Made by a program: the position numbers and the translations under genes. A stretch of DNA of 64,000 bases from Brachyspira suanatina (GTDB lineage: Bacteria > Spirochaetota > Brachyspiria > Brachyspirales > Brachyspiraceae): contig NZ_CVLB01000001.1 in NCBI RefSeq assembly GCF_001049755.1, positions 1,258,995 through 1,322,994 on the forward strand, in the 5' to 3' direction. Position 1 is the first letter of the stretch; each line of letters begins with the position of its first letter. The notes beneath the pieces were generated by a model. It had not been told where the DNA came from. It was given only the letters and a program-made list of their open reading frames with translations, and made no database searches. Shown one piece after another: positions 1 through 64,000 of this stretch.

Positions 1-43
1 ATAAAAATAATAATTTAAGAAGTAAAAAAATATAATTGTTTAA

Positions 44-317
44 ATATACTGAAAATTTTTAAGTTTGTCAACTTATGCACTTTATATATGTATTATCAAC
101 TTTTTTACCGCACAAAAAAGTTGCAAAAAACGCAAGTGCTATAACCTTATATTATTACAATATATATTAAATGTGTGATAATACTTAAAATTGGGGATAA
201 AAATGCAGTTTTTTTGGTTCTTTTATACTAATAAAAGAACTGGGGTGCGGGGCAAAGCCCTGCAAGTATTTTTAATTAAAAAATTAATTTTGACAAACTC
301 TAAAATTTTCAGTATAT
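44..317. mobile_element. MITE-like element with inverted terminal repeats
   Basis: Positions 44-71 and 290-317 are 28-nt inverted repeats that differ at two central positions. The 218 bp between them have no convincing reading frame. Inside, 217-225 pairs with 232-240 (arm GTTCTTTTA, loop TACTAA), and 246-253 pairs with 257-264 (TGCGGGGC / GCCCTGCA, loop AAA, one wobble). The GC-rich hairpin stands out in this AT-rich DNA. Small size, matched ends and no ORF suggest a miniature non-autonomous element or a dispersed palindromic repeat; no clear target-site duplication is visible. The remainder of 1-434 holds nothing I recognise. Confidence 0.5.
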
Positions 318-434
318 ACTACATTTAAAATATATTTAACTTATATTTATTAATATTTTATAATATTAATGAATGCTTATACGTTATTAAATAACTATAA
401 TTTTATAAAATATAATCATTTCATATATCAAATT

Positions 435-1664
435 TTAACTTCTGTAAGAACCATTAATTTTTACATAATCATAAGTTAAATCACATCCCCAAGCTGTAGC
501 TTTACTTTCTCCGCAGTTCATATCTATTGTTATTTTTATTTCATCTTCTTTTAATATTTTTAAAGCTTCATCTTCATCGAACTCTACACCGTATCCGTCT
601 TTATAAACATTCATTTCACCGTATTTTGAACCAACATTTATAGAAACTTTATTTATATCAAAATCAGCATCAGTATAACCTATGGCACATGAAATTCTTC
701 CCCAATTCATATCGCATCCATACATAGCAGCCTTTACCAAATTTGAAGTTATTACAGATTTAGCTATCTTTCTTGCCAATTTTAAACTTTCAGCATTAAT
801 TACTTCGCATTCAATTAATTTTGTAGCACCTTCTCCGTCTTTAGCCATTTGCTTTGATAAATAAGTATTTGTCATATTCAATGCTTTGCAAAATATTTTA
901 TAATTATCATCTTCTTTATCAATTAAAGTATTTTTAGCTTCTCCGTTTGCAAGCACAACGCACATATCATTTGTAGAAGTATCTCCGTCAACACTGATCA
1001 TATTGTATGTATATTTAACATCTTCGCTTAAAGCCTTTTGAAGCATTTCGCTTGATATGTTGCAGTCAGTAGTTACAAAAGCAAGCATTGTAGCCATATT
1101 AGGGTGAATCATACCGCTTCCTTTTGACATTCCGCCTATATGAACTTTCTTTCCGTCAATTTCAAATTCATAAGCTATTTCTTTCATAAATGTGTCAGTA
1201 GTCATTATGGCATTTGCGGCATTTTTGGCATACTCTGCAGAATGATTTGCATTCTCTATAAGTGTCTTTATATTTTTTTGTATTGGCTCTATTGGTAAAG
1301 GAACTCCTATAACACCAGTAGAAGCAACAGCCACATCTTTTTCATCAATACCTAATACATCAGCTGTGAGTTTGCACATTTCTTTTGCTTTATCCACACC
1401 GTCTTTATTACAAGTATTAGCATTTCCGGAATTGCATATAACAGCTTTTGCTTTTCCGTCTTTTAAATGCTCTTTGCTTACTGTGATATTTGCTCCGCAT
1501 GCTTTGTTTTGAGTATATACTGCAGCAGCAGAACATAGACTTTTACTATAAATTATTGCTAAATCTTTTTTTTCGCTATTCTTTTTTATACCAGTATGTA
1601 TTCCGTTTGCTAAGAAACCTTCAGAAGCACATATTCCGCCTTCAATTTGTTTAAAACTATCCAT
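435..1664 (-). CDS. argJ: Bifunctional glutamate N-acetyltransferase / ornithine acetyltransferase ArgJ
   Basis: ArgJ moves the acetyl group from N-acetylornithine to glutamate, and in bifunctional forms also uses acetyl-CoA, in the cyclic arginine pathway in the cytoplasm. The 409-residue length is normal. The family's self-cleavage site is visible as NMATML, with the nucleophilic Thr at residue 192, preceded by the KGSGMIHP stretch. The end NGSYRS is typical. The gene follows argC on the same strand after 127 bp, so the pair probably forms an operon. The sequence does not tell whether it is monofunctional or bifunctional. Confidence 0.95.
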   Translation of the reverse strand: MDSFKQIEGGICASEGFLANGIHTGIKKNSEKKDLAIIYSKSLCSAAAVYTQNKACGANITVSKEHLKDGKAKAVICNSGNANTCNKDGVDKAKEMCKLTADVLGIDEKDVAVASTGVIGVPLPIEPIQKNIKTLIENANHSAEYAKNAANAIMTTDTFMKEIAYEFEIDGKKVHIGGMSKGSGMIHPNMATMLAFVTTDCNISSEMLQKALSEDVKYTYNMISVDGDTSTNDMCVVLANGEAKNTLIDKEDDNYKIFCKALNMTNTYLSKQMAKDGEGATKLIECEVINAESLKLARKIAKSVITSNLVKAAMYGCDMNWGRISCAIGYTDADFDINKVSINVGSKYGEMNVYKDGYGVEFDEDEALKILKEDEIKITIDMNCGESKATAWGCDLTYDYVKINGSYRS

Positions 1665-1791
1665 TTATAATCTCCTATTTATTTATAAAATCAATTGTTA
1701 TTTATTAAATCAATTTGTTATATTCTTTTTTATTATATTAATAAAAATTGTTCACATTAAATGTATACCAAGCATTCACAATTTTTATATT

Positions 1792-2850
1792 TTAAAAAGC
1801 TGGAGGAATAAAATTTAAACCTTCATCTTCTTTTAAGCCTAAAGCTATATTCATATTTTGTATTGCCTGTCCTGCAGCTCCTTTTACCATATTATCTATT
1901 GTTGATACTATTATTAATTTATTTGTTCTATCATCCATATGCAAAGATATATCACAATAATTTGAGTATTTAACATATTTTAAATTTGCTATCTCTTTTA
2001 TATTCAATACTCTTACAAATGCTGAATCTTTATAAAAATCTTTATAAGTATTATGTATATCTTCTAATTTAATATTTTTATTTTCTAATTTAGCATATAT
2101 TGTTGAAACTATTCCTCTATTTAATGGAAGCAAATGAGGAACAAAAGTAACTTTTATATCTTCGCCGTATATATTTGATAATGTCTGTTCTATTTCAGGT
2201 GTATGTCTATGCTCTGCAATTTTATAAGGAGCAAATGCTTCATTACATTCAGTGTAGTGTGTATTTAATTTTAACTCTCTTCCTGCACCTGTCGCACCTG
2301 ATTTTGAATCGATTATAATATCATCTTTAATTATCAATTTATTTACCAATGCTGGGGCTAATGCTAAACCTATAGAAGTAGGGTAGCAGCCTGGATTACC
2401 TATAATTTTTGCATTCTTTAATTCTTTTTTATTATATACATTATCATATTTAATTATTTCAGGTATTGAGTATATTGCTTCTTTATGAAGATTTTTATAT
2501 TTATATTCATTACCATACCAATTTTTATAATCTTCTTCATCATCTAATCTGAAATCAGCACCTAAATCTATAAACAAAATATTTTTTTCAAAACATTTAT
2601 TTGCAATATCATCGCTTAATCCTGCAGGCAATGATGCAAATACAACATCAGTATCTTCAAATATTTCATTTTCATCTAATAATAATTTATCTAAGTTTTT
2701 ATTTAAATTAGGATATATCTCATTGATATTTTTTCCTACAAAACTTTTTGAAGAAAGATTTTTTAATTCTACTTTACTATGAGATAATAATAATCTTATT
2801 AATTCTGCACCTGCATATCCTGTTGCACCTATAACGGATACTTTTATCAT
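1792..2850 (-). CDS. argC: N-acetyl-gamma-glutamyl-phosphate reductase ArgC
   Basis: ArgC reduces N-acetylglutamyl phosphate to the semialdehyde with NADPH, the third step of arginine synthesis. The N-terminal Rossmann motif GATGYAG is at residues 8-14. The catalytic Cys is residue 155 in GNPGCYPTS, and the HRHTPEIEQ segment (about 226-234) carries the catalytic His region. The length of 352 residues is usual. It is the promoter-proximal gene of argC-argJ. No other arginine gene is in the window. Confidence 0.95.
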   Translation of the reverse strand: MIKVSVIGATGYAGAELIRLLLSHSKVELKNLSSKSFVGKNINEIYPNLNKNLDKLLLDENEIFEDTDVVFASLPAGLSDDIANKCFEKNILFIDLGADFRLDDEEDYKNWYGNEYKYKNLHKEAIYSIPEIIKYDNVYNKKELKNAKIIGNPGCYPTSIGLALAPALVNKLIIKDDIIIDSKSGATGAGRELKLNTHYTECNEAFAPYKIAEHRHTPEIEQTLSNIYGEDIKVTFVPHLLPLNRGIVSTIYAKLENKNIKLEDIHNTYKDFYKDSAFVRVLNIKEIANLKYVKYSNYCDISLHMDDRTNKLIIVSTIDNMVKGAAGQAIQNMNIALGLKEDEGLNFIPPAF

Positions 2851-3171
2851 AATACAATACTCCTATATATTAATGGTTAATATTATTTTGTTTTTATTTT
2901 TTTATGAGATTTTAATTATTGAAAAGAAAATTAGAGGCTTAACGCCTTGAAGAATTATTGAAAAATAAATTGTAATTAATTGAATTTACGTTATACATTT
3001 TTATTTTTTCCTAAAAACATTTACTATTGACAATAATATTATTATAAATAATAAAAAATGTCAAGTAATTTTATATTTATTTTTAAAATATATTTTAAAA
3101 TATTGATTTTTTATATTCTTGCAATTATAATGTTTTAACAATAATGATATTTTAATGGGGCATTTATATAT
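2851..3171. other. Divergent intergenic region argC / exbB-like gene
   Basis: This 321-bp AT-rich gap must hold the promoters of both divergent operons. A short hairpin, AGGC-ttaa(c)-GCCT, lies at about 2935-2948. A TTGACA sits at 3027-3032 on the plus strand but lacks a convincing -10 at the right spacing. I looked for a cobalamin riboswitch box because of the downstream corrinoid genes and saw none. Confidence 0.3.
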
Positions 3172-3804
3172 ATGAATAATATATTCGGTTCAGAGAGTCT
3201 TTTAAATTCTGCTATGATGGTTTGCTGGATAGGACTTCTTATATCTTCAGTATTGGGATTAACAATAATAGTTGATAGATTTATTTATTTTACTAGAATA
3301 AAATCACAGGATAATTCATTAGCACCTAAGCTTATTTCTTTAATAAAAGATAAAGAATTAAAAGCAGCTATTGCATTATGTGAAACATCAAAATCACCTT
3401 TAGCAAATATTATAATGTCAGGGCTTAAAAATATTGATATGCCTAAAGAATCTATGCAAAGTGCATCCAATAAGGAGCTTCCAAGACTCGAAAGATTTAT
3501 TTCGGCACTTTCTACAATATCAACAGTTGCTCCATTACTTGGACTTTTAGGTACTATACTTGGTATGATACAATCTTTTGCTGTAATATCAGTTGCAGGA
3601 AGCGGAAACCCATCTGCTTTGGCTTCAGGTATTGCTAATGCTCTTCTTACTACAGCAGCAGGGCTTATTATTGCCATACCTACAGTTGTATTTTATAACT
3701 ATTTTGTAAATACTCTTAATGAAAGAATTTTATTTATAGAAAATTTATCAAATGAAGTTTCAGATTATATAATAAATGACAGCAATACTAAAACAGAAAA
3801 TTAA
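3172..3804 (+). CDS. MotA/TolQ/ExbB-type proton channel protein
   Basis: This family forms the inner-membrane proton channel that energises TonB- or Tol-type machines. The 210 residues show the expected three membrane segments: about 15-37, then the pair at about 115-140 and 155-180. The conserved block PLLGLLGTILGMIQSF (about 122-137) is diagnostic. It is followed after 62 bp by a corrinoid-type ABC transporter on the same strand, so it may energise outer-membrane import of the same ligand. ExbD and TonB partners are not adjacent, which is odd for this family. ExbB and TolQ cannot be separated from sequence alone. Confidence 0.8.
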   Translation: MNNIFGSESLLNSAMMVCWIGLLISSVLGLTIIVDRFIYFTRIKSQDNSLAPKLISLIKDKELKAAIALCETSKSPLANIIMSGLKNIDMPKESMQSASNKELPRLERFISALSTISTVAPLLGLLGTILGMIQSFAVISVAGSGNPSALASGIANALLTTAAGLIIAIPTVVFYNYFVNTLNERILFIENLSNEVSDYIINDSNTKTEN

Positions 3805-3866
3805 TAATTGACAATAACAATTCTTTAGTTTATACTTCTGCAATTAAAAAATTAAAGAAGTTTTTT

Positions 3867-4808
3867 ATGAAAACTATCAGAATATATTTATTTCTAATTT
3901 TTATTAGTATATTTTTATTTTCATGTAATAATGCAGATATAAATAATCAAAACTTATATATGAAAGATAGGGCAGGAAATGATATTATTCTTCCTGAAAA
4001 AATAGAAAATATAGCATCTTTAACACCATCAGCTACAGATATTATATTGTCATTAGGTATTTCAGATAAGATAATTTCTTTTGATTCTACTTCAAAAGAA
4101 ATTTTACAGACTAATAATATTGATGTATCTAATATACCTGTTTTTGATATGCTTAATCCTGATTCAGAAAAAATCATAGCAATGAAACCAGATATTGTTT
4201 TTGTTAATAATTTTAGTGTATTTTCTGGAAAAACTTCTTTAGATTCTATAAAAGCTTCAGGTATATGTGTTGCGGTTATACCTAGCAGCGATACCATAAA
4301 ATCTATAGAAGATGATATAACTTTTTTAGGTAATGTTTTGAATAAAAGTGATGCCGCTTCTAATATTATTAACATTATGAATAAAAATATAGAAAATATT
4401 AGAACTATAGGAGAAAGCATACAAAACAAAAAGAAAGTTTATTTTGAAATATCTGCTTTGCCTAATTTATATTCATTCGGCACTAATGTTTATATAGACG
4501 ATATGATAAATATTATAGGAGCATCTAATTTATTTTCAGATAAAAATTCTTGGATAAGCACTTCAGAAGAAAATATATTATTTTCAAATCCTGATATAAT
4601 ATTTACAAGCGTTGACTATATTGATAATCCTACAGAAGAAATATTAAAACGTAAATCTTGGCAGAATATAAATGCCATAAAAAATAAAGATGTATATTAT
4701 ATAGCTTCATCTTCATTACCTACACATAATATTGTAAATGCTATGATTATGATGGCTAAATATGCTTATCCTAATGAATATAAAGATATTGAAATAATTA
4801 GGAATTAA
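3867..4808 (+). CDS. BtuF/FecB-type substrate-binding lipoprotein
   Basis: This is the periplasmic binding component of a metal-chelate ABC importer (PF01497 type). The signal peptide ends in a lipobox with Cys20 (LFSC), so the protein is probably a lipoprotein. The stretch SLTPSATDIILSLGI after the first beta strand is the family's usual opening. It lies 5 bp upstream of the permease gene. The family takes cobalamin, haem or siderophores; the adenosyltransferase at the end of the operon favours a corrinoid. That substrate is inferred from context. Confidence 0.85.
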   Translation: MKTIRIYLFLIFISIFLFSCNNADINNQNLYMKDRAGNDIILPEKIENIASLTPSATDIILSLGISDKIISFDSTSKEILQTNNIDVSNIPVFDMLNPDSEKIIAMKPDIVFVNNFSVFSGKTSLDSIKASGICVAVIPSSDTIKSIEDDITFLGNVLNKSDAASNIINIMNKNIENIRTIGESIQNKKKVYFEISALPNLYSFGTNVYIDDMINIIGASNLFSDKNSWISTSEENILFSNPDIIFTSVDYIDNPTEEILKRKSWQNINAIKNKDVYYIASSSLPTHNIVNAMIMMAKYAYPNEYKDIEIIRN

Positions 4809-4813
4809 TTATA

Positions 4814-5821
4814 ATGATAAAAAAAATTATTATAATTTTATTGTTAGTAATTATTTCTACTGTATTGTCAATATGTATAGGAAGCGTATTCATACATCCG
4901 AAAGAAGTATTTGCTATTTTATTATATAAAATTTTTAATATAGAGTTTATGAATATAGATAAAATAAATGCTGATATCATAGGCATTAGACTTCAGCATT
5001 CTATATTATCATTATTTGTTGGAGCTTCATTATCTATAACAGGAGTTGTGATACAGTCAATACTAAGAAATCCATTAGCTTCAGTATATAATTTAGGCAT
5101 ATCATCAGGTGCCGGACTTGGAGCTGCTTTGCTTATAATTATGACAGTATCTTTTAATCAATATTTTTTTATAGGCGTATCAATGGTATTCTCTTTTATT
5201 ACTATATCTTTTATATTATTTATATCAAAAAAAATAGATAAGTATATGAGTAATAATTCTATAATACTTGCTGGTATAGTTATATCATTATTTTTAAGTT
5301 CTGTAATGAGTTTTTTATCATATATGTTTCCAAAATATTCAAATCAAATAATACTTTGGCAGCTTGGAAGTTTATTTGTAAGAAATAAATTAGATATTTT
5401 TATAATAATATTGATGACTTTAATATCATTGTTATTACTAATGAAATATTCAAGCGTATTAGATATAATGACATTCGGAGATGAAACTAGTTTATCTCTT
5501 GGTATAAATGTTAAGAATATGAGAATATTTTTTATATTGATTTCATCGTTTATAACAGCGGTTTTAGTGGCATTTACTGGAATAATTGGTTTTATAGATT
5601 TAGTATCTCCTCACATAACAAGAAAAATATTCGGCGCTAAGCATATAATTGTACTTCCTATGTCTGCTTTAATGGGAGCATTAATATTAAATGTTTCTGA
5701 TATATTTTCAAGAATTGTAGTTTCAGGCTCTAATATCCCAATAGGTATTGTTACTGCAGTGATAGGGGCTCCTTTCTTTTTGTATATATTTATATCAAGC
5801 AGCAATAATAAAGGAATGTGA
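4814..5821 (+). CDS. BtuC/FecCD-type ABC transporter permease
   Basis: A 335-residue polytopic membrane protein of the FecCD family. It is hydrophobic throughout, with the typical motifs SITGVVIQSILRNPLA (about 75-90) and GFIDLVSPHITR (about 256-267), the latter forming the coupling region to the ATPase. It probably works as a homodimer in the inner membrane with the binding protein upstream and the ATPase downstream, from which it is separated by 5 and 6 bp. Confidence 0.9.
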   Translation: MIKKIIIILLLVIISTVLSICIGSVFIHPKEVFAILLYKIFNIEFMNIDKINADIIGIRLQHSILSLFVGASLSITGVVIQSILRNPLASVYNLGISSGAGLGAALLIIMTVSFNQYFFIGVSMVFSFITISFILFISKKIDKYMSNNSIILAGIVISLFLSSVMSFLSYMFPKYSNQIILWQLGSLFVRNKLDIFIIILMTLISLLLLMKYSSVLDIMTFGDETSLSLGINVKNMRIFFILISSFITAVLVAFTGIIGFIDLVSPHITRKIFGAKHIIVLPMSALMGALILNVSDIFSRIVVSGSNIPIGIVTAVIGAPFFLYIFISSSNNKGM

Positions 5822-5827
5822 TTTATT

Positions 5828-6607
5828 ATGAATGATATAAATAAAACAAATAAAATGATAGAAGTTAAAAATTTATATTTAAGCTATTCAAATAAAAAAG
5901 AAGTTTTAAAAAATATATCTTTTGATGTAAATGCAAATGAAAGTTTATGTATTATAGGTCCTAATGGATGCGGAAAAACTACTTTGATTAAATCATTATG
6001 CAGAATAATAGATTTTGATAAAGGCGAAATACTTATTAATAATGAAAATATAAAAAAAATAGATGTTTATAAAGAAATGGCTATGATGAGTCAGATATCA
6101 GCAATATATTTTGGATATACTGCTTATGATACTATAATGATGGGAAGGTATTCAAGCTATAAAGACAAATTATTATCAATGCCTACAAAAGAGGATAAAG
6201 AGTTTGTAATTTACTATATGGAAAAACTAAAGATAATGCATTTAAAAGATAAATTAATAACAGAACTTTCAGGCGGAGAATTGCAAAGAGTATTTTTAGC
6301 GAGAACATTTGTTCAAAACCCTAGCATAATACTTATGGATGAGCCTACTAATCATTTGGATTTAAATAGTCAGATAGAATTAATTGATAGTTTAAAAGAA
6401 TGGGTTTTAAATGGTTCAAGATGCATTATAGCTGTACTTCATGATATAAATGCCGCTTTTAATTTGTCTGATAAATTATTGGTTTTGAAAAATGGAAGTT
6501 TTCAGTATTTTGGAAGTATTGAAGATTTTGATATTGCTATGCTTAATAGTATATATGATATAGATGTAATAAATTATATGAATAAATCTTTTGATAAATG
6601 GAAATAG
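5828..6607 (+). CDS. BtuD/FecE-type ABC transporter ATPase
   Basis: The ATPase of the presumed corrinoid importer, 259 residues. Walker A is GPNGCGKTT, the signature is LSGGELQR, Walker B is IILMDEPTNHLD, and the switch His is in VLHDINAA. All catalytic motifs are intact. It lies 6 bp after the permease and 25 bp before the adenosyltransferase. Substrate assignment rests on the operon context. Confidence 0.9.
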   Translation: MNDINKTNKMIEVKNLYLSYSNKKEVLKNISFDVNANESLCIIGPNGCGKTTLIKSLCRIIDFDKGEILINNENIKKIDVYKEMAMMSQISAIYFGYTAYDTIMMGRYSSYKDKLLSMPTKEDKEFVIYYMEKLKIMHLKDKLITELSGGELQRVFLARTFVQNPSIILMDEPTNHLDLNSQIELIDSLKEWVLNGSRCIIAVLHDINAAFNLSDKLLVLKNGSFQYFGSIEDFDIAMLNSIYDIDVINYMNKSFDKWK

Positions 6608-6632
6608 TGTTATTATAAAATTAATATAGAGT

Positions 6633-7394
6633 TTGTTTATGAGAGTTATAACAGAAGAAATGATTATAAATGATATACTTGATAAAGATGTATCAGAATA
6701 TTTTATAGAATATGGATATTTTTTAACTCCTGCTGCAAGAAAATATTTAGAGTCTAAAAATATAGAAATTAAAATAAAAACTAATAATTGTAATGTTGGA
6801 AGCTTTACATCAAATCCTAAATCGTATGGAATAAAAGAAATAGAAAATATTGAATACTATATAGATTATGAAACTAATAAAATACTAGATACTAAACCAG
6901 AAAATTATACTCATTTATATGATAATGTATTGGCGGAAAAAAATCATCCTAGAATAATATTAAGAGGTAAATTAGATAGTTTGCTTGCTTTGATAACAGA
7001 TATAGAGTATGAATTTAAAGAAAGGCAAGAATATAAGTTATTAGAATATTTAAAAAAGTATCATAAACTTATTCATACAATATTATATTCAGAAGTTACA
7101 AATAAAAGTTTAGAATTAGATACTATATTTGATTTGACAGAGGAAGAGATTAGAAAAATATCTCATCATCCCAAAGAGTATTTCGGATGTGATCATGTAT
7201 TTATCAATTGTGATATGCCTTATACAGTTATAAAACTTAATTTGATAAGAACAGCAGTTAGAGAAACTGAATTAATAGCTTATAATGCATTAAAAAATGA
7301 AAGAGAAGATATTATTAAAGTTTTGAATCGTATGAGCAGTGCTGTTTATATATTGATGTTAATAGCATATACAGGTAAAGATATACTTGAATAA
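6633..7394 (+). CDS. EutT-type ATP:cob(I)alamin adenosyltransferase, metal-motif-less class
   Basis: This protein probably adds the 5'-deoxyadenosyl group to imported corrinoid. It matches EutT in the N-terminal LTPAARKYLESKNIEIKI (about 31-48), the central HLYDNVLAEKNHPRI, the ISHHPKEYFGCDHVF region, NLIRTAVRETE and the C-terminal LNRMSSAVYILM. The Cys-rich metal site of enterobacterial EutT (HX11CCX2C) is absent, with one Cys at the equivalent place; Listeria-type EutT also lacks it. No ethanolamine ammonia-lyase genes are nearby, so it may serve other B12 enzymes. The start at 6639 (MRVITEE) is equally possible. Confidence 0.8.
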   Translation: MFMRVITEEMIINDILDKDVSEYFIEYGYFLTPAARKYLESKNIEIKIKTNNCNVGSFTSNPKSYGIKEIENIEYYIDYETNKILDTKPENYTHLYDNVLAEKNHPRIILRGKLDSLLALITDIEYEFKERQEYKLLEYLKKYHKLIHTILYSEVTNKSLELDTIFDLTEEEIRKISHHPKEYFGCDHVFINCDMPYTVIKLNLIRTAVRETELIAYNALKNEREDIIKVLNRMSSAVYILMLIAYTGKDILE

Positions 7395-7413
7395 AAAATA
7401 TTCAATATATATT

Positions 7414-7441
7414 TTGACAAATTTTTTTCTATTAGTATAAT
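7414..7441 (+). promoter_or_regulatory. Strong sigma-70 promoter for rluA-like gene, leaderless
   Basis: TTGACA (7414-7419), a 16-nt spacer, then TATAAT (7436-7441), both hexamers perfect. Transcription should start about 7 nt downstream, at 7447-7450, which coincides with the ATG at 7449. No Shine-Dalgarno sequence fits between. The transcript is therefore predicted to be leaderless. Confidence 0.7.
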
Positions 7442-7448
7442 CATATTT

Positions 7449-8486
7449 ATGAGAAAGAAAAAAAATAAATTGCATGAAAATATAGAAGAATTATACAAAA
7501 AATCTGTAATAAGAAAATGCCGTATAGAAGAAGATGTTGAAGAAAATACAAGATTAGATAAATATATGGGAGATAGATTTTCTTATTATTCAAGAAATAA
7601 ATGGCAGGATTTAATAGGTCAGGGTTTAGTTCTTCTTAATAATAGTAAAGTAAAATATACAAGAGCAGTAAAAAAAGGCGATGAGATAGCCTATCATATC
7701 ATAGGAATGAAAGAGCCTGAAGTAGATAAAAATGTTACTATAGTATATGATGACGGTGATTTAATAATAGCAAATAAACCAGCTAATTTACCTGTTATAC
7801 CTTCTGGTAAATATTATCATAATACACTTCATACTATTGTTAAAAACATGCTTAACAGCAATATAAATATGCTAAATAGGATAGATAGAGAAACTAGCGG
7901 ATGCGTAGTTCTTTCAAGAAGCAGTAAATCAGCATCGAATTTTTGTGCTATGCTTGCAGGAAGAAAAGTAAATGGAAAGCAGTATAAAAGAAATTCAATA
8001 AAAAAGACATATATCGCCATAATAGAAAATGCCAAAGATATAGAGGATAAATTCACTGTTGAAGGCTATATGCTTGAAAGCGGACATAAATATTACAGAA
8101 GATTTCAAATGCTCCATAAAGAAAATATAGAAGGTTCAAAATATTCAAAAACTTCTTTTAAAACCATAAAAAGAATAGGAGATTATGCTGTTGTTATGGC
8201 TAGGCTCTATACAGGAAGAATGCATCAGATAAGAGTGCATTTATATTCTAAAGGCTTTTTTATGGTAGGTGATAAAATATACGGTAAATACGGCCCTAAA
8301 GTTTTCGATGATTTTATAGAAAAAGGTATTATTCCGGAAGGTTTTTTCAATAGACAGGCTTTACATGCCTATAGTTTGAAATTTAATCATCCAATCACTG
8401 ATGAAATAATCAAAGTAAAAGCTCCTTTACCCAAAGATTTAAAAGAACTAATCAAAAAAATAAAAAATAATGTAAAAAATAAGTAA
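7449..8486 (+). CDS. RluA-family pseudouridine synthase
   Basis: Converts specific uridines in rRNA or tRNA to pseudouridine. An S4-like RNA-binding domain occupies about residues 34-85 (TRLDKYM onward) and the catalytic domain about 95-330. The catalytic Asp146 sits in RIDRETSG, the RluA form of the RLDxxTSG motif, and GRMHQIRVH is the second family motif. The next in-frame Met (residue 40) lies inside the S4 domain, so the ATG at 7449 is the likely start although it has no ribosome binding site. Which RNA position is modified cannot be told. Confidence 0.88.
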   Translation: MRKKKNKLHENIEELYKKSVIRKCRIEEDVEENTRLDKYMGDRFSYYSRNKWQDLIGQGLVLLNNSKVKYTRAVKKGDEIAYHIIGMKEPEVDKNVTIVYDDGDLIIANKPANLPVIPSGKYYHNTLHTIVKNMLNSNINMLNRIDRETSGCVVLSRSSKSASNFCAMLAGRKVNGKQYKRNSIKKTYIAIIENAKDIEDKFTVEGYMLESGHKYYRRFQMLHKENIEGSKYSKTSFKTIKRIGDYAVVMARLYTGRMHQIRVHLYSKGFFMVGDKIYGKYGPKVFDDFIEKGIIPEGFFNRQALHAYSLKFNHPITDEIIKVKAPLPKDLKELIKKIKNNVKNK

Positions 8487-8503
8487 AAATATTGTAAAAA
8501 AAC

Positions 8504-8531
8504 TTGACAAATATATTAAAAGTGCTATACT
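8504..8531 (+). promoter_or_regulatory. Sigma-70 promoter for PepSY-like gene
   Basis: TTGACA (8504-8509), a 16-nt spacer and TATACT (8526-8531). This leaves a leader of about 45 nt ending in a good ribosome binding site (AAGGAG, near 8569) before the ATG at 8582. Confidence 0.65.
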
Positions 8532-8581
8532 TATAATTGTAAAGATAATTTACATACGTCAATATTTAAGGAGAGTGAATC

Positions 8582-9010
8582 ATGAAAAAATTATCTATCT
8601 TTTTAGCATCATTATTTATTTTATCAGCTTCAAGCCTTTTTGCCGACATGGTAGTTCCGCCTTCAGCATTGCCTCAGCAAGCTAGTTCATTCATACAGAG
8701 AGTTTTCCCTGGTACTCAAATTTGGAAAGTTGAAAGAGATGGAAGAAAATTTGATGTTCAATTATCAAATGGAGTATCTATAGACTTTTTAGCTAATGGT
8801 GATTGGCAGAATATAGACAGTGAATATGCTCCTATACCTGATGCTGCTTTTCCTCCTGCTGTTATACAGGCTGTAAAAAATGCTTATCCTCAAGCTGCTG
8901 TTATAGATGCAGAAAAAGAGTGGGGCAATTATAAGTTAAAATTAAATAATATGATGGAGCTTATGGTAACAGGAAACGGACAGATTATGAGACAAAAATT
9001 CGATGACTAA
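8582..9010 (+). CDS. Small secreted PepSY-like protein
   Basis: A 142-residue protein with a clear signal peptide (cleavage after about residue 21, SSLFA-D), so probably periplasmic. The mature part holds two similar units, about 29-75 and 86-140. Each has a helix followed by strands: VFPGTQIWKVERDGRKFDVQL and AYPQAAVIDAEKEWGNYKLKL respectively. This is the pattern of PepSY-like (PF11396, beta-lactamase-inhibitor-like fold) proteins, often binders or inhibitors of other periplasmic proteins. It is a single-gene unit with its own promoter and terminator. Its partner is unknown. Confidence 0.7.
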   Translation: MKKLSIFLASLFILSASSLFADMVVPPSALPQQASSFIQRVFPGTQIWKVERDGRKFDVQLSNGVSIDFLANGDWQNIDSEYAPIPDAAFPPAVIQAVKNAYPQAAVIDAEKEWGNYKLKLNNMMELMVTGNGQIMRQKFDD

Positions 9011-9034
9011 TTTTTAATAATTAATGATGTATTT

Positions 9035-9078
9035 AAATAAAAGCGGTTGGATTTTTACTAATCTTGCCGCTTTTATTT
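9035..9078. terminator. Bidirectional terminator between convergent genes
   Basis: AAATAAAAGCGG (9035-9046) pairs with CCGCTTTTATTT (9067-9078), flanked by A and T runs on both sides, so it can end transcription of the PepSY-like gene and of modC, whose stop codon it overlaps. Confidence 0.75.
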
Positions 9079-10129
9079 ATTTTAAAAATATTATATCATC
9101 AGTATTAAATGATAAATTTATTTCTTTTCCAAGTTCATAATCATTTTTATATTTATCTTTATCTAATCTCCAAGTTATTTGATTTTCACTGTTATGAGGT
9201 ACTAAAGTTATAATATAAGAAAACATATCTTCAGTAATATTTGTTATTTTTGATTTTATATATGTATCATTTTTTTTATTATCATCATAGTCAAAAAAAG
9301 AATAAGGACGCATTCCAATATAGTTGGCATTTTCTATATTTTCTAAATTATTATTTTTGATTTCTAAAATGATATTCCAATCAATGCATTCTATTTTTTT
9401 ATTTTCTAATATTTTTATTTTTGAGAAATTTTTATATCCTGTAAGAAGTGCAGAGAAATAAGTTTTAGGATTTTCAAAAAGATTATATTTAGAATCTATT
9501 ATATCGAATTTACCTTTATTAATTATTCCTATATTATCTGATAATCTATATACTTCATCTCTGTTATGCGATACGAATAGAGTAGTGCCGTTAAATTCTT
9601 TTATAGTTGATAGTATAAATTTTTCTAGTTCCCATTTTATATGATAGTCTAAAGCACTTAAAGGTTCATCAAGCATTAATATATTCGGAGATGATACAAA
9701 TATCCTTGCTAATGCAGTTCTTTGCTGTTCTCCTCCAGATATTTCTCTTGGTCTTTTATTTTTTATATGATTTATAAAAAACTTTTTCATGATATATTCA
9801 ATATCAATGTTGCTTTTTTTATCTCTTATACCGCATTTAATATTTTCTTCAACAGTCATATTTGGAAATAAAGCGTAATTTTGAAATAAAAAACCTACAT
9901 TTCTTTTTTGAGGCTTTATATTAATATGCTTCTTAGAATCATAGAAAACATTCCCATTGCATTCTATATATCCGCTGTCTGGTTTTTCGATTCCTGCTAT
10001 GCATTTCAAAGCCATACTTTTGCCGCTGCCTGAAGCTCCTAAAATAGAAAATACTCCGCTTTTTACTTCAAACTGTAAATCTAAATCAAAATTAGACAGC
10101 TTCTTTTTTATATCAACTATTAAACCCAA
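9077..10129 (-). CDS. modC: Molybdate ABC transporter ATPase ModC
   Basis: Powers molybdate (or tungstate) import. Walker A GASGSGKS, Q-loop region FLFQNYALFPNMTV, signature ISGGEQQR, Walker B LMLDEPLSALD and switch His in FVSHNRDE are all present in the first 220 residues. The C-terminal 130 residues are the place of the molybdate-binding TOBE/MOP regulatory domain, which is only weakly conserved here. It lies 18 bp after modB on the same strand. Confidence 0.88.
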   Translation of the reverse strand: MGLIVDIKKKLSNFDLDLQFEVKSGVFSILGASGSGKSMALKCIAGIEKPDSGYIECNGNVFYDSKKHINIKPQKRNVGFLFQNYALFPNMTVEENIKCGIRDKKSNIDIEYIMKKFFINHIKNKRPREISGGEQQRTALARIFVSSPNILMLDEPLSALDYHIKWELEKFILSTIKEFNGTTLFVSHNRDEVYRLSDNIGIINKGKFDIIDSKYNLFENPKTYFSALLTGYKNFSKIKILENKKIECIDWNIILEIKNNNLENIENANYIGMRPYSFFDYDDNKKNDTYIKSKITNITEDMFSYIITLVPHNSENQITWRLDKDKYKNDYELGKEINLSFNTDDIIFLK

Positions 10130-10147
10130 TATTAAACCTCATAATTT

Positions 10148-10816
10148 TTATAATCTCTTTTTTATAGTATCAGAAAGAGGAAGTATAACATTCATCATCA
10201 TTATACTTACAAATGATATTAATACAATTACCATAACCCATTTAAAAGCTAATTCTCTATCTCCAGCCTGAACAGCTGTATATACGGCTAATGACATTGT
10301 TTGAGTTTTATTTGGTATATTTCCTGCTATCATTATAGTTGCACCAAACTCGCCCAAAGCTCTAGTAAATGATAGTATAGTTCCTCCTAGTATGGAATGC
10401 CAAGTGTTTGGAAGTATTACTCTCCAAAATATCCAATTTTCTGATTTTCCTAATGTTCTTGCTGCATTGATTATATTTTTATCTATTTGCTCGAATGCTC
10501 CTTTTGAAGTTCTATACATTAGCGGAAATGATACTATAAATGAAGCTAATACTGCACCTCTTAATGTAAATACAAAAGGAAATCCTAATTTATCGACTAT
10601 GCCTCCTATAAAAGAGTTTCTTCCAAAAAATAATAAAAGAAAAAATCCAACTACTGTAGGAGGAAGTACAAGAGGAAGTGTGAATATTATATCAAATAGA
10701 GATGAGAATTTTTTGATTTTTACCACTATAATAGCGGCATATATTCCTACAAAAAAAGTTATTATTGTAGAATATAATGCCGTTTTTATAGAAAGTATTA
10801 ATGGAGAATATTCCAT
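10148..10816 (-). CDS. modB: Molybdate ABC transporter permease ModB
   Basis: A 222-residue inner-membrane permease with about five helices and the coupling motif EQIDKNIINAARTLGKSENW, then RALGEFGATIMIAGN, both typical of ModB/CysT permeases. It follows modA by only 4 bp and precedes modC. The full modABC set is therefore complete and intact. Confidence 0.92.
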   Translation of the reverse strand: MEYSPLILSIKTALYSTIITFFVGIYAAIIVVKIKKFSSLFDIIFTLPLVLPPTVVGFFLLLFFGRNSFIGGIVDKLGFPFVFTLRGAVLASFIVSFPLMYRTSKGAFEQIDKNIINAARTLGKSENWIFWRVILPNTWHSILGGTILSFTRALGEFGATIMIAGNIPNKTQTMSLAVYTAVQAGDRELAFKWVMVIVLISFVSIMMMNVILPLSDTIKKRL

Positions 10817-10820
10817 AATC

Positions 10821-11612
10821 TTATTTAATTACAGTAAATCCATAGTTTTTAAATATTTCAGCAGCTTTATCATTAGATATATAATCTATAAATTTTTTAG
10901 CTTCTTCTTTATTTGCTGAAGATTTTATTGTTGCTATAGGATAAATAACTTTTTTATGAGTACCTTCAGGAGCTTCCGCTATTATATTAATGTCATTTGC
11001 TATTTGAGCATCAGTAGCATAAACTATACCGCAATCAACTTCTCCAGTGCGAACCCAAGAAAGTACATTTCTAACATCAGAACCATAAACAGCTTTTTGT
11101 TTAACTGTATCTAATATAGATAAATTACTTAATATTTCTTCAGAATACTGTCCTACAGGTACGCTTTTTGGCTCTCCTAATCCTATTTTAGTAACATTGG
11201 CATTTGTCATATCTGTGAATGATTTTATATTTAAAGTTGAATTTGTTGGAGATATTAACACAACTTTATTTTCAAGCAAGTCTTTTCTTGTATCAGTGTC
11301 AATTAAATCTTTTTCCTGTAATGCATCCATTTGTTTTTGAGCAGCAGAAAAGAAAATATCAGCAGGTGATCCGGCTTCTATTTGCGTTTGTAATGCTCCG
11401 GATGAAGCAAAAGAGAATGTAACAGTTGTTCCTGTTTCAGTTTTATAGTTATTAGCTAATTCTGTAAGTACATCTGTTAAGCTTGCTGCAGCTAATACTA
11501 ATATTTCTTTATTTTTTGTATTAGTTTGTGATGCATTATCCGCAGTATTTGAAGAACCGCATGATACAAATAAATAAGATATTAATAAAGTTATAAATAT
11601 TATTTTTTTCAT
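10821..11612 (-). CDS. modA: Molybdate-binding lipoprotein ModA
   Basis: The periplasmic molybdate-binding protein. The signal peptide has a lipobox with Cys18 (LFVSC). Family motifs LVLAAASLTDVLTELA (about 42-57), FSFASSGALQTQIEAGSPADIFFSA and VRTGEVDCGIVYATDA are clear; the Ser residues in the first two bind the oxyanion. A good ribosome binding site (AAGGGG) precedes the ATG. It is the first transport gene after mog, 55 bp downstream of it in transcription order. Confidence 0.93.
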   Translation of the reverse strand: MKKIIFITLLISYLFVSCGSSNTADNASQTNTKNKEILVLAAASLTDVLTELANNYKTETGTTVTFSFASSGALQTQIEAGSPADIFFSAAQKQMDALQEKDLIDTDTRKDLLENKVVLISPTNSTLNIKSFTDMTNANVTKIGLGEPKSVPVGQYSEEILSNLSILDTVKQKAVYGSDVRNVLSWVRTGEVDCGIVYATDAQIANDINIIAEAPEGTHKKVIYPIATIKSSANKEEAKKFIDYISNDKAAEIFKNYGFTVIK

Positions 11613-11667
11613 AGTACAGTAACCCCTTTGAATTTATTTTGTTTTTATATATGCTTTATAAAAATCT

Positions 11668-12144
11668 TTAATGTCCTTCACCTTTCATCATACTAATAAT
11701 ATGTTCTAGTAAAGGAATCATTAAATTAGTACAATATTCAGCACCTTTTTTGCTTCCAGGAAAATTAACTACAAATACATTATCATTAATTCCAGCATAA
11801 CCTCTTGAAAGAGTTGCAAATATTGTCTCTTTTATAGATTCTTGCCTTATATAATCTGATATTCCTCTAACTTCCTTTTTACAAAATGCCTCTGTAGCTT
11901 CAGGCGTTACATCTCTTTGAGATAAGCCTGTTCCTCCTGTGGTTATTATAATATCAAATTTATTTTTGTTTTCAATTAAAGTATTTAATATGGTATCATA
12001 TTCATCTGGTATTATGACTTTTTCAATATTTGTAATTTTTTCTTTTAGATTATCTTCAAGAGTTTTTACTATAACAGCACCTGATTTATCTTCATAAATG
12101 CCTTTAAAAGCTCTGTCAGATACAGTAATAACAAGTATCTTCAA
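11668..12144 (-). CDS. MogA/MoaB-family molybdopterin adenylyltransferase
   Basis: Adenylates molybdopterin before metal insertion by MoeA. The molybdopterin-binding fold is shown by TVSDRAFKG (about 7-15), the TTGGTGLSQRDVTPEA block (about 68-83) and NFPGSKKG (about 130-137). At 158 residues it has normal MogA/MoaB length. It overlaps the upstream MOSC gene by 29 bp, so the two are probably translationally coupled. MogA and MoaB are hard to tell apart by eye, so no symbol is given. Confidence 0.88.
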   Translation of the reverse strand: MKILVITVSDRAFKGIYEDKSGAVIVKTLEDNLKEKITNIEKVIIPDEYDTILNTLIENKNKFDIIITTGGTGLSQRDVTPEATEAFCKKEVRGISDYIRQESIKETIFATLSRGYAGINDNVFVVNFPGSKKGAEYCTNLMIPLLEHIISMMKGEGH

Positions 12145-12565
12145 GTTTTATTTCCCCGCCTTTAATAACTCTTACAAATATACCCTTTTTAGGCATAATA
12201 CAGTCGCCTACTAATTGCTTTATATCGCAGCCATGATGGCATGCCTTTCCTATTTTAGAAACTTCTACTATAGTATCACCTATATACATTTTTGTTCCTA
12301 TAGGAAGTTTATAAAGCTCAACATCTTTTGTTGTTATATTTTCAGCAAAATCACCCGGTTTGAGATTGGCTTTCATTTTATCATTAGTGTATTCTATATC
12401 TTCAATAGCAAGTAAAGAAACTTGTCTGTCTTTCAATTTATTAAAATGGGCATCATTAAGAACACCTTTATCTTCTACTAGAGTGATACTCTCTACAGGA
12501 GTTTTCACTGTACCTGTATCTTTTGATATGTTTAATGAGATTAATTTGAAATATTTCTTTTCCAT
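12116..12565 (-). CDS. MOSC-domain protein
   Basis: A stand-alone MOSC domain of 149 residues, the sulfur-carrier-like domain of molybdenum cofactor sulfurases. It shows the usual LKPGDFAENITT block (about 72-83), VSKIGKACHHGC with the conserved Cys (about 107-118), and GIFVRVIKGGEI near the end. It begins the minus-strand molybdenum operon and overlaps mog. Small MOSC proteins of this type commonly sit beside mog/moaB. The exact reaction is not established. Confidence 0.85.
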   Translation of the reverse strand: MEKKYFKLISLNISKDTGTVKTPVESITLVEDKGVLNDAHFNKLKDRQVSLLAIEDIEYTNDKMKANLKPGDFAENITTKDVELYKLPIGTKMYIGDTIVEVSKIGKACHHGCDIKQLVGDCIMPKKGIFVRVIKGGEIKLEDTCYYCI

Positions 12566-12727
12566 AATGCAATTCTAATTTTAGATTAAAAAACTATTAT
12601 TATTTAGAAGTTTATACAAAAAACAAAAATATTCAATATAAAGATAATTTTTTTTTAGAATTTTATTTAAAAATTACAAAAAATTTATTATAATATTATT
12701 TGAAACTACTTTTAATGGGAAATTAAA

Positions 12728-13588
12728 ATGAATAATAAGCAAATATTAGATAAAGCTTTGGAACTTATAAATAATAATATAGAAGCAGAACTAATAAAAA
12801 TACTCAAAATATCAGGCTCTGCTCCAAGAACATTAGATGCATTTATGATAGTTTATAAAGAAGATGATAAACAAAAAAATGTTGGTACTATAGGCGGAGG
12901 TTTATTGGAGTTTGAAGCTTTAAAAGATGCTTATTTATTTTTAGATAACAAAGAAAGTTCTATTAAAAAATATAATTTAACTCCTCAGGAAGCAGGCGGA
13001 ATCGGTATGGTATGCGGAGGAAGTGCTGAGATGTCATTTGTATATTTAAATGATAATAAAGATATGATAAGTAATTTGAAAAAAGAAATTGAAGATAAAG
13101 AAAGTAATGTTTATATATTCGGCGGCGGACATGTATCCTATGATTTGGTTGAAGTTTTGTATAAAATAGGTTTTAATTGCATTGTTATAGATGATAGGGA
13201 AGAGTTTGCCAATAAAGACAGATTTCATAATGCTAGTAAAATAATAGTAAAAAATTATGAAAATGTTTTTGATAAAATAACTATTACTGATAAAGATTAT
13301 ATAGTAATAGTTACGGGAGGACATTCTCATGATTATATAGTTGAAAGAAATGCTTTGAAAACTAATGCATTATATATTGGAATGATAGGAAGTAAAAACA
13401 AAATAAAAACATTGCATGACAGATTAAAAAGTGAAGAAAATTATACTGATGAAATGATAGCAAGAGTGCATGCTCCAATAGGAATAGCAATAGGGGCAGA
13501 GAGTACTGAAGAAATAGCAATAAGTATAGCAGCGGAACTTATACTTATAAGGGCAAAAGCAGAAAATAGAAGAAAGATAAAAAATTAA
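12728..13588 (+). CDS. XdhC/CoxI-family molybdenum hydroxylase maturation protein
   Basis: XdhC proteins help sulfurate the molybdenum cofactor and deliver it to xanthine dehydrogenase-type enzymes. The N-terminal XdhC/CoxI domain has GTIGGGLLEFEA and GMVCGGSAEMSF. The C-terminal Rossmann domain has IFGGGHVSYDL (about 129-139), VIDDREEFAN, and a C-terminal HAPIGIAIGAES stretch. At 286 residues it is full length. It heads the plus-strand operon with moeA, moaA and moaC, divergent from the MOSC operon. The target hydroxylase is not in the window. Confidence 0.88.
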   Translation: MNNKQILDKALELINNNIEAELIKILKISGSAPRTLDAFMIVYKEDDKQKNVGTIGGGLLEFEALKDAYLFLDNKESSIKKYNLTPQEAGGIGMVCGGSAEMSFVYLNDNKDMISNLKKEIEDKESNVYIFGGGHVSYDLVEVLYKIGFNCIVIDDREEFANKDRFHNASKIIVKNYENVFDKITITDKDYIVIVTGGHSHDYIVERNALKTNALYIGMIGSKNKIKTLHDRLKSEENYTDEMIARVHAPIGIAIGAESTEEIAISIAAELILIRAKAENRRKIKN

Positions 13589-13783
13589 TTTATTATAAAT
13601 TACAATATTATTCGGAAAGTATAAACTATAAAATATAAGTATTCAATAATTGTAGACATTTACTATTTATAAGTGATTTTACTGCAATTAAAAAAAATTT
13701 AAATATAATTTTTATTATATTATATTTTTAGAACTGTAACTTTATAAAATTAATAAATATATATTGCAATAATAGGAGTTTTT

Positions 13784-15004
13784 ATGGCTAGAACTTTTTT
13801 ACATCCGAATGAAGCTTTGGAATTGGTATTAAAAAATTCTGAAGATTATGGTAATGAAAAAATATCAGTGCTTGATTCTTATAACAGAGTTTTGGTTGAT
13901 GATGTTCATGCTTTGAATGATGATCCTCCTTTTAGTAAATCTTCTATGGACGGATATGCTTATAAAAAAGAAGATGAAAATAAAAATAGTTATGTTTTAA
14001 TTGAAGATAAAATTATATATGCAGGACTTTGCGATAAAATTGAAGTTAAAAGCGGGGAATGTGTAAAAATAATGACAGGTGCTATGATTCCTGAAAATTG
14101 CGATGCAGTTCATAGAGTAGAGTGGGTAGAAGAAAAAAAAGAAAAAAAAGAAAATGGCAAAACAATTATAAATTTCACTAAAAAAGAAATAACTAATAAT
14201 GTAATAAAAAAAGGCAATAATAAAAAATCCGGAGATAAAATATTAGATAAAAAAATACTTTTGCCTAAAGATGTTGCTATACTTTCAGGATTTGGTTATT
14301 CTAATATAGAAGTAAAGAAGAAAATAAATACTGCTGTAATATCTACAGGTAATGAAATAGCAAATATAGGAGAAAGTTTAAAAGAAGGACAGATATACGA
14401 TGCTAATGCCCCAATGCTTGTTGCTAGAACTTCAGCTTTATCCTGCAGTAGTAAATTTTATGGAAAAGTAAATGATGATGAAAAAGAGATAAAAGAAATA
14501 TTATATAAGGCATTAGAAGAAAATGATATTGTTCTTATAAGCGGCGGAGTGTCTATGGGAGATTTTGATTATGTTCATAAAGAGTTATTAGAGCTTGGAG
14601 TTAATCAAATATTTCATGGTGTTGCTATGAAGCCTGGAAAACCTTTGTTCTTTGGTAAATTAGGTAAAAAGGCAGTGTTTGCTTTACCTGGTAATACAGT
14701 TTCTTCTTTTATGACTTTTGAAATAATGGTTAAACCTTATATATTAAATTGTTTAGGTGTTAATTATGATACTAATTATATAAAGGCTGTAATTAGTGAA
14801 GACTTTAAAAGAAAAGACACAGAAAGACTAGAGTATATACCTGTTCATTTGTTTTTTGATGATACAAGATTATTAGTTAAACTTATAAAATATAATAATT
14901 CTTCTATGATATCATCATTTTCTGAAGCTAATGGTATATTAAAAATAGATATTGGAATTTCTGATATTGTCAAGGGAAGTATAGTTGATGTTAGATTCCT
15001 TTAA
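13784..15004 (+). CDS. moeA: Molybdopterin molybdenumtransferase MoeA
   Basis: Inserts molybdate into adenylated molybdopterin. MoeA hallmarks are visible: DDPPFSKSSMDGYA (about 45-58), MTGAMIPENCDAV, STGNEI and the SGGVSMGDFDYV block, then KPGKPLFFG and ALPGNTVSSF. The 406-residue length is standard. Between domains it carries a lysine-rich stretch (about 113-160). Its end overlaps the moaA start by 17 bp, implying coupling. Whether it handles molybdenum only cannot be seen. Confidence 0.92.
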   Translation: MARTFLHPNEALELVLKNSEDYGNEKISVLDSYNRVLVDDVHALNDDPPFSKSSMDGYAYKKEDENKNSYVLIEDKIIYAGLCDKIEVKSGECVKIMTGAMIPENCDAVHRVEWVEEKKEKKENGKTIINFTKKEITNNVIKKGNNKKSGDKILDKKILLPKDVAILSGFGYSNIEVKKKINTAVISTGNEIANIGESLKEGQIYDANAPMLVARTSALSCSSKFYGKVNDDEKEIKEILYKALEENDIVLISGGVSMGDFDYVHKELLELGVNQIFHGVAMKPGKPLFFGKLGKKAVFALPGNTVSSFMTFEIMVKPYILNCLGVNYDTNYIKAVISEDFKRKDTERLEYIPVHLFFDDTRLLVKLIKYNNSSMISSFSEANGILKIDIGISDIVKGSIVDVRFL

Positions 15005-15785
15005 TAGAGAAATAAATTATATACGAGTTTCTGTTACCGACAGATGCAATTTAAGATGTGTATATTGTATGCCTGAAGACGGTATTATAAAAAAAACACA
15101 TAGTCAAATTTTAAGCTATGAACAAATATACAATGTAGTTAAAGAGGCTTCTGAATTAGGAGTAAAAAAGGTTAGAATAACAGGAGGCGAGCCTTTAGTA
15201 AGAAAGAATATTGATGAGCTTGTATCTATGATTAGAACTATAGATAAAGTAGAGATAATAGCTATGACTACTAATGCAGTTTTTCTTGGCAGTATAGCAG
15301 AGAAATTAAAAAATGCAGGGCTTGATTCAATAAATATATCCCTTGATACTTTAGACAGTGAAAGATATAAATATATTACTAGAGGCGGAAGTATATACGA
15401 TGCTATGAAAGGAATAAAAAAAGCTTCTGAATTAGGCTTTCAATTAAAGATTAATGTTGTTGTTTATGATGACAAAAGCAGAGAAGAATTGCCATTATTA
15501 AAAAAATATGCTGAGAGTATAAATGCTAAACTTCAAACTATTGAGTATTATAATCTTAATAGTCAAAAAAAAGATTCTATAGATTATGACAGACCTGCTA
15601 GATGTAAATACTGCAATAGAATAAGATTATTATCTGACGGATATTTACTCAGCTGTTTGCATAGCAATATAAAATTTAAAGTTGATTTTGATGATATTAG
15701 AGGCTCTATAATAAAATGTATTGAAGGAAAGCCTGAAAATGGTGCTTATAGTGATGCTGAATCATTAAGTATGATAGGCGGTTAA
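14988..15785 (+). CDS. moaA: GTP 3',8-cyclase MoaA, compact form
   Basis: The radical-SAM enzyme that begins molybdenum cofactor synthesis from GTP. The SAM cluster motif is DRCNLRCVYC (CX3CX2C). The second cluster motif CKYCNRIRLLSDGYLLSC is CX2CX13C, including the two Arg residues that bind GTP, and the C-terminal GG is present. TGGEPLVRKN binds SAM. The ATG at 14988 is chosen over the TTG immediately before it. At 265 residues it is about 60 shorter than usual; the missing part lies between the barrel and the second cluster. All catalytic residues that I can place remain. Confidence 0.88.
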   Translation: MLDSFNREINYIRVSVTDRCNLRCVYCMPEDGIIKKTHSQILSYEQIYNVVKEASELGVKKVRITGGEPLVRKNIDELVSMIRTIDKVEIIAMTTNAVFLGSIAEKLKNAGLDSINISLDTLDSERYKYITRGGSIYDAMKGIKKASELGFQLKINVVVYDDKSREELPLLKKYAESINAKLQTIEYYNLNSQKKDSIDYDRPARCKYCNRIRLLSDGYLLSCLHSNIKFKVDFDDIRGSIIKCIEGKPENGAYSDAESLSMIGG

Positions 15786-15809
15786 TTAAATAAAAATTGA
15801 GGTTATAAA

Positions 15810-16259
15810 ATGAATGATAAGTTAACACATATAGACGAAAGCGGTAATGCCAATATGGTTGATGTTGGAGATAAAGATATTGTAAAAAGAACTGCAGAAG
15901 CTACAGGAAAAATATATTTATCAAAAGAGACACTAAAATTGATAGAAGAAAATAATATAAAGAAAGGTGATGTCATATCTGTTGCTAGGATTGCAGGAAT
16001 AATGGGAGCAAAACATACTTCTGAGCTTATACCTTTATGTCATAATATCAATATAGAAAAGGTATCTTTATACTTTACTTTAGAAGAAGACGGAATAGTT
16101 ATAAAATCTTATTGCCGATGCAGTTATAAAACAGGTATAGAGATGGAAGCTTTAACAGCAGTTAGTGTTGCTGCTCTTACAATATGGGATATGTGCAAAG
16201 CTGTTGATAAGAATATGAGAATATCTGATATTACTTTATTATCAAAAACTAAAAGTTAA
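15810..16259 (+). CDS. moaC: Cyclic pyranopterin monophosphate synthase MoaC
   Basis: Works with MoaA to make cyclic pyranopterin monophosphate. The N-terminal MVDVGDKDIVKRTAEATG, GAKHTSELIPLCHNI (about 70-84), and TGIEMEALTAVSVAALTIWD followed by MCKAVDK are all diagnostic, and the catalytic Asp and Lys of this last block are kept. The protein ends SKTKS, without the more common KSGG end. It lies 24 bp after moaA and closes the operon; moaD, moaE and moeB are not here. Confidence 0.93.
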   Translation: MNDKLTHIDESGNANMVDVGDKDIVKRTAEATGKIYLSKETLKLIEENNIKKGDVISVARIAGIMGAKHTSELIPLCHNINIEKVSLYFTLEEDGIVIKSYCRCSYKTGIEMEALTAVSVAALTIWDMCKAVDKNMRISDITLLSKTKS

Positions 16260-16359
16260 AATTATGAAGAATTCCTAACTGTAAACTATGAAATGAGTTA
16301 ATTACTGATTCTTTATATTCTCTATCAGTATAATAATTTGAAAATTGATTAAAAGCATA

Positions 16360-16569
16360 TTATATTTTAGCTAATATGCTAAAACCAATACCATTTTCAA
16401 AATATGATCTATATTCAAGTTGAGCAGTAATTCCGTTATTTATACCTACATTCACTTCATATTTTTCATCGCTATTTACAATAGGTATGCCTATAGAAAT
16501 TAAAAGTGGGATATTTGCTGCTACCTCAAAACCACTAGCTGCAAATGCAGAAGCACTAATTAATAACAT
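16360..16569 (-). pseudogene. Remnant of an outer-membrane beta-barrel-like gene
   Basis: The 69-codon frame starts inside a signal peptide (LLISASAFAA) and lacks the usual Lys-rich beginning. An ATG 13 bp upstream is out of frame across a run of eight A on the plus strand (16571-16578), which suggests a slippage frameshift. The mature start SGFEVAANIPLLISIGI resembles the intact protein at 23851-24522 (GGFEAIVNVPLGMGITVI), and both continue with a GINNGITAQL / GGIEANLGYM stretch. The reading frame ends after about one quarter of that protein's length. It is probably a truncated copy of the same family, though a small expressed protein cannot be excluded. Confidence 0.5.
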
Positions 16570-16740
16570 TAAAAAAAATCATAATATTAATTCTTAATTA
16601 TTTTATATTAAATATTAGTATATATAATAATATTTTTTTAACATTAATGATTATTTTTTGTAAATAATTATTTATATAGATTTATCTATTATATATACTT
16701 ATTAAAGTAAGGATATATAATAGATAAAGAATATTTTTTA

Positions 16741-18573
16741 TTAATTGAAATGGAAATAAGAAACTTGATCAACTATATTATTAGATTTATCAAGTACATC
16801 TTTACTTGCATTTGCTCCATCACTAGCTATTTTAGAAGTGTCCTGAGTTATTCTATTAATTTCTATAACAGCAGTATTGATTTGTGATAGGCTATTTTCT
16901 TCTTCTATGATAGCACTTGATATTTCTGTTAATAATGTTAGTACATCATTAACAGATGTTTCTATTTGATTAAGTATATATGATGAAGCCTGAACAGATG
17001 CACTTCCATTCTGTATTTTTTCAATAGTTTCATTAGCTATTGCAGTAATATCTTTGGCAGCATTTCCAACATTTATGGCAAGATTTCTTACTTCGCTTGC
17101 AACTACAGCAAATCCTTTTCCTTGATCTCCAGCTCTTGCAGCTTCAACAGATGCATTCAAAGCTAATATATTAGTTTGGAAAGCTATTGATTCTATTATT
17201 TTTGTTATGTCTGAAATCTTTTTACTAGCCTCGGATATTAAAGCCATATTTTCTGATGTAGCATTTATAGCATTTACTCCGTTTCTTGTAGCATCTGATA
17301 CTTTTTCACTCATATTTTTTGCGTTTCCTGCATTTTCAGCAGTTTCTTTTAATGATGAAAATACAAATTCTACGGATCTAGTTAATTCTTCCAAAGAACT
17401 AGCCTGTGATGTAGATCTGTCAGATAAGTCTATACTGCCATTTGTAATAATATTAACAGAGCTATTAATTCCATTTATATTATCTTTCATGCTGTAAATA
17501 ATATCACCGAGTTTATTTTGCATATCATTAAGAGCTCTTATTACATCACCAGTTTGATCTTTTTTATTTAATTCTTTTTCATCAAAATGAGTATTGAAAT
17601 TACCTTTTGACATAGATTTTATTATAGAAATCGTATTATCCAATGTGTTTGATATAGGTTTTGCTATAACTATTACTAATGTAGCTTCTATTGCTGATAA
17701 TATTATAAATACAGATATTATTAGTATAAGTAATTTTAATAATGATGAATTTAATTCTTTATTATCTAAACTTACAATTATATTCCAATTACTATTTTTT
17801 ATTTTTGATGATATATATGATAATTTTTTATCTATCCAAGCGTAATTATTATTATTCATAATATCATTTTTGTATGGAGATATTTCTTTATTATTAAAAA
17901 TATTTTCTTTTAATATATAGTTTTCATTTTGATTATATATATACAATCCATCTTTATTTATAATATTTAAATTATAGTTATATTTTTTTGCTTCTTCTAA
18001 ACCTGAAGATATAATTTTAGAAAAATCTACATCTATTCCTACTACACCGCTGATTTGACCATTAACATATATAGTTTTTGAAAAAGTTACTACAATAGAT
18101 TTAGTAACAACATCTACATAAGGTTCAGATACTACTATTTCTCTTGAAGCTATAGCATTTTTATACCATTCTCTTGATGTTTGATCATAGTCGTTTGGCA
18201 GCTGCCCAACTGTATTTAATACTGTTCCTCCATCTTTATATGGTATTGTATCAGCATAAAATATATTTATTAAATCAGGCTCATTGTTTATAATATTTTT
18301 AAATACGTTTAATAAGTTATCCCTATTTACTTCCTTTTCTACATAAGAATAAAATATATTTATTTTTCCGTATAAAGAAGAAATATTATTTTCTATTTCC
18401 GATGAAATATTATATGTATTATATTTATTGGAATTTAAAAATCTTGTTTTATACTGAGGAAAATATGCAATATATATTGCTACACAAATTATAAATAATG
18501 CCGCCATATATGGTATTAAAAATTTAAATATTAAACTATTATTTCCAATACCGCTTTTATTATTACCCAACAT
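16741..18573 (-). CDS. Methyl-accepting chemotaxis protein with amino-acid-type dCache sensor
   Basis: A 610-residue inner-membrane chemoreceptor. Membrane segment 1 is at about residues 17-38; the periplasmic dCache domain at about 40-275; membrane segment 2 at about 281-305; HAMP at about 305-360; the signalling domain follows, with its hairpin tip in [19 protein letters not shown]. In the sensor, Tyr129, Arg134, Trp136, Tyr137 and Asp181 have the exact spacing of the Y-x4-R-x-WY...D signature known for amino-acid-binding dCache domains such as PctA. The ligand is thus probably an amino acid. It is monocistronic. The end SYFHFN directly follows the last helix, without a tether. Confidence 0.9.
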
Positions 18574-18740
18574 AAATACAACCTCTCTAATTAAATTGAA
18601 AACAAATAAAAATTTTTTTTAAAACTATATTAATATACCTTATTATATAAAAATAGCAAATAGTATATTAAAAAAAATAGTATTTGATTAAATATATAAA
18701 TTAGTAGTATTTATTAATAATAATTTTAAGTAATATATTA

Positions 18741-18769
18741 TTGACTGAAATTTTATGCTATGATAAAAT
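18741..18769 (+). promoter_or_regulatory. Sigma-70 promoter for oppA-like gene
   Basis: TTGACT (18741-18746), a 17-nt spacer and TAAAAT (18764-18769). Transcription would start near 18776, which excludes the upstream in-frame TTG at 18741 as start codon and supports the ATG at 18798. Confidence 0.55.
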
Positions 18770-18797
18770 ATATCAACTATTTTTGGGAGTTTTATTT

Positions 18798-20420
18798 ATG
18801 ATTAAACTTTTAAAATCTGTAATTTTTTCTTTTACTATATTTCTATTTGCAATTTCTTGCGGAGGCAGAAGCTCTAAATATGAAGAAGGAGTATTAAGAC
18901 TTAATGTTGGTCCAGAGCCTCAAACTATAGACCCTACATTAAATTCCGCTATAGATGGAAGTATGTATATTATACATGCTTTTGAAGGACTTGCAACAAA
19001 AGATAAGCAAGGTAAAATAATTGGAGGAGTTGCTGAGAGTTGGGATATTAGTGATAATGGTACTAAATATGTATTTCATATTAGAAGCAATGCCAAATGG
19101 TCAGATGGAAAACCTGTAACAGCAAATGATTTTGTGTATAGCTGGAGAAGAGCAACTGATCCTAAAACTGCTGCTAATTATAGTTATCAAATGGAGCCTT
19201 TGAAAAATGCTAAAAAAATTACAGCAGGTGAAATGCCTGTTGATTCATTAGGTGTTAAGGCTTTAGATGATAATACATTAGAAGTAACATTAGAAGCACC
19301 TATACCATATTTTGATCAGCTTATGGCTTATCCGGTTTATTTTCCTTTAAGACAGGATATCATAGAAGCTAATCCTGATAGTTGGACTATGAGTCCTGAA
19401 ACTTACATAGGAAACGGTCCTTTTAAAATGACTGAAAGATCTATCGATGATAGGATAGTTATGGAAGTTAATACTAATTATTGGAATGTTTCAGCTATAG
19501 TACCTAAAAAATTAATATTTGTTTTAATGGATAATGGAACATCTGTAGTAGCAGGTATTAAAGAAGGTTCTATATATTTTTCTGATAGAGTTCCTACTCA
19601 AGATATGGATGTTTTAAAAGAGGAAGGATATTTACAAATCAAACCTTATTTAGCACTTTATTATTATAGCTTAAATAATACTAATGATACTTTAAAAGAT
19701 GTGAGAGTTCGTAAAGCATTATCTTTGGCTATAGATAGAAATTATATAGTAGAGCAGGTTACAAGAGGCGGACAGATTCCAGCTGCTGCAGTTGTACCAG
19801 CTTTAATATCAGATGTTAGCGGAAGTTTTAGAACGAATGGTGGTGATTATTACAGTCTAAAACCAGAAGATTATACTAAAAATGTAGAAGAAGCTAAAAA
19901 ATTATTAGCAGAAGCAGGATATCCTGATGGTCAAGGTTTTCCTGTATTAGATTTTAAAACTAATCCCGGAGAGCATACTTCTATATTTGAAGCTATACAG
20001 CAGATGTGGAAAAATAATTTAGGAATAGACAGCACAATATCAAGCGAAGAATGGGCAGTATTCCAACAAACTCGTTTGGATAAATCTTATGTGATTGCTA
20101 GAAACGCTTGGGTTGGAGATTACGATGACCCTATGACATTTTTAGGTATGTTCTTAAGCCATAGTGCTCAAAATGCTGAAGGTTATAATAATCCTCAATA
20201 TGATACATTATTAGCACAGGCTTCTTCTATAGGTGATAATAATGTAAGAATGCCTATACTTCATAAAGCTGAAGATTTATTTATGTCTGAAATGCCTATC
20301 ATACCTTTATATTTTTATACTTTACCTGTACTTGTTAATCCTAATTTGAAAGATGTGCAGTATGATGTTTTAGGTAAACATAAATTTTTCTATGCTTATT
20401 TAGAGAATAGTGAAAATTAA
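18798..20420 (+). CDS. Oligopeptide ABC transporter substrate-binding lipoprotein (OppA type)
   Basis: A 540-residue extracytoplasmic binding protein of the SBP_bac_5 family. A lipobox gives Cys21 (FAISC). The family motif is visible at ESWDISDNGTKYVFHIRSNAKW and SDGKPVTANDFVYSWRR, and late in the protein at KDVRVRKALSLAIDR. The ATG at 18798 follows GGGAG and opens the signal peptide. No permease or ATPase genes are adjacent, so it must share a transporter encoded elsewhere. Peptide is the likely ligand, from the family. Confidence 0.9.
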   Translation: MIKLLKSVIFSFTIFLFAISCGGRSSKYEEGVLRLNVGPEPQTIDPTLNSAIDGSMYIIHAFEGLATKDKQGKIIGGVAESWDISDNGTKYVFHIRSNAKWSDGKPVTANDFVYSWRRATDPKTAANYSYQMEPLKNAKKITAGEMPVDSLGVKALDDNTLEVTLEAPIPYFDQLMAYPVYFPLRQDIIEANPDSWTMSPETYIGNGPFKMTERSIDDRIVMEVNTNYWNVSAIVPKKLIFVLMDNGTSVVAGIKEGSIYFSDRVPTQDMDVLKEEGYLQIKPYLALYYYSLNNTNDTLKDVRVRKALSLAIDRNYIVEQVTRGGQIPAAAVVPALISDVSGSFRTNGGDYYSLKPEDYTKNVEEAKKLLAEAGYPDGQGFPVLDFKTNPGEHTSIFEAIQQMWKNNLGIDSTISSEEWAVFQQTRLDKSYVIARNAWVGDYDDPMTFLGMFLSHSAQNAEGYNNPQYDTLLAQASSIGDNNVRMPILHKAEDLFMSEMPIIPLYFYTLPVLVNPNLKDVQYDVLGKHKFFYAYLENSEN

Positions 20421-20445
20421 AAATTGATTATATTTTATTAGTGTT

Positions 20446-20476
20446 AAAACAAGGGAGTGAAAAACCCTTGTTTTTT
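20446..20476 (+). terminator. Rho-independent terminator after oppA-like gene
   Basis: AAAACAAGGG (20446-20455) pairs with CCCTTGTTTT (20465-20474) and is followed by more T residues. Confidence 0.85.
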
Positions 20477-20491
20477 ATTGTAAAATAATTA

Positions 20492-20518
20492 TTGATAGTG
20501 GAAAATGATTCTTATAAT
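20492..20518 (+). promoter_or_regulatory. Possible promoter of the dipeptidase gene
   Basis: TTGATA (20492-20497) and a perfect TATAAT (20513-20518), but with a short 15-nt spacer. The GGAGG ribosome binding site (20529-20533) and the ATG at 20542 follow. Confidence 0.4.
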
Positions 20519-20541
20519 ATTAGTTTTTGGAGGAAATTTAT

Positions 20542-22028
20542 ATGTTATTAAGTAATTTTGATAATCTTGATTCTAAAGAAGTTTTCAGATGGTTTGCTGA
20601 AATAAGTAAAATACCTAGAAGATCTAAACATGAAAAACAGATTAGTGATTTTTTAGTTCAATTTGCCAAAGATAGAAATTTGGAAGTATATCAGGATAAA
20701 GTGAATAATGTAATAATAAAGAAGGAAGCTACAAAAGGTTATGAGAATATCGCACCTGTTATTATACAGGGACATATGGATATGGTTTGTGAAAAAACTA
20801 GTGAATCGAAACATGATTTTGATAAAGATCCTTTTGTGAAAAAACTAGTGAATCGAAACATGATTTTGATAAAGATCCTATAGAATTAATAGTTGAAGGA
20901 GATGTTTTAAGGGCCAATGATACTACTTTAGGTGCAGATGATGGTATTGCTGTTGCTTATGGTCTTGCTTTTCTTGATTCTAAAGATATACCTCATCCAG
21001 CATTGGAAATTCTAATTACAACTGATGAAGAAGACGGTATGTCAGGGGCATTTTCTGTTACTGATGAACATTTAAATGGTAAAACTCTTATAAGTTTGGA
21101 TTCTGAGGCTGAGGGTGTACTTTGGGTAAGCAGTGCAGGTGGTATCAATGCAGTTTCTGAATTTAATATAGAGAGAGAGAGTAATAATAATCCTTCATTA
21201 AAGATAGAGATTAAAGGGCTAAAAGGCGGACATTCCGGTATGGAAATTGATAAACAGAGAGCTAATGCTATAAAGATATTAGGAAGAGTTTTATATTCTG
21301 TAAAAGATTATATAAATATTTCTTATATAGATGGTGGTTCTGTTCATAATGCTATAGCTAAAAGTGCCTATGCCGTTATTACTACTGAAGATACGAATAA
21401 AGTAAAAAATATTATAGAAGAACTTTCTAAAAAGATAAAATTTGAATATAGAGTTGTTGATCCTGATATGGAAATAGTTGTTTCAAATGCTGAAAATGTG
21501 AAAGAATGTTATAAAAAAGACTTAAGCAAGAATGTTATAAATTTTATGATGCTATCACCTGACGGAGTTCTTTATATGAGTAAGGATATAGATGGTTTAG
21601 TTCAGACAAGTGCTAATAATGGAGTGCTTAAAGAAAAAAATAATAAATTAACATCTACTGTATTTATTAGAAGTTCTGTAGAGAGTTCATCAAATGAAAT
21701 AGTTTCAAGGGTTAAGGCTTTATCTTCTTTAACAAATGCTTCTTTTATAGATCAAGATGGATATGCTGCTTGGGAATATGATCCTAATTCAAAAGTAAGA
21801 GATATAGCGGTAAAAGCATATAAAACTGTTACAGGTAAAGATGCTGATGTATCTTCTGTGCATGTTGGTTTAGAGTGCGGAATATTAAAACAAGCGTTAA
21901 AAGATGCTGATATTATTAGTATGGGGCCTAATATTTACAATGTTCATACTCCTAAAGAATATTTAAGTATATCTTCAGTAGACAGAGTATGGAAAGTGTT
22001 AAAAGAGATTATTAAAAATATGAAATAA
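20542..22028 (+). pseudogene. pepD: Aminoacyl-histidine dipeptidase (PepD, M20 family), frame broken by 47-bp duplication
   Basis: M20-family dipeptidases of this kind hydrolyse Xaa-His and other dipeptides in the cytoplasm. The first frame runs from ATG 20542 (after GGAGG) to a stop at 20881-20883. The rest reads in another frame to 22028. The break is caused by a perfect tandem repeat: 20786-20832 and 20833-20879 are identical 47-mers. Deleting one copy restores a continuous protein of about 480 residues, with HMDMVCEK, LGADDGIAVAYGLA, TTDEEDG and GLKGGHSGMEID in the right order, all zinc-site or family motifs. The gene is otherwise undamaged, so the duplication is recent and could revert. 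As written, it makes a 113-residue fragment. Confidence 0.9.
20786..20879. repeat. Perfect 47-bp tandem duplication inside pepD
   Basis: Unit 1 is 20786-20832 and unit 2 is 20833-20879, with no mismatch. Forty-seven is not a multiple of three, so the reading frame shifts after the first unit. The unit itself has no internal repeat, so it looks like a single duplication event rather than a microsatellite. Confidence 0.95.
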
Positions 22029-22117
22029 TTAATTTGGTATTTTTAAAATTTTTATTCTCTATTGTTTTTATTTGTTTATTAATATATATTAATAAATAAT
22101 ATATTTTTGGAGATATT

Positions 22118-23032
22118 ATGATATATAATAATATACTTGATATGATAGGAAATACTCCTATTTTAAGATTACAAAATATAGAATCTAAATTTAATTTAGG
22201 TGGAAATGTAGAGTTGTATGGAAAAGTAGAAAAGAATAATCCAGCAGGTTCAATAAAAGATAGAGCTGTTAAGCAAATAATATTGGATCTATTCAAAGAA
22301 GGTAAATTAAAGGAAGGTGCAACTATAATAGAACCTACTTCAGGTAATACAGGTATTGCTATGGCAGCTATTGGAAAGTATCTGAAATTGAATGTTATAA
22401 TAGTTATGCCTTCATCTATGTCTGAAGAAAGAAGAAAGCTTATAAGGAATTATGGAGCAAAATTAGAATTAGTTGATGGAGGAATGGATGCTGCTGTAAA
22501 AAGAGCAGAACAATTAAATAAAAAGATAGTTGATTCTGTTATACCTGGTCAGTTTATTAATAAATCTAATATAGATGCTCATTATCTTACAACTGCACCT
22601 GAAATATTTAGTGACATTCCGGATATTGATTATATATTTGCTGGTATTGGTACAGGTGGTACTATAACAGGAATAGGAAAGTATGTAATGGAGAAAAATA
22701 AAAATACTAAAGTTATAGGAGTGGAACCTGAATCATCTCCTTTACTTACAAAAGGACGTACTTCTGCTCATAAAATACAGGGTATAGGTCCTAATTTTGT
22801 ACCTGAAATTTTAGATTTAAATGTTGTATCTAAAATAATAGATGTATCTGATGATAATGCTATAAATACAGCAAGAGAAATATGTTTTAATGAGGGGCTG
22901 CTTGTAGGAATATCTTCCGGAGCAAGTGTTTATGCAGCAATAGATTTTTATAGAAATTTAACTAAAAAAGATACTATAATAAAGATGCTTTGTATATTGC
23001 CTGATACAGGTGAAAGATACTCTTGGAATTAA
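22118..23032 (+). CDS. cysK: Cysteine synthase CysK
   Basis: Makes cysteine from O-acetylserine and sulfide, using pyridoxal phosphate. The PLP Lys lies in NPAGSIKDRA (about 47-56). PTSGNTGIAMA binds the substrate carboxylate, and GIGTGGTITGIG the PLP phosphate. SSGAS and the end GERYSWN are also typical. The length of 304 residues is normal. The serine acetyltransferase gene follows 11 bp later, so the two-step pathway is encoded as one unit. RBS GGAG lies 8 bp before the ATG. Confidence 0.95.
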   Translation: MIYNNILDMIGNTPILRLQNIESKFNLGGNVELYGKVEKNNPAGSIKDRAVKQIILDLFKEGKLKEGATIIEPTSGNTGIAMAAIGKYLKLNVIIVMPSSMSEERRKLIRNYGAKLELVDGGMDAAVKRAEQLNKKIVDSVIPGQFINKSNIDAHYLTTAPEIFSDIPDIDYIFAGIGTGGTITGIGKYVMEKNKNTKVIGVEPESSPLLTKGRTSAHKIQGIGPNFVPEILDLNVVSKIIDVSDDNAINTAREICFNEGLLVGISSGASVYAAIDFYRNLTKKDTIIKMLCILPDTGERYSWN

Positions 23033-23043
23033 GGTCTCATTTT

Positions 23044-23772
23044 ATGAAATTGAAAACTTTTAATGAACTTCCTAATCAAAAGGATATTAAGGATATAGTT
23101 AAACTTATAAGGGATTATGCATTTCCTAATTTTTTTAGAGAAAGTCCTAATAGAGATATTGTCAAAAAAAGCATAGCTAAACTTTATATGAAAATAGTTA
23201 CTGATGATTCTCACTTATTAGATTTTATAGAACAGCTTGATGATATTGTTATAAGTTTAGAACATGATTTAGAATTTTTTTATCAATCAGATCCGGCATC
23301 AAAATCTTATGATGAAATAATATTCACATATCCGGGATTTAGAGCCATATTTCATTATAGAATAGCACATATATTTTATAAGCAAAATGAATCTTTGATA
23401 GCTAGAACTATATCCGAATTTGCACATTCAAAAACAGGTATAGATATTCATCCTGGAGCTGAAATAGGGGATTATTTCTTTATAGATCATGGCACAGGCA
23501 TTGTTATAGGTGAAACTACTGTTATTGGACATCATGTAAAAATATATCAAGGTGTTACGTTGGGAGCATTATCATTAACTAATGGAAGAGCTTTAGAAGG
23601 TCAGAAAAGACATCCTACAGTATGTGATAATGTTACAATATATGCTAATGCTTCTATATTTGGCGGAAACACTACTATAGGGGCAAATGCTGTGATAGGA
23701 GCTAACTGTATAGTTTTAGAATCGGTTGAAGAAAATAGAAAGTTAACTCTTAATGATAATATGTCTGTATAA
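23044..23772 (+). CDS. cysE: Serine O-acetyltransferase (CysE/EpsC type)
   Basis: Acetylates serine with acetyl-CoA to give the substrate of CysK. The 242-residue protein has a long alpha-helical N-terminal half and a left-handed beta-helix of hexapeptide repeats from about residue 140: GIDIHPGAEIGDYFFIDHG, then VIGETTVIGHHVKIYQGV. The catalytic His/Asp pair is in DHGTG. The ATG at 23044 follows AAGG. The upstream in-frame TTG would overlap cysK and lacks a binding site. The N-terminal length is like EpsC/SAT from anaerobes. Confidence 0.92.
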   Translation: MKLKTFNELPNQKDIKDIVKLIRDYAFPNFFRESPNRDIVKKSIAKLYMKIVTDDSHLLDFIEQLDDIVISLEHDLEFFYQSDPASKSYDEIIFTYPGFRAIFHYRIAHIFYKQNESLIARTISEFAHSKTGIDIHPGAEIGDYFFIDHGTGIVIGETTVIGHHVKIYQGVTLGALSLTNGRALEGQKRHPTVCDNVTIYANASIFGGNTTIGANAVIGANCIVLESVEENRKLTLNDNMSV

Positions 23773-23797
23773 TCTATATAATATTGTAATATAAAAT

Positions 23798-23832
23798 AAA
23801 GCCTGTATTCGATTGGAATTCAGGCTTTTTTT
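23798..23832. terminator. Bidirectional terminator between cysE and beta-barrel gene
   Basis: AAGCCTG (23799-23805) pairs with CAGGCTT (23821-23827), with ATTC/GAAT extending the stem inward. T residues follow on the plus strand and A-rich sequence precedes, so it can serve both convergent genes. Confidence 0.85.
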
Positions 23833-23850
23833 AATTAATTATATTTGTTA

Positions 23851-24522
23851 TTAAAATTTAGGGCCGTATCTATATCCAAATTGTATACCTATATCTACAT
23901 TGCCGAATGTTTCATTCTCTACAACATTTAAATAGCTGCTAGTTTGAGCCCAATAATTTCCAAAATCGTATCCTACATAAAATCCTAAATTAACCGCTGA
24001 ATCTATACCTACAAAAAATGAATAATCAAATGTAGCTCTCATATAAAGTCTAGCATATATATCATGTTTTATTTCTATATTACCTATTTCTGGAGTATAA
24101 TATGAAGAATTTGGTGTTAATGTTATTTTGTATCCTATATTTAATCCTATTGAACAAGAATAAAAATTGAATTTAGGCATTATACCAAAATACAAATCAT
24201 TATCTGTAAATTTATAACGTACTGTATTATTATATTTAGAATATTTAGTTTCAGTATAACTATATCCCATTACTCCTAATAAACTAATTCCCATTTTTTC
24301 CTTTATTTGGAACATATAACCAAGATTTGCTTCAATGCCTCCCTGAAAATTTACTTCGCCTTTAGGGTTACCTTCTACATTTACATTCTTATGAATTACG
24401 GTAATACCCATACCTAAAGGAACATTAACTATTGCTTCAAAACCTCCTTTTACTTCTGAAAATGTTGTTTTACATATCATTATAAATAATATAATTAATG
24501 TAAATATTCTTTTCTGTGCCAT
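23851..24522 (-). CDS. Putative outer-membrane beta-barrel protein
   Basis: A 223-residue protein with a signal peptide (cleavage after about residue 22, TTFSE). The mature part is a series of alternating hydrophobic, aromatic-rich strands separated by short turns, such as GGIEANLGYMFQI, MGISLLGVMGYSY and SIGLNIGYKIT. It closes with VDIGIQFGYRYGPKF, ending in Phe. That final aromatic residue and the strand pattern fit a small outer-membrane barrel of about eight to ten strands. I do not recognise the family. The fragment at 16360-16569 looks like a relative. It is a single gene. Confidence 0.65.
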   Translation of the reverse strand: MAQKRIFTLIILFIMICKTTFSEVKGGFEAIVNVPLGMGITVIHKNVNVEGNPKGEVNFQGGIEANLGYMFQIKEKMGISLLGVMGYSYTETKYSKYNNTVRYKFTDNDLYFGIMPKFNFYSCSIGLNIGYKITLTPNSSYYTPEIGNIEIKHDIYARLYMRATFDYSFFVGIDSAVNLGFYVGYDFGNYWAQTSSYLNVVENETFGNVDIGIQFGYRYGPKF

Positions 24523-24696
24523 ATAAACTCCAATAAAATTGTAAATATTAACTATATAATATTAATAATTTTAAAATTTTAGTCAATAAAAAAATATTTT
24601 TTAAAAAAATACTTTACTTATTGTGCTTTTTTTGTTATGTTTAAATAACTTATTTATGAAAAATATATATTATGTTGTCGAAAAGGTTTGTTAAAA

Positions 24697-26106
24697 ATGA
24701 AAAAGAAGTGTTTTATTTTGTTGATTTGTGTAGTTATTGGGTTGTTAGTGTTTGGAGCGGTTTCATGTTCTAAAAGGTTAAATCCCTTTATTCCAAATAG
24801 CGGCAGTGGTAATGGCGGCGGAGAAATAACTCCTCCTATAGATCCTCCTGATGGCGGCGGTGAAAATGATCCAGAATGGTTTTTACCTCCTGAAAAACAG
24901 GTTAAACCTTTTATGAAAACAGAAGTTCTTTTTGAAAGTAAAATAGAAAATAATCAAACTAATAAACCTCTAAAAATATATAGGATACCAGGAATAACAG
25001 TTTCAGAAAAAAATACTATAATAGCAGTTGCTGATTATAGAAAAAATAGTTATAGGGATGTTGGATTCAGTGGTTCTCAAGCTATAGATATTGTTGTAAG
25101 AAGAAGCGAAGATGGAGGAATAAATTGGGGACCTGAAATAATTATACCTCCTTTAGCTAAAAATAATAGAGAATCACATGGAGATTCATTATTTTTCTCA
25201 TGTAAAAATGGGGATTTAGTAGTTTTATGTGCAGCAGGTGGGGCATATAGACAGGATCCTGGTTTTGGTGGCTCTAAAATTATGATATCAAGAAGTACAG
25301 ATGATGGACTTACTTGGAGTGATTGGGAACTTGCAAAAGGAGATATTAATGATTTTGGTCATGGTAAATTGGCTGGTTATGATAGGGGGTTTGCAGCTTC
25401 AGGTACAGGTGCAAGACTGTTTAATGGTACTTTAATGGGGGCTATGTTAGTAAATAAAGGTACAGCAGATACAACAGCTGCTGCTGCTGTTATAGTTTCA
25501 GAAGACAATGGAAATACTTGGTATGTTAGAAGTATAGCTAAAAGAAAATCAGGAACTCAAAATGAGCCTAAAGTTGTTACTCAATTAAATGATGGAAGAA
25601 TTTTATTATCTGTACGTTCAGGTAAAGTTGGAAATCAAAGAGTGTGGTTTAAGTCTGCTGCTGATGTAGGTTCTAAATGGAATGAAATTAATCCTAAAGG
25701 TAATTTTTATGATGGTAATTGTAATGCTGAAGGTATTTTATTTACTTCTACTCTAGAGGGATATAATAAAAACAGACTTATACATTTAGCATTAAATTCG
25801 CCATTTGGAAGGCGAGATCTTACAGCTTTTATAAGTTATGATGAAGGAGAATCATGGAAAAAGTTAAGAATGTTAAATAATGGAGGAAGAGCTGGATATG
25901 CAGCATTAGCCAGATTAAAAGATGGTACAATAGTATCATTGGCTGAAGAACAAGCTGGACAAGGATTTCCTGAAACTAAAGACTATGTAGATCTTTATAA
26001 TATTGTATTTAGAAGGTTTAATTTAAGATGGCTTACAGAAAATTTACCTGAAAGTGAAAAGGATTTTTATACTCCTCCTAATCAAGCTCTTAGAAGAAGA
26101 TGGTAA
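24697..26106 (+). CDS. Sialidase (exo-alpha-sialidase, GH33), lipoprotein
   Basis: Releases terminal sialic acid from glycans. Signal peptide with lipobox Cys24 (AVSC), then a Gly/Pro-rich linker (about 30-70) that holds the enzyme away from the membrane. The sialidase YRIPG motif (RIP with the catalytic-site Arg) is near residue 95. At least four Asp-boxes are visible: SEDGGINW, STDDGLTW, SEDNGNTW and SYDEGESW, giving a six-bladed propeller. The likely nucleophile region is GYAALARLKDG. The ATG at 24697 is preferred to the TTG at 24688 by spacing from AAAAGG. Host mucin is the obvious substrate source (inference). Confidence 0.93.
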   Translation: MKKKCFILLICVVIGLLVFGAVSCSKRLNPFIPNSGSGNGGGEITPPIDPPDGGGENDPEWFLPPEKQVKPFMKTEVLFESKIENNQTNKPLKIYRIPGITVSEKNTIIAVADYRKNSYRDVGFSGSQAIDIVVRRSEDGGINWGPEIIIPPLAKNNRESHGDSLFFSCKNGDLVVLCAAGGAYRQDPGFGGSKIMISRSTDDGLTWSDWELAKGDINDFGHGKLAGYDRGFAASGTGARLFNGTLMGAMLVNKGTADTTAAAAVIVSEDNGNTWYVRSIAKRKSGTQNEPKVVTQLNDGRILLSVRSGKVGNQRVWFKSAADVGSKWNEINPKGNFYDGNCNAEGILFTSTLEGYNKNRLIHLALNSPFGRRDLTAFISYDEGESWKKLRMLNNGGRAGYAALARLKDGTIVSLAEEQAGQGFPETKDYVDLYNIVFRRFNLRWLTENLPESEKDFYTPPNQALRRRW

Positions 26107-26127
26107 TTTAATACTACATAAAACTAT

Positions 26128-26161
26128 AAAAAAGAAAGGAATTTGTTTCCTTTCTTTTTTT
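26128..26161 (+). terminator. Rho-independent terminator after sialidase gene
   Basis: AAAAAGAAAGGAA pairs with TTCCTTTCTTTTT, with a short ATTTG-containing loop and a T run. Confidence 0.8.
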
Positions 26162-26255
26162 ATTTATAGAATTTCATTGAAATAATTATAAATATAATGT
26201 ACTATTATGTTAAGTTAATTATGTTAATTATGTGATAAATTAAAAGGATTTTTCT

Positions 26256-27278
26256 ATGGCTTCAGTTGTTACTTTTGGAGAAATAATGCTTAGGCTTTCT
26301 CCCCCTTCAAATTTAAGATTTGTACAGGCTAATTCATTGGATGTAAGATTCGGAGGCGGCGAGGCTAATGTTGCTTTTGCTTTGTCTAATTTTGGAGTTG
26401 ATGCTTCATTTGTTACTAAGCTTCCCAATAATGATATAGGACAGGCTTGTATTAATGAATTAAGACGTTATGGTGTGGATGTATCTAATATAGTTTTGGG
26501 CGGTAATAGAATAGGTATATATTTCCTTGAAAAAGGAGCAAGTCAAAGAGGATCTAAAGTAATATATGATAGAGCTAATTCTTCAATATCACAATGCACT
26601 AAAGAAGATTTTGACTGGGATAAAATTTTTGACGGAGTTAAATGGTTTCATCTTACAGGTATAACTCCTGCACTTGGAAAAAATGTTGCTGAAGTTTGTA
26701 TTGAAGCTTGCAAAAAAGCTAAAGAAAAAAATATTACTATTAGTTTAGATTTAAATTATAGAAAGAAATTATGGACATCAAAAGAAGCTAATGAAACTAT
26801 GAGTAAATTAATGCCTTATGTTGATATATGTGTAGCTAATGAAGAAGATGCTGAAAAAGTATTCGGTATTAAAGCAAAAGATAGTAATATAATAGAAGGT
26901 AAATTATCTCATGAAGGCTATAAAGATGTGGCTAAAGAAATAGTAGATAGATTTAAAGTAAAAAAAGTTGGAATCGCTTTAAGAGGTTCAATTTCTGCAA
27001 GCGAGAATCTATGGTCTTGTATGCTTTATAATGGAGAAGAATATTTCTTTTCAAAAGAGTATTTAATAAAAATAGTGGATAGAGTAGGAGGCGGAGACAG
27101 TTTTGCTGCCGGACTTATATATTCACTTTTAAATGGTAAAGATGACAGAGAGGCATTAGAGTTTGCATCTGCTGCTAGTTGTCTGAAACATTCTATTGAT
27201 GGTGATTTTAATGTTGTAACTGTTGATGAGGTTATGACAGTTTATAATGGAGATGCTTCAGGACGTATTCAAAGATAA
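26256..27278 (+). CDS. PfkB-family kinase, probable 2-keto-3-deoxygluconate kinase
   Basis: A ribokinase-family sugar kinase of 340 residues. The N-terminal GEIMLRLSPP and the GGGEANVAFALSNFG glycine motif bind the sugar. The C-terminal signature DRVGGGDSFAAGLI carries the catalytic Asp and the anion hole. The N-terminal pattern matches KdgK-type enzymes rather than ribokinase or fructokinase, so 2-keto-3-deoxygluconate is the likely substrate, by resemblance only. It is placed between a sialidase and a ROK kinase, which suggests a carbohydrate-scavenging neighbourhood. The upstream region has the direct repeat ATGTTAA-N7-ATGTTAA (26207-26227). Confidence 0.85.
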   Translation: MASVVTFGEIMLRLSPPSNLRFVQANSLDVRFGGGEANVAFALSNFGVDASFVTKLPNNDIGQACINELRRYGVDVSNIVLGGNRIGIYFLEKGASQRGSKVIYDRANSSISQCTKEDFDWDKIFDGVKWFHLTGITPALGKNVAEVCIEACKKAKEKNITISLDLNYRKKLWTSKEANETMSKLMPYVDICVANEEDAEKVFGIKAKDSNIIEGKLSHEGYKDVAKEIVDRFKVKKVGIALRGSISASENLWSCMLYNGEEYFFSKEYLIKIVDRVGGGDSFAAGLIYSLLNGKDDREALEFASAASCLKHSIDGDFNVVTVDEVMTVYNGDASGRIQR

Positions 27279-27297
27279 TTATAATTTATTTTTATTC

Positions 27298-27326
27298 TTG
27301 ACAATTTATAGTCTTAAGACTACAAT
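27298..27326 (+). promoter_or_regulatory. Promoter with embedded 14-bp palindrome (ROK kinase gene)
   Basis: TTGACA (27298-27303), a 17-nt spacer and TACAAT (27321-27326). The perfect palindrome TAGTCTTAAGACTA (27309-27322) fills most of the spacer and reaches the -10 box, a classic place for a repressor operator. Confidence 0.65.
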
Positions 27327-27364
27327 TATATATATATAAAATAAATAACTAGGAGTTTTAAATT

Positions 27365-28321
27365 ATGAAAGAAGTAGTTATAGCTATAGATATTGGCGGA
27401 ACATCTATGAAAGGTGCTGTTATAGAGGAAAACGGCAATATTTTATATAAAGATAATTTTGATGTAAATCCTAGTCATACAACAGAAGAACATAAAAAAA
27501 TTATTACAGAATTCGTTGAAAAATTAAAAAGCAATATACCTAATGATTATAAAGCTGTAGGTTTGGGAATAGACTGTCCGGGAGTTATGAATAGAGAAAC
27601 ACTCCATATGGGAGGAGCTGAAAATATACCAGGGCTTAAAGGATTAAAATTTTCTGATATAGGCGATAAATTTAATTTGCCTACAAAGACAGCTAATGAT
27701 GCAAGTATGGCAGCTTTAGGCGAGGCAAAATATGGAAGCGGTAAAGAAAAGGATTATCAGTCTGTAATGTTTGTTACACTTGGAACAGGTGTTGGAGGCG
27801 GATTTGTACTTAATGGAAAATTATTTACAGGTTCTTTAGGTGGAGCAGGAGAGATCGGACATGTATTTGTAGTTCCTGATGGTGATAAATGTAACTGCGG
27901 ATCAAGCGGCTGTATTGAGCGTTATGCTTCTGCTACCGGCTTCATTGCTATGGCTAAGCAGAAAATTCATAAAGGGGTTATTCCTACTTCTTTAACTTAT
28001 GAAGAATTAGATAAAGGAAAGGCTAAGGCTTTATTTGATGCTGCTAAAAAAGGCGATGCATTAGCTAAAGAAACTATTGCAGAATGTTCCTACTATTTAG
28101 GTATGTCTATAGCACAGGCTTTGAATATGCTTGATTTGGACTTGGTTCTTATAGGCGGCGGACTTTGTAAGGACTTTGATATGATGATAGAGCATATTAA
28201 TAGAGCTGTAAGAAATTATGGGCTTAGAATGATGGTTAATAATCTTGAAATAAAACCTGCTTCTTTAGGAAATGATGCTGGTGTTTTAGGATGTGCTGCT
28301 TTATTCTTTAGAAATAATTGA
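27365..28321 (+). CDS. ROK-family sugar kinase (glucokinase-like)
   Basis: Phosphorylates a hexose such as glucose or an N-acetylhexosamine with ATP. The N-terminal phosphate motif is DIGGTSMKGAV (residues 8-18). The catalytic Asp is in TANDASMAALGEA, then TLGTGVGGGFVLNG. The substrate-site E-x-G-H is in GEIGHVFV, and the zinc motif is CNCGSSGCIE. Length is 318 residues, and no DNA-binding domain is present, so it is an enzyme, not a NagC-type repressor. Substrate specificity cannot be read. It has its own promoter with a palindrome in the spacer. Confidence 0.9.
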   Translation: MKEVVIAIDIGGTSMKGAVIEENGNILYKDNFDVNPSHTTEEHKKIITEFVEKLKSNIPNDYKAVGLGIDCPGVMNRETLHMGGAENIPGLKGLKFSDIGDKFNLPTKTANDASMAALGEAKYGSGKEKDYQSVMFVTLGTGVGGGFVLNGKLFTGSLGGAGEIGHVFVVPDGDKCNCGSSGCIERYASATGFIAMAKQKIHKGVIPTSLTYEELDKGKAKALFDAAKKGDALAKETIAECSYYLGMSIAQALNMLDLDLVLIGGGLCKDFDMMIEHINRAVRNYGLRMMVNNLEIKPASLGNDAGVLGCAALFFRNN

Positions 28322-28330
28322 TATTTATAA

Positions 28331-28358
28331 TTGACTTTTTTTCATATTATGGTATTAT
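28331..28358 (+). promoter_or_regulatory. Promoter of rpsB-tsf
   Basis: TTGACT (28331-28336), a 16-nt spacer and TATTAT (28353-28358). It would give a leader of about 190 nt before rpsB. Confidence 0.5.
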
Positions 28359-28364
28359 ATATTA

Positions 28365-28550
28365 AACCGATTATATTGGTAAACTTTTCCATAATAGCAA
28401 AATGTTCTTAGTTATTCTGTTTTAGAATACATAAAAGACATTGTTACTAATTTAGTAATCAAAGCATTATGATTTTTATAATACTAATGTTTATATATGA
28501 AATTTATGGATAGGGTGCCTTAATCGGTACTCTATTTTTATTTTAAAGGA
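28365..28550 (+). promoter_or_regulatory. Structured leader of rpsB with attenuator-like hairpin
   Basis: The leader ends with a 10-bp hairpin without unpaired bases: 28510-28519 (ATAGGGTGCC) pairs with 28526-28535 (GGTACTCTAT), two wobble pairs included, loop TTAATC. It is followed by TTTTTATTTT and then the AAAGGA ribosome binding site. Smaller stems lie upstream, for example TTACTAATTTAGTAA near 28444-28458. The position fits S2 autoregulation, known for rpsB operons elsewhere, or attenuation; either is inference. Confidence 0.55.
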
Positions 28551-28557
28551 TATGATT

Positions 28558-29373
28558 ATGTCATTACCAGTTATGAAAGACCTTTTAGAGGCAGGCGTAC
28601 ATTTCGGACACCCAACTAGAAAATGGGATCCTAGAATGAAACCTTTTATTTTCCAAGAGAGAAATGATATCTATATCATTGACCTTATGAAAACTTTAAC
28701 TTATGTTAAAAAAGCTCATGAAGCAGTAAAAGAAATGGCTAGAAACGGCGGAAATGTTCTTTTCGTTGGTACTAAAAAACAAGCTTCTCAGAGCATTAAA
28801 GAAGCTGCTGAAAAATGCGATATGTACTATGTTAATAATCGCTGGTTAGGCGGTATGCTTACAAATTTTGCTACTATCAAAAAAAGTATTGCAAGACTCA
28901 AAAAGATAGAAAAAGAAGAGGTTGATGGTACTTTTGATAAACTTCCTAAAAAAGAGGTTATACTTCTTCTTAAAGAAAAAGAAAGATTAGAGAAAAACTT
29001 TGCAGGTATTAAAGATATGGAAAATTTACCTGATATGCTTTTCGTAATAGACCCAATGCAGGAAGCTATTGCTGTAAGCGAAGCTAGAAAATTAGGAATA
29101 CCTGTTGTAGCAGTTGTTGATACTAACTGTAACCCTGAAGTTATAGATCACCCAATACCTGGTAACGATGATGCTATAAGAGCTATAAGTTTATTTGCAG
29201 GTGTTGTTGCTTCTGCTGTTATAGAAGGACAAAATGAAGCAGGAAAAGAAACATTAGCTAAGCATGACAGCTCTTCTGATGAATCTTCTGAAGAAGTTTA
29301 TGATAATAGCGCTACAGAAGCTGCTGAGGCTGTTGCTGAAAAATATGGTGTTTCTCAAGAAGATGATCAGTAA
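28558..29373 (+). CDS. rpsB: Ribosomal protein S2
   Basis: Small-subunit protein S2, 272 residues. It begins [19 protein letters not shown], the classic S2 start, followed by [38 protein letters not shown] and [12 protein letters not shown]. The ATG at 28558 is chosen because AAAGGA is at a proper distance, whereas the ATG at 28552 is too close. The C-terminal 40 residues are Ser/Glu/Ala-rich and extend past the usual end. tsf follows after 48 bp. Confidence 0.97.
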
Positions 29374-29421
29374 TTAATATAAATTGTTAATAATAAAATA
29401 TTTAATATAAAGGAAAAATTG

Positions 29422-30276
29422 ATGGCAAATATTAGTATGGATACTATTAAAGAGCTTAGAGAACGTACAGGCGTAGGTATAATGGACTGTAAAAAAGCTC
29501 TTCAAGAAACTGACGGCGATATGGATAAAGCTATTCGCCTTCTTAAAGAAAAAGGTGCGGCTGTTGCTGCTAAAAAGAATGAACGTACTGTTAAAGAGGG
29601 TTCTATAGGTTTTTGCGTTAATGATGATAAAACAAAAGTTGCTTGTATAGAACTTCAGTGTGAAACTGACTTTGTTGCTAAAAATGAATTATTTATCAAT
29701 TTAGCTAAAGAAATTGCTAATACAGCTATGGGATTAGATGATGTATCAGTAGAAACAGTTTTAAATGCTAAAGGTTCTAACGGCGATACTATTCAAGGTA
29801 TGATAAATGAAGGCATACAGAAATGGGGTGAAAAAACTGTACTTGCTGAAGCTAAAGTTATGAAAACAGATGGTTTCTTCGGTACTTATGCTCACTTCAA
29901 TAATAAACTTGTTGCTATAGTAGAATTTGACGTTAAACCTAAAGGTAAATGTCAGGAAATAGCAGATCAAATAGCTATGCATGTTGCTAGTGAAAAACCT
30001 CTAGCTTTGAATAGAGAAGGAGTAGATCCTAATGCTGTTAAAGAGCAGAAAGAAATATTTGAAAAACAAGTAAGAGATGCTGGAAAACCTGAAAATATGA
30101 TAGAAAAAATCGTTGATGGTAAAATGAGTTCTTGGTATTCTGAATCTGTTCTTATAGACCAAAAATTATTTACTGACAACAAAATCTCTATTAAAAGTTT
30201 AATAGATGAAGTTTCTAAAGAAGCAGGTTCTACTGCAACTATTAAAGATTTTGTAATTGTTTCATTAGGTTTATAA
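29422..30276 (+). CDS. tsf: Elongation factor Ts
   Basis: Nucleotide exchange factor for EF-Tu. The N-terminal UBA-like domain has IKELRERTGVGIMDCKKAL and the core has the highly conserved CETDFVAKNE (TDFV contacts EF-Tu). The dimerisation domain and the end follow normally; 284 residues is standard. The ATG at 29422 follows AAGG; the preceding TTG is an artefact of the open frame. It is second in the rpsB-tsf operon, closed by the terminator at 30303. Confidence 0.97.
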   Translation: MANISMDTIKELRERTGVGIMDCKKALQETDGDMDKAIRLLKEKGAAVAAKKNERTVKEGSIGFCVNDDKTKVACIELQCETDFVAKNELFINLAKEIANTAMGLDDVSVETVLNAKGSNGDTIQGMINEGIQKWGEKTVLAEAKVMKTDGFFGTYAHFNNKLVAIVEFDVKPKGKCQEIADQIAMHVASEKPLALNREGVDPNAVKEQKEIFEKQVRDAGKPENMIEKIVDGKMSSWYSESVLIDQKLFTDNKISIKSLIDEVSKEAGSTATIKDFVIVSLGL

Positions 30277-30302
30277 TTTAATAATTACTTAAAATAAAAA
30301 TT

Positions 30303-30338
30303 AAGCGGATTGCCATTTTTGGCACTCCGCTTTTATTT
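30303..30338 (+). terminator. Rho-independent terminator of rpsB-tsf
   Basis: AAGCGGA-t-TGCCA (30303-30315) pairs with TGGCA-c-TCCGCTT (30320-30332), followed by TTATTTT. Confidence 0.92.
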
Positions 30339-30361
30339 TGTACAAATTAGTTTTAAACAAT

Positions 30362-30395
30362 AAAAAAGGTTATGACAAAAATCATAACCTTTTTT
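30362..30395 (-). terminator. Terminator of the minus-strand TPR operon
   Basis: AAAAAGGTTATGA pairs with TCATAACCTTTTT around the loop CAAAAA. A and T runs on both sides make it usable in both directions; it lies just after the stop of the convergent TPR gene. Confidence 0.88.
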
Positions 30396-30426
30396 AATAG
30401 AGTATAATAAATGAGTTATTAGTTCA

Positions 30427-31788
30427 TTAATCGCTGAATGATATAACACCTTCAATAATAGCCTCAAATCTTTCAGGTTCAATGATCATTACTGTATCAT
30501 CTACTTTCAAGTTAGGAGCAAAGTCACCTATACTTATTAAGAAAGAGTGGGCACTCTTGTACTGTCTTGCATATTCCATAAACTGATCAACAGTATCCTG
30601 TCTCATAGGATATCCTGAAGTATCTAATGCAAATGTACTCTTATATGACTGACCTTCAGAACCGAATTTCTTAATAGTTACAAAGAATACTAATGTGTCG
30701 GATTTTTTAGTATGATCTGTAACTACATATCCGTTTAATGTTAATATTCTATAGAAGTATTTTTCAAGATATTCTATAATATCCATTTCCAATGCAGTTC
30801 TGAATGCATTATTAGCAATAATAGAACTGTAAGTCTTTAATTTCTGATCAACATCTAAGTATATGTTTCTTATAGATTTAATTATTTCCCATTGTTTAAC
30901 AGCAGCTTCAAACTGTTTGTTTTTTACCAAAGTTTCAGCATATCTGTATCTTTCATCTACAACTTTTTCACTTGCTATATTTTCTTTAGTTAAAACCTGT
31001 CCATAATATTCTCTAGCTTTAGAGAAGTTACCAAGTTCATAATAAGAATTGGCAAGATTCAAAGATATTGCATCTTTATCTGATATATCATTACTTTCAT
31101 AAGCTATTTCTAATTCTTTTATAGCATTTTGGAAGTCTCTGCTTGAAGATAATATTTCACCTAAAAGTAAATGGTACTCAGGATTAGAATTATCTAAAGC
31201 AATAGCTTTTTCTATCTGCTGCTGAGCTGCATGATATGAACGAATTTTATAAAAACAAAAAGCCAACATATACAATAGTTGAGGATTACTATCATTTTGA
31301 GCTACTGCTAATGAGAAATATTTTTGTGCTTGTACCCATTCCCCATAATTATAACAAACAAGTCCTGCTTTATATAATGAATCATAATCCTGATCCCTAA
31401 TTTTTGTGATCATATCATATTCATCTATAGCTTTTTTACTGTTTCCTGTTTGTTCATATATTTTTGCTAAGAATTCTCTTACAGACAATTCTGTTAATTC
31501 TTTTGTAAAATAAGCTCCGTCTATCATATTTTGTAATGCGGCCATGGCCAATATATATTGCTGCTGTTTATAATACATATTAGCAGTCATCCATAATATA
31601 TTAGCATCTTTTTTATATTTAGGGTCTAATGTATTAATCTCTCTCATGGCTACATCATAATTTTGTTCATTATAAGCCTGAACGATTTTTTTTAGTTTAA
31701 TAGGGTATGATCCACTCTTTATAACATATTGAGTGGCAAAACCTAATAAAACGATTAAGACTAATATTACAATTAATGAAGCTTCCAC
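30427..31788 (-). CDS. Membrane-anchored TPR protein with restriction-endonuclease-like C-terminus
   Basis: A 453-residue protein with one N-terminal membrane segment (about 4-23). A long array of TPR-like helical repeats follows (about 35-320), for example AQQQIEKAIALDNSNPEYHLLLGEI cut at YH. The last 110 residues resemble an Mrr-type restriction-endonuclease fold: EKYFYRILTLNGYVV, then a later TVDQFMEYARQYKSAHSFLI and ISIGDFAPN. The catalytic Q-x-K of that fold is not visible, so it is probably inactive or only structural. It is the third gene of the operon that begins at 35012. Function unknown; a scaffold role is inference. Confidence 0.7.
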   Translation of the reverse strand: MEASLIVILVLIVLLGFATQYVIKSGSYPIKLKKIVQAYNEQNYDVAMREINTLDPKYKKDANILWMTANMYYKQQQYILAMAALQNMIDGAYFTKELTELSVREFLAKIYEQTGNSKKAIDEYDMITKIRDQDYDSLYKAGLVCYNYGEWVQAQKYFSLAVAQNDSNPQLLYMLAFCFYKIRSYHAAQQQIEKAIALDNSNPEYHLLLGEILSSSRDFQNAIKELEIAYESNDISDKDAISLNLANSYYELGNFSKAREYYGQVLTKENIASEKVVDERYRYAETLVKNKQFEAAVKQWEIIKSIRNIYLDVDQKLKTYSSIIANNAFRTALEMDIIEYLEKYFYRILTLNGYVVTDHTKKSDTLVFFVTIKKFGSEGQSYKSTFALDTSGYPMRQDTVDQFMEYARQYKSAHSFLISIGDFAPNLKVDDTVMIIEPERFEAIIEGVISFSD

Positions 31789-31802
31789 GGTTCTTATCCC
31801 TT

Positions 31803-32840
31803 TTATTCATAGTATATAACTGGACTTCCAGTTTCTTCTGATTCATTTAATGCATCTTTGATTTTTTTCATCATATTATCTTTTACAACAAATACAGACA
31901 TTTTATTTGACATATTATGAGAAAAATCAAATCCGCTTACAGCCATAGATACATTAATATCTACGGGTTCTTCATCATATTCAAAATTATAATTTTTTAA
32001 TGCTTTAAAATATCTTTTTGTAGCTTTCCAAGCCTCTTCTTCATTAGCAAAAATCACAGAATATATAATACCTTCATAAAGTAGGCATTGATTTTCACCT
32101 ATTCTGGCATTTTTCTTTATCGCCCTTATAAGTTCATCTTCTAATTTTTTATAAATAGCATTTCCATATTCTTCTCTTATAGAACTTGCATTTGATATTT
32201 TAAAAGCTATCACTCCTATAGCATGCTTATATCTTTGTGAAAATGCTATTATATTTTTTATGGTACTAGAAAATATTTCATATTCTGATTTATCTATTCT
32301 AACAACTTCATAGTCATTATTTGCATAATTTTCATCATCTTGTTGTATCACATTATTTTCTATACTATATCCTAAATTATACAATATAGTTTTGTACATA
32401 AATATCATAAGTTTTTTTATATTATATGATAACTGTATTGATATAAAGAATAATCCTATAGCTAATATGCTGCTATAGAATGTATAATCCCTTTTATATA
32501 ATAACTTTTGTATTTCTGGAACATAACTTAAAGATAATATTAATATTATGGAAGTAACAGCAAAAAAAAGTAAATTTTCTATTGTTCTAGAAACTCCTGT
32601 ATAACTTTTTGTAGGCTGCATTAATACTATAATAAAAGCATATAATATAGAAATTCCTATCCATATCCATACCCAAACATCAAGAGCATATAATAAATAC
32701 ACAAAGAAATTTTGAGTATTAGGAGATATCAACAATATATATATAGGTATTATTATAGCACTATATATTAAAGTGCATATCATAGCGGCAAAAAATCCAT
32801 ATATATATGATTTAGATAAGTTTATTTGTTTATCTTCCAT
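31803..32840 (-). CDS. Polytopic membrane protein with decayed GGDEF-like domain
   Basis: A 345-residue protein. The N-terminal half has about five hydrophobic segments (roughly 12-38, 43-75, 85-105, 118-140, 143-160). The C-terminal half (about 200-340) follows the fold pattern of diguanylate cyclases: HAIGVIAFKISNASSIREEYG in the place of the LDxDxFKxxND motif, and INVSMAVSGFDF near the end. At the catalytic hairpin it reads YEGIIYSVIF rather than GGDEF, so cyclase activity is unlikely. It sits 14 bp before the TPR gene and 24 bp after the fusion enzyme gene. Signal sensing or a scaffold is inference. Confidence 0.65.
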   Translation of the reverse strand: MEDKQINLSKSYIYGFFAAMICTLIYSAIIIPIYILLISPNTQNFFVYLLYALDVWVWIWIGISILYAFIIVLMQPTKSYTGVSRTIENLLFFAVTSIILILSLSYVPEIQKLLYKRDYTFYSSILAIGLFFISIQLSYNIKKLMIFMYKTILYNLGYSIENNVIQQDDENYANNDYEVVRIDKSEYEIFSSTIKNIIAFSQRYKHAIGVIAFKISNASSIREEYGNAIYKKLEDELIRAIKKNARIGENQCLLYEGIIYSVIFANEEEAWKATKRYFKALKNYNFEYDEEPVDINVSMAVSGFDFSHNMSNKMSVFVVKDNMMKKIKDALNESEETGSPVIYYE

Positions 32841-32864
32841 AATAGTTACCTAATTTTGTACTAA

Positions 32865-35012
32865 TTAATATTTAATATAGTTAACATCACCTGTTTGTCC
32901 AAAGAGCTTTATCATCTTTTCTAGTTTATCTCTATTTGAATATAATAAATATTCAAGTCCCTTTCTTCCTTTTCCTATAATAGAGATAAAACTTTCTTCA
33001 GTAACACAAACAGCATTTGCTCCCAACACTAAATATTTAAATACATCAACTCCATATTTAGGAGATTCTGCAAGTATATTAAAGTGGTGATTTGAATTAA
33101 AATCTACTTTATTTACAGTATCGGCAACTTTTTCCATACCTTTTAATGCATACTTATTATTATTTGAAAAATAAACATTATTTATATGAGATATTTTCAT
33201 ATTATCTAAATCTCTATTGCTTGATATCCCTTTTATGATTAAAGGTATATCTAATTGCTTGGATATTTTTGCTAAATCTTTTTCAGTTTTGAAATGTATC
33301 TTATTTAATTCATTTATATTATAGCAGTAAGTAAAATCTATACCAACAGCACAAGCACCATTCCTTTCCGCTGATTGTAATTTCTGTGTTACTATTTCTT
33401 TGGTATTATTACCATCTATCATAATAATACCTCTTTTTCTTCCTTTTATAGTTTTTAATGATAATTCAAATATTTCATTATCATTAAAGTCATTGAATAT
33501 TGCAAGTACTTCACAATTAGAAGCTACATCTATAACTGTTTCATAATATTCTTTTATATCCATAATGCCGTTTATTGCTTCTCTTAAATTATGGATTGTA
33601 TCTATTATAGTAGGCTGAGATAGATGCATATTAAATATATTGGTTTCTATATTTGCCTCTGGTTCTTTATGAATTATACTAGGGCTGAAATTATATTCAG
33701 AAAGTCCTGTTTTATCTTCAGTATCTTCAACAAATAAATATGAAGCATTTGAATTAGATGACAATTTTTCTTTAGCAACTTTTTTGATTTCATCTATAGT
33801 GATGCTTTTTTCATCTGTTAATTTGAAATGTACGTAGCTCATAGCTTTATTTGCCATAGCTATAGCTTCATCTCTTGTATTTCCTACAGCTATTATATTA
33901 CCGGCTTTCTCTAAATTGTTTGTAGGAGTAACTAATATATCACCAGGTTTTGTTTTAATAAATATTTCTTTAATACCTTCTATTTTTTTAGCATTTTCAA
34001 CACCGTCAATAGATTCTATTATTCCTGTGCCCGGAAGAAATGCTTTTTCAACAGAAACTTTATCCCATTTAGGCTTTAAATCACTTGGAGGATTTCCTAA
34101 TGCTATTTCTATTGCGTTTTTTATTAAATTTACGCCTGTAGCAAGAGGGTAGGTGTATGCACTCATAAAACCGCCGGATAATCTTGCCGCAATTTCTCCA
34201 ACCATAGCACCATTTTTTGTTACTTTTATATCACCTTTGGCAGCTCCGATTTTTAAATTTAATGCTTTTATACCAGCTTTCATAACATTAATAGCATCAT
34301 CCAGCTTTTCCTTTTCTAATGCAGAAGGCAGTATATGACCTGTTTCTATAAAAAATGGAGGAAATTCTATTATTCTGTCTGCAACACCTGTAACATATAT
34401 TTCATCATTATATATAAGCATATCAATAGAAAGTTCCGGACCATCCATAAATTCTTCCATTATTACTTCTCCTGAAGGCGAAGCACTTTTAGCTCTGTTA
34501 AATGCCGCTAAGACATCGCTTTCACTTGATACTTTCATTACACCGCGAGCCCCCATATTATCAGCAGGCTTAACAACAACAGGTGTATTTAAATGCTTAT
34601 ATGCCTCCATTGCCTCTTCATAATTCCATACAGGAAAGAAATTCGGCTGAGGAACATTATTTTTCTTGAATCTTTCACGCATTCTTATCTTATTTGAAGC
34701 AGCATAAGCATCTTCAAATCTATTTCCGGGAAGTCCCAAAGCATTAGCTACAGCAGCAACGGTAGTAGAAGCATCAGTACCTACAGTGATAACTCCATGT
34801 ATTTCCATTTTCTGGCTTAAATCTCTTGCCGCCCTTACACTTCCATCAACATCTCTAGTGGACACTATCATAGGATAATCTGCTATCTTCATACCTGGAG
34901 CATCTTTATTATAATCAAAAACTATTGTATAAAGTCCCATTTCCTGAGCTATTTGTATTGCTGGTACTTGAAGAAGTCCCGCACCTATTATTATTATACG
35001 TTTGCCTTTCAT
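32865..35012 (-). CDS. ATP-grasp enzyme fused to a degenerate FMN-dependent dehydrogenase barrel
   Basis: A 715-residue cytoplasmic protein with two parts. Residues 1 to about 310 are an ATP-grasp ligase of the carbamoyl-phosphate-synthase/PurK kind: Rossmann start IIIIGAGLLQVPAIQIA, VVKPADNMGARGV as the ATP-binding loop, VIMEEFMDGPELS, and GEIAARLSGGFMS as the metal-binding block. A small domain follows (to about 430). From about 450 it matches FMN-dependent alpha-hydroxy-acid dehydrogenases: ANIETNIFNMHLSQP, LIIKGISSNRDLDN and DVFKYLVLGANAVCV. The active-site SNHGGRQ motif is replaced by SNNNKYA, and the phosphate-binding region lacks its Arg. The barrel is therefore probably not an oxidase. 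Ligase substrates are unknown. Confidence 0.8.
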   Translation of the reverse strand: MKGKRIIIIGAGLLQVPAIQIAQEMGLYTIVFDYNKDAPGMKIADYPMIVSTRDVDGSVRAARDLSQKMEIHGVITVGTDASTTVAAVANALGLPGNRFEDAYAASNKIRMRERFKKNNVPQPNFFPVWNYEEAMEAYKHLNTPVVVKPADNMGARGVMKVSSESDVLAAFNRAKSASPSGEVIMEEFMDGPELSIDMLIYNDEIYVTGVADRIIEFPPFFIETGHILPSALEKEKLDDAINVMKAGIKALNLKIGAAKGDIKVTKNGAMVGEIAARLSGGFMSAYTYPLATGVNLIKNAIEIALGNPPSDLKPKWDKVSVEKAFLPGTGIIESIDGVENAKKIEGIKEIFIKTKPGDILVTPTNNLEKAGNIIAVGNTRDEAIAMANKAMSYVHFKLTDEKSITIDEIKKVAKEKLSSNSNASYLFVEDTEDKTGLSEYNFSPSIIHKEPEANIETNIFNMHLSQPTIIDTIHNLREAINGIMDIKEYYETVIDVASNCEVLAIFNDFNDNEIFELSLKTIKGRKRGIIMIDGNNTKEIVTQKLQSAERNGACAVGIDFTYCYNINELNKIHFKTEKDLAKISKQLDIPLIIKGISSNRDLDNMKISHINNVYFSNNNKYALKGMEKVADTVNKVDFNSNHHFNILAESPKYGVDVFKYLVLGANAVCVTEESFISIIGKGRKGLEYLLYSNRDKLEKMIKLFGQTGDVNYIKY

Positions 35013-35186
35013 ATCAATATTGCCTTTTATAATTAATTTAAAATATTCCTATATAGTGTTATTAGTATCGAAATTTTAATACCAAACTAGAGAAATTTTC
35101 ATTATATAGTGTCTAAATATTATTGAACTATATATAATTAATGATATAATTTTTTTAAGCTGCGTTTTTAGCAAAGGTATTCTATA

Positions 35187-36479
35187 ATGATTAAAAAAAG
35201 TATTATTATTATTTTATTTGTTTTGATAGTTTCATGTAATAATAAAATTACAAATCCTTCAGAAACTATCAATAGTATAACTTATTATAATACATCTGAT
35301 GCAGAAATAGATAAATTTAATATTTCTAGATATAGTAAATATAATGAAGTTTATCTTTGTAAAGATGTTAAGTTTAAAAAAATAGCTGAATCACCTAATA
35401 GTATTATTTATTTAGAAGATGGATATGATATAAGTATTGATAAAATAAAAAGTTTCTGTACCAAATTTGAAGAATATTATCCTATTGAAATAGAAATGTA
35501 TGGTGAGCATACAGATATGGATGCAAATGGTAAAGTTATATTATTAATAGCCAGACTTACTGATGAAGGTAATCCGGCACCGCCTAAAGGATATTTTTAT
35601 ATGGGAGATTTATTTGATTATATAGAAGATTCAAATAAAGGAGAATATTTATATATAGGTGTTGATGCTATAAAAAATGAAGCTGATTTTACTTTAGGCA
35701 TTATTTTGCATGAATTACAGCATTTGATTAATGCTAGTGTGAATTTCATGAGGGGCGGAAAAGAAATGGATTTGTGGCTTAATGAGTCACTTTCAGAATC
35801 AACATCTATTCTATTTGCCCCTTTAATTATTGATTACAGAGTGGGATTATTTAATGGAATTGATTATTATTCTTTTTATAGTTGGTATAATACTTATAAT
35901 GTTATAGATAATAATCCTAAATATATATATAATAGTTATGCCTCTGCATCAATATTTATGCAATGGCTTTACACTAAAGATAAATACATTTTTCAAAAAA
36001 TAGCTCATTCTGATATTGCAAAAAACAGTTATCAAAGACTTTTAGATTCTGTTCAGCATTTAAAACAGGGCGGATATGTATGGGAAGATTTATTTTTTGA
36101 TTGGATAGAAGCAGTAGATAATGGAGCTGTTTCAGGTGTTTCAATAAATAAAGTCGCTCCAAATTCAAGTATAAAATTAGATCCAGGTTCTTTAGTTGTT
36201 TATGACTCTTTAGATGATGATTCTCAAAATGCTAATATAGCTAATCTTTCAAGAAGGATAATCAATAAAGAAAACAAAAAAAATATATTAGCTTTCAATA
36301 ATATTACATTAGATGCAGTGCCATATATTCCAGATGATAAAAATGTAGTTATGTTTAATACTCCTAATATTAATAGCTCATTATTAAGGAATACTATTAA
36401 TATTTATAAACCTAAAGAGGCTATTGGAAATCATTTTATAGATAGAATAATAAAAATAAATGATCTAAAAAATCAGTAA
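35187..36479 (+). CDS. M30-like (hyicolysin-type) zinc metalloprotease lipoprotein
   Basis: A secreted, membrane-anchored peptidase of 430 residues. Signal peptide with lipobox Cys17 (LIVSC). The zinc motif HELQH spans residues 175-179, with the general-base Glu176, and the downstream Glu in LWLNESLSE (about 200) is the likely third ligand. The layout, with an N-terminal domain of about 160 residues and the motif near the middle, resembles M30 hyicolysin-like proteins. A secreted protease is consistent with a host-associated spirochaete. It is a single gene; substrate is unknown. Confidence 0.78.
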   Translation: MIKKSIIIILFVLIVSCNNKITNPSETINSITYYNTSDAEIDKFNISRYSKYNEVYLCKDVKFKKIAESPNSIIYLEDGYDISIDKIKSFCTKFEEYYPIEIEMYGEHTDMDANGKVILLIARLTDEGNPAPPKGYFYMGDLFDYIEDSNKGEYLYIGVDAIKNEADFTLGIILHELQHLINASVNFMRGGKEMDLWLNESLSESTSILFAPLIIDYRVGLFNGIDYYSFYSWYNTYNVIDNNPKYIYNSYASASIFMQWLYTKDKYIFQKIAHSDIAKNSYQRLLDSVQHLKQGGYVWEDLFFDWIEAVDNGAVSGVSINKVAPNSSIKLDPGSLVVYDSLDDDSQNANIANLSRRIINKENKKNILAFNNITLDAVPYIPDDKNVVMFNTPNINSSLLRNTINIYKPKEAIGNHFIDRIIKINDLKNQ

Positions 36480-36803
36480 TATTTGTGGAAAATAAAAAAT
36501 TATTATTTTATATATAAGTATGTAAATATAAAAATAAATTCTTATTCTAATGTGATAGAATGCAATTATCTTACAAAAATGTACTAGTTGGTAATTATTT
36601 TATTCATAATAAATTAATATATTTTCTGATTAATCATATTTTATAATTAACAATCTACCTAATCATTAATTATTATATATTGATATTTATTTCATTATAA
36701 ATAAAAAATATTTAATAAAAAATTGACAATGAATTATTTATTTACTATACTATAATTAAAAATGTTACAGTACACGCAATTATGAAAGAGATTTTAAAAA
36801 GTT
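36480..36803. other. Intergenic region upstream of the sulfatase gene
   Basis: AT-rich, 324 bp. It contains the sulfatase promoter (36723-36751) and a small hairpin ATTCT-N8-AGAAT near 36545-36562. Nothing else is recognisable. Confidence 0.4.
36723..36751 (+). promoter_or_regulatory. Sigma-70 promoter of the sulfatase/importer cluster
   Basis: A perfect TTGACA (36723-36728), a 17-nt spacer and TATACT (36746-36751). Transcription would begin near 36758, about 46 nt before the ATG at 36804. No convincing LacI-type operator is visible around it. Confidence 0.72.
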
Positions 36804-38228
36804 ATGAATAATAAAAAACCAAATATAATATTAATTACAGCAGATCAAATGAGGGCTGATTCTATAGAATATATAAATAACGAAGTAAAAACACCAGTAT
36901 TGAATGAATTAGCAGAAAATGGAACAGTATTTACAAATTCTTTCTGTACAAGTCCTGTATGTACTCCTTCAAGAGCTTCTATCTTTACAGGAAGATACCC
37001 AATGAATATAGGAGCTTGGAATATAGGAACAGAACTAAATGAAGATGAAATTACTTTAGCAGATTATTTGAAAGAAGAAAATTATTTTAATGTTGCTTCA
37101 GGTAAAATGCATTTCAGACCTCAGCTTAAAAATCTGAATTGGGAATTTGAAGATGTACCAAAAAGAGATAGAGTAAGAGAAAGAGATAAAACTTATTATG
37201 GATTTGATATAACACATATAACAGAAGATGATAAGCAAGGTGAGTATCTAGATTTTGCTAATAGTCATGGATGCAATTTAGAAACAGGTAAAGGATGTGA
37301 CGGAATTAATCCTATACCAGAAGAATTACATCAAACTTATTGGACAGCACAAAAGGCTATAGATGAGATAGATAATTTTAATTTTGATAAGCCATTATTT
37401 ATGTGGGTAAGTTTTGTTGATCCTCATCATCCATTCGATCCTATAAAAAAATATTATGATATTTACAAAGATATTAATCCTAAAGAACTTAATAGTAAAT
37501 TAAAATTGGATAAAAAAAGACCGGAACATTTAACTAAACAGGGTGAAAGAGGATATTGGCCTGGCGGCGGTGAAGAGCATAATTATAGTGAAGAAGAGAT
37601 AAAAGAAATAAAAAGACTTTATTACGGAATGATAAGCTTTATAGATGCTCAGATAGGAAGAATTATTGATAAATTAAAAGATAAAAATGAATTTGATAAC
37701 ACAATAATAATATTTACAAGTGATCATGGAGAATATTTAGGAGATTATGGGCTTTTGAGGAAAGGTCCTTTTATGTATGATTGTTTGATAAAAGTTCCAT
37801 TATTATTTTATGGTAAAGGTATAGTAAAAAATAGAAGTGATGAAATAATAGAAAATATTGATATACTGCCAACTATATTAGATATGTTAGGAAAAGAAAT
37901 TCCTTATGGTATACAAGGTCATAGTTTAAAGAATATTTTAATAGGTGAAGATCAAAATAAAAAATATAAAAAAGGTGCAGTAATTACTTATGATGCTCAT
38001 GATAGAGGCATATTTATAAAGACATATAGAACTAAACAATATAAACTTTCAATATTTTTAGATGAAGAGTATGGAGAGTTTTATGATTTAGAAAAAGATC
38101 CTAATGAAGAAAATAATTTATTTTTTAATAAAGAGTATGATGAAATAAAAAATAAATTATTATTAGAAATGTGTCATAAGATGATAGAATGTAGCGATCC
38201 TTTAAACAAAAGATATGCTAATTGGTAA
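36804..38228 (+). CDS. Cytoplasmic sulfatase (type I, formylglycine-dependent)
   Basis: Hydrolyses a sulfate ester (or related phosphonate/sulfamate). The modification motif is C53-T-P-S-R57, so Cys53 should become formylglycine. N-terminal TADQMRADS gives the metal-binding Asp residues, and TSDHGEYLGDYGLLRKGPF the second metal pair and the active-site Lys. The protein has 474 residues and no signal peptide, so it acts inside the cell. It is 46 bp upstream of an importer operon, suggesting that the substrate is first imported. A formylglycine-generating enzyme gene is not in the window. Specificity is unknown. Confidence 0.85.
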   Translation: MNNKKPNIILITADQMRADSIEYINNEVKTPVLNELAENGTVFTNSFCTSPVCTPSRASIFTGRYPMNIGAWNIGTELNEDEITLADYLKEENYFNVASGKMHFRPQLKNLNWEFEDVPKRDRVRERDKTYYGFDITHITEDDKQGEYLDFANSHGCNLETGKGCDGINPIPEELHQTYWTAQKAIDEIDNFNFDKPLFMWVSFVDPHHPFDPIKKYYDIYKDINPKELNSKLKLDKKRPEHLTKQGERGYWPGGGEEHNYSEEEIKEIKRLYYGMISFIDAQIGRIIDKLKDKNEFDNTIIIFTSDHGEYLGDYGLLRKGPFMYDCLIKVPLLFYGKGIVKNRSDEIIENIDILPTILDMLGKEIPYGIQGHSLKNILIGEDQNKKYKKGAVITYDAHDRGIFIKTYRTKQYKLSIFLDEEYGEFYDLEKDPNEENNLFFNKEYDEIKNKLLLEMCHKMIECSDPLNKRYANW

Positions 38229-38274
38229 TTCTTTTATTTTTTATAATAAATTAATATTTTAAGGAGATATCAAA

Positions 38275-39315
38275 ATGAAAAAAACAGTGAAAATTATTAC
38301 TTCATTAGTTTTAATCACATGTCTATTTTTATTAGCTTCATGTGCTAATAAAGGATCATCATCTTCTGGTGATGCAAAAACATTAAAAGTGGCTGTAATG
38401 CCGTTTTTAAACTCTGTACCTATTGAGTATATGATAAATAACAAATTAGATGAAAAATATGGTTTTAAAATTGAAACTGTATATTTCCCGTCAGGCGGTC
38501 CTATGAATGAAGCATTAGGTGCTGGTTTATGGGAGGTTGGTACATTAAGTGCTGCTTCTGTATATTCTTTGGCTAATTATAATGCACATGTTGTGGCTGA
38601 TATAGGACACTCTGAAGGCGGTATAGAAGTATTAGTTAATCCTGATTCTGATATATTAACAGTTAAAGGTGTTAATAAAGATTTTCCAGAAGTTTATGGG
38701 GATGCTGCTACTTTAAAAGGTAAAACTATAGCTGTACCTACTGGAACAATATCACATTTGAATGTTATACATTGGCTTAGAGCTATAAATGTTGATCCTA
38801 ATACAGTTAATATAGTTCATATGGAATTCCCTCAAGCATATCAGGCTTTAAAAGCTAAAAAAATAGATGCTGCTGCTTTGAATCCTCCAACTTCTTTCTC
38901 TGCTGAAGCTGATGGAATGAAAATAGTTTCAAGTTTAACTACATTAAATATACCTCAATACGATTCAATAATAGTATCTGATGAAGCTTTTAAGAATAAA
39001 AAAGATACTGTAGTTCTATATATTAAAGCATTTTTAGAAGCATGCGATGCATTACAGGCTGATCCTAATATGGCTGCTCAAGAATTATTGAATTGGTATA
39101 CAAAAAATGGATCTACTTCTACTTTAGAAGCTTGTCAGTCTGAAGTTCAAACTCGTCCTTTTGTTACAACAGAAGAAATCAAAAATATAAAAACAGGTGA
39201 TTCTGTAAGAATAACAGCTGACTTCTTTGCTAGCCAGTCTTTAATAACAGAGGATAAATTAACTGTTGTTGATCAAAATGTAGATACTGAATTATTAGGT
39301 AAAGCATTAAATTGA
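38275..39315 (+). CDS. SsuA/TauA/NrtA-type substrate-binding lipoprotein
   Basis: The binding protein of an importer for small anions, 346 residues. Lipobox Cys23 (LLASC), then KTLKVAVMPFLNSVPIEYM, the usual first strand and helix. The hinge region KGKTIAVPTGTISHLNVI is typical of the NMT1/SsuA family. It is the first of five transporter genes and follows the sulfatase by 46 bp. Ligand could be a sulfonate, a sulfate ester, nitrate or a pyrimidine precursor; neighbours favour a sulfated compound (inference). Confidence 0.82.
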   Translation: MKKTVKIITSLVLITCLFLLASCANKGSSSSGDAKTLKVAVMPFLNSVPIEYMINNKLDEKYGFKIETVYFPSGGPMNEALGAGLWEVGTLSAASVYSLANYNAHVVADIGHSEGGIEVLVNPDSDILTVKGVNKDFPEVYGDAATLKGKTIAVPTGTISHLNVIHWLRAINVDPNTVNIVHMEFPQAYQALKAKKIDAAALNPPTSFSAEADGMKIVSSLTTLNIPQYDSIIVSDEAFKNKKDTVVLYIKAFLEACDALQADPNMAAQELLNWYTKNGSTSTLEACQSEVQTRPFVTTEEIKNIKTGDSVRITADFFASQSLITEDKLTVVDQNVDTELLGKALN

Positions 39316-39357
39316 AGAATAATTACTTAAATTAATTAATAAAAAAGGACTATGTAT

Positions 39358-40188
39358 ATGGAAGAGAATATAGAAAATATTTCGTTAAAAGAAAAAGAAA
39401 AAATCGTCATAGCCAACAAAAAGAAAGAGAAAAGCAAATTTTTTATTATATCTGTAATATCAGTTGTAGTATTTCTTATAATATGGCAATTAATAACAGA
39501 TGTATTTAAATTATTTCCTTCATATTCTCTTCCAAGTCCTTATACAGTTTTTAAATCTTTTATTTATAAACTTACAAATAAAGCACCTGATAATGGTACA
39601 TTGTTTCAGCATATATTAGCATCTTTGCAGGTAGCATTGACAGGTTATTTTTTAGGTGCTGCTATAGGAATACCTCTTGGAATATGTATGGCTTGGTTCA
39701 AAAAATTTAATTTAGTTGCAACTCCATTATTTGACCTTATAAGACCAATACCTACTATAGCATGGATACCTATGATGATATTATGGTTTGGAATAGGATT
39801 AGGAGCAAAATCAGCAATAGTATTTATGTCTGCATTTGTACCTTGTGTAATTAATACTTATAGCGGAATAAAAGCAACCACTCAAGTGCATTTATGGGTA
39901 GCACAAACTTTTGGTGCTTCAAGAAGACAAATGCTTAAAGAAGTTGCTATACCAACAGCTTTGCCTTATATATTTACAGGGCTTAGAGTATCTCTAGGTT
40001 CTTCTTGGACTTCTTTATGTGCAGCTGAAATGTTGGCAGCAAGCAGAGGTTTAGGATTTATGATACAGTTAAACAGACAATTAGCTAGAGCAGATTTAAT
40101 AATAGTAGGTATGCTTACAATAGGGGCTGTAGGAGCAATTTTATCTGTTGGATTAGGGTATTTAGAAAAAAAATATGTTAAAAGATAA
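39358..40188 (+). CDS. SsuC-type ABC permease 1
   Basis: An inner-membrane permease of about 276 residues with six membrane segments. The coupling region is VAQTFGASRRQMLKEVAIP, and PIPTIAWIPMMILWFGIG is the family-wide motif. The ATG at 39358 is preferred because AAAGG is then 9 nt upstream; the ATG two codons earlier is too close. It is homologous to the next gene, so the transporter probably uses a permease heterodimer. Confidence 0.88.
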   Translation: MEENIENISLKEKEKIVIANKKKEKSKFFIISVISVVVFLIIWQLITDVFKLFPSYSLPSPYTVFKSFIYKLTNKAPDNGTLFQHILASLQVALTGYFLGAAIGIPLGICMAWFKKFNLVATPLFDLIRPIPTIAWIPMMILWFGIGLGAKSAIVFMSAFVPCVINTYSGIKATTQVHLWVAQTFGASRRQMLKEVAIPTALPYIFTGLRVSLGSSWTSLCAAEMLAASRGLGFMIQLNRQLARADLIIVGMLTIGAVGAILSVGLGYLEKKYVKR

Positions 40189-40200
40189 TAGGGTGTAATT

Positions 40201-41001
40201 ATGAAAAATAAAGAAAAAAAAAGATTGAAATTATCAGATTTTGAGAAACCTATTTGGGCTGTTATATCTATAATAGGATTCTTAATCGTATGGCAATTAT
40301 TAACAACTTATACTCCTATAAAAATAACTACCCCGAAGCCATTAGAAGTATTCAAATTTTTAGTATGGAGTTTAACTCATAATATAGGTCAGCAAACTAT
40401 ATTAGGACATATAGTAATAAGTATATTCAGAGTATTAACAGGTTTTGCTATAGGTGCTGTAACAGGTGTTATATTAGGAATATCTATGGGAGTTAATAAA
40501 TATGCAAGAGCAATAATAAGACCATTTTTTGAAGTATTCAGACAAATTCCTCCTATAGCTTGGATACCTATGGCTATACTTTGGTTTGGAATAGGTGAGG
40601 TTCCTAAAGTATTTATAATATTTATTGGTACTTTTGTTAATGTTACTTTGAATGCTTATGCAGGAAGTTCTCAAGTTAATCCTACTTTAATAGGGGCGGC
40701 TAAGATGCTTGGTTCTAATGATAGAGATATATTTTTGCATGTTATACTTCCAGCTTCTGTGCCTCAAATATTCAATGGTATGCAGGTAGGTTTTTCAGTA
40801 AGCTGGATGGGGGTATTAGCAGCTGAAATGGTTAGTTCTTTTGCCGGTGTAGGTTGGGTTATAATAAGAGGTTCTGATACCGCAAATATACCTCAAGTTT
40901 TAGCTGGTATGATAGCTATAGGTATAGTTGGTTTATTATTATCTTCTTTAATGAGATATATAGAAAAGAGATTAACTATTTGGAATTCTACTGGTATATA
41001 A
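40201..41001 (+). CDS. SsuC-type ABC permease 2
   Basis: The second permease, 266 residues and six membrane segments. It carries PPIAWIPMAILWFGIGEVP and the coupling motif AAKMLGSNDRDIFLHVILP. It lies 12 bp after permease 1 and 21 bp before the first ATPase. The two permeases share the family fold but differ throughout, so this is an old duplication. Confidence 0.88.
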   Translation: MKNKEKKRLKLSDFEKPIWAVISIIGFLIVWQLLTTYTPIKITTPKPLEVFKFLVWSLTHNIGQQTILGHIVISIFRVLTGFAIGAVTGVILGISMGVNKYARAIIRPFFEVFRQIPPIAWIPMAILWFGIGEVPKVFIIFIGTFVNVTLNAYAGSSQVNPTLIGAAKMLGSNDRDIFLHVILPASVPQIFNGMQVGFSVSWMGVLAAEMVSSFAGVGWVIIRGSDTANIPQVLAGMIAIGIVGLLLSSLMRYIEKRLTIWNSTGI

Positions 41002-41022
41002 TAATTAATTTGAGGCGTTAAT

Positions 41023-41781
41023 ATGGAAAATAAAACTATTATAAAAATGAATCATGTTAATAAAGTGTTTTTCAGTGAGCATGGATATAAAGAAGTTATA
41101 AAAGATATAAGTCTTGAAGTGAAAGAAAATGAATTTGTTGTATTATTCGGACCCGGCCAATGCGGAAAAACAACATTGATAAATTTGATAGCAGGACTTG
41201 AAACAGCAGAAAATTCTGATATAGAAGTTAATGGAAAAAAGGTAACAGAGCCTCATCCTGAAAGAGGTGTTGTATATCAAACTACTGCTTTATTTCCTTT
41301 TTTGACTGTTATGGAAAATGTAGAGTTTGGTCCTAGAGCAAGAGGAATACCAAAGAAAGAGAGAAGAGAAAAAGCAAAATATTATATAGATTTGGTGGGA
41401 CTAAATGGATTTGAAAATAGTTATCCGAATCAATTATCCGGAGGTATGAGGCAGAGGGTAGGTATAGCTAGGGCATATTGTAATGAACCTGTTGTTATGC
41501 TTCTTGATGAGCCTTTCGGACATTTGGATGCACAGACTAGATATATGATGGAAGAAGAAGTTGAAAAGATTTGGCAGAAAGAAAAAAGAACTGTTGTATT
41601 TGTTACTAATAATATAGAAGAAGCTGTTTATTTGGGTGATAGAATAATACTTCTTACAAACTGTCCTACAGTTGTAAAAAAAGAATATATTATAGATTTG
41701 CCTAGACCTAGAAGATTAACTGATCCTAATTTCCTTAAAATTAGAAATGAAATAAATGATAATATGGATATAACTTTATAA
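41023..41781 (+). CDS. SsuB-type ABC ATPase 1, switch His replaced
   Basis: ATPase of 252 residues. Walker A GPGQCGKTT, Q-loop VVYQTTALFPF, signature LSGGMRQR and Walker B VMLLDEPFGHLD with the catalytic Glu are intact. The switch (H-loop) histidine is Asn: VTNNIEEA where THDI or THNI is expected, encoded by AAT AAT. It pairs with the ATPase at 41800, whose signature motif is the degenerate one, so both defects fall into the same composite ATP site. Confidence 0.88.
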   Translation: MENKTIIKMNHVNKVFFSEHGYKEVIKDISLEVKENEFVVLFGPGQCGKTTLINLIAGLETAENSDIEVNGKKVTEPHPERGVVYQTTALFPFLTVMENVEFGPRARGIPKKERREKAKYYIDLVGLNGFENSYPNQLSGGMRQRVGIARAYCNEPVVMLLDEPFGHLDAQTRYMMEEEVEKIWQKEKRTVVFVTNNIEEAVYLGDRIILLTNCPTVVKKEYIIDLPRPRRLTDPNFLKIRNEINDNMDITL

Positions 41782-41799
41782 CATAAAAAGGATATATTT

Positions 41800-42552
41800 A
41801 TGACAAACGATACTAGAGAAGTAAAAGTAAAAGTTTCAAGATTAACAAAAAAATTCGGAGATTTATTGGTTTTAAATGATATATCATTTAATGTTATGAA
41901 AGGTGAGTTTTTATGCATAGTAGGACCTACAGGCTGCGGTAAAACTACATTTTTAAATAGTCTTACAAAGTTATATAAACCAACTTACGGAGCTATACAA
42001 ATAGATGGTGAACATGTTGACTTAAAAAAACATGATATAGCATATATATTTCAGGAATATTCTACTATGCCTTGGCTTAAAGTAGAGGAGAATGTTAAGT
42101 TTGGATTGAAAATAAAAAAACTTCCTCAAGATGTTATTGAAGAGAGGGCAGACAGAGTAATAAAAATGGTTGGACTTGAGAAGTTTAAAAACTTTTATCC
42201 AAGTGAGCTTTCTGCTAGTATGCTTCAAAGGGTTGTTATAGCCAGAGCATTTGCAGTAGAGCCTGAATTACTTTTAATGGATGAGCCTTACGGACAATTA
42301 GATGTTTCTTTGAGATTTAAATTAGAAGATGAGCTTTTGAATATATGGAAAACTTTGGGTACTACAATTATATTTATTACGCATAATATAGAGGAAGCTG
42401 TTTATTTAGGTGAAAGAGTTTTAGTATTGACTAATAAGCCAACTTCTATAAAAAAAGAAATACATATAGATTTGGAGCATCCTAGAAATATAGCAGATCC
42501 TAAATTTGTTGAATATAGAGAAGAAATAACAGAACTTATAAAATGGTGGTAA
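41800..42552 (+). CDS. SsuB-type ABC ATPase 2, degenerate signature motif
   Basis: ATPase of 250 residues. Walker A GPTGCGKTT, Walker B LLMDEPYGQLD and the switch His in FITHNIEEA are intact. The signature motif reads LSASMLQR instead of LSGGxxQR. The protein follows ATPase 1 by 18 bp and ends the importer operon. Together the pair should have one normal and one impaired ATP site. This arrangement is known from heterodimeric ABC exporters and is unusual for importers. Confidence 0.88.
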   Translation: MTNDTREVKVKVSRLTKKFGDLLVLNDISFNVMKGEFLCIVGPTGCGKTTFLNSLTKLYKPTYGAIQIDGEHVDLKKHDIAYIFQEYSTMPWLKVEENVKFGLKIKKLPQDVIEERADRVIKMVGLEKFKNFYPSELSASMLQRVVIARAFAVEPELLLMDEPYGQLDVSLRFKLEDELLNIWKTLGTTIIFITHNIEEAVYLGERVLVLTNKPTSIKKEIHIDLEHPRNIADPKFVEYREEITELIKWW

Positions 42553-42616
42553 TACAGATAAATTTCATTATAAACTTATCTAATATAATAAAATTGAAAA
42601 ATAGAGTAGGGTAGAG

Positions 42617-43651
42617 TTATAATAAATTTTCTCTGAATATCACTTGTGTTTCTATATAAGTATATCTTTTATCCGGTATAGTTTTTGTAAGCAAGTATTC
42701 AAATAAAACTTTTATTGCTCTGTATCCTTGTTCCTGCGGATTTTGTGTTATTGAAGCTATTATTCCTCTGTCTAAAAGTCCTTCTTTTACAACTTCTGAA
42801 AAGTCGTAGGTGATGATTTTTATTTTATTGTATAGCCCTAATTCTTTAATAGCATTTATAACATATTTACTAGTTTCGGCACCCGGACATATAACAACAT
42901 CAGTATCCATATGTTTTAATAAGTTATCTTTACTTTTATCAAAATTAAGATTATTATCTTTTTCCATTTCTATTATTGATTGTACATTTACATTTTTATA
43001 ATCAGAATTAAGTCTGCTCACTAAACTGTCAACACGTTTTTTATTTCCAAGCATTTTATTGAAATTATTTGAAAAAACTAATAAATTAATATTATTTCCG
43101 TTTGATATGATATTCAAAAGTGAAGCTGCTATCTCTCCAGCTAAATCATAATTGCATCCGACATAAGCTATACAATCTTTGCTGTTTACAAAAGAGTTTA
43201 AAAGCACTATAGGGAAATTATTATTATAAAGTTCAGATATTTTATTTATGACTCTCTCATCATTTATGGCAACTATAGCCATAGCATTAGCTCCTTCATT
43301 AATAGCTTCTTCAATGAGTTCTAATTGATTATCAGCATCAAAGTCTTTACATCTTTTTATAATAACAGACATTCCGAATTCTTCTATTTCTTTTCCGGCT
43401 ATTTCTATTCCTTTTATAACATCTTCAAAAAATAAATTGTTATAAGTATTTAGAACTGCAGCTATTTTGAATTTCTTTTTCCTAATGGCTAATGACTTGG
43501 CTATTTTATCAGGTTTATAATTCAATGACTTTGCAATATCCAATATTTTTTGTTCTACATCAGGGTCTATTCTTCCTCTGTTATTTAAAGCTCTGTCAAC
43601 TGTTCCTATTGAAACTCCTGCTAATTTTGCTATTTCTCTTATGGTAGCCAT
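42617..43651 (-). CDS. LacI-family transcriptional regulator
   Basis: A DNA-binding repressor or activator of 344 residues. The N-terminal helix-turn-helix ATIREIAKLAGVSIGTVDRAL with hinge SLNYKPDKIAKSLA is typical, followed by a periplasmic-binding-protein-like sensor domain. The start at 43651 (MATIREI) is chosen because AAGGAA precedes it; the open frame extends 19 codons upstream without a binding site. It is convergent with the importer operon. It probably controls that cluster or a sugar system, judging only from position. Confidence 0.87.
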   Translation of the reverse strand: MATIREIAKLAGVSIGTVDRALNNRGRIDPDVEQKILDIAKSLNYKPDKIAKSLAIRKKKFKIAAVLNTYNNLFFEDVIKGIEIAGKEIEEFGMSVIIKRCKDFDADNQLELIEEAINEGANAMAIVAINDERVINKISELYNNNFPIVLLNSFVNSKDCIAYVGCNYDLAGEIAASLLNIISNGNNINLLVFSNNFNKMLGNKKRVDSLVSRLNSDYKNVNVQSIIEMEKDNNLNFDKSKDNLLKHMDTDVVICPGAETSKYVINAIKELGLYNKIKIITYDFSEVVKEGLLDRGIIASITQNPQEQGYRAIKVLFEYLLTKTIPDKRYTYIETQVIFRENLL

Positions 43652-43800
43652 ATAAATTCCTTTTGATTGTCTAATAAACATAATAAATATTTTTATTTTA
43701 TATGTCAAATATTTTATTAAAAAATAAGTATTGTAACTATCATATTTTTATGGTATATGATATAGTATAAATATACAAATATAAGTAAACATAATATAAT

Positions 43801-44212
43801 ACGAAATATTTTTTACATAATCAAAAATATAATAATGCTATAGATAATATTGAGGTAATAGATGAGCTTTTGAATCTTTCTGATAATTTGGATAATATAG
43901 AAAAAGAGGCAAATGGTTTAGATTTAGGGCTTACAAATGAAGAAAAGGCTATGTATGATGCTATGCTTAGTCCTATAAATTCTGACTATAATAAAGAGGA
44001 AATTAAAACAATGGCTAAAGAATTGGCTGTTATAAATAGAAAAGAACTCTGAAGATATAGATTGGCAAAGCAAGGAATCCACAAGATCCAAAATGAAAAT
44101 GGATATAAAGATATTTTTGAAAATGCATAAATATACTAAGGAGTTTGAAAATACAGCCTTGGATAATATATTAATACAGGCAGAGAATTACGAGATATTA
44201 AAGTATAGCTAA
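43801..44212 (+). pseudogene. hsdR: Remnant of type I restriction enzyme HsdR (C-terminus)
   Basis: Two frames read through 43801-44212 give a continuous HsdR C-terminal region. The first frame, to 44052, reads YNNAIDNIEVIDELL and then NGLDLGLTNEEKAMYDAM, the usual GLDLGLSEEELAFYDAL region of HsdR. After a +1 frameshift near 44050 the second frame reads EDIDWQSKESTRSKM, then AENYEILKYS before TAA at 44210-44212; HsdR has TIDW..KESVRAKM at that point. The upstream 900 or so codons are gone and no hsdM or hsdS is nearby. It is a scar of a lost restriction system. Confidence 0.82.
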
Positions 44213-44516
44213 TAAGGTATAGTATTATGGGTAAATTTCAATAATTAAAGCATATATATAAATGTATCTAAAAATACTAAAAATACTGTTAATTTACAAG
44301 CTATAATGTTATATATCTAATAATAAATACTCCGAAAAAATAATAAATTTATATTCCGATAATGTGTATTATGTTAACTTATACATGCTATTTTTTTATA
44401 TATGTTCGTGCTTAGAATATATAGTTTAGTTATGTTTTTTAGCTATAAGTTATATTAAAATTATTATTGTATAGAATTTGATACATAAATCAGCTGCAAT
44501 TTTTATTAACAATAAT

Positions 44517-44545
44517 TTGAACTTTTTTATAATTTATAGTATAAT
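44517..44545 (+). promoter_or_regulatory. Sigma-70 promoter of lipoprotein gene
   Basis: TTGAAC (44517-44522), a 17-nt spacer and a perfect TATAAT (44540-44545). Transcription should begin near 44552, giving a leader of about 130 nt that contains the hairpin structure at 44558-44632. Confidence 0.65.
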
Positions 44546-44557
44546 CTAGCATTAATT

Positions 44558-44632
44558 ATAAAAATTGTGAGCTTCTGGCAAGTTTAGTTGACAGAACCTT
44601 TACTGTAGGCAAAGCGAGCGAACAATTTTTAT
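44558..44632 (+). promoter_or_regulatory. Structured leader RNA of lipoprotein gene
   Basis: A perfect 11-bp inverted repeat closes the element: ATAAAAATTGT (44558-44568) with ACAATTTTTAT (44622-44632). Inside, GCTT can pair with AAGC, and ACAG with CTGT. The interior is far richer in G and C than its surroundings. It is transcribed from the promoter at 44517 and ends about 48 nt before the ATG. I do not recognise it as a known riboswitch. Confidence 0.5.
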
Positions 44633-44680
44633 TAGCAATAATAAAAAATAATAATTTTATATATAATTGGATACAAAATA

Positions 44681-45211
44681 ATGAAGAAAATAATACTTTT
44701 AATATTAACTTTATTTATAATACTTGTTGCATGTAAAAATGACGGCGGTTCTATATACGCTATGGAACAAAGATATAGAAATTTTTTGAATATACTTCCA
44801 AATGATGTAAAGAATGATTATACTTTAAACTCTGATAAATACGGTAATATGTATAAAGAATGGATTAATGAGTTCAATACTTGGACTGATAATATACTTA
44901 ATGAAGAAGCTAAAAGAGAACAAGAAATATCAGCAAGAATAACACCTGATAAAATAGAATATGCTCTTGAAACTTTAACTAGTAAAGACTATGAAAGAAA
45001 TTTACCTGTAGATCTAATGGCTAAAGTAAAAGCTCATACAGATCAATTATCATTGAAAATAGATGAACTACAAAAAGATGAAGCTTTCTCTAATTCTATG
45101 ATTAAATTAAAAAAAGATGAAGCTGTAGAGAATTTCACAACAGAAGATACTGTATTTTATTATGTTTGGAATTATTTAATAACAATAGAAAGACCAAGAC
45201 GTTTCCAGTGA
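44681..45211 (+). CDS. Lipoprotein of unknown function
   Basis: A 176-residue protein with a lipobox Cys18 (LVACKND). The mature part is highly charged and helical: DKYGNMYKEWINEFNTWTD, then DKIEYALETLTSKDYERN, then alternating Lys/Glu segments. It ends IERPRRFQ. No family is recognised. It is monocistronic, with a structured leader and good promoter. Its position beside an hsdR remnant suggests a variable region. Confidence 0.6.
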   Translation: MKKIILLILTLFIILVACKNDGGSIYAMEQRYRNFLNILPNDVKNDYTLNSDKYGNMYKEWINEFNTWTDNILNEEAKREQEISARITPDKIEYALETLTSKDYERNLPVDLMAKVKAHTDQLSLKIDELQKDEAFSNSMIKLKKDEAVENFTTEDTVFYYVWNYLITIERPRRFQ

Positions 45212-45508
45212 TTATAATCATTTAATTTTGTTCTTTTTATAGAAGATATTTTTGATTTTCTTCTATAATATAGTATTTATATTAGTCTGAATACTTACTT
45301 TATTTTTATTTAAAATAAATTTTTTAAATATTTCTAACTAATATTGACTTTAAGCATTTCTAATTTTTTATATTCTATAGTGCTATTAATATTTATATTA
45401 TAATAATTTTATAATATGAATTAAAGGTTGTTTTATAAACAATTTGAAATTCTAGAATTTTCTTTCTCTACTCTAGCCTATTTTTTATAAACTACATAAC
45501 ATATAATA
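45212..45508. other. Convergent intergenic region
   Basis: 297 bp, AT-rich. A 9-bp inverted repeat (TATAGAAGA at 45238-45246, TCTTCTATA at 45259-45267) may act as a weak terminator; it lacks a proper T run. Confidence 0.3.
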
Positions 45509-46204
45509 TTAAGAATTACCCAAGAAACTGCTTCCTATTCTTATCATATTCGAACCATGTTTTATTGCAAGCTCATAATCTGAAGACATTCCCATAGAAA
45601 GTATTGATAAAGGATTATTATATTTTAAATTAATAGATTTATATATAGTATTAAGTTTCTCAAATTCTTCTTCAATAAGTAGTAAATTCTCACTATCTTT
45701 TCCTATTCCCATTAAGCCTTTAACAGATATATTAGACATTTTTATAATGTTTTCATATATATCTATATAATTATTTATATTAAATCCGCCCTTCTGATCT
45801 TCATCGCTTATATTGAATTGTAATAATATATCTTGAACTTTATTATTTTTTATCGCTTCTTTATTTATATATTCAGCTATTTCAATGGAGTCTACACTCT
45901 GTATTAAGTCAGCATATCTCACTATGTATTTTACTTTGTTTAACTGTATTCGTCCTATAAAATGCCATTTAACATTATTTTTTAATTGGGCAATCTCCCC
46001 TGCTCTATCTCTCAAGCTTTGAGCCTTACTTTCTCCAAGCGGTAAATCTATATCTAATGATAGAAATTCTTTTATAGTTTCAATAGAAGAATATTTACTC
46101 ACAGCTACTATATTTATATCGTATTCTATATTATATTTTTGTTTTGCTGCATTAATATTATTTAATATTTGATTATATCTTTCTAATATTTCATTTCTAT
46201 TCAT
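45509..46204 (-). CDS. YggS/PLPBP-family pyridoxal-phosphate-binding protein
   Basis: A homeostasis protein for pyridoxal phosphate, 231 residues. The Lys that binds PLP is in INIVAVSKYS near residue 39. The family motifs GESKAQSLRDRA (normally GENYVQEL.DK), WHFIGRIQLNKVK and MGMSSDYELAIKHGSNMIRIGS follow. The start at 46204 (MNRNEIL) is chosen since AAGGAAG is at the right distance. The gene is convergent with the lipoprotein gene upstream. YggS-type proteins have no proven catalytic reaction. Confidence 0.9.
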   Translation of the reverse strand: MNRNEILERYNQILNNINAAKQKYNIEYDINIVAVSKYSSIETIKEFLSLDIDLPLGESKAQSLRDRAGEIAQLKNNVKWHFIGRIQLNKVKYIVRYADLIQSVDSIEIAEYINKEAIKNNKVQDILLQFNISDEDQKGGFNINNYIDIYENIIKMSNISVKGLMGIGKDSENLLLIEEEFEKLNTIYKSINLKYNNPLSILSMGMSSDYELAIKHGSNMIRIGSSFLGNS

Positions 46205-46400
46205 AGTTACTTCCTTAGATTTTATCATATTATAAAACTTTTAGTATTTTTTTCAATTATTTAATTAAATATAAAAATAAAGTTATAAAGTAAAATAGTA
46301 AAAATACGATTTATTATATGTTGTATATATTGAAATTTTATCTGATTCATGTTAAGTTAACATAATATATTAACTAAAAATAAATTATGGAGAAAAAATA

Positions 46401-46856
46401 ATGAGAGTTCAGGAAAGAAGAAATAGAGAAATGAATTTAAACAGTCTATTAATGACATCGCAAGATGCTTCTATGAAAATGGCTGTATCATCTTCTCCAT
46501 TTGCTGCAATGCTCGAAGAAGAAAAGGAAATTAAAAGGTATTCTTATGAATTGGATGAATTAAAAAGACAAATATACGATGCTGGAAATATGCTTGAAAA
46601 AAGTGCTAATATGAAAGACTTTCAAAAATTTAGAGATTTAATAAGATCATTAACAGATAAATTAGTAAAAGATGCTTATAGAATAAGAATAGTATCTTCA
46701 TATATGAGAAGAGGCCGTGAATATCAAGTAGTTTCAAAGATAAATGAAGAACTCGATTCATTATATAGATTAATAATGTCAGAACAAAAGAATCATATAG
46801 CTATTGCAAATAAAGTTATGAGACTTAAAGGTTTAGTATTAGATTTAATGTCATGA
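46401..46856 (+). CDS. YaaR-family protein (DUF327)
   Basis: A 151-residue cytoplasmic helical protein. Lys/Glu-rich helices carry the family pattern EIKRYSYELDELKRQIYDAG and FRDLIRSLTDKLVKDAYRI. YaaR proteins are common in spirochaetes and Firmicutes, and their function is not established. The stop overlaps the next start (ATGA), so it is translationally coupled with tsaB. The palindrome ATGTTAAGTTAACAT (46349-46363) lies 38 bp upstream of the start. Confidence 0.8.
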   Translation: MRVQERRNREMNLNSLLMTSQDASMKMAVSSSPFAAMLEEEKEIKRYSYELDELKRQIYDAGNMLEKSANMKDFQKFRDLIRSLTDKLVKDAYRIRIVSSYMRRGREYQVVSKINEELDSLYRLIMSEQKNHIAIANKVMRLKGLVLDLMS

Positions 46857-47545
46857 ATATATTAGCATTTGATACAGTATCCAGCAGTTTTTCTATAGCC
46901 TTGCAAAAAGATAATGATTCTATCATTGAATATAATAAAGAAGATGTAAGAAATCATAATGAGGAAATACTTCCCGTCTTAAATAACTTTCTAAAAGAAA
47001 ATGATATTTCACTTGATAAAATAGATTATATAGTATTGGGAATTGGCCCAGGATCTTTTACTGCATTAAGAATAGCATTTGCCACAGTAAAAACAATTTG
47101 CTATGCTAAAAATATACCCATTATAGGTATTTCAAGTTTAGAAACATTGTATGAAAATATCAAATATTATGATGGAATAAAAGCAAGTATGATAGATGCT
47201 AGGAAAGGAAGTATTTATGCTGATATATATTCCGGAAATAATAAAATAAGAGAAAATTTAGATTTAACCTATGGAGAGTTTATAAATATCATTAATTCTA
47301 TAGAAAATAATGATAAAACACTTACTCTATGCGGAGATGGATTTTATAAGAATCAAGATTATTTCAAAGAAAAATTAAAAAACTATAAAATAAATGACAT
47401 AGATAAATCATTTAATATAATAAAAGCCTGCAATAGTATAAAACTGTCGATACCAAGGATAAAATCAAATAATTTTGATAATATTTTCAATTTATTGCCT
47501 CTTTATTTGAGAAATAGCGAAGCTGAAAATAAAAAAAATGAATGA
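46853..47545 (+). CDS. tsaB: tRNA threonylcarbamoyladenosine biosynthesis protein TsaB
   Basis: TsaB is the partner of TsaD in making the t6A modification at tRNA position 37. It has an ASKHA fold: FDTVSSSFSIALQ near the N-terminus and the hallmark GIGPGSFTALRIAFA at about residues 63-77. Typical length (230). It overlaps the yaaR stop by four bases. The usual rimI or tsaD gene is not adjacent. Confidence 0.9.
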   Translation: MNILAFDTVSSSFSIALQKDNDSIIEYNKEDVRNHNEEILPVLNNFLKENDISLDKIDYIVLGIGPGSFTALRIAFATVKTICYAKNIPIIGISSLETLYENIKYYDGIKASMIDARKGSIYADIYSGNNKIRENLDLTYGEFINIINSIENNDKTLTLCGDGFYKNQDYFKEKLKNYKINDIDKSFNIIKACNSIKLSIPRIKSNNFDNIFNLLPLYLRNSEAENKKNE

Positions 47546-47572
47546 AAAACAATAGAAAACCTTCCAATTTAT

Positions 47573-47599
47573 TAAAAATATATAAAAAATATCCGATAA
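47573..47599 (+). promoter_or_regulatory. Sigma-28 (FliA) promoter of chemoreceptor gene
   Basis: TAAA (47573-47576), exactly 15 nt, then TCCGATAA (47592-47599), a match at 11 of 12 positions to the sigma-28 consensus TAAA-N15-GCCGATAA. A chemoreceptor gene begins about 100 bp downstream. A weaker sigma-70-like TTGACT (47626-47631) also lies in the same leader. Confidence 0.7.
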
Positions 47600-47700
47600 T
47601 TATTACGATATATGAAAAATATATCTTGACTTCATAAAAAATATTCTTATTATATATAAGAATTATAATATTTTTCTAAAATAATTGTTGGAGTTTGAAA

Positions 47701-49827
47701 GTGAGAAAATTGCAATCCTTGAAAGTTAAAATACCGTTCTTTGTAATGCTGCTTGTTACTATTATGACGATAATATTAGTAACATTAATAATTAATGTAG
47801 GCTCTCAAGGAATAAGAAGTTCAGCCATATTTGGTTTTGAATCTACTACAAAAGTTTATTCAAGAATGATTAATGTATGGCTAGGGCAGGCAATATTTAC
47901 GTCTGAAGCTATAAGCAGCGGTTATCCAGAATTTATAACTTATATTAGAACTAGAACACCAGAAGCAAAAGCGGCTGTTGAAGCAAGTTTAAAAAATATT
48001 GTAGCTAATAACCATAATGTTGAAGGTATTGTAGTGCTTGATGGTTCTGGAAATGTAATAGCTGACAATTTAGATGATAAAGTAGTAAATACTGCTAGAA
48101 ACTTCAGTGGAACAGAATTATGGCAAAAAATAATGGCAGGACAATCATCAATGCATTATACTGTTGACCCTTCTCCTGCTGATAATAACAAATATGTAGT
48201 TAAGATTTTTTCACCAATAAAAGATAGTACAGGAAATATAGTTGGTGCAATATCAACTATGATTGACTGGCTAGGATTTATAGATAAAGAATTAACTCTT
48301 GTTAAATTTGGTAATACAGGTCACCCATTTATTGTAGATAAAGATAGATGGGTTATTGCTGACCCTATTCCTTCACATGTTAGAAGTGATGTCTTAAGAA
48401 ATGCTGATTATATTAAATATGCAGTTGAAAATGAATCAGGATATTATGAGTTCAAATCTCCTTTTAATGGTAAAGATTCAATAGCTACTTTTTATAGAGA
48501 GCCTATATCTGGATGGTCTGTTGTTATGAGTATAGAATCAGAAGAATTATTCTCCCATATTGCTTCAATGAAAAGATATGCAATTATTGGTACTATACTA
48601 ATATTAATAGTAGCTTCTTTCTTTATAACTTTCTATATAGGCAGAATAACAAAAATATTACATTTGTTGGCTGTTGATTTAAGTAAATTATCAACAGGTG
48701 ATTTAACAATAAGTGCTCCTCCTGGATTTGAAAAAAGAAAAGATGAATGGGGGGAAATTGCAATAGCTATAAATGAAATTACTGAGCAATTAAATAAAAA
48801 AGTAAGAATAGTATATGATGGTGCTTATACTGTAAAAGCATCAGCTAATGAAGTAGCACAAGGTAATATAGATTTATCAAATAGAACAGAAAATCAGGCT
48901 TCAGGACTTGAAGAAACTGCTTCTTCTATGGAAGAGATAGCTTCCACAATTAAATCATCAGCAGAACATACTTTAGAAGGTAACAATATGATGATTAATT
49001 CTAAAAAAGCTATTGAGGAAGCTGGAAGAATCATAGAAGAAAGTACTCAGAATATTGAAGCTGTATATGAATCAAGTTCTAAAATTAGTGCTATTACTAA
49101 AATAATCGAGGATATAGCATTCCAAACTAATATACTTGCTCTTAACGCTGCTGTTGAAGCTGCACGTGCTGGAGAACAAGGAAGAGGTTTCGCAGTTGTT
49201 GCTTCTGAAGTTAGAAACTTAGCTCAAACAACTCAAACTTCTGTTAAAGATATTACTACTTTGGTTGCTGATTCTGAAGAAAAAATAGCAGCTGCTACAG
49301 AAACTGCAAGAGAATCTAAAGAGATATTCCAAAATTTAAGAGTTCAAATAGAAGAAACAGCAAAAATTATGCAGGATTTGAGTTCTACTGCTATGGAACA
49401 ACAGGCAGGTGTTGATCAAGTTAATATTGCTATTACTCAAATGGATATGACTACTCAGCAAAACGCTGCTTTAGTAGAAGAGGCTACAGCTGCTTCTGAG
49501 GCTTTATTCTCTCAGGCTGAAGAATTATTATCTGCTATGGAATTCTTCAAATTAAGAGGTTCTAACTATAAAAAGAATATAACTAAAGTTGAAAGAAAGA
49601 AAGCTTCACCTACTACAGATACAAAAGCTGTTCAGGAAAATAAACCAGCTCCAAAATCTGAGCCTCAAAAACCTGTTACTAAAAAACCTGAGTTAAAAAG
49701 CCCTATTAAAAAACATCATGAAGAAAAAATGCCTGCTCCAACTCCAGCTAAAACTGTAAAAGATAATGAGTTTGGTAATACATTTGATACTTCTAAAGAT
49801 ACTTCCGATGGTTTTGAATCATTTTAA
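47701..49827 (+). CDS. Methyl-accepting chemotaxis protein with CheR-tether C-terminus
   Basis: A 708-residue chemoreceptor. Membrane segments at about 12-36 and 298-320 flank a large periplasmic dCache-type sensor. HAMP and the signalling domain follow, with the tip [20 protein letters not shown]. The C-terminal 80 residues are Pro/Lys-rich and end GFESF, matching the known tethering pattern x-[HFYW]-x2-[HFYW] that recruits CheR/CheB. The dCache lacks the amino-acid signature seen in the other receptor. The GTG at 47701 is chosen because GGAG (47690-47693) is then correctly spaced; the TTG at 47695 is too close. A sigma-28 promoter lies upstream. Confidence 0.92.
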   Translation: MRKLQSLKVKIPFFVMLLVTIMTIILVTLIINVGSQGIRSSAIFGFESTTKVYSRMINVWLGQAIFTSEAISSGYPEFITYIRTRTPEAKAAVEASLKNIVANNHNVEGIVVLDGSGNVIADNLDDKVVNTARNFSGTELWQKIMAGQSSMHYTVDPSPADNNKYVVKIFSPIKDSTGNIVGAISTMIDWLGFIDKELTLVKFGNTGHPFIVDKDRWVIADPIPSHVRSDVLRNADYIKYAVENESGYYEFKSPFNGKDSIATFYREPISGWSVVMSIESEELFSHIASMKRYAIIGTILILIVASFFITFYIGRITKILHLLAVDLSKLSTGDLTISAPPGFEKRKDEWGEIAIAINEITEQLNKKVRIVYDGAYTVKASANEVAQGNIDLSNRTENQASGLEETASSMEEIASTIKSSAEHTLEGNNMMINSKKAIEEAGRIIEESTQNIEAVYESSSKISAITKIIEDIAFQTNILALNAAVEAARAGEQGRGFAVVASEVRNLAQTTQTSVKDITTLVADSEEKIAAATETARESKEIFQNLRVQIEETAKIMQDLSSTAMEQQAGVDQVNIAITQMDMTTQQNAALVEEATAASEALFSQAEELLSAMEFFKLRGSNYKKNITKVERKKASPTTDTKAVQENKPAPKSEPQKPVTKKPELKSPIKKHHEEKMPAPTPAKTVKDNEFGNTFDTSKDTSDGFESF

Positions 49828-49845
49828 TCTTTATTAAATAATAAA

Positions 49846-49880
49846 TAAAAAAGCGATAGAGTTTTTCTCTATCGCTTTTT
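49846..49880 (+). terminator. Rho-independent terminator between chemoreceptor and mnmH
   Basis: AAAAAGCGATAGAG pairs with CTCTATCGCTTTTT around a T-rich loop; usable from both sides, since mnmH is convergent. Confidence 0.9.
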
Positions 49881-49896
49881 AGTTTAACAATTAATC

Positions 49897-50925
49897 TTAT
49901 ATAGCTTTAATAATAGATTCTACTATATTATCAAAATTATTATCCTCACATTTTATTGATACTAATTTATTTTCGTTTATACTAAGTTTGTATGCCTTAT
50001 CATAATAGTAAAGCATATTAAGTACGCATTCATATATATTTCCATTATCAAGCAATTCTAAGGATTCTTTTAATCTTTCTCCGCCCAAACGTTTTTTTAT
50101 CTTTAGAATAGATTCTTTTAAATCATTAATATTATATTTTCCATAAGTATTAACAATATATTCTGCCCTGCATTCTTTTGGTATATCTAAATATATGATT
50201 TTTTGAGCTTCTCTCATTTTATTGAATAAAGATTTTGGTATCGCTCTTCTTCCTATAAGCAGACTTTCATCTTCAAACCAAAGTGTGGAATTGATATCAT
50301 ATTTTAACAGTTCGTATGAAAGATTATTCTCAAATTGTTCCTGAGATGGCTGTTCTCCTTCATTTATCCATCCAAAAGCAGACCCTTTATGTTTTGCTAT
50401 TTTTTCTAAATCTATTACATTATATCCTATAGATTTTAATTTATTCAATATCAAGGTTTTTCCGCTTCCTGTTCTTCCTGTAAGCAAATATATTTTATAA
50501 TCCCTTTCAAATGAATCTAGTACATAGTTTCTATATCTTTTATATCCGCCTTTTAGCATATAAACATTATATCCATAACTTGAACAAAGCCAAGCAGTGG
50601 ATTCACTGCGCATTCCTCCTCTAAAACAATGCATAAGTATTTTATTAGTAGAATTATATTTATTGGCTATTTCATCAATGGATTTTAATATATCGGTCAT
50701 TCTAACGGATACATATTCTAATCCCTTTAATATAGCCTCTTTTCTTCCTATTTGTTTGTATATAGTGCCTACATCTTTTCTTTCTTCATCATTAAATAAA
50801 TATACATTGTGAGCATTTGGAATATGAGCATGATTATATTCTATTGGAGAGCGTACATCTATTATAGGTAATTCATCATAATTTGCTAATTTCAAAAATT
50901 CTTCTATATCAATAAGTTTAACCAT
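49897..50925 (-). CDS. mnmH: tRNA 2-selenouridine synthase MnmH (SelU)
   Basis: Replaces sulfur by selenium in 2-thiouridine at the wobble position of some tRNAs, using selenophosphate. The rhodanese domain holds catalytic Cys100 (MHCFRGGMRSES). The C-terminal half has a P-loop, LTGRTGSGKT, near residues 145-154. Length 342 is normal. It implies that the cell makes selenophosphate (SelD), encoded elsewhere. It is monocistronic and convergent with the chemoreceptor. Confidence 0.92.
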   Translation of the reverse strand: MVKLIDIEEFLKLANYDELPIIDVRSPIEYNHAHIPNAHNVYLFNDEERKDVGTIYKQIGRKEAILKGLEYVSVRMTDILKSIDEIANKYNSTNKILMHCFRGGMRSESTAWLCSSYGYNVYMLKGGYKRYRNYVLDSFERDYKIYLLTGRTGSGKTLILNKLKSIGYNVIDLEKIAKHKGSAFGWINEGEQPSQEQFENNLSYELLKYDINSTLWFEDESLLIGRRAIPKSLFNKMREAQKIIYLDIPKECRAEYIVNTYGKYNINDLKESILKIKKRLGGERLKESLELLDNGNIYECVLNMLYYYDKAYKLSINENKLVSIKCEDNNFDNIVESIIKAI

Positions 50926-50985
50926 AATAACCTCTTATATTATTATCCAAATATAATATAGAAAAAATTAAAAAAGTAAAGAGAT

Positions 50986-51660
50986 TTAATTTATAACATA
51001 ACTATATAAAAACCAATAATGAGCAAAAGAACCCATCAAAACAAATATATGGAAAATATCATGAGTAAATTGCTTAGTTTTATCATTGCATTTTTTACCT
51101 AAAGCATATAAGAATGCTCCTATAGTATAGAATATTCCGCCCCATATAAGCCAATTTAAATGCAAAATATCAAATCTATTCATTAAAGGTTTGAATGCAA
51201 ATATGATTATCCATCCCATTAATATATATAAAACAAGTCTTAGAACAATATTTTTGTATTTTATCACTGTATTTGACAATATTCCTATTAAAGCACAAGA
51301 CCATATAACAGATAATATCAATATGCCAACATTTCTAGGAAGAGAAAATATACAAACTGGAGTATAAGTTGCAGCTATAAATACATATATTCCTATATGA
51401 TCAAATTTTCTAAATAACTGTTTAAGCTTACCATCAGGAAAGAAATGATATAGAGAGCTGAATGTATATAAAAATATTATACCAACACAATAAATAATTA
51501 TAGGTATTGGATTAACCTTTGTCTTTACGAGCATAAGAACAAGACCAGCAATGCCAAGTAAAGCACCTATGCCATGAGATATTGCTGAGTATAGCTCCCC
51601 TATTTTTTTTGATTTATGATATCTATTTTGTATGTCAATATAAAAAGCACTTTTCTCCAT
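50986..51660 (-). CDS. Hemolysin III family membrane protein (YqfA/TrhA type)
   Basis: A 224-residue inner-membrane protein with seven hydrophobic segments of the PAQR-like fold. Conserved His and Asp residues that bind metal in this superfamily are in YSAISHGIGALLG, FSSLYHFFPDGKLK and FRKFDHIGIYVFI. The end has FTHDIFHIFVLMGSFAHYW, which supplies two or three more His. The name hemolysin III is historical and a lytic activity is doubtful. No partner gene. Confidence 0.85.
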   Translation of the reverse strand: MEKSAFYIDIQNRYHKSKKIGELYSAISHGIGALLGIAGLVLMLVKTKVNPIPIIIYCVGIIFLYTFSSLYHFFPDGKLKQLFRKFDHIGIYVFIAATYTPVCIFSLPRNVGILILSVIWSCALIGILSNTVIKYKNIVLRLVLYILMGWIIIFAFKPLMNRFDILHLNWLIWGGIFYTIGAFLYALGKKCNDKTKQFTHDIFHIFVLMGSFAHYWFLYSYVIN

Positions 51661-51801
51661 TTCTTAATCTCCCACATTTATATATTTATAATTTTAATTC
51701 ATAAATAAAAAATATAAATGGAAAAAAATAACTATATTATTATATTATTAGTAGCATATTATAACTATATAACGAAATTAAAAATACATTTAATACATAT
51801 A

Positions 51802-52410
51802 TTAGAATAATTTTCCTATAATTTCTAAATCATTCCAATCAATTTCATGTTCCATAGGTATAGGATATGAATTCCAATCTACATTTATAGCTGGTATCCA
51901 TTCTTTACCCATACCATATCCATTTTTTCTAAGCCAATGTGATAATCTATCTGTATAATCTCTTCCATATTTTTTGGCTATATATAAATTATTATCTTTG
52001 AATGAGAAACCTATAGGCAAATATATACTTTTGTTAGAGAATGTTTTATTAAAATATTCATTAATATATAATCTAGAATTATCATTATTTTTTAAAGCAT
52101 CCTCATATAAATTAAGTGATGGCAGACTTTCTATAATATAACTTTTTAATGTAACATTTTTATAATAAAATGCCTCATTTGGTTCTTTCATTAAAAATAA
52201 TTTATATTTTATTTTGGATTTGTAACCATATACAATAAAATCCATGTCAGCATTCTTATCAAATCTGTAAATATTTTGATAGATGTCAGATGATGATTTA
52301 TTTGCTACATATTCCTTCCAATATACTACATTCTTATTTAAATAAATTTCTGGTGCAGTTAAACATGACAGCATAAAAAAAAATAATGGAAACAATAAAA
52401 ATAATTTCAT
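51802..52410 (-). CDS. Lipoprotein of unknown function
   Basis: A 202-residue protein with lipobox Cys16 (FMLSC). The mature part has alternating aromatic and charged residues (VYWKEYVANKSSSDIYQNI) and ends with several Trp and Ile residues (VDWNSYPIPMEHEIDWNDL). It has no recognisable domain. It is a single gene with no obvious partner. Confidence 0.6.
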   Translation of the reverse strand: MKLFLLFPLFFFMLSCLTAPEIYLNKNVVYWKEYVANKSSSDIYQNIYRFDKNADMDFIVYGYKSKIKYKLFLMKEPNEAFYYKNVTLKSYIIESLPSLNLYEDALKNNDNSRLYINEYFNKTFSNKSIYLPIGFSFKDNNLYIAKKYGRDYTDRLSHWLRKNGYGMGKEWIPAINVDWNSYPIPMEHEIDWNDLEIIGKLF

Positions 52411-52604
52411 AATGACTGCAAATATTATATTATTAAGATATTATATCATATACTATATGAAATATTTATCAACTAATTTTATAATTTAATAATAGATATT
52501 TTTATATTATTTATTAAAATAATACTTGCAATAATATCAACTTAAAAATAAAATATAGTAACTTTAAATATTATAATTTATCAGTAATTAGCGGAGAATA
52601 TATA

Positions 52605-53594
52605 ATGATAAAGAATATAGCTCATATAAAGTTCAGGGGATCTAATATTGGAAAATTTGAACATTTACATATAGAAAATATTAAAATAAAAGATGCTTGT
52701 GTTATAGAAACAGATGAAGGTATAGAAATAGGTTATGTGCTTAATTTTGAAGATATAGATGTAGATTTATTGGAAGAAGATAATAATAATGTAAACTCTG
52801 ATAATGCATCAGAAAATAATGAAGATATACAAGATGATAATGAAGCTATTAATGAAGAGGAAATATCTGAAGAATTAAAAGATATTGCTGTTGAAGAGGA
52901 AAATAATAATATAAAAACTAAAAATAATAAGAATAAAATATTTAATATTGTAAGAATAGCAGATGAAAAAGATTTAGAGCAATATAAAATTAATATGGAA
53001 GATGCAGCTGAAGCATTTAAAATATGTAAGGAAAAGGTAAATAATCATAATTTAGATTTAAAATTAATAAGTTCTTACTATTTTTTGGATAGAGCTAAAC
53101 TTTTATTTGAATTTATAGCTGAGGAGAGAATAGACTTTAGAGAGTTAGTTAAGGATTTAGCAGCACATTTCAAAACTAGAATAGAATTAAGACAGATAGG
53201 TGTAAGAGATGAGGCTAGATCCATAGGCGGATGCGGAATATGCGGAAGAGAATTATGCTGTAAAGTGATAAAGGGTAAATTTGAAACTATAACTATAAAA
53301 ATGGCAAAAGAACAAGGCATGCTTTTAAACACAATGAAAATATCAGGACAATGCGGAAGGCTTATGTGCTGTTTAGCTCATGAATATAAGGCTTATTGTG
53401 CTCTTAAAAAAGATTTGCCTAAAGTTGGTACTAAATTAGTATTTAACAATGTACCGGCTGTTATAAAAGAATTGAACCCTTTAAATAAAAAATTATTAAT
53501 AGAAACAGAAGATAAAAGACTTATATATATTAGTGTAAGCGATTTAAAAACAAATGAGGACGGTTTTTTAATAGCTAATATTAAAGCAGAATAA
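52605..53594 (+). CDS. PSP1-domain protein RicT (YaaT)
   Basis: RicT belongs to the RicAFT complex, which in Bacillus affects mRNA processing and carries iron-sulfur clusters. The PSP1 domain (about 1-50 and 110-260) is split by an acidic, low-complexity insert (about residues 55-108, rich in Glu, Asp and Asn). The Cys-rich motifs GGCGICGRELCCK and GQCGRLMCCLAHEY are intact. RicA and RicF partners are not near. Whether it is a cluster protein here is inference from Bacillus. Confidence 0.87.
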   Translation: MIKNIAHIKFRGSNIGKFEHLHIENIKIKDACVIETDEGIEIGYVLNFEDIDVDLLEEDNNNVNSDNASENNEDIQDDNEAINEEEISEELKDIAVEEENNNIKTKNNKNKIFNIVRIADEKDLEQYKINMEDAAEAFKICKEKVNNHNLDLKLISSYYFLDRAKLLFEFIAEERIDFRELVKDLAAHFKTRIELRQIGVRDEARSIGGCGICGRELCCKVIKGKFETITIKMAKEQGMLLNTMKISGQCGRLMCCLAHEYKAYCALKKDLPKVGTKLVFNNVPAVIKELNPLNKKLLIETEDKRLIYISVSDLKTNEDGFLIANIKAE

Positions 53595-53632
53595 AATATT
53601 ATAGTATTTAGAATTTTATTATGAATAATAAA

Positions 53633-53815
53633 AAAGCTAGTAACTAATGATATAACTTAATTTATTAATTAGGTTTTGTCATTAGTTAGGTATATAAAAG
53701 TTATATGAAGTCATTACCGAAGGTACACAGGGGTGTGAGTTAATTTATTAAGTCAAACCTTTGGGCGACCAAGTAGGTAGCTAAGCTAGGGAACATAGCA
53801 ATAATAAAAAAATTA
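53633..53815 (+). promoter_or_regulatory. Long structured leader of trpS, unrecognised RNA
   Basis: Between ricT and trpS the GC-richer 183 bp fold into several stems. 53641-53650 (TAACTAATGA) pairs perfectly with 53679-53688. TACC-GAA-GGTA lies at 53715-53725, and CACA-GGGG-TGTG at 53726-53737 follows at once. CTTTGG-GCGA-CCAAG lies at 53759-53773. Also AGGTTTTG (53671-53678) could pair with CAAACCT (53754-53760), an alternative fold. The T-box consensus (AGGGTGGNACCGCG) is not present, nor is any riboswitch core that I recognise. It may sense tryptophan or tRNA-Trp; that is speculation. Confidence 0.55.
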
Positions 53816-53830
53816 AATGGAGCTGAAAAT

Positions 53831-54829
53831 ATGTCTAAAAAAATTATGTTAAGCGGAATACAGCCGACTGGTTCTCTTCATATTGGGAATTATCTTGGAG
53901 CTTTGAAGAATTGGGCTGATATACTTAATGATTATTATGGATTTTTTTGTATTGTTGATTATCATGCTATAACTGTTGAGTATGATGTTTCTCAAATGCA
54001 AAAAAGAATAATGGATGCAGCTGTTGAATATTTGGCATGCGGTCTTGATCCTAATAAATGTTCTATATTTGTTCAGTCAGATGTAAGAGCACATACCGAA
54101 TTAGCTTGGATATTTAATTCTATTATACCTGTAGCTGAGCTTGAAAGAATGACTCAGTATAAAGATAAATCAAGAAAGAATGTTGAAAATATTAATGCAG
54201 CACTTCTAACCTACCCTTCTTTAATGGCTGCAGATATTTTGCTTTATCATCCTGATATAGTACCTGTTGGAGAAGATCAGGAACAGCATGTAGAGCTTAC
54301 AAGAATGATAGTAAGAAAGTTTAATAATAGATATGGTGAATATTTCAAAGAACCGGATACTTATCATGGAAAAGTGTTGAGAATATTGGGACTAGACGGA
54401 CAAAATAAAATGAGTAAGTCTTTGAATAACCATATAGCATTATCTTTAACTGCAGAAGAAACAGAAAAATTAATAATGCAGAAAGCAATGACTGATACTA
54501 ACAGAAAACTTAAAACTGATCCGGGTAATCCTGATATATGTAATGTTTATAGCTATCATAAAATATTTTCAAGCGAAGATGAGCAGAAAGAAGTTTGTGA
54601 GGGATGTAAAAATGCTTCTATAGGATGCGTACAATGTAAGAGAATGCTTGCTAAAAATATTAATAATGAATTAGCACCTATAAGAGAAAATATAAATAAG
54701 TACTCTAATGATAAAGATTATGTTTATGATGTACTAAAAGAAGGAGCAAAAAACGCTTCTGAAGTAGCTGAAAAAACATTGTATGAAGTAAGAAATTTAA
54801 TGGGTTTAGTTGATAATAAAAGAAAGTAA
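53831..54829 (+). CDS. trpS: Tryptophanyl-tRNA synthetase
   Basis: Charges tRNA-Trp. Class I signature motifs: GSLHIGNYLGAL (HIGN, about residues 16-27) and KMSKS (about 196-200), as in GLDGQNKMSKSLNNH. The tryptophan-site segment SLMAADILLYHPDIVPVGEDQEQH is intact apart from normal variation. A Cys-rich insertion, CEGCKNASIGCVQC (about 257-270), is typical of the bacterial enzyme type. Length 332 is normal. The long leader upstream is listed separately. Confidence 0.95.
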   Translation: MSKKIMLSGIQPTGSLHIGNYLGALKNWADILNDYYGFFCIVDYHAITVEYDVSQMQKRIMDAAVEYLACGLDPNKCSIFVQSDVRAHTELAWIFNSIIPVAELERMTQYKDKSRKNVENINAALLTYPSLMAADILLYHPDIVPVGEDQEQHVELTRMIVRKFNNRYGEYFKEPDTYHGKVLRILGLDGQNKMSKSLNNHIALSLTAEETEKLIMQKAMTDTNRKLKTDPGNPDICNVYSYHKIFSSEDEQKEVCEGCKNASIGCVQCKRMLAKNINNELAPIRENINKYSNDKDYVYDVLKEGAKNASEVAEKTLYEVRNLMGLVDNKRK

Positions 54830-54833
54830 GTAA

Positions 54834-54867
54834 AAAATAGGGGCTTATATGAAGCCCCCTTTTTTAT
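54834..54867 (+). terminator. Rho-independent terminator of trpS
   Basis: GGGGCTT pairs with AAGCCCC around ATATG, followed by a run of T residues. Confidence 0.9.
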
Positions 54868-54911
54868 AAACTTAATTATTAATTTTTTGTATTATATAAT
54901 TGTAATTAAAA

Positions 54912-55919
54912 TTATTTTTTGAAAATATATCTGTTAATATTTTCCACATGTTCTTCATAAGTAACAGAAAATGCATGTTTTCCTGTTCCGTCTGCTACAA
55001 AGAAAATATAATCAGTATCTGCAGGATCCAATGCCGCTTCTATAGCTTTAGCACCAGATGAACATATAGGACCAGGAGGAAGTCCTGTATTTTTGTATGT
55101 ATTATAAGGGTGTTCCATTCTCAAATCAGCATATTTAAGATTTGGCTTTTCTATATAATCACCTTTTACCAAGGTCATAGCATATATTGTTGTAGGGTCA
55201 GCTTCCAATCTTTTATCTATTTTCAAACGATTATAATAAGCAGATGAAATTAATCTTGGATCATCAAGAGGTCCCATTTCTTTTTCTACTATTGAAGCCA
55301 TAGTAAGTATTTCATGAACATTTCTTCCCATTTTCTTAGCTCTTTCATCTAAATCAGGAAATTGCTTAAAAAGTGAGTCTATCATATGCATAACTAATAC
55401 TTTAGTCGGATTTCCTTTAACTATATAGTAAGTAGAAGGAAATATATAACCTTCAACGCTATCAGAAGGGATATTATATTTTTTTAATATCTCTTTATCA
55501 TGGCAAACTTCCAAAAACTCTTTTTTAGTGGTAAAGCCTTGAGATTCTAAATAAGTTCCTATTTCATAAATATTTTTTCCTTCAGCAATAGTAAGTCTTA
55601 CCATAGCCTGTTTTCCGCTATTAAGATGCTTCATGATGTCTATCATGTTCATATTTCTGCTAACTTCATAATAGCCGCTTAAAAGTTTTCTGTCATATTT
55701 AAGATATTTAGCAAATAATAGGAAGACTTTAGAATTTCTAATAAGTCCCTGCAATTCCAATTTATTAGCTATAGTTGAAGCACCTTCGCCCTGTTTTATT
55801 TCAAAGTACACTTTTTCACTATCTTTGCTAATAGGACTAATCATATACTGAATTAATGCCACAGATGAAGCGGATACTATAGCAACAAGTATAATTAATA
55901 TAATAAATAATTTTTTCAT
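54912..55919 (-). CDS. mltG: Endolytic murein transglycosylase MltG
   Basis: Cuts nascent peptidoglycan strands and so limits their length. One N-terminal membrane anchor (about 4-24), a LysM-like region, then the catalytic YceG domain with the active-site Glu in ASIVEKEMG (about 225-233). The family's DPTTIYAM and YNTYKNTGLPPGPI motifs are present. Size (335) is normal. It sits 78 bp downstream of hisS on the same strand, perhaps co-transcribed. Confidence 0.93.
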   Translation of the reverse strand: MKKLFIILIILVAIVSASSVALIQYMISPISKDSEKVYFEIKQGEGASTIANKLELQGLIRNSKVFLLFAKYLKYDRKLLSGYYEVSRNMNMIDIMKHLNSGKQAMVRLTIAEGKNIYEIGTYLESQGFTTKKEFLEVCHDKEILKKYNIPSDSVEGYIFPSTYYIVKGNPTKVLVMHMIDSLFKQFPDLDERAKKMGRNVHEILTMASIVEKEMGPLDDPRLISSAYYNRLKIDKRLEADPTTIYAMTLVKGDYIEKPNLKYADLRMEHPYNTYKNTGLPPGPICSSGAKAIEAALDPADTDYIFFVADGTGKHAFSVTYEEHVENINRYIFKK

Positions 55920-55997
55920 AATTTTCTCATTTTCTATTATGTAATTGTTTTTAGATAAAACAAATGATAATACAATATGTAATAATTTTTGACATAA

Positions 55998-57248
55998 TTA
56001 TTTTTCTATATTGTTATGTATATCATTTATAGATATTTCTTTTTCTTCGCCGCTATCCATATTTTTTAATTTGCACATGCCTCTTTTGAATTCATCTTCT
56101 CCAAGCACAACAGCATATTTTGCATTTCTTTTGTTAGCAGATTTGAATTGACTTTTAATAGATTTCACAGCAAAATCATAATCGCAGCTTATATTATTGG
56201 CTCTCAAAGTCTGCATGATTTTTAAAACCTCGTTTTCAGTTTCTTTAAATGCCACGATATAAGCATCAAGTCTGTCGGTTATGATATTATTCTGATTTTC
56301 TAGCACAAGAAGAAGTCTTTCAATACCCATAGCACTTCCAACAGCCGGAACATCTTTTCCATTATTGAAAATTCCGATCAAATTATCATATCTTCCGCCT
56401 CCAAGTATGGCACTTTGAGCTCCCAAAGCATTTGTCTGAACTTCAAAAGCGGTTTTTGTATAATAATCTAATCCCCTAACAAGCATAGGATCAACAGTGA
56501 ATTTCTGTCCTACTCTTGTAAGCTCTTCACATAATTTGTCAAAATGTTCTTTACATTCATCACATACATAATCATAGAATTTTGGTATATCTTTTATTGT
56601 TTCTTTGCATTTTTCATTTTTGCAGTCTAATATTCTTAAAATATTGCCTTCATATCTTTTCTGACAAGTTTCGCAAAGTTGTTCTTTTTTGGTTCCAATA
56701 GCCTCTTTCAAAGCATTATTATAAGAAGGCTTACATTTAGAACATCCTACTGTATTTATTAGAAGATTAACATTATCAATACCAAATTCTTTTAATACAT
56801 TTATATTTAGAAGTATTATTTCAGCATCTATTAAAGGAGAAGAATTTCCTATGCATTCAACTCCGAACTGATTAAATTCTCTGTATCTTCCTTTTTGAGG
56901 ACGTTCTGCCCTATACATAGTACCTAAATAAAATAACTTATTTATAGCAAACTCATTTTGCATAGAGTTTTCAACATAAGCACGAGCCACAGAAGCAGTC
57001 CCTTCGGGTCTTAAAGTAAGAGATCTTCCGCCTCTATCTTCAAAGGTAAACATCTCTTTTCCTACAATATCAGTACCCTCTCCTATTCCTCTTGTGAAAA
57101 GATCTGTATATTCGAATAAAGGTGTTCTTATTCTGCCATATCCGTAAAGTTTTACTATGTTTTTTATTTTATTTTCTATATATTCGAGTCTTTTAGAAGA
57201 ATCATAGAAAAAATCGTTTGTACCTCTAGGTTTTTTTATATCTAACAT
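55998..57248 (-). CDS. hisS: Histidyl-tRNA synthetase
   Basis: Charges tRNA-His. Class II motifs: RGTNDF near the N-terminus, TLRPEGTASVARA (motif 2 region), YRAERPQKGRYREFNQFG, and LVRGLDYYTKTAFEV, the histidine A-like motif. A Cys-rich insertion domain is visible (CSKCK, CETC, CKNEKC, CDEC). The C-terminal anticodon-binding domain is full length at about 330-416. The gene follows the secreted TPR-like gene by 27 bp on the minus strand. Confidence 0.95.
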   Translation of the reverse strand: MLDIKKPRGTNDFFYDSSKRLEYIENKIKNIVKLYGYGRIRTPLFEYTDLFTRGIGEGTDIVGKEMFTFEDRGGRSLTLRPEGTASVARAYVENSMQNEFAINKLFYLGTMYRAERPQKGRYREFNQFGVECIGNSSPLIDAEIILLNINVLKEFGIDNVNLLINTVGCSKCKPSYNNALKEAIGTKKEQLCETCQKRYEGNILRILDCKNEKCKETIKDIPKFYDYVCDECKEHFDKLCEELTRVGQKFTVDPMLVRGLDYYTKTAFEVQTNALGAQSAILGGGRYDNLIGIFNNGKDVPAVGSAMGIERLLLVLENQNNIITDRLDAYIVAFKETENEVLKIMQTLRANNISCDYDFAVKSIKSQFKSANKRNAKYAVVLGEDEFKRGMCKLKNMDSGEEKEISINDIHNNIEK

Positions 57249-57275
57249 ATTTACTAGTCCTAATTATTTATTTTT

Positions 57276-59339
57276 TTAATTTAAAACTTCCTGAGTTTTG
57301 CTGCTTCCAGCCTTAGATGTACTCTTTGGAGGCTCATATATAGGTTTTGAGTTTTTTACAGCTCTGATTCCTATTATTTTATCTTCATAAGAAGGCATAG
57401 CTGATAAATCTTTAAACATTGTAGAGGAATAATCTAATATTTGAGTATTTCCTGCTTTAGATGAAAGTATTTTTGAAAATTCCTCTAATTGAGCTGCATC
57501 TGCTACACCTATTCTGTTTCTCCAATAAAGAACAGTAGGATAATATCTATGATCTTCAGTTAAAGAAGAACCTACTTCAGCAAACATCTTATCTGCTTCA
57601 TATAAATTATTATAAGCAAATAGATTTACAGCACCTAAATAAAGTCTTGTTCTCATTAAAAGATTAGAATTATCTTTTTTATTATAAGCAAATGTTAAAT
57701 CTGATTTAGCCTGAGCAGCAAATTCTGCTGATCTTCTTCCTTCATTTAAGAATCTTGAATAATAGGCAACTCCTCTATAATATGTATATTCTTCTACGGA
57801 TATTCCCATATATTCATTATAAGGGTTTGTATTAAACCATTCTGTTGCTACTTTTGCAGGTCTTGATAGTACATCTCTTATTATATTTCTTGTGTTTTCA
57901 GCATTTCCATCATATCTATTAACAGGTGTATTTTCTTTTCCTACTGTAACTGAAACATCTTCTTCCTTTTCTTCTTTTACTACTTCTTCTTCTTTTTCTC
58001 CATATCCATCAATTAATTCTTCTTTTATCTCTTCTTTTAAGCTATCTATATCATTTGTAGTAGTACTAGTATGATCTTTTATTATTATAGAGAATAGATT
58101 GTATTTATCTTTTTCTACTTTTACTGCATTAGTATACAGTTTATCTCCAAAAGATATATAAGCTTCATACATTCCTTCAGAAACCTCTATAACAAAATTT
58201 GTAGAAACTTCAGTATTAAATGAATAATCTTCTATATCTACACCTATAGGACCATTATTAGGGTTTTTATCTATCAATATTGTTAATGGATATAAAGTTT
58301 CAGTTTCTATATTTGTAGGTTCAGGAATATCCTTTTGATCTTTTGTTCCTCTTAAAATATTAGTTTTATATTCGATAGTTTTAGGATCATCTATAACTAT
58401 TTCATCAACTATTTCCTTTTCTATAGAAGGAATTTTTCTATTTGAAGCATTTTCAGGAGTTTTTTCCCTTTTAGCTATATTCTGAAGCTCATCTAATTCT
58501 TCTTTTTCCTCTGGAGCTATCTCTGTTTTTACTAAATCTTCTTCAGCATCTTCATTTTTTTCTATTTCTTTCTCTATTTCATCAATTTTCTTAGTAGGAG
58601 AATATCTTTCAAAAGTATTAAATTTTTGCGCTGTAAATACAGGAAGTCCTTCTTCTTCTGGAAGTATAGGAATTGAATTTTTTATTAATGTATAAACATC
58701 CATATTAGATGTAGTCCATTCATAAACTTTCTGAGTCATATTTTCAGGAGATTGTAATTTTTTCATCATTTCATTTATAGGTTTATTCTCGCCTGAAAAA
58801 TAATCATATATTTTATTGTTAGGATTTTTAGATAGTATATTCAAAGTTTCATAATAACTTTCATAAACCATAGGCGTAATATAACTTAAATACATACTCC
58901 AATATATTGCTGTAGGATAGTTAGGGTTTGAAGTTTTACAATTATCAGCATAGTATTTAAATATCCTAGCAGGTAATTCTTTGTCTCCAGGTAATATTGT
59001 AAGTATTCCTCCCAAATATAGGAAGGCTCTATCATTGTAAGAATATACAGGGTCATTAGGAAGCTCTAAAGCCTTTCTGAAATCACTAGCGGCCCTATTA
59101 ACTTCTGTTCTTGCACTTCCAAATTTTACAAATGATAGATATCTGCTTACACCTCTATAAAAATCAAATACATACTCATTTACACCATATTCATCAGAAT
59201 ATGAATTTTTCTTAAACCAATCTATAGATTTTTTAGGAGATTTATTTTGCAAATCTTCTATATAATCTGGAAATGTCATACTATTTTGAGAAAATAATGG
59301 GAAATATAGTAGCAATATAAATGCAATAACTTTTTTCAT
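57276..59339 (-). CDS. Secreted protein with duplicated helical domain and PEGA-like centre
   Basis: A 687-residue protein with a signal peptide (cleavage after about 18, PLFSQ). Residues about 30-230 and about 505-680 are homologous: SPKKSIDWFKKNSYSDEYGV versus RPAKVATEWFNTNPYNEYMG, then a YRGVSRY / YRGVAYY repeat and a RAFLYLGGIL / RTRLYLGAVN repeat, a TPR-like helical layout. Between them lie a very acidic linker (about 260-350) and a beta-rich, PEGA-like domain (about 350-425, TLILIDKNPNNGPIG-like). It starts the group with hisS and mltG. No function is known. Confidence 0.65.
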   Translation of the reverse strand: MKKVIAFILLLYFPLFSQNSMTFPDYIEDLQNKSPKKSIDWFKKNSYSDEYGVNEYVFDFYRGVSRYLSFVKFGSARTEVNRAASDFRKALELPNDPVYSYNDRAFLYLGGILTILPGDKELPARIFKYYADNCKTSNPNYPTAIYWSMYLSYITPMVYESYYETLNILSKNPNNKIYDYFSGENKPINEMMKKLQSPENMTQKVYEWTTSNMDVYTLIKNSIPILPEEEGLPVFTAQKFNTFERYSPTKKIDEIEKEIEKNEDAEEDLVKTEIAPEEKEELDELQNIAKREKTPENASNRKIPSIEKEIVDEIVIDDPKTIEYKTNILRGTKDQKDIPEPTNIETETLYPLTILIDKNPNNGPIGVDIEDYSFNTEVSTNFVIEVSEGMYEAYISFGDKLYTNAVKVEKDKYNLFSIIIKDHTSTTTNDIDSLKEEIKEELIDGYGEKEEEVVKEEKEEDVSVTVGKENTPVNRYDGNAENTRNIIRDVLSRPAKVATEWFNTNPYNEYMGISVEEYTYYRGVAYYSRFLNEGRRSAEFAAQAKSDLTFAYNKKDNSNLLMRTRLYLGAVNLFAYNNLYEADKMFAEVGSSLTEDHRYYPTVLYWRNRIGVADAAQLEEFSKILSSKAGNTQILDYSSTMFKDLSAMPSYEDKIIGIRAVKNSKPIYEPPKSTSKAGSSKTQEVLN

Positions 59340-59789
59340 TGTTATCTCCGAATATTTTTTAACTATTCTTTAAAATATCGACATCTGTTAAAAAACTTAA
59401 CTTATTTTACTATAAAAAAATATAATATCAAGTATAATAAAATATTTTTGAGTGTAATTAAACTAAATGTTAATTTATTAAGTGTTGATATATAAAATAT
59501 TTTACTTATTATAAAATATAATATATATTAATATTTTATAGTATAATTTGCAATATAGTGTAATTTTATAATATTAGCAAATTAATGTATTTTTATTATT
59601 TGCTTGAATATTATTTATATATAGTAAAATTTGTCAGTTTACATAAGAAAATATTATGATAATATAGAAAAAATCTAAATTTTAAGCGAATTTTGCCATC
59701 CTGAGAAATTAAAACATTTAAATACTATTGACATATACATTAACATAATATAGAATTATGTTAATATACTATATTTACGGAGTTTTTTT
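59340..59789. other. Divergent intergenic region with promoter-overlapping inverted repeat
   Basis: 450 bp, AT-rich, no gene. It contains the promoter and a strong inverted repeat in front of the coiled-coil gene, listed separately. Confidence 0.4.
59728..59765 (+). promoter_or_regulatory. Promoter with operator-like inverted repeat (coiled-coil gene)
   Basis: TTGACA (59728-59733), a 17-nt spacer and TAGAAT (59751-59756). A perfect 11-bp inverted repeat with a 5-nt centre, ATTAACATAAT (59739-59749) and ATTATGTTAAT (59755-59765), covers the -10 box. It would suit a dimeric repressor. Confidence 0.6.
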
Positions 59790-62700
59790 ATGACCCCTGT
59801 TCTTCAATTAATACTAACATTCGTTGTTCCTCTATTATGTATCGGTATATACGGCGTAATCAATAGAAAAAAAAATTACGGCAATAATGATTTTAATGAA
59901 ATGTTTGCTGAAGAAAAAGCTGTTTTGGAAGGTATTGTAGAAGAAAAAATATCTGAAGTTAGAGATAATGCTATAGATCTGGAAATAGCAGTTAAAAAAG
60001 CTGGATTTATAAGCAAATCTATGGAAGAGGATCTAGCTAAATTAAATAAAAGGATTGAGTCATATAAAGACTATAAAGCTGCGGTATCTCAGTATCAGGA
60101 GCAGGTTGATTCTCTTGAAGAAGCTTATTTGGAGATATTAAATAAGGTAGATACTGTATTAAAAGAACGTAATACTATAGAAAAGACTTATAAAAGAATA
60201 TCCGATGTTAAGGCTAAAATGACAGAATTAGAAAAGAATGTCGGATCTATACAGGATAAATTGATAGAATCTTATAATTCTAAATTAAATGAGTTTGAAA
60301 GCGAACTTTATAAGAGGTTTGATGCTCTTACTACTAACCTTTTAGCTCGTGATGCTCATTACAGCACTATGGCAGAACAGGAAAAAGAGAAAATATCAGC
60401 TCTTACAGAAGAATTCAAACTCCATGTTGCTAAAAAAGAAGAATTGTTTACTAATCAGCTTACTCAGCTTGCTGAAAGAACAGCCCGTCATAATATAGAA
60501 CAATTAGCAGAATTATTTGAGAAAGGCAGAGATGAGCTTATAAACAAATATTCATCATTCGCTGATGAGATAGATGTTAAATCTAAAGATATAGAAAATC
60601 GTTATGAAACTTTAAGCCAGTCTAAAGACGGACTTGAAACAGAATTGAATAATTTAAGAGATACTATACATGACAGACTTAATTCTATAACTGAATCAAG
60701 CGTATTAGAATTCAAGGATGAAATGGAAAAAACTAAAGAGATGCTTTACTCTACTCTTAAAGAAGGACTTGAAAAAATAAGTCAGGATAAAGAGGAGTTT
60801 TTAGATTCTATAGAACAGAAAGCGCATTCTTTAGAGAAGTCTATAGATGATATAAAAGATAAAGCAGACTATATAAGCAAAGATTATGCTGAAAAAGCTC
60901 ATCAGTTAGAGAGTGAGTTCTCTGTATTAAAAGATGATATAAATAACAGATTCATAGCTGAAGTAGAAAATTTCTCTAATCATATAAGAAATGTACTTGA
61001 AAATGAAGATGACGGAGTAATAACTCTTTACAGAAATAAAACTAAGGAACTTAATGACTTAATCATATCTATAGATGGTATGAGTGAAGAAACTATGCTT
61101 AAAGCTGAAAGCAGATTTGAGGATATAGTTAATGATATAGATAAATTAAAAGATGATATATTAACTAGAGCTCAAGATGATATGGAGTACTCTATAGATA
61201 AAGCTAGAAGTTCTTTAATAGCTGAAATCAATGAGCTTAGAAATGATGTTGAAACAGAAACTAATCTTTTGAAAGACAAAATAGATGAAACTCATTATCA
61301 AACTTCTGAGATAATATCTATACTTAATAATAAACAGGAAGAAATACTTGATTCTTTAAATCTACAAAAAGAATATTTATATAAAGATTTAGAAGCACAG
61401 GCTAATGACAGAGTTAATGAAATAGAGAAATTATTTTCTTCTGTAAAAAGTGAATTAGAGGAAAATATTGATTCATATATAAAAAATACTTCTTCTGATT
61501 TAACTGCTATTGATGAGAAATTATCAAGTTTAAAAGAACAATATGATAAAGCTTCTTCTGATATAGATACTTTAAGTAAGAATACAGAATATAATTTAAA
61601 AGAAAACCTAGAAAAACGTTTAGAGATATTAGAGCAATCTTCAGTTGAAATCAATGGTTTAGTGAGCAGAGCTAATGAAAAATTAGATACAGGAATAAAA
61701 GATACTGAAGAAAAAATAGATGATATAAAGAAAGAAATTTCACAGTACAGTGATGCTTACATAGAAAGTTTGAAATCTCACTTGAAAAATGTTTTAGATG
61801 ATTATGAACAAACAAAAATGAAAGCTATAACTGACAGTATTGATTCTGTTATAAATCAGGTTGATGAAAGTGAGAAAAGACATGATGAATTAATAAGCAA
61901 TATAGAAAGCTCTATCGATGAGTTTAAAAATAAAATGGATTTAGCAATAAATGAAAATGTTAAATTCAACGAAGAAAACAAAAAAGAAGTTGTTGATATG
62001 CTTCATAATGAACTTCGTCAGGCTACAGATGCATTTGATACTCTTTTGAATGAAAAAAGAGATAGTATGAACAAAATAAAAGATGAAATTGAAGATATAA
62101 TGCATAGAGTAGAAAACGGCAGAGATGCTTTTGAACGTACTATAAATAAAGTATATGAAAATGCTGAAGATAAAGAAAAAGCATTAATGTCTGATATAGA
62201 AGATAAATATAATTCATTAGATAAGAAAATAGATGGCGTGTTAGATGAAAGAAGAGCTGATTTGAATGCTATAAGTGCAGAATACAATGCCATGCTCGAA
62301 AAATATTCTAACAATTTAAAAGATGATTATGAGGAATTGAAACATCATGCCTCTTTAATGAGCGATGAATATAAAATTCGTATAGAGAATTTAGGTGAAA
62401 GAATCAATGAAATAATTGATAACGCTAATAATATGCAGTCTATTATTGATTCTAAAGCATCAGAAATAGATTCTTATATAACTTATAAGAAAGAGGAAAT
62501 AGACAGAAAGAGCAGCGATATATTTGCCGGCGTAGAAGAGAATGCATCTAAAAAATTAGATGAGCTTAGAGAGTTAATAGATAATTCTATAAACAAATAT
62601 CAAGATGAAATAAAAGAAATAGAAACATACAGACTTGAAGAAAAACAGAATATCATTCAGGATATAGAAAATATTGGCGCTAACATAAGAAAAGATTATG

Positions 62701-64000
62701 AACAGTATACTAATCTTCTTGAAGACTTCTATAATAAAGAAAAAGACTCTTTAAATGATTATGCTAATAATTTAAAAGATGAAATAGAAAAAGCGAGAGA
62801 AGAATCTGAAGCTAAACATCTTACCAATGAAGCTAATTATATAGATGAATATTTAAATAAAACATCTTCAAAAATAGATGAAGAAGTTAATCGTTTAAAT
62901 GAAGAATTAAACAGTTCATTTAATACTTTATATAGCGGATTCTCTAAAATATTAGCTAAAATAAGAAAATCTAACAATAAAAAATTATTGCAGTATATTG
63001 CTAAAATCAAAAGACATGCTAATAAAGTTATATCCAATACAGCAGCAGAAGTTAGAGATAGTCTTGGCTTAACATTGGAAGATTTGAGAAATGAGTTTAT
63101 ATCATTGAAAGACAATGTTGATGAGAGATTAAGAGAAGAAGCTGATAAGTTAATTTCTAATAATGAAAATGTACTTGCTATATTGGATGATCATAATAAT
63201 AGATTGGAACAGATCAATGATTTAAGCAATAGTATAGAAAATATTAAAGAAACTTTATTAGAACAGATTAATGACTTAAATTCTCATTTGTCTGATACCA
63301 ATGAAAATTTCAATAATATAATAGACAATATAAAATCTTCTATAATAGACAGAGATGAATTGATTGAACTTCAGAATAGTGAAAAAGAGTTCTTAAAAAA
63401 TCAAATAGATGATATTAAAGAAGAATTTGAACTTTTCAAAGATCAAATGTTAAGAACTAATGAAGTAGAAATACCTGCATTATTCGATGAAGAAAAAGAA
63501 AGAATAGAGAATATGTTTGATGAGTTCAGCAAAAATTTACTTATGAGACTCACTGACAATGAAAGCGATATACATTATATAAAAGATGTTCTATCTGAAG
63601 AAAGAAGTCATTTAATATCCCAAATAGAGATTTTAAGAAAAGATGTTGATGATATAAAAGATGATAACAGAGTTACAGTTTTATCGGAAGAAAAAGCTGT
63701 ACTTGAAAATTCATTAACTGCTTTAAGAGATGACTTTGATAAAATAATCGATTTAGAGAATGATTTCGTTACTCTTAAAAACAGAATGGAAGGAATAGAC
63801 AGCGGATTAAAAGATGATGTTAAAGATTTATCTGATAAATTGAGAGATTTAAAAAATAATTTAGAGGAAAAAATAGAAAAAGACTCTAATGGCTTATATA
63901 AAGATTTAGAATCTCTTAATGATAGTTTTGAAGCTGTAAGAAAGAATATGTCTTCATTCTTTAATAAAGATGAAATAGAAGAAATGCTTAATAATGAAAA
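59790..64000 (+). CDS. Giant membrane-anchored coiled-coil protein (partial)
   Basis: The frame runs from the ATG at 59790, after a CGGAG binding site, to the window end without a stop, at least 1403 residues. One N-terminal hydrophobic segment (about 4-24, LQLILTFVVPLLCIGIYGV) anchors it; then the whole rest is heptad-like charged sequence rich in Glu, Lys, Asp, Ile and Leu, without Pro- or Gly-rich breaks. Family cannot be named. SMC-like or cytoskeletal filament functions are possible; an envelope-spanning or periplasmic role is inference. Antisense open frames within it are shadows. The complete gene must extend beyond this window. Confidence 0.85.
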   Translation, partial: MTPVLQLILTFVVPLLCIGIYGVINRKKNYGNNDFNEMFAEEKAVLEGIVEEKISEVRDNAIDLEIAVKKAGFISKSMEEDLAKLNKRIESYKDYKAAVSQYQEQVDSLEEAYLEILNKVDTVLKERNTIEKTYKRISDVKAKMTELEKNVGSIQDKLIESYNSKLNEFESELYKRFDALTTNLLARDAHYSTMAEQEKEKISALTEEFKLHVAKKEELFTNQLTQLAERTARHNIEQLAELFEKGRDELINKYSSFADEIDVKSKDIENRYETLSQSKDGLETELNNLRDTIHDRLNSITESSVLEFKDEMEKTKEMLYSTLKEGLEKISQDKEEFLDSIEQKAHSLEKSIDDIKDKADYISKDYAEKAHQLESEFSVLKDDINNRFIAEVENFSNHIRNVLENEDDGVITLYRNKTKELNDLIISIDGMSEETMLKAESRFEDIVNDIDKLKDDILTRAQDDMEYSIDKARSSLIAEINELRNDVETETNLLKDKIDETHYQTSEIISILNNKQEEILDSLNLQKEYLYKDLEAQANDRVNEIEKLFSSVKSELEENIDSYIKNTSSDLTAIDEKLSSLKEQYDKASSDIDTLSKNTEYNLKENLEKRLEILEQSSVEINGLVSRANEKLDTGIKDTEEKIDDIKKEISQYSDAYIESLKSHLKNVLDDYEQTKMKAITDSIDSVINQVDESEKRHDELISNIESSIDEFKNKMDLAINENVKFNEENKKEVVDMLHNELRQATDAFDTLLNEKRDSMNKIKDEIEDIMHRVENGRDAFERTINKVYENAEDKEKALMSDIEDKYNSLDKKIDGVLDERRADLNAISAEYNAMLEKYSNNLKDDYEELKHHASLMSDEYKIRIENLGERINEIIDNANNMQSIIDSKASEIDSYITYKKEEIDRKSSDIFAGVEENASKKLDELRELIDNSINKYQDEIKEIETYRLEEKQNIIQDIENIGANIRKDYEQYTNLLEDFYNKEKDSLNDYANNLKDEIEKAREESEAKHLTNEANYIDEYLNKTSSKIDEEVNRLNEELNSSFNTLYSGFSKILAKIRKSNNKKLLQYIAKIKRHANKVISNTAAEVRDSLGLTLEDLRNEFISLKDNVDERLREEADKLISNNENVLAILDDHNNRLEQINDLSNSIENIKETLLEQINDLNSHLSDTNENFNNIIDNIKSSIIDRDELIELQNSEKEFLKNQIDDIKEEFELFKDQMLRTNEVEIPALFDEEKERIENMFDEFSKNLLMRLTDNESDIHYIKDVLSEERSHLISQIEILRKDVDDIKDDNRVTVLSEEKAVLENSLTALRDDFDKIIDLENDFVTLKNRMEGIDSGLKDDVKDLSDKLRDLKNNLEEKIEKDSNGLYKDLESLNDSFEAVRKNMSSFFNKDEIEEMLNNE

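Follow-up and report, generated by a model that had tools for sequence, protein, structure and literature searches.

A three-gene operon in the 64,000-nucleotide stretch of the Brachyspira suanatina genome analysed here (the window) encodes, in order, a fusion of an ATP-grasp ligase with an FMN-dehydrogenase-like domain (gene 1), a membrane protein with a GGDEF fold (gene 2) and a membrane-anchored TPR protein with an Mrr-like end (gene 3). We tentatively propose, with a probability of about 0.4, that the products of genes 2 and 3 would form a cytoplasm-facing membrane complex with a scaffolding or regulating role and that the ATP-grasp ligase would have been recruited to it in Brachyspirales. 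The operon is built from known domain kinds and is undescribed in the papers searched, among which no description of the gene 1 fusion was found either; an earlier account drawn from the letters of the DNA (the sequence-only reading) had likewise suspected an undescribed system.

Operon layout and conservation of gene order

The three ORFs are co-directional on the minus strand and are separated by 24 nt (genes 1 and 2) and 14 nt (genes 2 and 3), exactly the spacing of 14-24 bp on one strand given in the sequence-only reading. The operon has the following features:

32865-35012, minus strand: gene 1, ATP-grasp ligase and FMN-dehydrogenase-like fusion, 715 aa
33813-35012, minus strand: intact ATP-grasp half of gene 1 (residues 1-400), with an L-amino-acid-ligase-type C-terminal subdomain; assigned from motifs and dN/dS (0.049)
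32868-33647, minus strand: decayed FMN_dh-like half of gene 1 (residues 456-715), with no Cys cluster, SNHGGR changed to SNNNKY and DGGxRxG lost
31803-32840, minus strand: gene 2, membrane protein with a C-terminal GGDEF-fold domain, 345 aa
32361-32840, minus strand: helical membrane region of gene 2 (about residues 1-160), with long hydrophobic helices in the model at a pLDDT of about 43-73
31806-32285, minus strand: GGDEF-like domain of gene 2 without the GGDEF hairpin (residues 186-345), with a conserved ARxGENQC just before the hairpin position
30427-31788, minus strand: gene 3, membrane-anchored TPR protein, 453 aa, GTG start
31723-31776, minus strand: N-terminal membrane helix of gene 3, then basic residues; read from the sequence
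30853-31704, minus strand: TPR repeats of gene 3 (residues 29-312); from a domain search
30430-30837, minus strand: non-catalytic Mrr-like (restriction-endonuclease-related) domain of gene 3 (residues 318-453); from profile comparison and dN/dS (0.021)
30361-30396, minus strand: intrinsic terminator-like hairpin at the operon end, with a 16-pair stem and a T-run

The hairpin sits between the end of gene 3 and a convergent tsf-like gene, and this position is the main argument for it, the terminator scan having found 2 such sites with 1.5 expected by chance. The divergent neighbour at the other end (35187-36479, plus strand) encodes a 430-aa, lipoprotein-like protein that has no Pfam match and carries a metallopeptidase-like HELQH motif.

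Gene 2 is present in 30 of the 31 genomes of the order (Brachyspirales), the sole exception being an assembly that is 85% complete, and in all 30 it is preceded by gene 1 and followed by gene 3, including two genomes of a second family (G029 and G030). The sequence-only reading had called the combination more than chance and had staked it on gene order being kept across Brachyspira; this conservation upholds it on both counts. Outside the order, a profile search of 296 phylum genomes detected strong relatives of gene 2 (E ≤ 1e-17) only in G040, G070 and G032, from three other families (f12, f27 and f4 respectively), and in each of these gene 3 follows gene 2 directly, either 7-14 nt away or overlapping it. 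G040 has the full three-gene operon, its gene 1 being a 400-aa ATP-grasp protein without the FMN half. G070 and G032 keep the gene 2-gene 3 pair and have their gene 1 relatives on other contigs (in G070, comparison of the ends of the contigs bearing gene 1 and genes 2-3 revealed no overlap), and we therefore take the pair to be the constant unit. The profile search also gave weaker matches (E 1e-6 to 1e-10); of these, two were read, and both proved to be proteins with a GGDEF domain, the GGEEF motif being intact in one, and were rejected as gene 2 orthologues.

Selection on the parts of the operon

By the Nei-Gojobori method, dN/dS (medians over pairs, which share ancestry) was 0.021 for the Mrr-like domain, the lowest among the operon's domains, 0.049 for the ATP-grasp half, 0.058 for the TPR region, 0.15-0.18 for gene 2 and 0.23 for the FMN-like half. 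Every part is under purifying selection, none is a dying gene, and pseudogene decay of the operon is ruled out by these values. The description of three decayed domains in the sequence-only reading needs qualifying: only the FMN half decayed in this lineage and the ATP-grasp half is intact, while the losses in the Mrr-like and GGDEF-like domains are long-standing features of their families and not a coincidence in this operon. The word 'decayed' itself misleads, because dN/dS lies at 0.02-0.23 in every domain.

Gene 1

The fusion recognised in the sequence-only reading is borne out by matches to ATP-grasp_4 (E 1e-13, 51 bits versus a cut-off of 27), LAL_C2 (E 7e-18, 65 bits versus a cut-off of 29) and FMN_dh (E 5e-13, 49 bits versus a cut-off of 24.9, over positions 206-337 of 350). 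ATP-grasp motifs kept phylum-wide are KPADNMGARGV, EEFMDGPELSIDM and KGDIK...GEIAARLSGG, and the lysine loop, acidic motif and E..R metal site are preserved in every aligned member. With its profile scores above the curated cut-off and its ATP- and metal-site motifs, this half is classed as an LAL-type ATP-grasp ligase and, judged by these residues, is apparently an active carboxylate-amine ligase.

Relatives of gene 1 were found in 184 of 198 Spirochaetota genomes (E ≤ 1e-30); all seven sampled genomes of family f37 are without one, and in some other families the matches are partial or weaker. Across the 19 neighbourhoods examined beyond the order, which like all neighbourhoods here come from a simple ORF caller that makes errors in GC-rich contigs, the neighbours of gene 1 relatives are varied and gene 3 does not adjoin them; linkage to genes 2 and 3 is therefore a peculiarity of this order and of G040. 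The fusion of ATP-grasp and FMN_dh that carries a four-cysteine motif (L116-L143, L152-L162) is phylum-wide, occurring in nearly all sampled spirochaete families except f37; the motif is a possible Fe-S site and the fusion a possible spirochaete marker enzyme. At one locus in a distant family (L155, genome G043), the gene 1 relative comes directly after genes for proteins of 298 aa, 628 aa, 702 aa (GAF/SpoIIE-like) and 116 aa (STAS-like), an arrangement that may hint, as a second pointer, at a ligase tied to partner switching.

In the FMN half of the window, the catalytic His-Gly-Gly-Arg and the FMN phosphate loop DGGxRxG are absent, with SNNNKY and AESPKYG in their place. Outside the order, this half keeps a CxxCxxCxGxxC-type cluster, HGGR and the DGGxRxG loop in 37 of the 37 genomes that have it (one reads DGA). 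Inside the order, G030 retains the Cys cluster, HGGR and phosphate loop; in G029 and G028 the catalytic stretch reads KGGR and the cluster and loop persist; and G026, G027 and all Brachyspira examined are without cluster, HGGR and loop. Judging from this residue series, the FMN half has been inactivated stepwise in one lineage. Within Brachyspira, selection on it is relaxed compared to the ATP-grasp half (dN/dS 0.23 versus 0.049), and it is still constrained.

The FMN-like half also falls into two allele groups that cut across species relations (window positions 32868-33800, Brachyspira loci L083-L101), with 93-98% identity inside the window's group and about 64-71% to most others, and there is no comparable deep split in the ATP-grasp half of the same loci. 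Six loci form one FMN-like clade (support 100) that is rejected by the gene 2+3 data (AU p 0.0002, for a group picked after seeing the data). The two groups look like the outcome of recombination near the domain junction.

Gene 2

AlphaFold2 modelled the C-terminal domain of gene 2 with a pLDDT of about 70-88, and a fold search with the model gave 80 matches in the PDB (E ≤ 0.001); those listed, 50 in number, are all GGDEF-containing proteins, with a target TM of up to 0.81. At the sequence level, TIGR00254 matches below its cut-off (E 4e-4) and the gene 2 profile also picks GGDEF chains weakly, with FimX as the best. The GG(D/E)EF hairpin is reduced and the metal-binding Asp is missing, with FKISN replacing FDIDxFK, in agreement with the GGDEF-like fold lacking its catalytic hairpin that the sequence-only reading had described. 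These losses are old, since they are common to G029, G030 and G040. Four residues (R246, E249, G303 and F306) do not vary among eleven diverse members of the family, and G248 and Q251 are almost invariant.

Gene 3 and its neighbourhoods

Some match to the gene 3 family occurs in 274 of 296 phylum genomes, many of these being generic TPR matches, and the layout of anchor, TPR and C-terminal domain is common to 28 diverse aligned members. The basic residues that follow the membrane helix suggest a cytoplasmic body. The TPR region matches the FimV_Cterm, PilW, FlcA and YbgF models, all below cut-off. The C-termini of family members from other spirochaetes match two profiles, Mrr_cat (E down to 1.6e-18) and NA-iREase1, the 'inactive restriction endonuclease' profile. 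The Brachyspira C-terminus itself has no Pfam match to Mrr_cat, and hhalign aligned the window's group to the Mrr_cat-matching spirochaete C-termini with a probability of 98% (E 2.8e-13); homology of the window protein to Mrr_cat would thus run through family members. In our reading of the alignment, the catalytic Lys of QxK is replaced throughout the family, and in the window Asp has become Phe and QxK has become AxD, so that the earlier description of a TPR protein with an Mrr-like C-terminus lacking catalytic residues stands. AlphaFold2 modelling of the window's Mrr-like domain with 13 closely related sequences was not confident (pLDDT 38.5).

In other families, gene 3 adjoins genes for STAS, SpoIIE, HATPase, a cNMP-binding protein or a metallophosphoesterase. 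STAS is near gene 3 at 16 of the gene 3 loci read, in several families and often with SpoIIE or HATPase, and G030 has a single run of gene 1, gene 2, gene 3, a 1023-aa TPR protein, SpoIIE and STAS. No SpoIIE, STAS or HATPase was seen beside gene 3 in Brachyspira, whose SpoIIE phosphatases are located elsewhere, three of them in the genome of the window. At five loci (L069, L074, L076, L077 and L186), a gene 3 relative is followed by a 603-aa cNMP-binding protein, a small membrane protein and STAS, and in four of the five a 734-aa-type protein without a Pfam match comes next. This run from gene 3 to STAS is another uncharacterised spirochaete signalling module.

Discussion

The core of the complex we propose would be the pair of gene 2, with its membrane helices and inactive GGDEF fold, and gene 3, with its anchor, TPR and inactive Mrr-like domain. 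The sequence-only reading had suggested that the three proteins could make up a membrane signalling or assembly complex, and such a joint role is likewise conjectural here. We infer the pairing because gene 2 was never seen without an adjoining gene 3, and because there are precedents in which an inactive GGDEF domain docks on FimV or a TPR partner controls a GGDEF protein. The FimV domain is TPR-like. Most likely, then, the GGDEF domain of gene 2 would dock on the TPR superhelix of gene 3. Less firmly, the Mrr-like domain could serve as a head that binds a ligand, nucleic acid or partner rather than as a nuclease, and the ATP-grasp ligase, co-made with the pair in Brachyspirales and in one genome of another family, might be recruited or regulated by it; the FMN-dehydrogenase half of the Brachyspira ligase may have been retained as an appendage for docking or regulation. 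The proposal is also favoured by the GGDEF structures that the gene 2 model matches, the intact ATP-grasp motifs, the purifying selection on every part and the SpoIIE/STAS/HATPase regulators found next to gene 3 relatives in other spirochaetes, which G030 combines with the operon in a single run. Against it speak the low confidence of the Mrr-like model (pLDDT 38.5) and the varied surroundings of gene 1 in most spirochaetes, so that its tie to the pair may amount to co-transcription only.

It is possible, if somewhat doubtful, that gene 1 is instead an independent metabolic ligase merely co-transcribed with genes 2 and 3, which alone would be the functional unit. The 184 of 198 genomes with gene 1 relatives, their varied neighbours and the lack of gene 3 beside them in the 19 outside neighbourhoods would fit such a role, as would G032, in which genes 2 and 3 are paired while a different contig carries the gene 1 relative (L130), an intact fusion. 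However, two families of the order preserve the linkage of gene 1, which is met again in G040, and nearly all linked copies, with the exception of G030, have the FMN half altered or absent. For gene 3, membership of a SpoIIE/STAS partner-switching network that is unlinked in Brachyspira appears somewhat unlikely: two Brachyspira SpoIIE loci examined do not adjoin gene 3 and many gene 3 loci are without STAS nearby, even though STAS is near it in the 16 loci mentioned and Brachyspira retains SpoIIE phosphatases elsewhere (three in the genome of the window).

We consider it decidedly unlikely that, instead of being a signalling device, the gene 2-3 pair serves the envelope or the periplasmic flagella as a localisation landmark or assembly factor. 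GGDEF-FimV docking does serve polar localisation (PMC9061725), and the TPR region matches the FimV_Cterm, PilW, FlcA and YbgF models below cut-off, but these TPR matches are generic, and flagellar genes were not recognised as consistently linked in the neighbourhoods read. An operon degenerating toward loss, or the remnant of an anti-phage defence, is extremely improbable and largely refuted by the selection test (dN/dS 0.02-0.23); catalytic losses in three domains and weak matches between Mrr-containing PADLOC models and a distant relative of gene 3 speak for it, but gene 2 is open in all 30 genomes, the window proteins are without a PADLOC match and the distribution resembles that of a core gene.

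Returning to the membrane complex, it would, if true, provide a spirochaete-specific route from membrane to ligase. A bolder version, which we think unlikely, has the dead GGDEF, Mrr and FMN-dehydrogenase folds acting as docking and sensing modules round a living ATP-grasp ligase, such that the state of the membrane would control a peptide- or protein-ligating reaction in spirochaetes. For three uncharacterised protein families, of which two are found across nearly the whole spirochaete phylum, the analysis provides hypotheses that can be tested, together with a clear series for the stepwise inactivation of one enzyme domain in a fusion whose other half is intact, and a case of an inactive Mrr-like fold under stronger selection than an intact enzyme domain in the same operon.

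Comparison with known systems

A close parallel to the proposed docking is offered by PdeB, whose inactive GGDEF domain binds HubP at its FimV domain and which, as would be the case for gene 2, uses a GGDEF fold for docking and not synthesis; PdeB, however, keeps GTP-binding residues that gene 2 is without, which counts against the precedent, and gene 2 also differs in having no EAL domain and in having its proposed partner encoded in its own operon (PMC9061725). In RcbAB of Vibrio vulnificus, a GGDEF protein is under the control of a TPR partner linked to it and, like genes 2-3, a two-gene operon joins TPR and GGDEF, but RcbB is an active cyclase with its own TPR and RcbA has no described Mrr-like head (PMC12282931). 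Relatives of gene 3 match both NA-iREase1 and Mrr_cat, yet, unlike in those domain families, the domain is carried by a membrane-anchored TPR protein, not a NACHT protein or nuclease, and its catalytic residues are replaced.

For gene 1, the L-amino-acid ligase BL00235 (PDB 3vot, E 5e-25) and the ATP-grasp superfamily structure PDB 4dim (E 3e-25) align over the whole ATP-grasp half and have in common with it the LAL_C2 subdomain and the ATP- and metal-site motifs, whereas the fused FMN_dh-like domain and the operon shared with membrane proteins set gene 1 apart. The FMN-dependent 2-hydroxyacid dehydrogenases (flavocytochrome b2, lactate oxidase) align with gene 1 over the second half of their barrel; compared to these enzymes, the Brachyspira FMN half has lost the catalytic His/Arg and the phosphate-binding DGG loop, while its relatives in the phylum keep both and carry the four-Cys motif as well.
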